Assembly (NCBI GenBank): GCA_016844465.1
Contig: JAERMO010000003.1
Location: 1 to 32,399, forward strand
From: Nitrosarchaeum sp.
Lineage (GTDB): Archaea; Thermoproteota; Nitrososphaeria; Nitrososphaerales; Nitrosopumilaceae
DNA length: 32,399 nt
Reading direction: 5' to 3'
Below the pieces are notes generated by a model, which worked only from the letters and a program-made list of their open reading frames with translations, was not told the origin of the DNA and did not search any database. Shown piece after piece: positions 1-32,399 of this stretch. How positions within the stretch are numbered: position 1 is the first letter of the stretch; every line of letters begins with the position of its first letter. Position numbers and translations under genes: made by a program.

Positions 1-1
1 C

Positions 2-115
2 ATTTTAGATTATTCGAGAGGATATCAAAACAGCGTGGTTTCTCTGTATTCATCTACCATACCATACACAATTATGGTATTAGTAGTCGTTGTATGCGCT
101 ACTTTGTTTCTATAG
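2..115 (+). CDS. C-terminal end of a membrane protein (partial, enters from the left edge)
   Basis: Frame 2 is open from the window edge to a TAG at 113-115 and encodes 37 residues. The last 18 or so form a hydrophobic helix (IPYTIMVLVVVVCATLFL), as expected for a C-terminal membrane anchor. The other two frames read less like protein; one stops almost at once. The gene would begin outside the window, so no start or function can be given. It overlaps the 3' end of the convergent nuclease-like gene by 17 nt. Confidence 0.4.
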   Translation: MLDYSRGYQNSVVSLYSSTIPYTIMVLVVVVCATLFL

Positions 116-734
116 TTTTCATTTGGTCAAGATACCCATAAAATTCATCTATAAACGATGAAAATTGAAAAATTGGAACTATAGGCACACGGTTGATAAA
201 ATCCAATTTGTCTTGATATAAAGTCACAATTACAGGTACGGCTATCGCACCTTGAGTTTTTAAGACATAGTGCTTTGTTCTTTCAATTTGTTTTTTTACT
301 GCAGATGTTAATGTAGAATAACTGTAACGTTTCCAATGTTTACAGTCAATTAACATGGCAATGCCCAATCGTATCCCAATAACATCAATTTCCATTCGAG
401 GTTTGGTGAGAATTAGATTTTTTATAACTGCAAAATCTTTTGAAAATAACATTTCGGCGACCAATCCTTCAAAGTTTTTCCAGTTAAGCGCAATTGCAAT
501 TTCATCTATCGGACTACCATTTTTTATTAAGTCAATTGCAGCTTTCAATTTATCACCATCTTCAAAATAATATTTGGTTTCTTGTTTTTTTCCTATTCCA
601 TTTTTTATACATCCATCCAGAATTTTTTGAGAGTTAACATTATTTATTTTTGTAATCATTGAAAAATCGTTAACAGATATACCACCAGGAACCATCCCAG
701 ATAATCGCGATAACATGTTTTGATTAAATGTCAT
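99..734 (-). CDS. PD-(D/E)XK nuclease-like protein
   Basis: The ORF track starts at a TTG (752). I prefer the ATG at 734 (211 aa), which has a TATA-like CTATATTG about 27 nt upstream. The N-terminal ~85 residues look like a winged-helix DNA-binding region. The C-terminal half carries a restriction-endonuclease-like core: a helix with Glu (NFEGLVAEML), then MEIDVIGI, then MLIDCKHW. This matches the E...D...DxK pattern of Mrr-like PD-(D/E)XK nucleases. The residues after it (LTSAVKKQIERT) fit the following helix. No methyltransferase or other restriction subunit is adjacent, so a stand-alone DNA repair or defence nuclease is an inference. The substrate is unknown. Confidence 0.65.
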   Translation of the reverse strand: MTFNQNMLSRLSGMVPGGISVNDFSMITKINNVNSQKILDGCIKNGIGKKQETKYYFEDGDKLKAAIDLIKNGSPIDEIAIALNWKNFEGLVAEMLFSKDFAVIKNLILTKPRMEIDVIGIRLGIAMLIDCKHWKRYSYSTLTSAVKKQIERTKHYVLKTQGAIAVPVIVTLYQDKLDFINRVPIVPIFQFSSFIDEFYGYLDQMKTIETK

Positions 735-849
735 ATTGGGTTTTGTTAACAATTAATACAATATAGATTTCAGGAGACATAACCAAAAGATTATTCAGAA
801 ATAGTTTATAATTAAAATAGACATAATTAATATCGCTCGTTATTCAAAT

Positions 850-1236
850 TTAAGGTCTCACGTCAGGTAACATTGTGAATGCCTTATTCACTTCATGGAT
901 TATATCTTGAACGTTAGCTTCACGATCTGCAGAGATTAAAACCAAGTAATTCCTTGTAGGGATACTAATCAAAACGATTTTTTTTCTTTGAGATACAATA
1001 TAGTCTATAGGACCTAACTTTTTATCAAAATCTTTTCTCATTAAATACTCAAAAGTTAGCTGGACATACATCATACGATCTTCCTTATCCTCAAGATACG
1101 AAATTATTCCTTCTTTAAAACCGCCAGCTATCTTATTTCCCATATTGTTCAAAACCCCCACAAACCGAATTTTGGGTAAAGATAGTACTTTATTGCAAGA
1201 ATTTTCTAATGATTCAATTTCAGCTTTGGATGTCAT
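850..1236 (-). CDS. DUF6659-like small protein, possible roadblock/profilin-type fold
   Basis: This 128-aa soluble protein has an ATG start and a TATA-like CTTTTTATG about 30 nt upstream. The core reads KIRFVGVLNNMGNKIAGG, then a regulatory-looking acidic stretch, then strands KKIVLISIPTRNYLVLISAD. That alternation resembles roadblock/LC7 or profilin-like sensory folds. I associate the sequence with a thaumarchaeal family annotated DUF6659, from memory and without a search. No catalytic residues are evident. It is monocistronic between two unrelated genes. A role in signalling or as a small-GTPase accessory protein would be speculation. Confidence 0.6.
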   Translation of the reverse strand: MTSKAEIESLENSCNKVLSLPKIRFVGVLNNMGNKIAGGFKEGIISYLEDKEDRMMYVQLTFEYLMRKDFDKKLGPIDYIVSQRKKIVLISIPTRNYLVLISADREANVQDIIHEVNKAFTMLPDVRP

Positions 1237-1301
1237 GTTTGTCTTCTATACTAGATCCACATAAAAAGTTGTTTCAGGATTTTATCAAAGATATTAATTA
1301 T

Positions 1302-1442
1302 CTAGTCAAATGAAAAAATAGTCTTTACCCAATAAAACGTTGATACTGGAAAAATTGTTAATTTCAAACAGATAAATTTTTGTATAGTACACACACCCAA
1401 TAAGGGCTTCATCGAAGGATCAAACAGTGATTGAAAAGACAT
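1302..1442 (-). CDS. Candidate 46-aa small ORF
   Basis: This ATG-started frame lies in the gap before the binding-protein gene and is too short for the ORF track. A TATA-like CATATATCATAAG sits about 27 nt upstream, as for leaderless genes here. The peptide begins MSFQSLFDPSMKPLLGV and then becomes rich in Phe, Ile and Lys, which chance AT-rich frames also show. No motif is recognised, and the frame may be spurious. Confidence 0.25.
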   Translation of the reverse strand: MSFQSLFDPSMKPLLGVCTIQKFICLKLTIFPVSTFYWVKTIFSFD

Positions 1443-1480
1443 AGGCTCAAAAAGCAACTCTTATGATATATGAAAATAAG

Positions 1481-1488
1481 TTTTATTA
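1481..1488 (+). promoter_or_regulatory. TATA-like box for the substrate-binding protein gene
   Basis: TTTTATTA is centred about 25 nt before the ATG at 1510, which predicts transcription starting at or next to the start codon. Confidence 0.45.
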
Positions 1489-1509
1489 CAACCAAATTAG
1501 ATAAGATCT

Positions 1510-3978
1510 ATGAAATTATTGCTAGTGATCATACTAGCTCTTTCAATTGTAACTTTAATGTATAATTATTCTTTTGCAGAAAAAAGTGTATTTTTTGATT
1601 CAGTAAAATTCACTCAATATTTAGATGAGAACACAGCACTTGAAGAAGTAAGAAATGGGAATTTGGACATCTATTACGAAAGGATATCATCAGATAGATT
1701 AGAAGACCAAAAATCAAGAGAGGGGTTAAAAGTATTTGATTCAGCCGGTGGATCATACAGCATTCTAGTAAATCCAGCTGAATCAGATAAATTTAATCCA
1801 TTTTCAATTAAATCTGTCAGATTTGCATTAAATTATTTAGTAGATAGAAAATTAATTGTTAATGAATTAATGGGAGGATACGGCGCACCAATGATCTCAT
1901 ATTATGGTCCTTCAGATCCCGAATACCTCACCATAATAAAGCAGCTAGAGACATTCAACTTTAGGTACGATCCATCATTTGCAGAAGAAATGATTTCAAA
2001 TGCATTAAAAGAAAAAGGGGCAACAAAAGAAAATGGCAAGTGGGAGATTAACCACAATCCAATTGAAGTTACAATTTTTATTCGAAGTGATGATCCTGTA
2101 AGAAAATCAATCGGTGAAATTTTAGCTTCTGAATTACAAAAAATTGGATTTACTGTAAAAAAGGATTTTGGAGATTTGAATAAAGCTTTTGTTGTGGTAT
2201 ATGGATCAGATCCAGCAGAAATGAAATGGAATCTATATACAGAAGGTTGGGCAAGATCCGCATTTGTAAAATATGACTCAGTTGGGCTAGCACAGATGTA
2301 TGCTCCATGGTTTTCAAACATGCCAGGATTTAATGATCCGACATATTGGAATTACAAAAATGATACCTTAGATATTAAAACTCAAAAAATTTACTCTGGA
2401 GATTTTCAGTCATCAGAAGAAAGAAGGAATTTGATTAAAGAGTCAATTGCAGATGGAATTAGCGAGTCCGTTAGAATTTTTCTAGCTAGTAAAATTGATC
2501 AGTATGTCACCAATAAGAAAATGGATGGGGTGGTAAATGATCTCGGAGCAGGAGTTTCAGGTAGATTCACTCCAATCAATTCAAGAAATAATGAAGGAGA
2601 GTTGAACATCGGAGTTAAGGAGATCTATCAAGGAGCATGGAATCCAGTAATGGGGTTTAGTGACAAGTATAGTAGACAGATTTGGGGAATAATTTCAGAT
2701 CCAATCACTTTCAAACATCCATTCACAGGAGAAACATTCCCAATTAGAGCAAATTGGAATGTGGAGACGGCAGGATCAAATGAGAAATTAAATGTGTCAG
2801 ATGATGCAATAATGTGGGATCCCGTTGAGCAGCAGTGGAAAAAAATTCCACTAGGCACTCAAGCAACAAGTAAAGTCAGATTTGATTTTAAGTTTAGCAA
2901 TTGGCATAATGGGCAAAAAATGGACATGAATGATATTTTACATTCATTGTATTTTGCAATAGAATGGGGAACACAAACAGATGAGAATGATAAAACATTT
3001 GACACCGAGTTTACTCCCATAGCATCACAAAGTGTTCAAACTATAATTGGAATTGAACCTATTGATGGGGATACAATTGATGTTTATGTGGATTATTGGC
3101 ATTTTGATGAGGGTGAGATTGCAGATTGGGCATCGCTTTGGAGTTCAGTACCTTGGGAAATCACTGCGGCAATGGAACAGGCGGTAATAGATGACAAAGT
3201 TTCCTTTTCAAGATCTGGTGCAACCAGTAAAAATGTCAATTGGCTTTCGCTAATTCTTCCAAATGACGCCCACATCATTCAAAGTTATTTAGATGATTTT
3301 AAAGAAGAAAAGCACATTCCAGAATCATTAAAATTGTTTGAAACAAATTATGATTATTTTGATAGTAGGTATTCCTCATCATCAGAGTGGATTAAAAAAA
3401 ATAATCATGCGGTAATTAGTAATGGGCCATTTTCCCTTAAGGTGTATTCACCAGAAGCAAGAACCATTATTGTCAAAGCTTTTGAGGATAAAACATATCC
3501 TTTCAAGGTAGGACATTGGTCAGATTTTGAAACAACAGAATTTCCAAAGATAATAAATGTAGAAGCTCCAAACAGCATTCAAAAAGGAAACGATTTGGAA
3601 ATAAACATAGAATCATCACATACGGATTCAATTCTTTATTTTTTGATAGGAGGTGATGGGGAATTAGCATCATCGGAATCGATCAAAGTCGAAAAAAATT
3701 CAACTCGAATTAAAATTCCACGGGAAATAACAGAGAAGCTAAACACAGGTGCAAATGATCTAAAAATATTTGCAATTTCAAATTCGGTATTAAAACCAGA
3801 TTATTATTCAACAAGTTTCTTAACGGTTGAAAATGAAGTGTCATTACCTGAAATAACTCAAAAGGACATAGAATTTAATAAAAATAATTCTTTGGAAATT
3901 ATATGGTTTATTGTGCCAGTCATAATCATCAGCATAATTACAATATATGTTAAAAAAAGAAAATCATTAAAGATCTAA
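1510..3978 (+). CDS. Membrane-anchored family 5 (peptide/nickel-type) substrate-binding protein, apparently circularly permuted
   Basis: The protein has 822 aa. A Sec signal peptide (about residues 1-23, ending SFA) leads to an extracytoplasmic protein with one C-terminal helix (about 796-816) followed by KKRKS, so it is held on the cell surface. Hallmarks of SBP_bac_5 proteins are present but in reversed order. First come NTALEEVRNGNLDIYYE, the GGSY strand and VRFALNYLVDR (about 100-115), which normally lie in the second half. Then come NPVMGF, NWHNGQKMDMNDILHS (about 460) and NGPFSLKVYSP (about 640), which normally lie in the first half. A beta-rich stalk (about 680-790) follows. No permease or ATPase gene is adjacent, so the ligand and the partner transporter are unknown. 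The stop codon overlaps that of tsr3, tail to tail. Confidence 0.85.
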   Translation: MKLLLVIILALSIVTLMYNYSFAEKSVFFDSVKFTQYLDENTALEEVRNGNLDIYYERISSDRLEDQKSREGLKVFDSAGGSYSILVNPAESDKFNPFSIKSVRFALNYLVDRKLIVNELMGGYGAPMISYYGPSDPEYLTIIKQLETFNFRYDPSFAEEMISNALKEKGATKENGKWEINHNPIEVTIFIRSDDPVRKSIGEILASELQKIGFTVKKDFGDLNKAFVVVYGSDPAEMKWNLYTEGWARSAFVKYDSVGLAQMYAPWFSNMPGFNDPTYWNYKNDTLDIKTQKIYSGDFQSSEERRNLIKESIADGISESVRIFLASKIDQYVTNKKMDGVVNDLGAGVSGRFTPINSRNNEGELNIGVKEIYQGAWNPVMGFSDKYSRQIWGIISDPITFKHPFTGETFPIRANWNVETAGSNEKLNVSDDAIMWDPVEQQWKKIPLGTQATSKVRFDFKFSNWHNGQKMDMNDILHSLYFAIEWGTQTDENDKTFDTEFTPIASQSVQTIIGIEPIDGDTIDVYVDYWHFDEGEIADWASLWSSVPWEITAAMEQAVIDDKVSFSRSGATSKNVNWLSLILPNDAHIIQSYLDDFKEEKHIPESLKLFETNYDYFDSRYSSSSEWIKKNNHAVISNGPFSLKVYSPEARTIIVKAFEDKTYPFKVGHWSDFETTEFPKIINVEAPNSIQKGNDLEINIESSHTDSILYFLIGGDGELASSESIKVEKNSTRIKIPREITEKLNTGANDLKIFAISNSVLKPDYYSTSFLTVENEVSLPEITQKDIEFNKNNSLEIIWFIVPVIIISIITIYVKKRKSLKI

Positions 3979-4469
3979 TCAGTCAAACCATATTCTTTTA
4001 GAATAACATCGATTTGATCTTCAGATTCTAATTTAGAATATTCATCTAAAAGATTTTGGTTTAATTCATAAAAAGTATGTCCCCATTTGAATTTATCAAG
4101 TATTTCAAGTGCTTCATCTTTAAAACCTAAAATAAATAATGATGCAGATAATGCTTCAGCAGTAGTTAGTTTATTGAATTTTGCGTAATTAACTGGATTG
4201 CCAGCAAGTAAAGGAGGTAATTTTCTTTTGATTCCGTTAAAATTTTTTGAAAATGCTCGTTCAACAAGATTCCACGAGCAATCAATTCCAATTAATGTAT
4301 TTGCCAAGGATTTATCTTTAGGTAAGAGTGTTTTTTCAGAAAAAGGATCTAAAACGATCCCCTTATTTCCTATTTTTTTGATATTTTTTGCAATTCCAAA
4401 TTTTACCATTTTGGCAGCGGTGCATTTTTTTGGATCATCCTGATAAAACATCAAAACATGTAGATTCAA
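3975..4469 (-). CDS. tsr3: Tsr3-type rRNA aminocarboxypropyltransferase
   Basis: The protein has 164 aa, close to the archaeal family length. Tsr3 transfers the 3-amino-3-carboxypropyl group of S-adenosylmethionine to the hypermodified pseudouridine in the decoding-site region of small-subunit rRNA, a late step of 30S maturation. Family signatures are clear: DPKKCTAAKMVKFGIA near the N-terminus (RLI-like domain), then IGIDCSW, LPPLLAGNPVNYAKF, TTAEALSASLFILGF and KFKWGHTFYELN. The ATG start places the DPKKCT motif at residues 12-17, as usual. The gene stands alone; its TAG overlaps the TAA of the convergent binding-protein gene in the sequence CTAA. I see nothing missing. Confidence 0.92.
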   Translation of the reverse strand: MNLHVLMFYQDDPKKCTAAKMVKFGIAKNIKKIGNKGIVLDPFSEKTLLPKDKSLANTLIGIDCSWNLVERAFSKNFNGIKRKLPPLLAGNPVNYAKFNKLTTAEALSASLFILGFKDEALEILDKFKWGHTFYELNQNLLDEYSKLESEDQIDVILKEYGLTD

Positions 4470-4502
4470 CTAATCATAGATGAAATGAACGGTTTTTTGA
4501 AC

Positions 4503-7500
4503 TTATTCCAATGACTTGTAGTTTATTTTATAATAGAATCTAGATATTTGATCAGCATTTTTGATTATCTCTACATTCCAATTTGAATTAGGTAGAAATC
4601 CATAGGAATCTTCTGGAAGAATATCAAATTTTTCAAGGCGTACATCAGGACCGCTATATCTGACTTTTAGACTAATACCATCTACTGAAACTAAATCGTA
4701 GATTTGTCCAGGTTTTCTAGTGGAATCTTTTACAAAGCAATTTTCCTCAGGACCAATAATGCACATTCCAGATTCAGAAGTAACCCTAAGATTAACATTT
4801 GATTGGTTATCTTTAGTAGTAAGTAATGAACCAGAAATTACTTTGGGCACTACCTGTTTGTCCTGAATAGTTTTTTCATTTGTAATAATGGATATTTTAT
4901 CATCAGGAATTCTGATTACTTTTTCAATAATAGTTGAGGAAGATTCTTCAGGTGTTTTAATTATTGGTTTTTGAACTACATCAAATTGTATAGATTTTAT
5001 TTCAAATCCAGCATCCACCGTAATTTCATATGATCCGAGGCCAGAAGTAGAATTAACTATTTGGATTTGATGTGAAAAAGAACCCGAAGAACTAGGTCTA
5101 ATAGTAGTAACAGGACCCAAATGAACACCACAGAAAAATGATCCACATGTGATCTCAGCATCAGTTTTCTTTATTACACTTACATCAAATTTTTCAAGAT
5201 AAATTAGCTTGTTTGGTTTACCAGATACAATTACAATATCACCGGGATAATATTCAGAATTGTCTGTAGCAAGTAAAAGAGATAGTTTTTCATTGGAATC
5301 ATAAGAGAAATCATTTGTAACACTAAATGTAGATTCAGATTTTTTGTTTGAATATAGTGCCTTTACTTTGTATTCACCAGCATGGAAAACGGTTATAGGT
5401 AATTCAAATGAGCTTTTAAAATTTCCACCTTGATCAGGATAAACTGATGCTTCATGGATTTGTTTGTATGGCGGTTTACCATCAAGCACAAGTATTGTGA
5501 CTCTATCTGGAATTATCAATCCCTCCGAACCCTGTATTCTTTTAATAACATTACCAACAACATTTAATTTTTCTCCAGCTTTGTATAGAGATTTTTCAGT
5601 AGAGACATACAACGGCGTCAGAGATAAAGAGTCATGTTGAGGATCGAAGGAAACTTTGAAGAAAATACTCTCATCGTGAGAAGCAGTTGAAACATTGATT
5701 CTATAAATACCATAATTGGTTGTAGTGATGGAACGATCGTCTAATTTTATTGCCAGAGGTTTTTCAGTAGTGGGTGTAATCCATGACCAAGAAAAATGCT
5801 GGTTATCAATACTAGCACCAAAATTATTTGTACTACCATCAGGTTTTGTAAGAGAAATTGATACAGAATTATCACCAGTTGGGGGAATAAGTCCAGTCAA
5901 TTGAACAATTTCACCTAGACCAAAAACTTGCTTATTCAAAGTAAGTATTGCCCCATCATTTAATTTTAAAGGATCAACAATACCAACAATAATGATTTTT
6001 GTCAGTCCAGCATATTCTGCTTTTATTAGATAGGTTCCCTCAGTAAAAGCAGTTTGTGAGACACTAGTTTGTACTGAAAATCTTCCAGAAGCATCAGGTA
6101 TCGCAGTTAATTCATATGCAATAGTTAAACCATTATTTTGTCTTGTTTTAGCTCCGGGTGGAAGCGCGATAATTTCTAGAGGATTGCCATCTTCACGAGA
6201 TAGTGAAATTTTTACAGGAGATGTTTCAAAGCTTGATCTGCGTTCAGGATTGGCAATAAAACCATTGATCTTCATCGTGTCACCCAAATCATAAATCACC
6301 TTATCAGTTGAAAGTGAAAGAGCGCTAGGATCTGCAACATAATCTCCGGGATTCGTTATAGCATGAATGATTTTTGATGCAGAGCCAACTTCTTTTGAAA
6401 CGTTAATTTTGTAATCACCGAGTCGAGTATAGCTTTCGGGTATTTTGAAGGAATATGCAAAAGAACCATCACCAGCGGTTCTAACTACATCCAAAATTTT
6501 GAATCCAGAGTTACCGCCACCAAGTTCACTTGTTCCAAGTGCAGCATTTTTTGTTTGAGTAATTTCCAAATCCAACGAGCCAACCCAGACATTATTTACC
6601 CTGCCTGTAATCATTACCATTTCTCCCAAGGCATATGCATCTTTATCAGTCCAAAGAGATATCACTTTGTTTTCTTTTATGTCCTGAACCACTTCAAAGA
6701 GAGCATAAGATGATTTGTCAAAATATTCCCCAGTTATTTGATATGTTCCATAAACTGGGTTAACAGTAGTAAGAAAAACACTAGTTAGAAATTTCCCATT
6801 TGTAGGATATAAATTTCCAGTGGAAATAATTTTGCCTTTTGGATCCTTTACCGTAAACTTTAGGCCTTCAAATGGAATTACCTTTGTAGTAAATCCAGTT
6901 ACAGAGATTGTATCTCCAGGAATATATTGCGATTTATCTGTAATGATACTAAGAGCACTTTCTACCTCAATATTTTCTACAATAAGTTCATTTCCTACAG
7001 AGAAACTTGTTTGAGATGCAGCATTGCCATAACTAACTGAAACAGAATAAAGACCTTCATTAATTCCAAGAACTGAATTTAGATTCAAAGTAGTTTTATA
7101 GTTTAAATTAAGATCAGGGTAAAGTGAAATTGTTTTATTAAAATTAGGACCAGATATTGTTACAATTATCTGATCAGAATGAAAATAGGGTTTGACAATG
7201 AATATCTGTTGAGATACATTTCCTTGAATTACAGCTGTTTCACCAAAAAGATAGGAAGACTTGCTGGTGGATACAGATATTGAAACACCAATATCGTCTT
7301 CTGTGATTAATAATTTACCATTTGATGAACCTGCAGTAGAAGTTGAAAATTTCCAATCATCTGATGCATCCAAATCATAACCATCATAGATTCTTTGCCA
7401 AGATGTATAATCATTTTTCATATCAGACAATAAAGGAGTTTTGTCAACAATCACTCCATTTTTGTCCCTTAGTTCAACGAATTCACTTGTATCAGTAAAC

Positions 7501-7814
7501 CAGAGGGTTTGATATGAGTATGTTAAAAATTTTCCAGGTTCAATCACAGTGCCAGGTGGAATGGTCATTGTTTTTTTCATTACGGTGGTAGATGCAATCT
7601 TCCATCCGCCGATATCAATTTTAGAATTAGTAGGATTGTAGAGCTCAACCCATTCTGAAATAGATTTGGCATCATCACCTAATGGATTTGTATCAATTTC
7701 ATTAATTACAACATGACTAGTCAAAACTTGAGCACTTGCATCAGTAGTTAATCCGCCGGTAGTAATAACCAGTACACTAAAAATCAAAATAGAACAAGAG
7801 ATGATGGTTTTCAT
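4503..7814 (-). CDS. Large secreted protein: lamin-tail domain plus seven Ig-like repeats
   Basis: The protein has 1103 aa. The N-terminus is a Sec signal peptide (about 1-28, probable cleavage after ASA). Residues about 32-150 match a lamin-tail domain (VVINEIDTNP, SEWVELYNPT, IDIGGWKI, VIEPGKFLTY, DKNGVIVDKTP). After it, a strand motif of the form L-S-x-x-T-D-K-x-x-Y-x-x-G-[DE] recurs seven times, near residues 178, 290, 383, 497, 621, 733 and 843. The period is about 110, typical of MG2/Ig-like beta-sandwiches in archaeal surface proteins. The ~160-residue C-terminal part is a separate domain. There is no C-terminal membrane helix, so the protein is secreted or held by other surface proteins. 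Adhesion or envelope structure is inferred. No good TATA box lies directly upstream, so it may be co-transcribed with the micro-ORF at 7838-7927. Confidence 0.85.
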   Translation of the reverse strand: MKTIISCSILIFSVLVITTGGLTTDASAQVLTSHVVINEIDTNPLGDDAKSISEWVELYNPTNSKIDIGGWKIASTTVMKKTMTIPPGTVIEPGKFLTYSYQTLWFTDTSEFVELRDKNGVIVDKTPLLSDMKNDYTSWQRIYDGYDLDASDDWKFSTSTAGSSNGKLLITEDDIGVSISVSTSKSSYLFGETAVIQGNVSQQIFIVKPYFHSDQIIVTISGPNFNKTISLYPDLNLNYKTTLNLNSVLGINEGLYSVSVSYGNAASQTSFSVGNELIVENIEVESALSIITDKSQYIPGDTISVTGFTTKVIPFEGLKFTVKDPKGKIISTGNLYPTNGKFLTSVFLTTVNPVYGTYQITGEYFDKSSYALFEVVQDIKENKVISLWTDKDAYALGEMVMITGRVNNVWVGSLDLEITQTKNAALGTSELGGGNSGFKILDVVRTAGDGSFAYSFKIPESYTRLGDYKINVSKEVGSASKIIHAITNPGDYVADPSALSLSTDKVIYDLGDTMKINGFIANPERRSSFETSPVKISLSREDGNPLEIIALPPGAKTRQNNGLTIAYELTAIPDASGRFSVQTSVSQTAFTEGTYLIKAEYAGLTKIIIVGIVDPLKLNDGAILTLNKQVFGLGEIVQLTGLIPPTGDNSVSISLTKPDGSTNNFGASIDNQHFSWSWITPTTEKPLAIKLDDRSITTTNYGIYRINVSTASHDESIFFKVSFDPQHDSLSLTPLYVSTEKSLYKAGEKLNVVGNVIKRIQGSEGLIIPDRVTILVLDGKPPYKQIHEASVYPDQGGNFKSSFELPITVFHAGEYKVKALYSNKKSESTFSVTNDFSYDSNEKLSLLLATDNSEYYPGDIVIVSGKPNKLIYLEKFDVSVIKKTDAEITCGSFFCGVHLGPVTTIRPSSSGSFSHQIQIVNSTSGLGSYEITVDAGFEIKSIQFDVVQKPIIKTPEESSSTIIEKVIRIPDDKISIITNEKTIQDKQVVPKVISGSLLTTKDNQSNVNLRVTSESGMCIIGPEENCFVKDSTRKPGQIYDLVSVDGISLKVRYSGPDVRLEKFDILPEDSYGFLPNSNWNVEIIKNADQISRFYYKINYKSLE

Positions 7815-7837
7815 TGGAATTTCCTAATTTCGATACC

Positions 7838-7927
7838 CTAAGGCCACATTTTAGAATCAAATTGAGGAAAAGTTGAGCTAGTTGTTAAAGTTGATCCCAA
7901 AGGAATCTGTTGTTGTGGCTTTCGCAT
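7838..7927 (-). CDS. Candidate 29-aa micro-ORF upstream of the surface protein
   Basis: The ATG at 7925-7927 opens MRKPQQQIPLGSTL..., which stops at a TAG 23 nt before the surface-protein gene. A TATA-like ACTAAATAC is centred about 25 nt upstream. A second in-frame ATG at 7931-7933 follows AAAGGTGTGA, which resembles a Shine-Dalgarno sequence. It could be a real small protein or a translated leader. Confidence 0.3.
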   Translation of the reverse strand: MRKPQQQIPLGSTLTTSSTFPQFDSKMWP

Positions 7928-8053
7928 GAGCATTTCACACCTTTCTGGTATTTAGTGAAAGCGGATGATTAATCTTTTTTGGTGAATTTTTCAATCTGGT
8001 TAGATGTTTAACCAATAATAAACCAAATACACACGTTTTATACAAAATCCAGA

Positions 8054-9556
8054 TTATTTTGGCATGCTAAAGTAAAAAGTGGTTCCAAATCCTTCTTGAC
8101 TATTAAACCATATTTTTCCACCTAGACCTTCAATTAATCCCTTACACACTACCAATCCTAATCCAGTTCCTCCATGCTTTCGTGTTTGTGATGTGTCACC
8201 CTGAAAAAATTTTTTGAAAATGTTTGATTGTTTTTCTCTTGGAATGCCAACACCATTATCTCTCACCGAAAAGATTACTGTCTTTTCGTTATTTTGTACA
8301 ATGATATCTATTTTCCCTTTGTGAGGTACAAAATCAATTGAATTTCGGATTAAATTTTCGAATATTTCTTGTAATCGAAACTTGTCAGTATAAATATTGA
8401 TTTTTACATTATCAGGTACTGAAAAATAAATTTCTTTCTCTTTGAGTAGTGGTGCTAGGTCTTTCTCTATGTTTTTTAAAAATTCATCAACATCTAGGTT
8501 TTTCTTGGTAAATGTCATTTTTCCCATATCTAGTTTTTGAACATCAAGTACATCTCCAATCAAACGTTCAAGACGTGTTGCATTTTGCTCTATAGTATTC
8601 ACAAAATCTTTTTGATCATTATTTAAGACACCAAAGGATTCATCTTTTAAAATCTCACAATAACCTCGTATTGGTGTCAACGGTGTTTTTAATTCATGAG
8701 TGATCATGGATGCAAATTCATTTTTTAATTCATCCGTTTTTTTGATTTCCTCTAATGCGTCAGATAACTTTATTTCAAGTTCTTTTTGTTTTGTGACATC
8801 TGTACTAATTACAAAATATTGTTCTGGTTGATCATTTTTTCCAAGCAAAGGAACGATTGTTGTTTTTACCCAGTAAAATTTTCCGCTCTTTGTCTTATTT
8901 TTTATATCTCCCTTCCAAACAAAGCCGTTAGAGATAGTCTTCCACATATGATTAAAAAATTCCTCCGTGTGATAATCAGATTTTAGCAAACTAAGATGTT
9001 GTTCGATTGATTCATTTCGTCCATATTCTGAGATTTCTTCAAATAATTTGTTAACGTAAACTATGGTTCCTTGTTTATCCATAATTACAATAATGGATGA
9101 TTCATCTAATGCTTTTTTGAGATCATTGCTTTCTTGTAATCTTTTTTCTAGTTCCTCGTGTTGTACTTTATCAAATAACTGATTTTGTTTTAATGTTTGT
9201 CGCAAATTAGTAAAGTGTTCTGAAAGAGACACAATGTCATTCATTCCTGTCATAGAAGATTTTATCTTAAATGCATTTTGTCCCAAATCGTCAATTATTT
9301 CCTGTTTGTGTATTGTTAGGAAAAAATTATTAATTTTGTTTTCTAGATTGCCTAAAATGTCAATTAATCGAATTTTATCTTGTTCTATTTCTTTTGGAAG
9401 TATGGATATTTTGTTTGATTTTATCTCAAAGTCACTTAAACTATTAAACACATAGTCAATTTCATCCTTGAGTGATTTCTGAATTTTCTTTAATTCATCC
9501 TTGCTCATATTATGTAATTCATCGGCATTTTTAAAATTATTTTTATTGATAGTCAT
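8054..9556 (-). CDS. Soluble PAS-domain sensor histidine kinase
   Basis: The protein has 500 aa. A helical, coiled-coil-like N-terminus (about 1-145) precedes a PAS domain (about 150-262: IVIMDKQGTIVYVNK, YWVKTTIVPL, STDVTKQKELE). The HisKA dimerisation domain has phospho-acceptor His287 in ASMITHELKTPLTPIRGY. The HATPase domain has N box NLIRNSIDF, G1 DNGVGIP and G2 GTGLGLVV, so it looks catalytically complete. No membrane helix is present, so it senses a cytoplasmic signal, perhaps redox or a small ligand through PAS. No haem or flavin residues can be assigned. It lies 30 nt downstream of the response regulator on the same strand, and the two form a two-component pair. Confidence 0.93.
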   Translation of the reverse strand: MTINKNNFKNADELHNMSKDELKKIQKSLKDEIDYVFNSLSDFEIKSNKISILPKEIEQDKIRLIDILGNLENKINNFFLTIHKQEIIDDLGQNAFKIKSSMTGMNDIVSLSEHFTNLRQTLKQNQLFDKVQHEELEKRLQESNDLKKALDESSIIVIMDKQGTIVYVNKLFEEISEYGRNESIEQHLSLLKSDYHTEEFFNHMWKTISNGFVWKGDIKNKTKSGKFYWVKTTIVPLLGKNDQPEQYFVISTDVTKQKELEIKLSDALEEIKKTDELKNEFASMITHELKTPLTPIRGYCEILKDESFGVLNNDQKDFVNTIEQNATRLERLIGDVLDVQKLDMGKMTFTKKNLDVDEFLKNIEKDLAPLLKEKEIYFSVPDNVKINIYTDKFRLQEIFENLIRNSIDFVPHKGKIDIIVQNNEKTVIFSVRDNGVGIPREKQSNIFKKFFQGDTSQTRKHGGTGLGLVVCKGLIEGLGGKIWFNSQEGFGTTFYFSMPK

Positions 9557-9586
9557 TACATCGTCCCAAAAAAAAATTAGATTTGA

Positions 9587-9943
9587 TCAATTAGAGATAG
9601 CTGTTAACAATTCATTTAACTGAACTGGTTTTCTTAAAAGAGAAACTACGCCATCTTTTTTTAACAAATCTGAAACGTCATCCTCAGAGATTGATGAGGC
9701 AGTAAATATTATGATTTTATTATCCTTTAATTTGTTTGATTTTTCTAATTCATTAATAATATCCATCCCCCCAAAATCGGGCATAGACATGTCTAAAATA
9801 ACACGATCAAATAATCCTTTTTTTATTAGATTCATTCCATCCTTACCATCATTAGAAACTGTGCAATCAAAACCTTTCATTACAAGAAATTTTGACAGCA
9901 TTGTCGTTATGTCTTTGTTATCATCAACAATTAATAATTTCAT
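9587..9943 (-). CDS. Single-domain (CheY-like) response regulator
   Basis: The protein has 118 aa and is only a receiver domain. The acidic pair is Asp7-Asp8 (LIVDDNKD), the phospho-acceptor Asp51 (RVILDMSMP), the switch Thr81 (IIIFTAS) and the conserved Lys105 (LLRKPVQ). All are in canonical places, so it should be phosphorylated, most likely by the PAS kinase encoded just downstream. There is no DNA-binding or enzymatic output domain, so it must act through protein contacts or a phosphorelay. The ATG start is clear. A TATA-like TTTAATAATTG lies about 35 nt upstream, leaving a short leader. Confidence 0.93.
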   Translation of the reverse strand: MKLLIVDDNKDITTMLSKFLVMKGFDCTVSNDGKDGMNLIKKGLFDRVILDMSMPDFGGMDIINELEKSNKLKDNKIIIFTASSISEDDVSDLLKKDGVVSLLRKPVQLNELLTAISN

Positions 9944-10035
9944 ACTTTTCTCTTCTATAACTATTCTAGGATCAATTATTAAACCTGTCTTAGTTCAAAA
10001 TAAACATAATGAGTAATTTGAAAATGTTTTTGAAC

Positions 10036-10068
10036 TTACCCTAATTATTCATATATAAACAAGGGTAA
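10036..10068. promoter_or_regulatory. Inverted repeat flanking a TATA-like box
   Basis: TTACCCT (10036-10042) and its exact reverse complement AGGGTAA (10062-10068) bracket a 19-nt spacer containing ATATATAAAC. This looks like an operator around a promoter. The nearest plus-strand products are an 18-codon frame at 10090 (with a CxxC pair) and the zinc-ribbon gene at 10212. The divergent response-regulator gene starts about 90 nt away. Confidence 0.4.
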
Positions 10069-10211
10069 AAACATGTCCAACATAATATAATGTGGAAAAA
10101 TAATGTATGTAATTTTTGTAACATAATGCACCTTATCAATGAATGATAACTAAATCAAATATTGATCTTTTCTGTAAAGATTAAAGAAACTAAAATAATC
10201 GAAGTGAGAAC

Positions 10212-10340
10212 ATGTTAGAGATTGGAATTAAAATTTGTAAAAACCACCAAAAACCAATTAACTATCCCATAGAATATAGAGAATGCCCAGTTTGCGGTTC
10301 TGAGAAAATTATTAAAATAATACGTGGAACAGATAAATAG
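10212..10340 (+). CDS. 42-aa zinc-ribbon microprotein
   Basis: Below the ORF-track length limit. The ATG follows GAAGTGAGA, a reasonable Shine-Dalgarno sequence. Cys/His ligands are CKNH near residue 9 and CPVCG near residue 28, a plausible single zinc site. The segment YPIEYRECPVCGSEKI is nearly repeated in the product of 12745-12942 (YPIEYGECPGCGMEKI). Over about 33 residues I count roughly 19 identities, so the two are paralogues. That conservation argues strongly that this is a real gene. The function is unknown; small zinc ribbons often bind nucleic acid or protein partners. Confidence 0.75.
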   Translation: MLEIGIKICKNHQKPINYPIEYRECPVCGSEKIIKIIRGTDK

Positions 10341-10416
10341 ATTCAAATTACATATTTTTAGAATAGTAAAAAAATATCAGTATTTATTGTTTTAAAATAT
10401 TAATTGAATTACTCAC

Positions 10417-10671
10417 CTATAGATCACAATTTGGGCATTTTTTATTAAATACCTTAGATCCACAATCAACACATATGCCTTCCCCAATATCTTTTTCAAT
10501 TGATTTTCGTCTTTTGGCCACATAAAATTTTATTCCAAAATACATGACAAGTGTAATTAAAGCAGCATACACAGGTGCCATGAATGGAATCAAGCCAATC
10601 ATAAATAGTAAAAGCCCCACAATCAAAACAATATCACGTTTTTCAAAATTCAATAAAATCAAAACCAACAA
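10417..10671 (-). CDS. Small membrane protein with C-terminal zinc ribbon
   Basis: The ORF of up to 84 aa starts at a TTG; a second TTG at 10651-10653 would give a protein beginning NFEKRD after its start residue. Two hydrophobic helices (DIVLIVGLLLFMIGLIPFM and YAALITLVMYFGIKFYVA) are followed by a basic stretch (KRRKS) and a ribbon with CVDCGS and CPNC. The layout suggests an inner-membrane anchor with a cytoplasmic zinc knuckle. No function is recognised. It is convergent with the zinc-ribbon gene at 10212 and lies downstream of the minus-strand tRNA. Confidence 0.65.
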   Translation of the reverse strand: MLVLILLNFEKRDIVLIVGLLLFMIGLIPFMAPVYAALITLVMYFGIKFYVAKRRKSIEKDIGEGICVDCGSKVFNKKCPNCDL

Positions 10672-10801
10672 TAATTCATAAAAACATGCCGGAGCTCAGA
10701 GCCATTAGTTTTATGTCATATCAAAGTCATTACTCTAACTCTTCCTCATTGCCCGGCAAGAAAATTAGGATACTATTTGATAATAAGATAATGATTAATG
10801 A

Positions 10802-10875
10802 TGGGATCGGCGTGATTTGAACACACGACCTCTGCGTCCCAAACGCAGAATCATACCAAGCTAGACCACGATCCC
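10802..10875 (-). tRNA. tRNA-Pro (anticodon UGG)
   Basis: On the minus strand the 74 nt fold as a cloverleaf. The acceptor arm is GGGATCG/CGATCCC with discriminator A. The D-arm contains AGCTTGGTA. The anticodon stem CTGCG/CGCAG encloses loop TTTGGGA, giving anticodon TGG. The T-arm has loop TTCAAAT with stem GTGTG/CACGC. There is no intron and no encoded CCA. A TATA-like element lies upstream at 10897-10906. The 5' end is only 15 nt from the first possible start codon of the divergent map gene. Confidence 0.95.
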
Positions 10876-10896
10876 AGTAAATCCCCAAAGTTGCCC

Positions 10897-10906
10897 AATT
10901 TAAGCT
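10897..10906 (-). promoter_or_regulatory. TATA-like box for tRNA-Pro
   Basis: Minus-strand CTTAAATTGG is centred about 27 nt upstream of the mature tRNA 5' end, the usual archaeal spacing. Confidence 0.4.
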
Positions 10907-10919
10907 TGACAGATAATCA

Positions 10920-10927
10920 TTTTAAAG
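10920..10927 (+). promoter_or_regulatory. TATA-like box for map
   Basis: TTTTAAAG is centred about 27 nt before the ATG at 10951. This spacing supports that ATG, rather than the upstream TTG at 10891, as the leaderless start. Confidence 0.45.
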
Positions 10928-10950
10928 GTAGTCAAAAGAACAAAAAAGCA

Positions 10951-11847
10951 ATGCAAATAATTGACTACATCAAAGCAGGAAAAATTGCTGCTGAAGTAAG
11001 AGAGATGGTGAGAGTCAAAAATTGGGTGGGCAGATCAGTTTATGAAATTTGTGAGGAAGTAGAAAACGAGATTAAAAAACGCGGAGCAAAATGCGCGTTT
11101 CCCGTAAACACAAGTATCAACGAAATAGCAGCTCACTACACTGCAGAGCCAAACGATCCAATTACAATTACAGATTCCGATTTGGTAAAAATTGATCTTG
11201 GTGTACAAATTAATGGACATATTGCAGATACAGCAGTAACTGTTTGTAATGATGCTCAATATGATGGATTGATAAAAGCTGCTGAAGAGGCATTAAGCAA
11301 TGCAATGTCGATTATAAAAGTAGGAGTCAAAGCAAGTGATATTGGAAGAACCATAGAAAAAACAATAAAACAATTAGGATTCAAACCGATTGCAAATCTT
11401 AGTGGTCATTCTTTAGGACAATATACAATACATGCAGGTAAATCCATACCAAATATTTGGTCAGTTGGTGGATTTTCCTTATCTGAAAATACAGCCTATG
11501 CTTGTGAACCATTTGTTACTACGGAGAACGGAGGTGGATTTGTAAGAAACGGAAAAATAAAGAATATCTTTGCATTAAATTCAAGAAAAAAAACAAAAAA
11601 TGATGAAGCAGATAAATTACTTGATTATATCTGGGAGGAATTCAACATGCTTCCTTTTGCGCTAAGATGGATTACCAAAGATTGGGAAGAAAAAAAAGCA
11701 AGAGAATTACTAGATCAACTAATCAATAAAAAAGCAGTTCAAGCATATCCGATATTAATTGAAATAAATGGACAAAGAGTCGCTCAAGCAGAACATACAT
11801 TCATCCCAAATGAAAATGGAGTCACAGTAACAACTATGGCCCAATAA
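10951..11847 (+). CDS. map: Type II methionine aminopeptidase
   Basis: The enzyme removes the initiator methionine from nascent cytosolic proteins using a dinuclear metal site. The ORF track starts at TTG 10891 (318 aa). I choose the ATG at 10951 (298 aa), which matches the archaeal family length and N-terminus (DYIKAGKIAAEVRE) and has a TATA box at the leaderless distance. Metal ligands are visible in order: Asp in VKIDLGVQI, Asp in HIADTAVTV, His in LSGHSLGQY, Glu in YACEPFVTT and Glu in QAEHTFI. The helical insert typical of type II enzymes follows NSRKKTKNDEADKLLDY. SINEIAAHYT is the family-typical substrate-pocket segment. The gene is divergent from tRNA-Pro and appears monocistronic. 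Confidence 0.95.
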   Translation: MQIIDYIKAGKIAAEVREMVRVKNWVGRSVYEICEEVENEIKKRGAKCAFPVNTSINEIAAHYTAEPNDPITITDSDLVKIDLGVQINGHIADTAVTVCNDAQYDGLIKAAEEALSNAMSIIKVGVKASDIGRTIEKTIKQLGFKPIANLSGHSLGQYTIHAGKSIPNIWSVGGFSLSENTAYACEPFVTTENGGGFVRNGKIKNIFALNSRKKTKNDEADKLLDYIWEEFNMLPFALRWITKDWEEKKARELLDQLINKKAVQAYPILIEINGQRVAQAEHTFIPNENGVTVTTMAQ

Positions 11848-11912
11848 CGCAACTAATTTGTGATACGATATTCAAAAAATAATTTTGACATTAAACAATT
11901 GAATCTATTCTC

Positions 11913-12143
11913 TTAAGGAAGCGTATTTTTTATTACTATTTTAGATGTCTCGTTGAGCATACTCGCAGATATTACTTCTGCTCCCGATACAACATCTTTG
12001 CATTCTATCTGAGAGACAGCATCTTTTGTAGAAACAACAAATTGTTTAACGGTAGGTTTTGCCAGCTCAAATATGTTTGTATAAAGAAATACTACAGCTA
12101 TTGCAATTCCAATATACATTCCTTTTTGCTTATCTACTAACAA
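11913..12143 (-). CDS. Single-helix membrane protein, hypothetical
   Basis: The ORF of 76 aa starts at a TTG; an ATG at residue 9 (12117-12119) is an alternative. The N-terminus is basic (DKQKG) and followed by one hydrophobic helix (YIGIAIAVVFLYTNIF). The soluble remainder of about 50 residues has a lone Cys in IECKDVVSGAEVI. It resembles a small protein with an extracytoplasmic C-terminal domain. I do not recognise the family. It converges on map with 65 nt between stops. Confidence 0.55.
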   Translation of the reverse strand: MLVDKQKGMYIGIAIAVVFLYTNIFELAKPTVKQFVVSTKDAVSQIECKDVVSGAEVISASMLNETSKIVIKNTLP

Positions 12144-12490
12144 CCGATCTAATGGATATTGATATTTAGAGGTAATTGTATTTTGTTAGGTTTGACAAAT
12201 GAATTTTTACTCACGTTGTTACGTTCTAGAAATTAACCCAAAATAAATTGAAATTATAACTTATTCACCATTTAATGTGTCGTGTCACAGAGTGGTTATA
12301 GACTACATAGAAAATAGTGTTGCATCGACAATAAAGCATTAGGTGAATTGTACCGCAGCCAAAATAATAATGTAAAGTAGATTTGTCGAAAATTTAGAAA
12401 TATTTTTTGAATGATGAGATTTGGAAAAAATTTCTCCATAGCCAAGGAATGTCAATTTCAGTAAATTTTCTATTAACTATAATTGTTTTT
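12144..12490. other. Intergenic gap of about 350 nt without a convincing gene
   Basis: I find only short open frames. The most protein-like is a plus-strand GTG frame encoding MSCHRVVIDYIENSVAST..., which stops after 21 residues. No repeats, tRNA or strong hairpin are evident. Confidence 0.4.
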
Positions 12491-12619
12491 TTATTGAGAT
12501 TTTTTATGGGTTCCAAGGGTACAAAAAATGCAAAAATCATAATATACATTTGATATGTTGTTAGTACAACCGCATTTACAAGGACAAATTTTTTGTTGCA
12601 ATATCATATCTAAAGACAT
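12491..12619 (-). CDS. 42-aa Cys-rich zinc-binding microprotein
   Basis: The ORF track extends this frame to 12811, but the upstream part is low-complexity and lies opposite the start of the next gene. The ATG at 12617-12619 gives 42 aa with a dense ligand set: CPCKCGC at residues 12-18, then CIFCTLGTHKK near the C-terminus. A TATA-like AATAAAAATA lies about 30 nt upstream. The two halves look like the metal-binding pairs of a cross-braced zinc fold such as a B-box. The product of 30375-30548 carries the same two halves in the opposite order. Function unknown. Confidence 0.65.
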   Translation of the reverse strand: MSLDMILQQKICPCKCGCTNNISNVYYDFCIFCTLGTHKKSQ

Positions 12620-12744
12620 GTTAGTATTTTTCAATTTCTTTGAGTTTATGCTATTTTTATTGAATCTAGATAGCGCATTATTGGTACCTGAACTTATCGA
12701 TAAAAACTGTATGTAATTAGGATTACAGACATTTCTATAACTGA

Positions 12745-12942
12745 ATGTTAGATCGATTAGATGGTATGACAGTCCAAGATATGCTAATGATGGAAATAAT
12801 AAAAAAAGCATACAGTGTGCCCTCCGTCAATTCTAGAACTTGTCATAATCACCTCAATCCGCTAGTGTATCCTATTGAATATGGTGAATGTCCGGGTTGT
12901 GGAATGGAAAAAATCACCAGAGTTACGTTGGGAATGGATTAA
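12745..12942 (+). CDS. 65-aa zinc-ribbon protein, paralogue of the 42-aa protein at 10212
   Basis: An N-terminal helical segment (DRLDGMTVQDMLMMEIIKKA) precedes a zinc ribbon with TCHNH and CPGCG ligands. The ribbon is clearly paralogous to the product of 10212-10340, including the shared YPIEY-x-ECP-x-CG. Several in-frame ATGs exist (12745, 12766, 12781). The first has a TATA-like TGTAATTAGG at about 28 nt, so I keep it. Compared with its paralogue it has about 30 extra N-terminal residues, which may serve in dimerisation or partner binding. Function unknown. Confidence 0.75.
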   Translation: MLDRLDGMTVQDMLMMEIIKKAYSVPSVNSRTCHNHLNPLVYPIEYGECPGCGMEKITRVTLGMD

Positions 12943-13400
12943 AATAATAAAATATTAGAACTATTCAAAAATTCACCAGTTAAATTTTAAAAATTTTTGT
13001 TACTCAAACAACGAACCATCTTTATCTTCTTCTTCACTAGCAACGATTGATTAATTTTTTCTATGACGATATTGTAATTTATGATTCTATTGAAATTGAT
13101 GAATGAGTGTACTATCATTGCTTGTGTTTGTTTGTTTTTCCTAATCTCTACCTAATTTTTGGATCTTGTGAGATCTTTCATCTCAATGAAAATGCTTCAC
13201 TTTGGTTCTTGACATAATTTGTAAGGCCCTGTTTTACTATCGGTTATTAGTTTTTCAGTTATCTTCACAACATTATTCCACAAATTAAAATTTTAACTAC
13301 AATTTACTAAATCTTTAAACTATGATATATTTTTGATTAAACTTTTTGATCCAATCAACTGTCAAATATCATAATTTTGGCATGATTATAAAATAATAGT
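12943..13400. other. Intergenic gap of about 460 nt
   Basis: The gap holds the candidate 28-aa ORF at 13197-13283 and a short perfect hairpin, GATCT-TGTG-AGATC, at 13162-13175 just past that ORF's stop. The stretch 12943-13160 is AT-rich without a convincing frame. Confidence 0.4.
13197..13283 (-). CDS. Candidate 28-aa micro-ORF
   Basis: A TTG at 13281-13283 opens WNNVVKITEKLITDSKTGPY..., which ends in KLCQEPK before a TGA. The peptide composition is protein-like rather than AT-driven. A TATA-like TTTAAAGATTTAG is centred about 30 nt upstream. It is short and contains no motif, so it needs comparison with related genomes. Confidence 0.35.
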   Translation of the reverse strand: MWNNVVKITEKLITDSKTGPYKLCQEPK

Positions 13401-13592
13401 TCAAGAAGTTGAGATGTTGTTTAAAGTTTCGCCAAAAATTTTTTCTGTGTTCAATAGTCCATCACATGAATTGCATTTGGAAGTTGTAGCAAATAGAAAA
13501 TCACCCTCTTTGAATTTTCTTTTTGCTTCCATGCCACATAGTTTACATTTTTCCACAGTATATGCAACGATAGTTTTTTCTTTTGAGAACAT
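13401..13592 (-). CDS. 63-aa zinc-ribbon protein
   Basis: An N-terminal strand (TIVAYTVEKC) leads into CKLCG and, 23 residues later, CNSCDG, a classical four-Cys zinc ribbon. Its ATG overlaps the TAA of the upstream DUF1512 gene in TAATG, so the two are translationally coupled and probably function together. No catalytic residues are present. The ribbon could be an adaptor for the DUF1512 protein or bind nucleic acid; neither can be read from the sequence. Confidence 0.75.
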   Translation of the reverse strand: MFSKEKTIVAYTVEKCKLCGMEAKRKFKEGDFLFATTSKCNSCDGLLNTEKIFGETLNNISTS

Positions 13593-14713
13593 TACTGACT
13601 TACACCCATGGTATTCCCCACACCGATTAACAGAATGGACTGTCCAGATTTTGTATTGTCTTGAATCATTTCATAAATTTGTGAACGTATCTCACCGGCC
13701 TTATCTGCAATCTCTTTAGTCATCAAAGTTATTGCTTCTTTGATAGATTGCTTTATCACTATTGCAAAAATAGGAATTTCATTTTTTGTTGCAATATCTT
13801 CTATCTGAAATCTCTCAATTCCAATTCCACCGATAGCTGCACCAAATCCTTGTGAGATAGTTGCCGATTCTTCTCCTTCCATTTTTAGGGAAGCATCTAC
13901 CATGATTATAACATCAATTTTATTTTTAGAAACAATTGATTGGACTGCATCACCAGGTCTGCCGACAGAAGCACCTGGACCTTCAGCCTTTAATAAAAAT
14001 AGTTTTCGTCCATCATATTCGGTTTTGCTGAGGACGGTTTGAAATGCGATTAATTCTTTTTTTGATTCAAGCATCATTTTACCTATGACCATAGGTCCAA
14101 TACCATCGCCAATAGGTTGACCCATTTTAAAAGCAGGTATTGCTTTGTGCATGGCTTCTGCTTCTTCCATTATAAAAGGCATCATCATTTGAAGAGGTAA
14201 AATCAATGGATAGTTATTTTGTTTTTTTGCAGTTAAGAAGAGATGATTGACAACTTTGTAAATCATTTGTAAAGAGGTTGCAATTTCAAGAAGTGTTTGA
14301 ATTTTAGACAATTCTAAATTACTTGTTTCAGGAGATAGTGATTTAACATGCTCCCTAGAATAATCTTCTCGCCCTCTTACAATATGTCTAACTTTGGCAA
14401 CTATTCCATTTGGATCCAAATTAACAGGCATTATAGTGAAATAATCTAAAAAGCGATCAATTTTTTTAGTTGGGTCATCTTTTGGATTCATATTTTTTTT
14501 AACATAGGCAATTAGCTCGTTGCGTGATTCAACTTTATATTCTTCTAGTTTTTTAATTCCTTTCTTTAATTCTCCAGATGTAATTTGTAATTGAATTCTC
14601 TGTCCATAGAATACAAAAATGATAATTGGGACAATCCAGATCAACATCATGATGGTGTTAGTTTGATCACTAGATCCAAATAATTGATCAAAGTCAATAT
14701 TGGTATAATTCAA
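13592..14713 (-). CDS. DUF1512 family membrane-anchored protein
   Basis: The protein has 373 aa. An N-terminal helix (about 20-40, MMLIWIVPIIIFVFYGQR) anchors a long soluble domain on the cytoplasmic side. I recognise the archaeal DUF1512 family from features such as NPNGIVAKVRHIVRGREDYS (here preceded by VNLD), GQPIGDGIGPMVIGKMM and the Gly-rich end LLIGVGNTMGVSQ. The start is a TTG with a TATA-like TGATTTAATTTAG at 27 nt, consistent with a leaderless transcript. The C-terminal half (DVIIMVDASLKMEGEES) has an alpha/beta look with possible nucleotide or metal contacts. The family's biochemical role is not established. It is coupled to the zinc-ribbon gene downstream. Confidence 0.8.
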   Translation of the reverse strand: MNYTNIDFDQLFGSSDQTNTIMMLIWIVPIIIFVFYGQRIQLQITSGELKKGIKKLEEYKVESRNELIAYVKKNMNPKDDPTKKIDRFLDYFTIMPVNLDPNGIVAKVRHIVRGREDYSREHVKSLSPETSNLELSKIQTLLEIATSLQMIYKVVNHLFLTAKKQNNYPLILPLQMMMPFIMEEAEAMHKAIPAFKMGQPIGDGIGPMVIGKMMLESKKELIAFQTVLSKTEYDGRKLFLLKAEGPGASVGRPGDAVQSIVSKNKIDVIIMVDASLKMEGEESATISQGFGAAIGGIGIERFQIEDIATKNEIPIFAIVIKQSIKEAITLMTKEIADKAGEIRSQIYEMIQDNTKSGQSILLIGVGNTMGVSQ

Positions 14714-14831
14714 TAGATTTCAAAATGAGTGAATCTAAATTAAATCATTCGTATAACAAGGTATAGAAAAAATAGATCATGTAATAAAATTGAAAAATGA
14801 TCTGCCCAAGGGTAAAAAAAATGGAAAGTGC

Positions 14832-14841
14832 TTTTATTATA
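14832..14841 (+). promoter_or_regulatory. TATA-like box for tbp
   Basis: TTTTATTATA is centred about 28 nt before the ATG at 14865. It would lie inside the coding region if the ORF-track start (14790) were used, so it supports the later start. Confidence 0.45.
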
Positions 14842-14864
14842 GTTATGATAGAAAAAACCTGAAT

Positions 14865-15425
14865 ATGCCGCAAACCAAACCCATCATAAGCGTGGAAAAT
14901 GTCGTGGCCTCAGCTTCTGTTGATCAAAAGATGGACTTGAATGAGATCACCAAAACATTTCCAGATGTTGAATATCATCCCGATCAATTTCCAGGATTAG
15001 TCTTTAGATTGAAGAGTCCAAAAACGGCAACTTTGATTTTTACATCAGGAAAGATGGTATGTACAGGTTCCAAATCAGAAGAATTAGCTAGAAAAGCTGT
15101 AAAAACAGTAGTTCAAAAACTTCGAAAAGGTGGAATTAAAGTAAAAAAAGAAGCAGAAGTAACAATTCAAAACATCGTAGCTTCAATTAATCTTGGTGGA
15201 AGAATTCACCTAGAACAAGCAGCCAGAACTTTGCCAAGAAGTATGTATGAGCCAGAACAATTCCCGGGGCTCATTCACAGAATGCTAGATCCAAAGACAG
15301 TAATTTTGTTATTCTCGTCGGGAAAACTTGTATGTACAGGAGCAAAAAAAGAAGAGGATGTGTACAGATCAGTAAATAATTTACACGCGTTACTAGAAGA
15401 AAAAAAATTAATGATCTACGATTAG
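14865..15425 (+). CDS. tbp: TATA-binding protein (TBP)
   Basis: This general transcription factor bends promoter DNA at TATA boxes and recruits TFB and RNA polymerase. The ORF track begins at TTG 14790. The ATG at 14865 gives 186 aa, the usual archaeal size, starts just before the conserved SVENVVASASV, and has a TATA box at leaderless distance. The two-fold saddle repeat is plain: repeat 1 has FPDVEYHPDQFPGLVFRLK and TSGKMVCTG, and repeat 2 has SMYEPEQFPGLIHRM and SSGKLVCTG. The gene is monocistronic, converging on the minus-strand OB-fold gene. I see no sign of degeneration. Confidence 0.97.
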   Translation: MPQTKPIISVENVVASASVDQKMDLNEITKTFPDVEYHPDQFPGLVFRLKSPKTATLIFTSGKMVCTGSKSEELARKAVKTVVQKLRKGGIKVKKEAEVTIQNIVASINLGGRIHLEQAARTLPRSMYEPEQFPGLIHRMLDPKTVILLFSSGKLVCTGAKKEEDVYRSVNNLHALLEEKKLMIYD

Positions 15426-15456
15426 GTATAGATAAAATCTATTTTTGTTTGTCTCC

Positions 15457-15783
15457 TTATTTTATTGAACTCCCTAATGGCACATCATCATTTACGGTTA
15501 ACCAAAATGGTTTGTCATCGACATCAGCAGCTAAAAGCATTGCGTTTGATTCAACTCCCGCCATTTTTTTTGGCTCAAGATTTGCAATAACAATTACAAT
15601 TTTTCCAATAATGTCTTCGGGTACATAGTATTGCGCACCACCAATTATCACATCCCTTTTTTCATCACCAAGATCAATAGTTCCTTTTATAATTCGAGTT
15701 TTACCTGGAATTGGTTCAGTTGAAATAATTTTTGCTACTCGAATATCCAATTTAGCAAAATCATCATACGATACATTTGGCAT
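15457..15783 (-). CDS. tRNA-binding OB-fold protein (MetRS beta-subunit / CsaA-like)
   Basis: The protein has 108 aa and is a single EMAP/Arc1-type OB-fold: FAKLDIRVAKIISTEPIPG, then a strand with IKGTIDLGDEKRDVIIGG, IGKIVIVIANLEPKKMAGVES and a DVPLGS end. This domain is the C-terminal tRNA-binding module of many methionyl-tRNA synthetases. In archaea it often exists as a separate beta subunit that raises the affinity of MetRS for tRNA. The stand-alone bacterial chaperone CsaA is similar, so that reading is not excluded. It lies 41 nt downstream of the 71-aa gene on the same strand. A TATA-like ATTTTAACA at about 27 nt could also give it its own promoter. Confidence 0.85.
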   Translation of the reverse strand: MPNVSYDDFAKLDIRVAKIISTEPIPGKTRIIKGTIDLGDEKRDVIIGGAQYYVPEDIIGKIVIVIANLEPKKMAGVESNAMLLAADVDDKPFWLTVNDDVPLGSSIK

Positions 15784-15824
15784 AAGAATAACTAAATCAT
15801 CTTGTTAAAATGAATTTCGAAATG

Positions 15825-16040
15825 TCATATCAGATTTTTTTTATCTATCCCACTTGTTTCAATTTCATATTTTAGGGCTGCAGGAAGTTCAACGTATTTT
15901 TTATTAACTAGTGCAATAATTTGATCATCAGGTACATTTACCAGTTTTAGTAACTTTGCACGTTGGTGAGCATATGCATTTTTCCAAAATCCTGCTCCAT
16001 CAAAGGTTCCAATTTTTGGCATGTATCGTGAAGGTTTCAT
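15825..16040 (-). CDS. 71-aa hypothetical protein
   Basis: A short basic, helical protein (MKPSRYMPKIGTFDGAGFWKNAY...). The middle (AKLLKLVNVPDDQIIALVNKKYVELP) suggests a small helical bundle. There are no Cys ligands, membrane helix or catalytic motif, and I do not recognise the family. The ATG is clear, but there is no TATA box at the usual leaderless distance. The nearest suitable one (16157-16170) predicts a start about 98 nt upstream and hence a leader containing the foldable element at 16055-16137. It may be co-transcribed with the tRNA-binding OB-fold gene. Confidence 0.65.
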   Translation of the reverse strand: MKPSRYMPKIGTFDGAGFWKNAYAHQRAKLLKLVNVPDDQIIALVNKKYVELPAALKYEIETSGIDKKNLI

Positions 16041-16054
16041 TTCTTTAAAGGTAT

Positions 16055-16137
16055 TTGACTGTGACGGAAGTTTGGCAAATGCCGTTAGAACTGGAGTTAC
16101 TGTTCTGGATTTTAGGCATATTGCCCATCACAGTCAA
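16055..16137 (-). ncRNA. Predicted structured 5' leader or small RNA
   Basis: A perfect 10-bp inverted repeat, TTGACTGTGA / TCACAGTCAA, closes an 83-nt element. On the minus strand the stem extends by a U-G wobble and one or two G-C pairs. Inside are three further small inverted repeats: GGCA-ATA-TGCC, AGAAC/GTTCT and GGCA-TT-TGCC, giving a multi-branched fold. The 5' edge falls where the minus-strand TATA at 16157-16170 predicts transcription start, and the 3' edge is 14 nt before the 71-aa gene. It may be a riboswitch-like leader or an independent RNA. The fold could also be coincidental. Confidence 0.35.
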
Positions 16138-16156
16138 TCTTTCATCAAATAGGAAT

Positions 16157-16170
16157 CTAATATATTTAAT
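16157..16170. promoter_or_regulatory. Bidirectional TATA-like element
   Basis: CTAATATATTTAAT is centred about 28 nt before the plus-strand ATG at 16192. Read on the other strand (TTAAATATATTAG), it lies about 26 nt before position 16137, where the foldable element begins. It may drive both directions. Confidence 0.4.
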
Positions 16171-16191
16171 GCGGAATTTACAAGAATAGGC

Positions 16192-16608
16192 ATGGCCACA
16201 ATAGAAGTTTCAGTTGAGATTAATGCCCCAATAGACAAAGTTTGGGAGGTAGTATCAGATATTGATAATGAACCAAAATTTTGGAAAGGAACTAAAGAAG
16301 TGAGAAATATTTCAAAGGAGGGAAATAAAGTCAGCAGGGAAATCACTATTGCATTTAGAGACCAAAAGTGCATGCAGGAAGTAAAGCTATCACCAAGAGA
16401 GAAAATTGAGATAGAATTTACAAAAGGAATCATAGATGGAACTAAAACCATCAATTTATCGTCCAAAGATGAAAAAACAGTACTCAGAGCAACGTGGAAT
16501 ATTAAACTTACAGGATTGATGGGCATGTTTACAGGAATGATAACCAACCATATCAAGAGCGGAACAGAGCAAGCACTACAAAATATCAAAAAAGAAGTAG
16601 AGAGATAA
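16192..16608 (+). CDS. SRPBCC (START-like, polyketide cyclase/dehydrase type) protein
   Basis: The protein has 138 aa with the helix-grip layout: strand IEVSVEINAPIDKVWEVVSDI, DNEPKFWKGTKEV, alternating strands, and a long C-terminal helix (NHIKSGTEQALQNIKKEVE). These folds bind hydrophobic ligands or lipids in a central cavity; the ligand here cannot be read. The start ATG has a TATA box at leaderless spacing. The glycosyltransferase gene begins 5 nt after the stop, so the two are surely co-transcribed. Together they may act on a membrane lipid, which is inference from context. Confidence 0.85.
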   Translation: MATIEVSVEINAPIDKVWEVVSDIDNEPKFWKGTKEVRNISKEGNKVSREITIAFRDQKCMQEVKLSPREKIEIEFTKGIIDGTKTINLSSKDEKTVLRATWNIKLTGLMGMFTGMITNHIKSGTEQALQNIKKEVER

Positions 16609-16613
16609 TATTC

Positions 16614-17816
16614 ATGGAATTAGTAGTAGATATTTTAAATTATTTACTAACAGTGATTTTAATTGGAATATCTTTTGCATGGATGTTTTTAATTAAATCA
16701 ATGATATCTACGATCAGGTGGACTCCATATCTAGATAGATTTGAAAAAAAAGAACATGGTAATCCCAAGGTTTCAATCATTCTTCCTGCAAGAAATGAAG
16801 AAAAATTCATTGGAAAATGTTTAGATTCGTTAGTTGATCAAGATTATGCAAATTATGAAATCATTGTGATTGATGATTCATCAGATGATAGAACAAGTCA
16901 AATCATTTCAGAATATGTCAAGAAAAGTTCTAAAATAATACCAGTAAAGGCACAAAAAAAACCGGATGGATGGATGGGGAAAAATTGGGCGTGTATGGAA
17001 GGATACAAAAATGCAACTGGAGAGCTTTTATTATTTACCGATGCAGATACTAGACATTCACAAAACGTAGTTTCTCTTGCTGTATCTCATTTGCTTTCTT
17101 TAGAGTTGGATGCCTTGTCAGCAATTCCAAGATTACTTACAATGGACTTTTGGACAAGAATTACACTTCCAATGATTTCAACATTTCTTCACACTAGATT
17201 TTCAGCTATTCGAGTAAATGATCCAACAAAGAAGACGGCATATTTCTTTGGGAGTTTTTTCATAATTAAACAAAAAACATACAAGGCAGTTGGAATGCAT
17301 GAAGGAATAAAACATGAAATTATTGAAGATGGTGCACTTGGGAAAAAAGTTAAAGAATCAGGCCACAAGATGAGAATTGTTAGGGGAGACCATCTAATAG
17401 AGGCAGTATGGGCACGCGATAAAAATACACTTTGGAATGCACTCAAAAGATTGATGATTCCACTTTATCTTCAAAGTGAAAAAATTGCAATCGGTAGTTT
17501 CTTTGCGGTTTTATTCTTACTTTTTATACCATTTCCAATTTTAGCATATTCGGCTTTGAGATTAGAGTCAATATCGTTTTTAGTTCTTTTTATGGCATCA
17601 CTTGTTGCTTCAATCATGATTTACATCGGGGCAGTAATAGAGGTCAAGAAATTATTGCAACTAAGGTTAGTTTATGCATTCTTTGCTCCTCTTGGTGGCT
17701 TGGTAGTGACACTAGGATTTTTGAGCGGATTACTCCAAGCAAAAAGTAGCACGGTGACATGGAGGGGTAGAAGTTATTCTATGAAAGATCATGTCCAAAA
17801 TTCGATAAGTGTGTAG
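16614..17816 (+). CDS. Family 2 membrane glycosyltransferase
   Basis: The protein has 400 aa. An N-terminal helix (about 5-30) leads to a GT-A domain on the cytoplasmic side: VSIILPARNEEKFIGKCLDSL, EIIVIDDSSDDRT, WMGKNWACMEG, the metal-binding FTDADTRHS (about 142-149) and HEIIEDGALGKKV as the acceptor/base region. Three or so helices follow at the C-terminus (about 290-385). The layout matches lipid-modifying GT2 enzymes of the CrtQ/HpnB type that attach sugars to membrane lipids. It sits between the SRPBCC gene (5-nt gap) and htrA (37-nt gap), which points to envelope work. Donor and acceptor are unknown. Confidence 0.88.
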   Translation: MELVVDILNYLLTVILIGISFAWMFLIKSMISTIRWTPYLDRFEKKEHGNPKVSIILPARNEEKFIGKCLDSLVDQDYANYEIIVIDDSSDDRTSQIISEYVKKSSKIIPVKAQKKPDGWMGKNWACMEGYKNATGELLLFTDADTRHSQNVVSLAVSHLLSLELDALSAIPRLLTMDFWTRITLPMISTFLHTRFSAIRVNDPTKKTAYFFGSFFIIKQKTYKAVGMHEGIKHEIIEDGALGKKVKESGHKMRIVRGDHLIEAVWARDKNTLWNALKRLMIPLYLQSEKIAIGSFFAVLFLLFIPFPILAYSALRLESISFLVLFMASLVASIMIYIGAVIEVKKLLQLRLVYAFFAPLGGLVVTLGFLSGLLQAKSSTVTWRGRSYSMKDHVQNSISV

Positions 17817-17853
17817 GAATGCTTTTAGATAGAAAACAGGGAAATAATTTTGC

Positions 17854-18996
17854 ATGGATAAGTCAGGCATATTAGCAGGTGGAGCTTTAGGGGCTGCAAT
17901 TGCTGCAGTGATCTTTGCAGTAATTTTGATATCACTGCCTAGCCCAATAAAATCAGATATTGTTTCAAATGGTGAAGGCACTCAGAGTGCAATTGGAGAG
18001 ACATTCCCTCAATATTCAAAAAATCTTTCACTGGTTGAAATATTTGAAAAATCTGAACCGGGAGTAGTCAGAGTAAATGTTCAAAGAACAGAAGAGTCAG
18101 GAGGGCCAAATGGAGTTGGCTCTGGTTTTGTTTTTGATAAGAAAGGACACATTATTACAAATGCCCACGTCATAAAAGATGCAAGAAAAGTAGTCGTAAC
18201 CTTTCTTGATGGTCGTTCATATAATGCAGAAATAATTGGTTTTGATGAATTTACAGATATTGGAGTTATCAAAGTTAATGCGGATTTGTCATTGTTACAT
18301 CCTTTATTGATTGGGGATTCATCAAATCTCAAAGTCGGAGAATCAATTGCAGCTATTGGAAATCCATTTGGTCTTTCAGGTTCAATGACATCTGGGATTG
18401 TCAGCCAATTAAGCAGACTCTTGCCTTCAGAATCAGGATATTCCATTCCAGATGTAATTCAAACAGACGCTGCAATTAATCCAGGAAACTCTGGAGGACC
18501 GTTGTTGAATATGAGGGGGGAGATTGTAGGAATAAACACAGCAATCCAGTCAGCAACGGGAGAATTTACAGGAGTGGGATTTGCTGTTCCATCCCAAACA
18601 ATAGCCAAAATTGTACCAAATCTAATAGAAAGTGGAAAATATCATCATCCATGGCTTGGAATTTCCGGGAGGGATATCGATCCTGATCTGGCTAAAGTTT
18701 TGAAATTAAATGATACGGTCGGATTTTTGGTGGTCACAGTGATAAAAGATGGTCCTGCAGCAAAGGCAGGATTGCTTGGATCAAGCAAGACACTCAAAAT
18801 TGATGGAATCGAGTATCAGATTGGCGGAGACATTATACTATCAGTTGATGGTAAACAAGTAAGAAAGATAGACGATATTTTGATCCACCTTCAAAGAGCA
18901 AAAACTGTTGGAGATGAAATAGTTTTAGAGGTCCTAAGAGACGGTAGAACTACAAAAACAATTATCACCCTAGAAGAGAGACCAAACGGAAATTAA
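17854..18996 (+). CDS. htrA: HtrA/DegP-type serine protease with PDZ domain
   Basis: The protein has 380 aa. An N-terminal hydrophobic segment (about 7-28) anchors the protease outside the membrane. The chymotrypsin-like domain has a full catalytic triad: His105 (TNAHVIKDA), Asp135 (FTDIGVIKV) and Ser213 (NPGNSGGPLL). One PDZ domain follows (about 265-375: HPWLGISGRDIDP, VIKDGPAAKAGLL, GGDIILSVDGKQV). The single PDZ and length match the DegS/HhoA class. It would degrade or refold damaged extracytoplasmic proteins. The 37-nt gap after the glycosyltransferase suggests one envelope-related transcription unit. A separate promoter precedes cofG downstream. Confidence 0.94.
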   Translation: MDKSGILAGGALGAAIAAVIFAVILISLPSPIKSDIVSNGEGTQSAIGETFPQYSKNLSLVEIFEKSEPGVVRVNVQRTEESGGPNGVGSGFVFDKKGHIITNAHVIKDARKVVVTFLDGRSYNAEIIGFDEFTDIGVIKVNADLSLLHPLLIGDSSNLKVGESIAAIGNPFGLSGSMTSGIVSQLSRLLPSESGYSIPDVIQTDAAINPGNSGGPLLNMRGEIVGINTAIQSATGEFTGVGFAVPSQTIAKIVPNLIESGKYHHPWLGISGRDIDPDLAKVLKLNDTVGFLVVTVIKDGPAAKAGLLGSSKTLKIDGIEYQIGGDIILSVDGKQVRKIDDILIHLQRAKTVGDEIVLEVLRDGRTTKTIITLEERPNGN

Positions 18997-19008
18997 AACA
19001 ATACAAGC

Positions 19009-19016
19009 ATAAATAC
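19009..19016 (+). promoter_or_regulatory. TATA-like box for cofGH
   Basis: ATAAATAC is centred about 26 nt before the TTG at 19039. It lies in the 42-nt gap after htrA and suggests cofGH has its own leaderless promoter. Confidence 0.45.
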
Positions 19017-19038
19017 TTCTAGGCAAGCACAACAACTA

Positions 19039-20208
19039 TTGAACAAACTTGTGTTAAACTCTGAGAGTTTAAACAATGTTTTAGAAAATAAGTCAATTTC
19101 CAGAGATGAAATAATACAAATCTACGAAAAATCAAAAAATAGTTCTATCGAATTGTTTTCAACAGCTCAAAGTTTGAGAAAAAAGTTCAAAAATGATTCG
19201 GTTACATTTTCAAAAAAAGCATTTTTCAACATCATAAATTTATGCAAAGATACGTGTTCATATTGTACTTACAAGGCAGAGCCAAGTGAGCAAAAATTAT
19301 CCTTAATGTCAAAACAAGAGATAAAACAATTGTTACACCTTGCAAAAAAATACAGATGTGTAGAAGCTTTGTTTGTAACAGGAGAGCGGCCTGAACAAAA
19401 ATATCAAGAAGCAAAAGAATGGCTTAAAACAAATGGATTCAGATCTACTGTAGAATATTTGATTCATGCATCAGAAATGGCATTAGATGTGGGATTGTTT
19501 CCACATACTAACGCAGGAAACTTGAATAAAGAAGATCTTAGAGAATTACAAAAAACTAACGTATCAATGGGATTAATGTTGGAAAACATTAGTGAGAGAC
19601 TAACAAAAAAAGGAATGCCTCATTATTTGGCATCAAGTAAGAAACCAAAAACACGACTAAAAATATTGGAAGATGCAGGCGAGTTAAAAATACCAATGAC
19701 TACAGGAATACTCGTAGGAATTGGAGAAACACCAATTGAGATAATAGATTCAATTTTGGCAATAAGAGAATTGCATAGAAAATATGGAAACATTCAAGAA
19801 GTGATTTTGCAAAATTTTCAACCAAAATCAGATACTCTGATGAATAATTTTCCACCAGTAGAAGAGAATTATTTCAAAACAGTAGTTGCGTTAACAAGAA
19901 TAATCATGCCAAAAATGAACATACAGATTCCTCCAAATCTATCTCCAAACTCCTATCATAGTTTCTTATCTGTTGGAATTAATGATTTGGGGGGAATCTC
20001 ACCACTTACACCAGATTATGTTAACCCAGAGTTCTCTTGGCCAGAGATTAAAAAAATAGAGCGAGACTCAAAGAATGCAGGATTTGAATTAAAATGTAGA
20101 TTTCCTATCTATCCAGAATTTTTTTCGTTTATTGGTAAAGAGTTAAGAGATAAGATGAAAAACATTGAAGATGAGGAAGGCTTGGTAAGAATGGAGTATT
20201 GGAAATGA
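19039..20208 (+). CDS. cofG: FO synthase subunit 1 (CofG)
   Basis: This radical SAM enzyme converts the CofH product into FO (7,8-didemethyl-8-hydroxy-5-deazariboflavin), the chromophore of coenzyme F420. It has 389 aa. The [4Fe-4S] cluster Cys triad CxxxCxxC is at residues 69, 73 and 76 (CKDTCSYC), followed by a TIM-barrel with FVTGERPEQKYQEA, PHTNAGNL, LMLENISERL, GILVGIGET and LQNFQPK typical of CofG. The TTG start is supported by a TATA box 26 nt upstream. Its TGA overlaps the ATG of cofH, so the pair is translationally coupled. In ammonia oxidisers F420 serves oxidoreductases, none of which is in this window. Confidence 0.95.
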   Translation: MNKLVLNSESLNNVLENKSISRDEIIQIYEKSKNSSIELFSTAQSLRKKFKNDSVTFSKKAFFNIINLCKDTCSYCTYKAEPSEQKLSLMSKQEIKQLLHLAKKYRCVEALFVTGERPEQKYQEAKEWLKTNGFRSTVEYLIHASEMALDVGLFPHTNAGNLNKEDLRELQKTNVSMGLMLENISERLTKKGMPHYLASSKKPKTRLKILEDAGELKIPMTTGILVGIGETPIEIIDSILAIRELHRKYGNIQEVILQNFQPKSDTLMNNFPPVEENYFKTVVALTRIIMPKMNIQIPPNLSPNSYHSFLSVGINDLGGISPLTPDYVNPEFSWPEIKKIERDSKNAGFELKCRFPIYPEFFSFIGKELRDKMKNIEDEEGLVRMEYWK

Positions 20209-21461
20209 ATGCCAATTTAGATACACTATTCAAGAATGCAGACTCTACTGTTTCAGAGATTTTAAACAAGGCATTATCAGACAAAGAGATAACAGCACAA
20301 GAAGGATTAAGACTATACAACACGACAGGACTAGATTTTCATCTAGTAGGATTGGTGGCAGATGAAATTAGAAAGAGGAGGGTTGGCGATACAGTCACAT
20401 ATGTTGTAAATAGAAACATCAACTTTACCAACGTGTGCATTAAGCAATGTGGATTTTGCGCATTTAGCAGAGATTTTAGAGAGGAGGAAGGATATTTTCT
20501 TCCAACCGAAGAAATTGTTAGACGCTCAAAAGAGGCATATGAATTAGGTGCAACCGAAGTCTGCATTCAAGCAGGTCTCCCACCAGATATGGAGGGGGAT
20601 TTGTATGAAAAGATTTGCAGAGAAATCAAAAAAGAAATTCCAGATATTCACATACATGGATTTTCACCTGAAGAGGTTCTTTATGGTGCAACAAGATCAA
20701 AGACAACAATAAGGGAGTATCTTAAAAGACTCAAAGAATCTGGAGTAAACACTCTACCAGGAACGGCGGCAGAGATTTTAGATCAAAAATTAAGAGATAA
20801 AATTTCTCCTGGAAGAATCAGTGTAAAAGATTGGGTAGAGGTTATCAAAACCGCTCATAATCTTGGAATAAACACAACCTCAACTATGATGTTTGGACAC
20901 GTCGAAACACTTGAAGACAGAGTAAATCATATTGCAAAAATTAGAGAAATTCAAAAAGAAACCGGCGGATTTACAGAATTTGTCCCACTCAATTTCATTC
21001 ATAGTGAAGCTCCAATGTATAAACATCAATTGCATGAAGGAATAAGACAAGGAGGTAGTGGGAATGATGTATTGCTAACTCATGCGATTGCAAGAATTAT
21101 GCTAAATGGTTACATAAACAATATTCAAATGTCTTGGGTAAAAGAAGGACAGAAAATGTCGCAGCTGTTGTTAATGTGGGGAGCTAATGACTTTGGTGGA
21201 ACTTTGATCAATGAAAGCATTTCAACATCGGCAGGATCTGAACATGGTCAACTAATAAGACCAAAAGAAATAAGAAGGTTAGCAAGAGAGATTGGAAGAG
21301 TTCCTGCTGAAAGAAATACCAGTTATAAGATATTGAAAAAGTTTGATAATGATAGTGAATCAGATGATGAATTAGATAAAATTACAGACATGTCTAGATT
21401 CGGATCATATGCAGAATTAATTAAAATTAACAAATTCAAATACAATAATCCAAGACAGTAA
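20205..21461 (+). CDS. cofH: FO synthase subunit 2 (CofH)
   Basis: This radical SAM enzyme joins a tyrosine-derived 4-hydroxybenzyl unit to 5-amino-6-ribitylaminouracil, the step before CofG. The ORF track opens at TTG 20199; the ATG at 20205 overlaps the cofG stop as ATGA, a common coupling arrangement, giving 418 aa. The cluster Cys triad lies in CIKQCGFCAF (about residues 78-85). Further family motifs are EVCIQAGLPPDM, HIHGFSPEE, LPGTAAEILD, STMMFGHVET, FVPLNFIHSE and WGANDFGGTLINESIS. The sequence is complete. Genes for the later F420 steps (CofC, CofD, CofE) are not here. Confidence 0.95.
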   Translation: MNANLDTLFKNADSTVSEILNKALSDKEITAQEGLRLYNTTGLDFHLVGLVADEIRKRRVGDTVTYVVNRNINFTNVCIKQCGFCAFSRDFREEEGYFLPTEEIVRRSKEAYELGATEVCIQAGLPPDMEGDLYEKICREIKKEIPDIHIHGFSPEEVLYGATRSKTTIREYLKRLKESGVNTLPGTAAEILDQKLRDKISPGRISVKDWVEVIKTAHNLGINTTSTMMFGHVETLEDRVNHIAKIREIQKETGGFTEFVPLNFIHSEAPMYKHQLHEGIRQGGSGNDVLLTHAIARIMLNGYINNIQMSWVKEGQKMSQLLLMWGANDFGGTLINESISTSAGSEHGQLIRPKEIRRLAREIGRVPAERNTSYKILKKFDNDSESDDELDKITDMSRFGSYAELIKINKFKYNNPRQ

Positions 21462-21928
21462 TTGTTTACCTCATACAAGGCATCAAATTATTCAAAAATA
21501 ATCAAGGAGTGCAAAAACGTATTTGTGAAAAAGAAAATAATAGCTATGAGAATTATCGATTCTGAAATTGTAAAATTAAAATAGAATTTGGATGAGAGAC
21601 AAAGAATAAAATTGATTCATGGAAAAAAATTCAACTATTCAAACAATTAATGAAAAAAAGATACAATAGATAATAAAAATACATAATATATGAAAACAAA
21701 AGAATTTTAGTTGTCGCCACCCATCATATCTTCAAATAGAAAATACATCATAAATTCAATCTAAAATAACCAATTTCTGGGTAGCACATACCTGGCTTAA
21801 ATGAATAGTTATTTGACAAGTGTAACTAGTCCTCCAGGCATGAGATACGGTGTAAAAAAACTATCCAGATTGATCAATAATGATTCAAGATAAGATTAAT
21901 AAGGTAACGTACCGTACTATACGGTATT
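21462..21928. other. Intergenic gap of about 470 nt with only weak small frames
   Basis: Candidate frames are a TTG ORF at 21462-21584 (40 aa, Lys/Ile-rich), a minus-strand peptide ending FEDMMGGDN near 21714-21755, and an ATG ORF at 21801-21893 (30 aa). None has a motif. The 3' end of the gap contains the operator-like palindrome and promoter of the winged-helix gene. No RNA gene or repeat is apparent. Confidence 0.35.
21910..21926. promoter_or_regulatory. Operator-like palindrome at the start of the winged-helix gene
   Basis: TACCGT-ACTAT-ACGGTA is a perfect 6-bp inverted repeat with a 5-nt spacer, ending 2 nt before the ATG. A TATA-like GATTAATAAG lies just upstream (about 21894-21903). 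The palindrome covers the probable transcription start, as expected for an autorepressor site. Confidence 0.6.
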
Positions 21929-22273
21929 ATGCGAGCAAGACTAACATATGTTCCTGTAGAGGTAGCGGATCAATTTGAAGATTTTATAATAAAAAGGGAC
22001 GTGCAAATACTAGATGCAGTAAAGGCAAGGACTAGAGATTATAGTACACTTTCCCTTTTAAAATTATTGTATATGCTTAAGGGAAATCCGATGACGTTTT
22101 CAGATTTGTATTCAAAATCAAAGATAAGAATGAAAAGATCATTTCTAAATTATTTGCATCTTTGTGTAGATTACAATTTTGTTCAAAAAGAAGCAGTTGG
22201 ATCAAATATGATATATTCCATCACAGACAAGGGAAGAATCATGTTGAATTTGTTTATTCATAAAAGTAGTTAA
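21929..22273 (+). CDS. Winged-helix transcriptional regulator
   Basis: The protein has 114 aa. After an N-terminal arm (ARLTYVPVEVADQFEDFIIKRD), the sequence follows a winged helix-turn-helix: LSLLKLLYMLKGNPMTFSDLYSKSKI as helices 1-2, RMKRSFLNYLHLCVDYNFV as the recognition region and SNMIYSITDKGRIMLNLF as the wing and last helix. It resembles compact archaeal PadR/ArsR-like or DUF-type regulators that lack a ligand domain. The palindrome overlapping its start suggests it represses its own gene. Its other targets are unknown; PAC2 and purM downstream have their own promoters. Confidence 0.78.
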   Translation: MRARLTYVPVEVADQFEDFIIKRDVQILDAVKARTRDYSTLSLLKLLYMLKGNPMTFSDLYSKSKIRMKRSFLNYLHLCVDYNFVQKEAVGSNMIYSITDKGRIMLNLFIHKSS

Positions 22274-22428
22274 ACAAGAGTTGGGCAAATTTCAAAACTA
22301 TTGATTATTATAAAAAAATACGATTACAAATAATGTAATTCGCTCATGCCAATTATCAACAGTCCAACAATAATGTTGCAAAACCCATAGTCAATAAAGT
22401 AATTAGACAGAACAAATCGACATAAAGA

Positions 22429-23154
22429 ATGCAAGGATCATTTCCAGAAGCTGAAGTATTTGAGCTTGGAAAAATTGACCTCAACAGCCCCATAATATTT
22501 GCAGGGTTTGTTGGGGCAGGAATTGTCGGGCCACTTGCAATTAGCCACATTATTGAAAAATTAAAAATGGAGCAAATTGCGGTAATGAGATCAAAATATC
22601 TCCCACCATCAACTGTTTTTACACGAGGCATACTGCGTCATCCTTTTAGATTCTATGCAAACAAAGAAGGAACAATATGTGCAATAATTTGTGAGATAAC
22701 ATTAAGAATGGAAGGATTGTATTCACTTGTTTCAGCCGTTTTGGATTGGGCAGAGAAAAATGGCTCAAAAGAAATTGTAATTTTGGACGGAGTGGCAAGT
22801 ACAGAACACGATAACAAAGCCTACTGTGCAGCAAAAGAAGATCTGGTAAGAACAATGGCAGACAAAGACATCAACATGATCCCACAGGGATTTATCACTG
22901 GAATTCCAGGAGGAATTTTAAATGAATGTATAGTAAGAGAAATTCAGGGAATAGCTCTATTGGCTAAAGCAAACAAAACGCTACCAGACCCTGCCGCAGC
23001 CTCTACACTAATCGAGGCGCTAAACAGATTCTATGATATGAAAATAGATACCTCAGAATTGCAAAAAGAAAAAGACAGAATTAATTCAGAATTTGGTGAG
23101 TTGTCTCAAAAATATGTTGAACACAGAGAAGAACTATCTGGCATGTACATGTGA
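22429..23154 (+). CDS. PAC2 family protein (proteasome-assembly-chaperone-like)
   Basis: The protein has 241 aa with the PAC2 fold signatures: PIIFAGFVGAGIVGPLAISHII, the PPSTVFTRGIL strand, CEITLRMEGLYSLVSAVLDW, IVILDGVAST, GFITGIPGGILNEC and a C-terminal helix/coiled coil (SELQKEKDRINSEFGELSQ). Archaeal members relate to PbaA/PbaB and eukaryotic PAC1/PAC2, which help assemble the 20S proteasome, though several family members have other or unknown roles. The ATG start has a TATA-like ATAAAGTAATTA at 28 nt. It lies 48 nt before purM, with no evident functional link. Confidence 0.88.
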   Translation: MQGSFPEAEVFELGKIDLNSPIIFAGFVGAGIVGPLAISHIIEKLKMEQIAVMRSKYLPPSTVFTRGILRHPFRFYANKEGTICAIICEITLRMEGLYSLVSAVLDWAEKNGSKEIVILDGVASTEHDNKAYCAAKEDLVRTMADKDINMIPQGFITGIPGGILNECIVREIQGIALLAKANKTLPDPAAASTLIEALNRFYDMKIDTSELQKEKDRINSEFGELSQKYVEHREELSGMYM

Positions 23155-23170
23155 TCTAAAACTAGGCAAA

Positions 23171-23181
23171 TTCTTTTATTC
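23171..23181 (+). promoter_or_regulatory. TATA-like box for purM
   Basis: TTCTTTTATTC is centred about 27 nt before the purM ATG at 23203, implying an independent leaderless promoter in the short gap after the PAC2 gene. Confidence 0.4.
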
Positions 23182-23202
23182 ACAGCAAATACGCATCAAA
23201 CT

Positions 23203-24225
23203 ATGGTCTTGACCTACAAAAATGCAGGCGTAGACATAGCAAAAATCAAACAAAGTCAAACAGCAATAGGTAAACTAATTGAATCTACACATAAACTCCA
23301 AAAAATGGTAAAAATTAAACATGGTTTTGGGCATTATGCGGGAATTGTAGAAATTCCAGGAGGAAGACTATTAGCTACACATACAGACGGTGTAGGAACC
23401 AAAGTAGTAATTGCAAATTTGATGAAAAAATACAATACGATTGGAATTGATTGTGTTGCAATGAATGTAAATGACATTATATGCATTGGTGCCACACCTG
23501 TTTCATTTGTAGATTATATTGCTGCAAACAAAAATGATCAGCAAATCTTCAAAGAAATTGTAGAAGGATTGGTAGAGGGGGCAAAAAAATCTGTAATGCC
23601 AATTGTGGGTGGGGAAACAGCAATAATGCCAGATGTAATTGCAGGAAAAGGATTCTCGTTTGATCTAGCTGGAATGGTAGTTGGACTAGTTTCAAAAAAA
23701 GACATTGTACTTGGAAATAAAATAAAACCGGGAGATGTAATTATTGGCGCAAATAGTAGTGGAATTCATTCAAACGGATATTCATTAGCAAGAAAAGCAC
23801 TTTTAAGAAAATATTCTGTAAAAGACAAAGTAAAAGGAGTGGGAGTAATTGGAGAATCTCTTTTGATACCTACTGAAATTTATGTAAAGCCAATTTTAGA
23901 AATAATTCAAAAGTGCAAAATTAATGGTTTGGCACACATTACGGGGGGAGCATTCACTAAATTACTTCGTCTTAAAAAAATAGGATATGATATAGATTCA
24001 TTACCAAAGATTCCACCAATAATGGAATTAATTGAGGAACAAGGTGTAAAGCCAGATGAAATGTACAAGACATTCAATATGGGCGTAGGATTCTGTGTCG
24101 TTGCTTCAAAAGAACAAGCAAGTGAAATAAAAACAATATTCAAAAAGCATAAAATTTCAAGTCAAGAGATCGGTCAAATTATATCTAAAAAAGGAGTGTT
24201 TGTAAATTCTACAAAAATTGCGTGA
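23203..24225 (+). CDS. purM: Phosphoribosylformylglycinamidine cyclo-ligase (AIR synthase)
   Basis: The enzyme closes the imidazole ring in de novo purine synthesis: FGAM plus ATP gives AIR. It has 340 aa, the family length. The sequence shows KIKHGFGHYAGIVEIPGG, the ATP-site ATHTDGVGTKVVIA, CVAMNVNDIICIGATPVSFVDYIA, VGGETAIMPD, GANSSGIHSNGYSLARK and LAHITGGAFTKL. These are all hallmarks of the PurM/ThiL/SelD superfamily, specifically PurM. No other pur gene is in the window, so the pathway is scattered. I see no defects. Confidence 0.96.
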   Translation: MVLTYKNAGVDIAKIKQSQTAIGKLIESTHKLQKMVKIKHGFGHYAGIVEIPGGRLLATHTDGVGTKVVIANLMKKYNTIGIDCVAMNVNDIICIGATPVSFVDYIAANKNDQQIFKEIVEGLVEGAKKSVMPIVGGETAIMPDVIAGKGFSFDLAGMVVGLVSKKDIVLGNKIKPGDVIIGANSSGIHSNGYSLARKALLRKYSVKDKVKGVGVIGESLLIPTEIYVKPILEIIQKCKINGLAHITGGAFTKLLRLKKIGYDIDSLPKIPPIMELIEEQGVKPDEMYKTFNMGVGFCVVASKEQASEIKTIFKKHKISSQEIGQIISKKGVFVNSTKIA

Positions 24226-24301
24226 GAAATTATACAGGTGTGAAATAACATTCAACCAAAAATTATCTTATATTGGGGCTGATTCTATTTGAAAATAGAG
24301 A

Positions 24302-25741
24302 ATGGTGATATTTACCAACTATATTCAGTCTATTAATAAAAAAACAACCATAGGACTTTCACTTTTAATCTTTCTATCCATTTTGATTTGGATCGTTCCA
24401 GAAATAATTGGATTTGATGCAAGTATTTCCTTGCGTCTTTTAGCTATAGTTCTACTTTCAATTTACGTTGTACTAGCATTTGAGTTTGTTCATAGAACAG
24501 TAATTGTGTTGGTAGTAGCTACCATTGCAATCACAATAGGTATTACCACAGGTCTTTTTCAAGCTGACGAAAGTTTAGAATTTGTAGTTCAATCTATTGA
24601 TTTTAACACAATAGGTTTGTTGTTAGGAATGATGATCATTGTGATCATTTTAGCTGAGACGGGGATTTTTCAGTATATTGGAATCAAAATGGGTAAGGCA
24701 TCAAAAGGAAACATGTGGAAGCTTCTTGTCATGATGAGTGTATTTACTGCTGTAACATCCATGTTCATAGATAATGTAACAACAATTCTGCTTATGATTC
24801 CAGTCACTATTTCCATATTCAAAACTTTTCGTATGTCACCTATTCCCTTTATACTGGCACAGGTACTTGCATCAAACATAGGTGGAACTGCAACTCTTAT
24901 TGGAGACCCACCAAATATAATGATAGGCTCAGCTGCCAACATAGATTTTAATTCATTTTTGATTCACATGGGTCCTACGATTACAATTTCATTAATAGCA
25001 TCGTTGATTCTATTCAAAGTATTTTTTAGAAAAGAACTAAAGGCAACACCACAAAATCTTGATGAAATAATGAGTCAAGACGAAATGTCTTTTATTAAAG
25101 ATAGGCCACTTTTGATAAAATCATTATCGGTGTTGTTTGGTGTCATAGTACTTTTCGCTATTCATGGAATTTTACACATTGAGCCTTCATTTGTTGCTCT
25201 TGGTGGGGCAGGTGTTTTGCTACTCATAGCAAAAATAAAACCTGAAAAAATATTACATGATGTTGATTGGAGCACCCTCATATTCTTTGCATGTCTTTTC
25301 ATCACCATAACCATCGCAAAAGAATCAGGAATGATTGATATATTGGCCAAAGCTGCACTTGGCATTACCGCAGGAAACGCATGGGCAAGTTTCTTTATGG
25401 TAATATGGGTGTCTGCCATCGCAAGTGCCTTTGTAGACAACATTCCATTTGCTGTAACTATGATACCGCTAATCGAAATTCTAAATCAAAATTCGACCAT
25501 TACCTCAGAATTTCAGAGTGTCATCAGTCCTCTTTGGTGGGCATTATCTTTGGGAGTGGGATTTGGTGGAAATGGTACGCTCATTGGATCCAGTGCAGGA
25601 GTAATTGCCATTGGATTGGCAGAAAAATATGGTTACAAAATTACATTCATGCAATTCTTCAAAATAGGATTTCCATTCATGATAATAACGGTAGCAGTTG
25701 GAAGTATTGTTTTGATGATTGACCTAATGTTAAAACTCTAA
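24302..25741 (+). CDS. ArsB/NhaD-type ion transporter
   Basis: The protein has 479 aa and about 11-12 hydrophobic helices, almost no soluble loops apart from a short cytoplasmic one (about residues 245-275). It belongs to the ion transporter superfamily that contains ArsB, NhaD, CitT/SLC13 and the human P protein. The internal duplication is visible in two hairpin motifs: GTATLIGDPPNIMIGSAA in the first half and GGNGTLIGSSAGVIAIG in the second. NPP-like DNVTTILLMIP and DNIPFAVTMIP also repeat. The ion (Na+/H+, arsenite or dicarboxylate) cannot be decided. A TATA-like CTTATATT is about 31 nt upstream; the gene stands alone. Confidence 0.87.
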   Translation: MVIFTNYIQSINKKTTIGLSLLIFLSILIWIVPEIIGFDASISLRLLAIVLLSIYVVLAFEFVHRTVIVLVVATIAITIGITTGLFQADESLEFVVQSIDFNTIGLLLGMMIIVIILAETGIFQYIGIKMGKASKGNMWKLLVMMSVFTAVTSMFIDNVTTILLMIPVTISIFKTFRMSPIPFILAQVLASNIGGTATLIGDPPNIMIGSAANIDFNSFLIHMGPTITISLIASLILFKVFFRKELKATPQNLDEIMSQDEMSFIKDRPLLIKSLSVLFGVIVLFAIHGILHIEPSFVALGGAGVLLLIAKIKPEKILHDVDWSTLIFFACLFITITIAKESGMIDILAKAALGITAGNAWASFFMVIWVSAIASAFVDNIPFAVTMIPLIEILNQNSTITSEFQSVISPLWWALSLGVGFGGNGTLIGSSAGVIAIGLAEKYGYKITFMQFFKIGFPFMIITVAVGSIVLMIDLMLKL

Positions 25742-25820
25742 TTTAGAAGGATTTCAAGAGTACAAAAAGGATAAAATAGTCATTTCTAGAAAGTATTAAA
25801 AAATAGGAGGTTTTTAACGA

Positions 25821-25834
25821 ATTTATGTATAATG
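25821..25834 (+). promoter_or_regulatory. TATA-like box for elp3-lysS
   Basis: ATTTATGTATAATG is centred about 24 nt before the GTG at 25849 and supports that start over the later ATG at 25894. Confidence 0.4.
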
Positions 25835-25848
25835 TGATATGAATATTC

Positions 25849-27441
25849 GTGAATAGGTTGGAACCCATATTTTCAAAGGCATGTGGTGAAATCATGCAAA
25901 ATCTCTTAACTGTCAGTGAGCCCACCAAAAAACAGGTCAAAGCAGAAATTAAAAAAATATGTACAAAATATGCACTTGAAAGAATTCCCAGAAATCATGA
26001 AATTCTTTCAATGGCAAAAGATTCAGATTTTTCCAAGTTACAAAAAGTACTACTAAAAAAACCAATCAAGACAGCATCAGGAGTATCAATAATAGCATTA
26101 ATGCCAAAACCATATGCCTGTCCCCATGGAAGATGCACGTATTGTCCAGGAGGAATTGAATACAATTCGCCTAACAGCTATACAGGAAAGGAGCCCTCAA
26201 CACTCAATGCAATTGAAAACAACTATGATCCTAAGCTCCAGATAATATCAAAAATTGAAAAGCTGGTTGCATATGGACATGATCCATCAAAGATGGAAAT
26301 TGTAATTGTCGGAGGAACATTTCTATTTATGCCAAAGGACTATCAAGAGAATTTTATCAAATCTTGCTATGACGCACTAAATGGAATTGACTCAAAAAAT
26401 TTGGAAGAAGCAAAATCAAACAATGAACACGCAAAAATAAGAAATGTTGGATTTACTATTGAAACAAAACCAGATTATTGTAAACAAAAACATGTTGATG
26501 CAATGTTAGATTATGGAATTACCAGAATAGAGATTGGAGTGCAGTCATTACAAAATAGAGTGTATAAAATTGTCAATAGAGGGCACGATTATAACGATGT
26601 AATTGAATCATTTCAAATTTCAAAAGATGCAGGATATAAAATTGTAGCACACATGATGCCGGGTCTTCCTACAATGACTCCTGAAGGAGACATTGCTGAT
26701 TTTAAAAAATTATTTGATGAACCAGATCTTAAACCAGACATGTTGAAAATATATCCATCATTGGTAATAGAAAACACTCCACTTTATGAAGAATACAAAC
26801 GTGGAGAATATGCTCCATATTCTGATGAGGATATGATCAGAGTTCTAATGGAGGTAAAAAGAAATGTTCCAAAATGGGTTCGAATAATGAGGGTACAAAG
26901 AGAGATATCCCCAAAGGAGATCATGGCAGGTCCAAAAGAGGGAAACCTCAGACAAATAGTACAACAGAATCTCAGTAAGCAAGGTATTTCATGTAAATGT
27001 ATAAGATGCAGAGAGGCAGGATTGTCAAACAAAAAAACACAAGATCAGAATCCAACATTAAATCGAATTGATTATGAATCATCAGGTGGAACAGAAGTAT
27101 TTTTGTCATATGAAGATTCAAATGATTCAATTTATGGATTTTTGAGACTAAGAAAACCAAGTATTCGTGCACATCGAAGAGAAATTGGAAATGATTCATG
27201 CATTGTCCGTGAATTGCATGTATATGGAAAATCATTAAAACTTGGAGAAAAAGGAGAAAATGAAATACAGCATTCAGGATTGGGTAAAAATCTGATGAGA
27301 GAAGCTGAGAAAATATCCACAGAAGAATTTGACGCAAAGAAACTTGTAGTGATCAGTGCTATAGGAACAAGGGAATATTATCAAAAATTAGGGTATTCGT
27401 TATATGGGCCATACATGACAAAATTATTGAATCAGGAATAA
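25849..27441 (+). CDS. elp3: Elp3 family tRNA U34 carboxymethyltransferase (radical SAM + GNAT)
   Basis: The protein has 530 aa. Elp3 uses a radical SAM domain and acetyl-CoA to make 5-carboxymethyl-type modifications at wobble uridine 34. The radical SAM Cys motif CX4CX2C is at residues 91, 96 and 99 (YACPHGRCTYCPGG), followed by EIVIVGGTF, FTIETKPDYC, RIEIGVQSLQ, AHMMPGLP and MRVQREI. A Cys-rich stretch CKCIRCREAG follows. The C-terminal GNAT domain has RELHVYG, the acyl-CoA loop QHSGLGKNLM and REYYQKLGYSLYGPYMTK. GTG is kept as start because residues FSKACGEIMQ belong to the conserved first helix. The last base of its TAA is the first base of the lysS ATG. Confidence 0.95.
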   Translation: MNRLEPIFSKACGEIMQNLLTVSEPTKKQVKAEIKKICTKYALERIPRNHEILSMAKDSDFSKLQKVLLKKPIKTASGVSIIALMPKPYACPHGRCTYCPGGIEYNSPNSYTGKEPSTLNAIENNYDPKLQIISKIEKLVAYGHDPSKMEIVIVGGTFLFMPKDYQENFIKSCYDALNGIDSKNLEEAKSNNEHAKIRNVGFTIETKPDYCKQKHVDAMLDYGITRIEIGVQSLQNRVYKIVNRGHDYNDVIESFQISKDAGYKIVAHMMPGLPTMTPEGDIADFKKLFDEPDLKPDMLKIYPSLVIENTPLYEEYKRGEYAPYSDEDMIRVLMEVKRNVPKWVRIMRVQREISPKEIMAGPKEGNLRQIVQQNLSKQGISCKCIRCREAGLSNKKTQDQNPTLNRIDYESSGGTEVFLSYEDSNDSIYGFLRLRKPSIRAHRREIGNDSCIVRELHVYGKSLKLGEKGENEIQHSGLGKNLMREAEKISTEEFDAKKLVVISAIGTREYYQKLGYSLYGPYMTKLLNQE

Positions 27442-29027
27442 TGTCAGAGCAGGAAATAATTGGAAAAGGAACTTGGATAGACAAGTTAGCTCATGAATTA
27501 CTTGAACGTGAGAAATCACTTGGTAGAAGTTTAGATCTTTTAAGAGTTGAAAGCGGGCTTGGGGCTTCAGGGGTTCCGCACATCGGGAGTCTTGGAGATG
27601 CGGTTCGAGCATATGGGGTAAAACTAGCACTAGAGAATTTTGGATACAAATCAGAATTAATTGCATACTCTGATGATTTAGATGGATTACGAAAGATTCC
27701 AGAAGGATTTCCAGATTCCTTAGAAGAACACTTGGCAAAACCAGTTTCATTAATTCCAGATCCATTTGGATGCCATGAGTCATATGGAATGCACATGAGT
27801 AGCATTCTTTTGGATGGTCTGGACAAATTAGGAATAAAATATGAGTTTAGAAGAGCAAAAGACACATACAAAAATGGATTACTGAAGGATCAAATTCATA
27901 CAATTTTAAAAAATAGTTCAAAGATTGGAGATAAAATTACGGATCTAGTAGGACAAGAAAAATTTCAAAAATTTCTCCCATACTTTCCAGTTTGTTCAAA
28001 TTGTAACAGACTCTACACTGCAGAATCATTTGAATACATAGAAGATGAAAGGAAAGTAAAATACAAATGTCATGATGCAGAAGTAGGCTCAAAAATGATC
28101 AAAGGATGTGGTCATAATGGAGAGTCAGATATCACAAAAGATCTAGGAAAACTAGCATGGAAAGTAGAATTTGCTGCAAGATGGGCAGCATTTGACATCA
28201 GATTTGAAGCATATGGAAAAGATATCATGGACTCGGTTAAAGTAAATGATTGGGTATCTGATGAAATTTTGAATTTCCCCCATCCCCATCATGTCAAATA
28301 TGAAATGTTTTTAGATAAAGGAGGGAAAAAAATTTCCAAATCATTGGGAAATGTAATCACAGGGCAAAAATGGTTAGAGTTTGGAAATCCAAAATCCATA
28401 CTATTACTCCTTTACAAAAGAATTACAGGTGCAAGAGAGTTAGGATTTGAAGACATACCATCATTAATGAACGAATACAATGAATTAGAAGACATATTTT
28501 TTGGAAAAATCAAGGTAGACAATCGAGCCAAGTTAATAAAATCAAAAGGATTGTATGAATACGTCAATCTTTTAAAAACTCCAAAAGAATCCAGTATACA
28601 TGTTAATTATAGATTGTTAATAGAACTGTCTAAAACATTCAAAGAAAACAGAATTGAAAGAGTGATGAAAAAATTATTGGATTATGGGGTAATAAAAAAT
28701 CCAGATCCACAAATAGAAAAATTAATAGAGTTGGCTGGAAATTTTGCAGATGAGTTTGATCAACAAGAAAAAGTACAAGTAGACATGGATGAATCTGTAA
28801 AAAAAATATTGAAACTGTTAATTGATGCACTTAATTCAGAAAAAGAACCAGAAGATGTTCAAAATACAATCTACCAAATAGCAAAAACAAACGGTGTAGA
28901 ACCAAAAGATTTCTTTAAAATTTTATATCAGATAATACTTGGCACATCAAGGGGCCCTAAAATTGGACCGCTTATTTCAGACATAGGAAGAAGGCATGTT
29001 GCAAAAACATTATCAGAGTATATCTAA
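27441..29027 (+). CDS. lysS: Class I lysyl-tRNA synthetase
   Basis: The protein has 528 aa. It attaches lysine to tRNA-Lys, using the class I fold found in most archaea instead of the bacterial class II enzyme. The HIGH signature is at about residues 47-50 (GVPHIGSLGDAVRAYG) and the KMSKS-type signature is KKISKSLGN near 296. Zinc ligands appear in CSNCNRLY and later CHDAEVGSKMIKGCGHNGE. The C-terminal helical cage (about 340-528) binds the anticodon. It begins in the stop codon of elp3, which implies coupled translation. A small membrane protein gene follows after 2 nt. Confidence 0.96.
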   Translation: MSEQEIIGKGTWIDKLAHELLEREKSLGRSLDLLRVESGLGASGVPHIGSLGDAVRAYGVKLALENFGYKSELIAYSDDLDGLRKIPEGFPDSLEEHLAKPVSLIPDPFGCHESYGMHMSSILLDGLDKLGIKYEFRRAKDTYKNGLLKDQIHTILKNSSKIGDKITDLVGQEKFQKFLPYFPVCSNCNRLYTAESFEYIEDERKVKYKCHDAEVGSKMIKGCGHNGESDITKDLGKLAWKVEFAARWAAFDIRFEAYGKDIMDSVKVNDWVSDEILNFPHPHHVKYEMFLDKGGKKISKSLGNVITGQKWLEFGNPKSILLLLYKRITGARELGFEDIPSLMNEYNELEDIFFGKIKVDNRAKLIKSKGLYEYVNLLKTPKESSIHVNYRLLIELSKTFKENRIERVMKKLLDYGVIKNPDPQIEKLIELAGNFADEFDQQEKVQVDMDESVKKILKLLIDALNSEKEPEDVQNTIYQIAKTNGVEPKDFFKILYQIILGTSRGPKIGPLISDIGRRHVAKTLSEYI

Positions 29028-29029
29028 GC

Positions 29030-29230
29030 ATGGCCCACAGCAAGCACAACAAATCAAAAAACAGCACAGGTTTTGCGTTAATAATATTCGGTGCACTGTT
29101 GTTATTTTTAGCTCCCAATATCTATCCCAGCAATAGAGATTTAGGATTGATTTCACTAATTGGTGGAATCACTATTGGCGGAATAGGATTTTATCTCAAG
29201 TTTGTTCGTTCAAGAGAGAGAAAAATTTAA
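29030..29230 (+). CDS. Two-helix small membrane protein
   Basis: The protein has 66 aa. A polar, basic N-terminus (AHSKHNKSKNS) is followed by two hydrophobic helices (FALIIFGALLLFLAPNIYP and LGLISLIGGITIGGIGFYLKFV) and a charged end (RSRERK). It is 2 nt after lysS and should be translated from the same transcript. No family is recognised. The following coiled-coil gene starts 37 nt later, so the two could be partners at the membrane, though that is only context. Confidence 0.7.
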   Translation: MAHSKHNKSKNSTGFALIIFGALLLFLAPNIYPSNRDLGLISLIGGITIGGIGFYLKFVRSRERKI

Positions 29231-29267
29231 AGAAACGTTCATCTTTTGGGAAATTTTGAAGATAATA

Positions 29268-30062
29268 ATGGGTCTTTTTGGAAAGAAAAAAGAGGAAATA
29301 GAAGAGACACAGGCAATAAAAAGTGAGGAACAAATTCTAAGAGAGGAACTTGAATCAGAAGTAGAAGAATTACAAAAAGAATTTAGAAAAAACCAAGATG
29401 AAATTAAAAATATTACAACAAAAATGCAAAGTGTAAAAGAAGAATATGATTCAGTAATTAACAATTTGATGTTAATAAAAAAAGAATCAAATTTGGAAAA
29501 AATGGAGTTGGATTCAATAAGACGAGAGCATAGAGACATTAAATCAAAAATAAGTGATGCAACGGAAAAAATAACTGCAAATAAAGATTCAAGTGATGAA
29601 CTAGATAAAACAAAATCGAATATTATAAAAATGAAACAAGAACTAGAAAAATTGGAAAGAGAACATGATGAGATTAAAAAGAAGGTAAAAATCGAGGAAT
29701 CGTCATTACAAGAAATACATAAACAACAGATTCAAACAAAGCAGGAGTTAGAAGAAATTAATTCAAAAGCCTACAAAGCAAAACATGAAGTAGAAAGTCC
29801 AGCGCATAAAGACAATACGAGCATAACAAGTGTATTCACGTCAAAAGAAAAAGGGTTTATCGAAGGAGAAATAAAAAAAGAATCAAAGGGAATAATAGAA
29901 GCTGCAAGTGTGATGGTAGGGTCGTTAAAATCAAAATTGAGTATGGCTGAAAAAGAACTTGAATCAATTCAGAGGATATTAGAAAGGGAGCGTAATGAAC
30001 ATGCACAGACTAAAAATGAGCTTGAAAAACTAAAAAAGATAAAATCTCAGTCTACATATTAG
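29268..30062 (+). CDS. Long coiled-coil protein
   Basis: The ORF track starts at 29202, inside the previous gene. I choose the ATG at 29268 (264 aa), giving a start of MGLFGKKKEEIEE. Nearly the whole protein is charged heptad-type coiled coil rich in Glu, Lys and Gln (residues about 15-175 and 210-262). A short break (about 176-205, SPAHKDNTSITSVFTSKEKG) separates two helical blocks. No nucleotide-binding heads are present, so it is not an SMC protein. The basic/Gly N-terminal patch could touch membrane. The role is unknown; scaffolding or cell-structure work is speculation. Confidence 0.75.
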   Translation: MGLFGKKKEEIEETQAIKSEEQILREELESEVEELQKEFRKNQDEIKNITTKMQSVKEEYDSVINNLMLIKKESNLEKMELDSIRREHRDIKSKISDATEKITANKDSSDELDKTKSNIIKMKQELEKLEREHDEIKKKVKIEESSLQEIHKQQIQTKQELEEINSKAYKAKHEVESPAHKDNTSITSVFTSKEKGFIEGEIKKESKGIIEAASVMVGSLKSKLSMAEKELESIQRILERERNEHAQTKNELEKLKKIKSQSTY

Positions 30063-30090
30063 ATAAAAACAAGATAATTTAATTTTGGAT

Positions 30091-30189
30091 TTAACGCATT
30101 AATTCTGCCGCATATTGAGAGAAAAAGAAAAATGCTATACAACCTCCAATAATTGAAATCCATGCAACAATTTGTTTATTTCTGGACAT
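30091..30189 (-). CDS. Candidate 32-aa single-helix membrane protein
   Basis: Too short for the ORF track. The ATG opens SRNKQ (basic), then one helix (IVAWISIIGGCIAFFFF) and a short tail (SQYAAELMR). The positive-inside start and clean helix look like a genuine small membrane protein. It converges on the coiled-coil gene. The function is unknown. Confidence 0.5.
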   Translation of the reverse strand: MSRNKQIVAWISIIGGCIAFFFFSQYAAELMR

Positions 30190-30374
30190 TACTGATCAAT
30201 TGAAAAAACACATTATTGAATCTACTTAAACAAAGTTCAAAATTATTTTTTTGAAATTTTTATCAGGTATATTGATTTTCTTAAATTTTTTATGTAATAC
30301 TTTCAATGAAATTCATATCCATCAAGAAATAGCTCAAACTAGATCATAATTAAAAAATGTCGCTCAGAGATAAT

Positions 30375-30548
30375 TTAGCCATAAATTAGGCAATGTTCAC
30401 ATTCACAATTTGTTTGTTGTTTTAACTTTACCAAACATTTTTTGTGTTGCCCAGCTTGACATTGAACACACACTTGATCTATGTTATCAACACTGGTATA
30501 TTTTTTTGATTGATCAAAGCCAAATCCACCATCTTGAGGTCCAACCAT
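30375..30548 (-). CDS. 57-aa Cys-rich zinc-binding protein
   Basis: The ORF track starts at GTG 30560. I prefer the ATG at 30546-30548, which has TGATGTGA (Shine-Dalgarno-like) a few bases upstream. The N-terminus MVGPQDGGFGF is Gly-rich. The C-terminal half holds CVQCQAGQHKKC and then CECEHC, enough ligands for two zinc ions in a cross-braced fold resembling a B-box or a DSP-type ribbon. The CxxCxxGxHKK element also occurs in the 12491-12619 product, where it comes last instead of first. Function unknown. Confidence 0.7.
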   Translation of the reverse strand: MVGPQDGGFGFDQSKKYTSVDNIDQVCVQCQAGQHKKCLVKLKQQTNCECEHCLIYG

Positions 30549-30560
30549 GTTTAACTTCAC

Positions 30561-31021
30561 ATCAAAGCAGTATTTCTACTTCACTAACAGGGTCAAAAAA
30601 TAATGCATCCCATAGGAATAGAAATAGATTGGAAATTAATTTCATCAATATTAAAAAATTAAGATAGAAAAAAGTTGGAAGAATTTGATGATGTATTTTC
30701 CAAAATAAAAGAATTTTCATATGGCTTTATTTTTTATACCTGTTAGACGTCATTTAGGACTAATCTTAAATTGAAAAATATCCTAATCACATCTATTGTT
30801 GTTGTAAATGTAGTAACATCTGATATGGCATATTGTAAATGGATAGACAATGTAAAAATTAAAACAACAAAAAAGATGAATAAATTTTTTAATATATCAT
30901 ATGTTAATTCTAAATCACGTAACTAAAAAAATTGCATCACTTGTAATATTATTTTGTGACAATAGAAATAATCTAGACATAATTTTTAATAACAATAAAG
31001 CTACACATGACATGATGATGA
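30561..31021. other. Intergenic gap of about 460 nt
   Basis: The gap contains the candidate signal-peptide-like ORF at 30771-30926. The rest is AT-rich with many stops in all frames. I see no repeat, tRNA or strong hairpin. Confidence 0.4.
30771..30926 (+). CDS. Candidate 51-aa ORF with signal-peptide-like start
   Basis: A TTG opens KNILITSIVVVNVVTSDMA, which resembles a short signal or anchor helix, followed by a Lys/Asn-rich stretch. A TATA-like TTTTTTATACC lies about 36 nt upstream. AT-rich chance frames can look similar. Confidence 0.3.
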   Translation: MKNILITSIVVVNVVTSDMAYCKWIDNVKIKTTKKMNKFFNISYVNSKSRN

Positions 31022-31150
31022 ATGAATTGTGAAAAATGTGATATCCAACTCATTGAAACACAAACACGAAATGGCATAACTTTGGGATACTGTAACAATC
31101 ATTTTTGTGCCTCGTTTGGTAAATCAGTTTTTCAGCAATCCATGTCTTAA
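31022..31150 (+). CDS. 42-aa Cys/His-rich microprotein
   Basis: Too short for the ORF track. The ATG opens NCEKCDIQLIE, giving CxxC at residues 3-6, and the second half has YCNNHFC (Cys24, His27, Cys29). Two ligand pairs about 18 residues apart make one plausible zinc ribbon. An overlapping run of ATGs in another frame (ATGATGATG) ends at once, so this ATG is the only useful start. Its exact length is shared by three other Cys-rich proteins in the window. The family is not recognised. Confidence 0.6.
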   Translation: MNCEKCDIQLIETQTRNGITLGYCNNHFCASFGKSVFQQSMS

Positions 31151-31196
31151 ACAAAACATTATTTTCAAGTATTGTTTCTATGCAAATCAAGACTAC

Positions 31197-31229
31197 ATTC
31201 AGTGTTAAAACATTGATTCAGTGTTAAAA
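31197..31229. repeat. Two direct copies of a 14-bp repeat
   Basis: ATTCAGTGTTAAAA occurs exactly at 31197-31210 and 31216-31229, a 19-bp period (nearly two helical turns). This arrangement fits a pair of regulator sites on one DNA face. It lies between a plus-strand micro-gene and a minus-strand micro-gene that converge. Confidence 0.6.
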
Positions 31230-31298
31230 GATTAACAAATTAATGTATTTCATTAAAGAATCATTCAACATAATATCATTATTTGATTACGCTTGTTT

Positions 31299-31451
31299 TT
31301 AGTCATTATTTTTGTCAGATTTTTTTTCTGATTCTGGTTTGTCCCATAAGTGCATTGTTCCTCGAATCATAAATGAACCGACGATAATTGCAACAATTCC
31401 CCCAATAATAAAAAGAAAAAAATGTCCTATACTTTTCAAATTAGCCAACAT
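31299..31451 (-). CDS. 50-aa single-helix membrane protein
   Basis: Too short for the ORF track. The ATG opens LANLKSIGH, followed by one long hydrophobic helix (FFLFIIGGIVAIIVGSFMI), the segment RGTMHLWDKPE and a charged tail (SEKKSDKNND). The helix and polar tail are typical of a real small membrane protein. No motif is recognised. Confidence 0.6.
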   Translation of the reverse strand: MLANLKSIGHFFLFIIGGIVAIIVGSFMIRGTMHLWDKPESEKKSDKNND

Positions 31452-31511
31452 ATATGATAATGTCTAATGCATAATTATAATTGTCTGACAAAGATCACAT
31501 AATAGTGAAAA

Positions 31512-31640
31512 ATGGAAGTACTCATGATTTGCAACAATAAAATAATAGGGTGTTATCACGATAATTCAATTCATTTCGAAGGAAGTGGTAAATGTCTAGT
31601 AAAAGGCTGTAAGTGCGAAAAATATCAAAAAAGTAGATGA
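31512..31640 (+). CDS. 42-aa Cys/His-rich zinc-finger microprotein
   Basis: Too short for the ORF track. Residues include Cys7, then GCYHDNSIHFEGSGKC and KGCKCEKY, giving two or more His and five Cys as ligands. The HFEGSGKC and CKCEKY elements recall a small zinc-binding family that I believe is common in ammonia-oxidising archaea, without a search to confirm. A second ATG (31524) would shorten it by four residues. Function unknown. Confidence 0.65.
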   Translation: MEVLMICNNKIIGCYHDNSIHFEGSGKCLVKGCKCEKYQKSR

Positions 31641-31690
31641 GGAGACGGGTCATATTTAATTAAAATTTTGTAGAGATCCAGATACATAAA

Positions 31691-31804
31691 ATGACAGTTC
31701 CAACCATTGCAAGCTATTTGATGATTTTCAAACCATTGAATTTAAAAAATTCCAACATAGAAAATAGATCTAAAAATCAACAATCAGAGTCAGGTTTTAA
31801 TTGA
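31691..31804 (+). CDS. Candidate 37-aa ORF
   Basis: An ATG frame reading TVPTIASYLMIFKPLNLKN... runs in the gap and ends 8 nt inside the convergent gene. It has no motif and no clear Shine-Dalgarno sequence; it may be chance. Confidence 0.2.
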   Translation: MTVPTIASYLMIFKPLNLKNSNIENRSKNQQSESGFN

Positions 31805-32132
31805 GATTAGATAATTTATGTTCTAGTTCTTGAATTTCTTTTTGGTACATTTCAGCTTTGCTCTGAGCGAATTGTTTTTGTGCATGAATTATTGCAATTA
31901 GTGCTTCTTTGTAATTAGAATCACCCTCTTTGATGAGATTACAGGAATCAAGTGAAGTCAAATGACCAGTAACTGTTGCAATTGCACCCTTCTGATTAAA
32001 TTTTACAATTCCACCAAATGCTTCAATCATCATGTATCCGGATTCAGATTTGCATTTGTAGGTAACTCTGCCTATTTCAGTATTAAATAATTGTGTTATT
32101 CCTCCGGGCAGTTTTGTAACTGTGACTGTCAT
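31797..32132 (-). CDS. 111-aa hypothetical protein with C-terminal coiled coil
   Basis: The N-terminal ~65 residues are beta-rich (TVTVTKLPGGITQLF, GRVTYKCKSESGYMMIEAFGG). The C-terminal ~45 form one charged helix (KEALIAIIHAQKQFAQSKAEMYQKEIQELEHKL), likely a dimerising coiled coil. There is no membrane helix or catalytic motif. A TATA-like CATTAATAC lies about 27 nt before the ATG. It follows the ferritin gene on the same strand by 47 nt. I do not recognise the family. Confidence 0.65.
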   Translation of the reverse strand: MTVTVTKLPGGITQLFNTEIGRVTYKCKSESGYMMIEAFGGIVKFNQKGAIATVTGHLTSLDSCNLIKEGDSNYKEALIAIIHAQKQFAQSKAEMYQKEIQELEHKLSNLN

Positions 32133-32179
32133 AAAATATTGAAAATGTATGAAGTATTAATGATTTTAGAAAAATGTTG

Positions 32180-32399
32180 CTAGGCAGCATTGTTTGAGGC
32201 AGTGGATTCAACGGATGCTGCAAGAATTTTATCTATCGTATTAATTGCAATCTTGTCTCTTCCAATTAGTTCAAACTTTTTTATCAGAGTTTCGAACTTT
32301 GTTTCCTCTTGTACTTGCTCATTGACAAACCATTCCAGAAACGCAGAAGTCGGATAATCTTTGTCTTTTTGTGCAATTTCAACCATCTTGTGTATTGCA
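32180..32399 (-). CDS. Ferritin, C-terminal part (truncated by the window edge)
   Basis: The ORF track begins at an internal Met; the frame stays open to the right edge (AIHKMVEIAQKDKDYPT), so this is the 3' end of a larger gene. The sequence DYPTSAFLEWFVNEQVQEE is the helix D region of non-haem (FtnA-type) ferritins, and its Glu residues help form the ferroxidase centre. The last segment (FELIGRDKIAINTIDKILAA) is a plausible C-terminal helix. Full-length members store iron as a ferric mineral in 24-mer cages. The start and most ferroxidase ligands lie outside the window. Confidence 0.85.
   Translation of the reverse strand, partial: AIHKMVEIAQKDKDYPTSAFLEWFVNEQVQEETKFETLIKKFELIGRDKIAINTIDKILAASVESTASNNAA

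Follow-up and report, generated by a model that had tools for sequence, protein, structure and literature searches.

The SBP_bac_5 family (Pfam: PF00496) contains binding proteins such as OppA, DppA, NikA, AppA and NikZ, in which the N-lobe canonically precedes the C-lobe, and which are either free in the periplasm or held as N-terminal lipoproteins. A receptor of the Opp/Dpp importers (OppBCDF) is encoded with, or co-occurs with, the permeases OppB and OppC and the ATPases OppD/OppF. The closest solved relative of the protein described here is TkOppA from Thermococcus kodakarensis (7fi3), which has the canonical order. In natural circular permutations a linker connects the ancestral termini, and the chain is opened anew in a loop; such permutations in proteins have been reviewed (PMC3320104). 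In the open-access literature we found no published natural permutation in SBP_bac_5, where absence is not a proof of novelty.

The gene studied here lies in a window (the whole stretch of DNA that was analysed, 32,399 nucleotides) from a Nitrosopumilaceae genome, see Table 1. It is a single uninterrupted open reading frame, and sequence comparisons support that its product is a circularly permuted homologue of SBP_bac_5/OppA. The protein opens with a hydrophobic segment at its N-terminus, continues with a core of ~650 residues and a beta-rich domain, and ends with a hydrophobic helix (residues 792–816) and a basic tail (KKRKSLKI). An earlier note on this DNA had described a C-terminal helix as the anchor and had seen no permease or ATPase beside the gene. 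Both observations hold: the helix is present in the hydropathy profile and in the AlphaFold2 model, and a search of the window detected neither an opp permease gene nor an opp ATPase gene. The beta-rich domain, probably Ig-like in character, has no Pfam match, the sole Pfam match nearby being the membrane-helix segment downstream of it.

Table 1. Features of the permuted receptor gene and its surroundings; coordinates refer to the window unless a locus is named.
Feature	Coordinates	Strand	Evidence
Whole gene: circularly permuted SBP_bac_5/OppA-like protein (supported by sequence), 822 aa	1510..3978	+	intact ORF, Pfam 101.7 bits, TkOppA E = 2e-51 in exchanged order
N-terminal signal-like hydrophobic segment, residues 1-23	1510..1578	+	hydropathy 1.95-2.11; putative signal
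Canonical second half, now first, residues 26-350 (A.EV.NG.LDI ... RFALNYLVDR ... YTEGW)	1585..2559	+	7fi3 319-589, weak extension 662-722; SBP_bac_5 positions 143-349
Junction of old C-terminus and old N-terminus, residues 351-364, SGRFTPINSRNNEG region	2560..2601	+	near-constant lobe spacing in 129 distinct homologues
Canonical first half, now second, residues 365-672 (WNP ... WHNGQKM.MNDI ... SNGPF.L..Y ... YPF)	2602..3525	+	7fi3 18-309; SBP_bac_5 positions 28-139, weak
Beta-rich stalk-like domain, residues about 677-775	3538..3834	+	strands in AlphaFold2 model, good local confidence
C-terminal membrane helix, residues 794-816, then basic tail	3889..3957	+	hydropathy up to 2.48; model helix 794-821; weak COX2_TM match
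Divergent upstream neighbour, DUF6659; outside the system	850..1236	-	Pfam 5.7e-14
Convergent downstream neighbour, Tsr3-like ribosome biogenesis protein; outside the system	3975..4469	-	Pfam Ribo_biogen_C 1.9e-39
OppC insertion, P0004 residues about 40-235	L094:11502-12860		

The SBP_bac_5 profile matches residues 24–250 at its positions 143–349, with 101.7 bits against a cut-off of 32.4. When the halves were scanned apart, residues 27–250 matched positions 146–349 (97.1 bits), and residues 464–660 gave a weak match to positions 28–139 (15.6 bits, below the cut-off). In a single-sequence search against TkOppA (7fi3_A), residues 372–665 align to 18–310 and residues 28–302 to 321–622 (overall E = 2e-51). 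The family profile places residues 372–664 on chain positions 18–309 (174.8 bits, i-E 2.3e-50) and residues 26–269 on 319–589 (140.4 bits, i-E 5.5e-40), while a third segment, residues 299–359 on 662–722, is very weak. These two strong matches and the weak one put both lobes in one chain. The exchange of the two halves, with the second set of motifs first, had been proposed in the earlier note; the matches to TkOppA lie far beyond chance and the residue ranges given for the two sets were right.

As the segments are reversed relative to 7fi3, the canonical chain end runs directly into the chain start at about residues 350–372. The cut itself corresponds to the ten residues between TkOppA 309 and 319, and in the lobe alignment it falls just past the NPxYW-type motif of E. 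coli OppA and NikA. The protein belongs to SBP_bac_5 by its profile match and by the presence of both lobes but departs from the canonical N-lobe-then-C-lobe order, and due to this reversal it is filed as a permuted variant and not as a canonical member. Both halves are homologous to TkOppA over nearly the whole length, and the two proteins share long insertions relative to bacterial OppA; they differ in the order of the halves. Motifs and lobes are also shared with the SBP_bac_5 proteins listed above, overall above the Pfam cut-off; however, compared with these the lobes are larger, the chain order is another one and the anchor is a C-terminal membrane helix.

Colinear homologues exist in 50 of 61 relatives, and some match is found in 208 of 300 genomes across the phylum Thermoproteota, the weakest matches being partial. 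The earlier note had proposed to check whether the homologues share the order. With separate models for the two lobes, the C-lobe comes first in all 129 distinct proteins that contain both, from many Thermoproteota families. The spacing between the two lobe models in these 129 homologues is 22 residues at quartiles 1–3, with a range of 14–30. No extra N- or C-lobe is left over in any of the proteins scanned (129 distinct homologues), and split C-lobe hits are insertions within one lobe. When TkOppA, in canonical order, was used as the query in 200 Thermoproteota genomes, only half-length matches in permuted frames were present among the matches listed. Likewise, none of the matches listed for the genome searches is a member of this subfamily in canonical order. 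The phylum does contain SBP_bac_5 proteins with the canonical order, but these belong to other subfamilies. No permuted relative was found in the plasmid and viral collections. The simplest reading is one single ancient permutation, based on homologues sampled from Thermoproteota genomes and, beyond the phylum, on one Thermococcus structure. It may have proceeded via a duplication that was later trimmed, or via fission and subsequent fusion.

In relatives, the orthologues usually head oppABCDF-like operons with the order SBP-OppB-OppC-(OppD-OppF). OppB lies directly downstream of the receptor on the same strand in 41 of the 63 wide loci, OppC follows OppB in 38 of those 41, and at least one OppD/F ATPase is present in 30. 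In the tree, the window protein nests among the Nitrosopumilaceae orthologues, and nearby branches include receptors that still adjoin OppB/OppC, so that the missing neighbours look like a secondary loss of linkage. Most Nitrosopumilaceae genomes contain one PF00496 gene, one OppB, one OppC and two oligo_HPY ATPases. In the host genome, OppB is on contig C93, the two Opp-type ATPases are on C89 and C116, and OppC is on C106, where it is frame-shifted or broken in the assembly. A tandem PF00528 pair on contig C159 of the same genome was considered as DppBC and rejected, as it belongs to a phosphate Pst system with PhoU.

Since the partner genes are unlinked in the window lineage, the partnership there rests on co-occurrence. 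Of the relatives with a completeness of 90% or more, 41 have the receptor and 40 of these also have a close OppB; none of the 6 without the receptor has one (Fisher p = 6.5e-7, a value that is too small because the genomes share ancestry and are not independent). One genome that is 99% complete (G031) has the receptor, and neither OppB nor OppC was detected in it. In a genus with genomes of 0.8 Mb (g5), the receptor is absent in all three sampled (G021, G346 and G358), and G021 is also without OppB, OppC and Opp-type ATPases. The association of the receptor with OppB, OppC and OppD/F is thus found through the operons of relatives and through co-occurrence in the family.

We suggest that the protein is, in all likelihood, the membrane-anchored extracytoplasmic receptor of an Opp/Dpp-type ABC importer, in which the SBP_bac_5 fold is circularly permuted and whose operon is dispersed in the window lineage. 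The new chain would start just past the NPxYW loop of the classic protein, continue through the classic second half, a short linker between the old ends and the classic first half, and end with the beta-rich stalk and the C-terminal membrane helix. A ligand would be captured between the two lobes, which would close around it; the anchored receptor would then dock on OppB/OppC, and OppD/OppF would drive the ATP-dependent import of the ligand. Dispersal of the operon in the window lineage would mean that linkage was lost and function kept. As in known Opp/Dpp importers, OppB, OppC and oligo_HPY ATPases are encoded with or alongside the permuted receptor; the differences are the dispersed genes of Nitrosopumilaceae and a partner OppC with an additional, putatively extracytoplasmic segment of ~165–200 aa, discussed below.

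The ligands are most likely short peptides, as TkOppA was crystallised with a pentapeptide and the literature credits ammonia-oxidising archaea with the equipment to take up oligo- and dipeptides (PMC6790972). That the transporter role is the same and the ligand another one, e.g. nickel or another metal chelate as in NikA/NikZ, is possible, although we consider it rather unlikely. NikZ and NikA are the second-best structural matches, NikA-like metal-chelate receptors are almost equal in C-lobe similarity, and the NCBIfam matches are nickel receptors, far below the cut-off. Further, the Asp region of E. coli OppA, which we take to anchor the amino end of the peptide, aligns to no Asp in the window protein. 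However, this Asp is likewise missing in peptide-bound TkOppA, by far the closest solved relative.

The earlier note had instead favoured a sensor or scavenger over a transporter part, that is, a permuted, tethered binding protein that acts without an ABC transporter. The window without a permease or ATPase and the C-terminal anchor agree with this, as does a paralogue inside a 2079-aa protein that also has FG-GAP and type-I PBP domains. However, orthologues stand at the head of opp operons across the phylum, and the family of the window protein has retained the transporter genes, whose presence co-varies with that of the receptor. Further, an anchor is compatible with transport, and the operon-linked relatives also reach well beyond the second lobe. 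We therefore hold this role to be improbable and retain the importer receptor as the preferred reading.

AlphaFold2 models were obtained for the whole protein (pLDDT 81.6, pTM 0.76) and for the core (pLDDT 83.6, pTM 0.75), both from a shallow alignment. In a Foldseek search with the model, TkOppA with its bound pentapeptide is the top match and leads the next ones, NikZ, AppA and NikA, by a wide margin. Each known structure is aligned over roughly half, as expected when an aligner that keeps chain order meets a permuted fold, and a whole-core match in exchanged order is absent among the structure matches listed by Foldseek. The model is confident and its best matches are SBP_bac_5 proteins throughout, aligned over half in chain order; a two-lobed Venus-flytrap fold is predicted. 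Neither a normal SBP topology in one half nor two independent half-domains was seen in these comparisons, where the fold is itself inferred and the alignments are chain-ordered. It is very unlikely that the halves do not make up one monomeric binding protein, but fold separately or swap with a partner molecule. The half coverage of any known structure by Foldseek could be read in this way; however, it is what a permutation gives under chain-ordered alignment, one SBP fold needs both halves, the junction spacing is near-constant in 129 proteins and the global pTM is 0.75–0.76. Finally, an artefact of the gene model or the assembly (a chimeric contig or fused fragments of tandem genes), which the fragmented and slightly contaminated host assembly could suggest, is refuted by the many independent genomes, several of which consist of a single contig, that contain colinear full-length orthologues. 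The host assembly is a Nitrosopumilaceae genome of 1.56 Mb, 77% complete, with 73–78% identity to relatives labelled Nitrosarchaeum.

In 37 of 38 operons with a permuted receptor, OppC has a length of 451–658 aa, compared with 262–293 aa for canonical OppC/NikC of the same phylum and about 300 aa for E. coli OppC. The extra stretch of about 165–200 aa is located after the first membrane helix and before the permease core, and from the topology of known OppC it is predicted to be extracytoplasmic. Canonical OppC of the phylum lacks this stretch. It matches no Pfam family, and PDB matches of these proteins are confined to the permease core. Of 50 relatives that encode the receptor, 49 also have a long OppC, in some cases as fragments; of 11 that lack the receptor, 2 have one, and both of these genomes are less than 85% complete (Fisher p = 3e-8). 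This relationship between the OppC insertion and the permuted receptor is a correlation only. It can tentatively be speculated that, phylum-wide, the receptor became permuted and C-terminally tethered in concert with the gain of an extracytoplasmic OppC domain, and that this domain, and not diffusion, brings the tethered receptor to the permease.

The results point to a circular permutation that arose naturally within a large class of transport receptors and is fixed across a whole archaeal phylum, and suggest that chain order in the SBP_bac_5 fold is free to change while the role stays. The permuted receptors could serve as a natural control in folding and hinge studies. Due to the permuted order, profile tools give such proteins half-length matches and weak names. 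For ammonia-oxidising archaea, what is usually the sole SBP_bac_5 receptor and its scattered partners are now singled out, so that organic-nitrogen uptake can be tested gene by gene.

Some further observations concern the surroundings of the gene. A NERD/Mrr-like putative nuclease (window 99–752, minus strand) is better conserved beside the receptor gene than any other neighbour in Nitrosopumilaceae; the two genes are usually divergent and no more than about 100 bases apart. In the window, the DUF6659 gene sits between the two. On the other side, a 1103-aa surface protein with a lamin-tail (LTD) domain and repeated MG2 domains (window 4503–7814, minus strand) is kept beside Tsr3 and the receptor in Nitrosopumilus-type genomes. 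A second match in the host assembly, on contig C56 (L072), was rejected as a paralogue: it covers the locus once more, with Tsr3, the LTD/MG2 protein and the receptor end at about 70% identity to the window, and the contig probably stems from another strain or species whose DNA is also in the assembly. A receptor locus in a record titled Gammaproteobacteria bacterium BBSC-SA02 (L061) groups with ammonia-oxidising archaea and is probably a contamination of that assembly.

The 2079-aa protein mentioned above is encoded on contig C104 of another Nitrosopumilaceae genome, G030 (L107:6320–12556, minus strand). In addition to a permuted SBP_bac_5 pair it carries two type-I periplasmic-binding domains, FG-GAP repeats and an SdrD-like domain, and it resembles a surface receptor for several ligands. 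A paralogous permuted lobe pair fused into such a giant protein implies that the fold is usable elsewhere. A region in a further genome (G350:C3:62649–65672) matches the SBP_bac_5 part and the first type-I PBP part of this protein.
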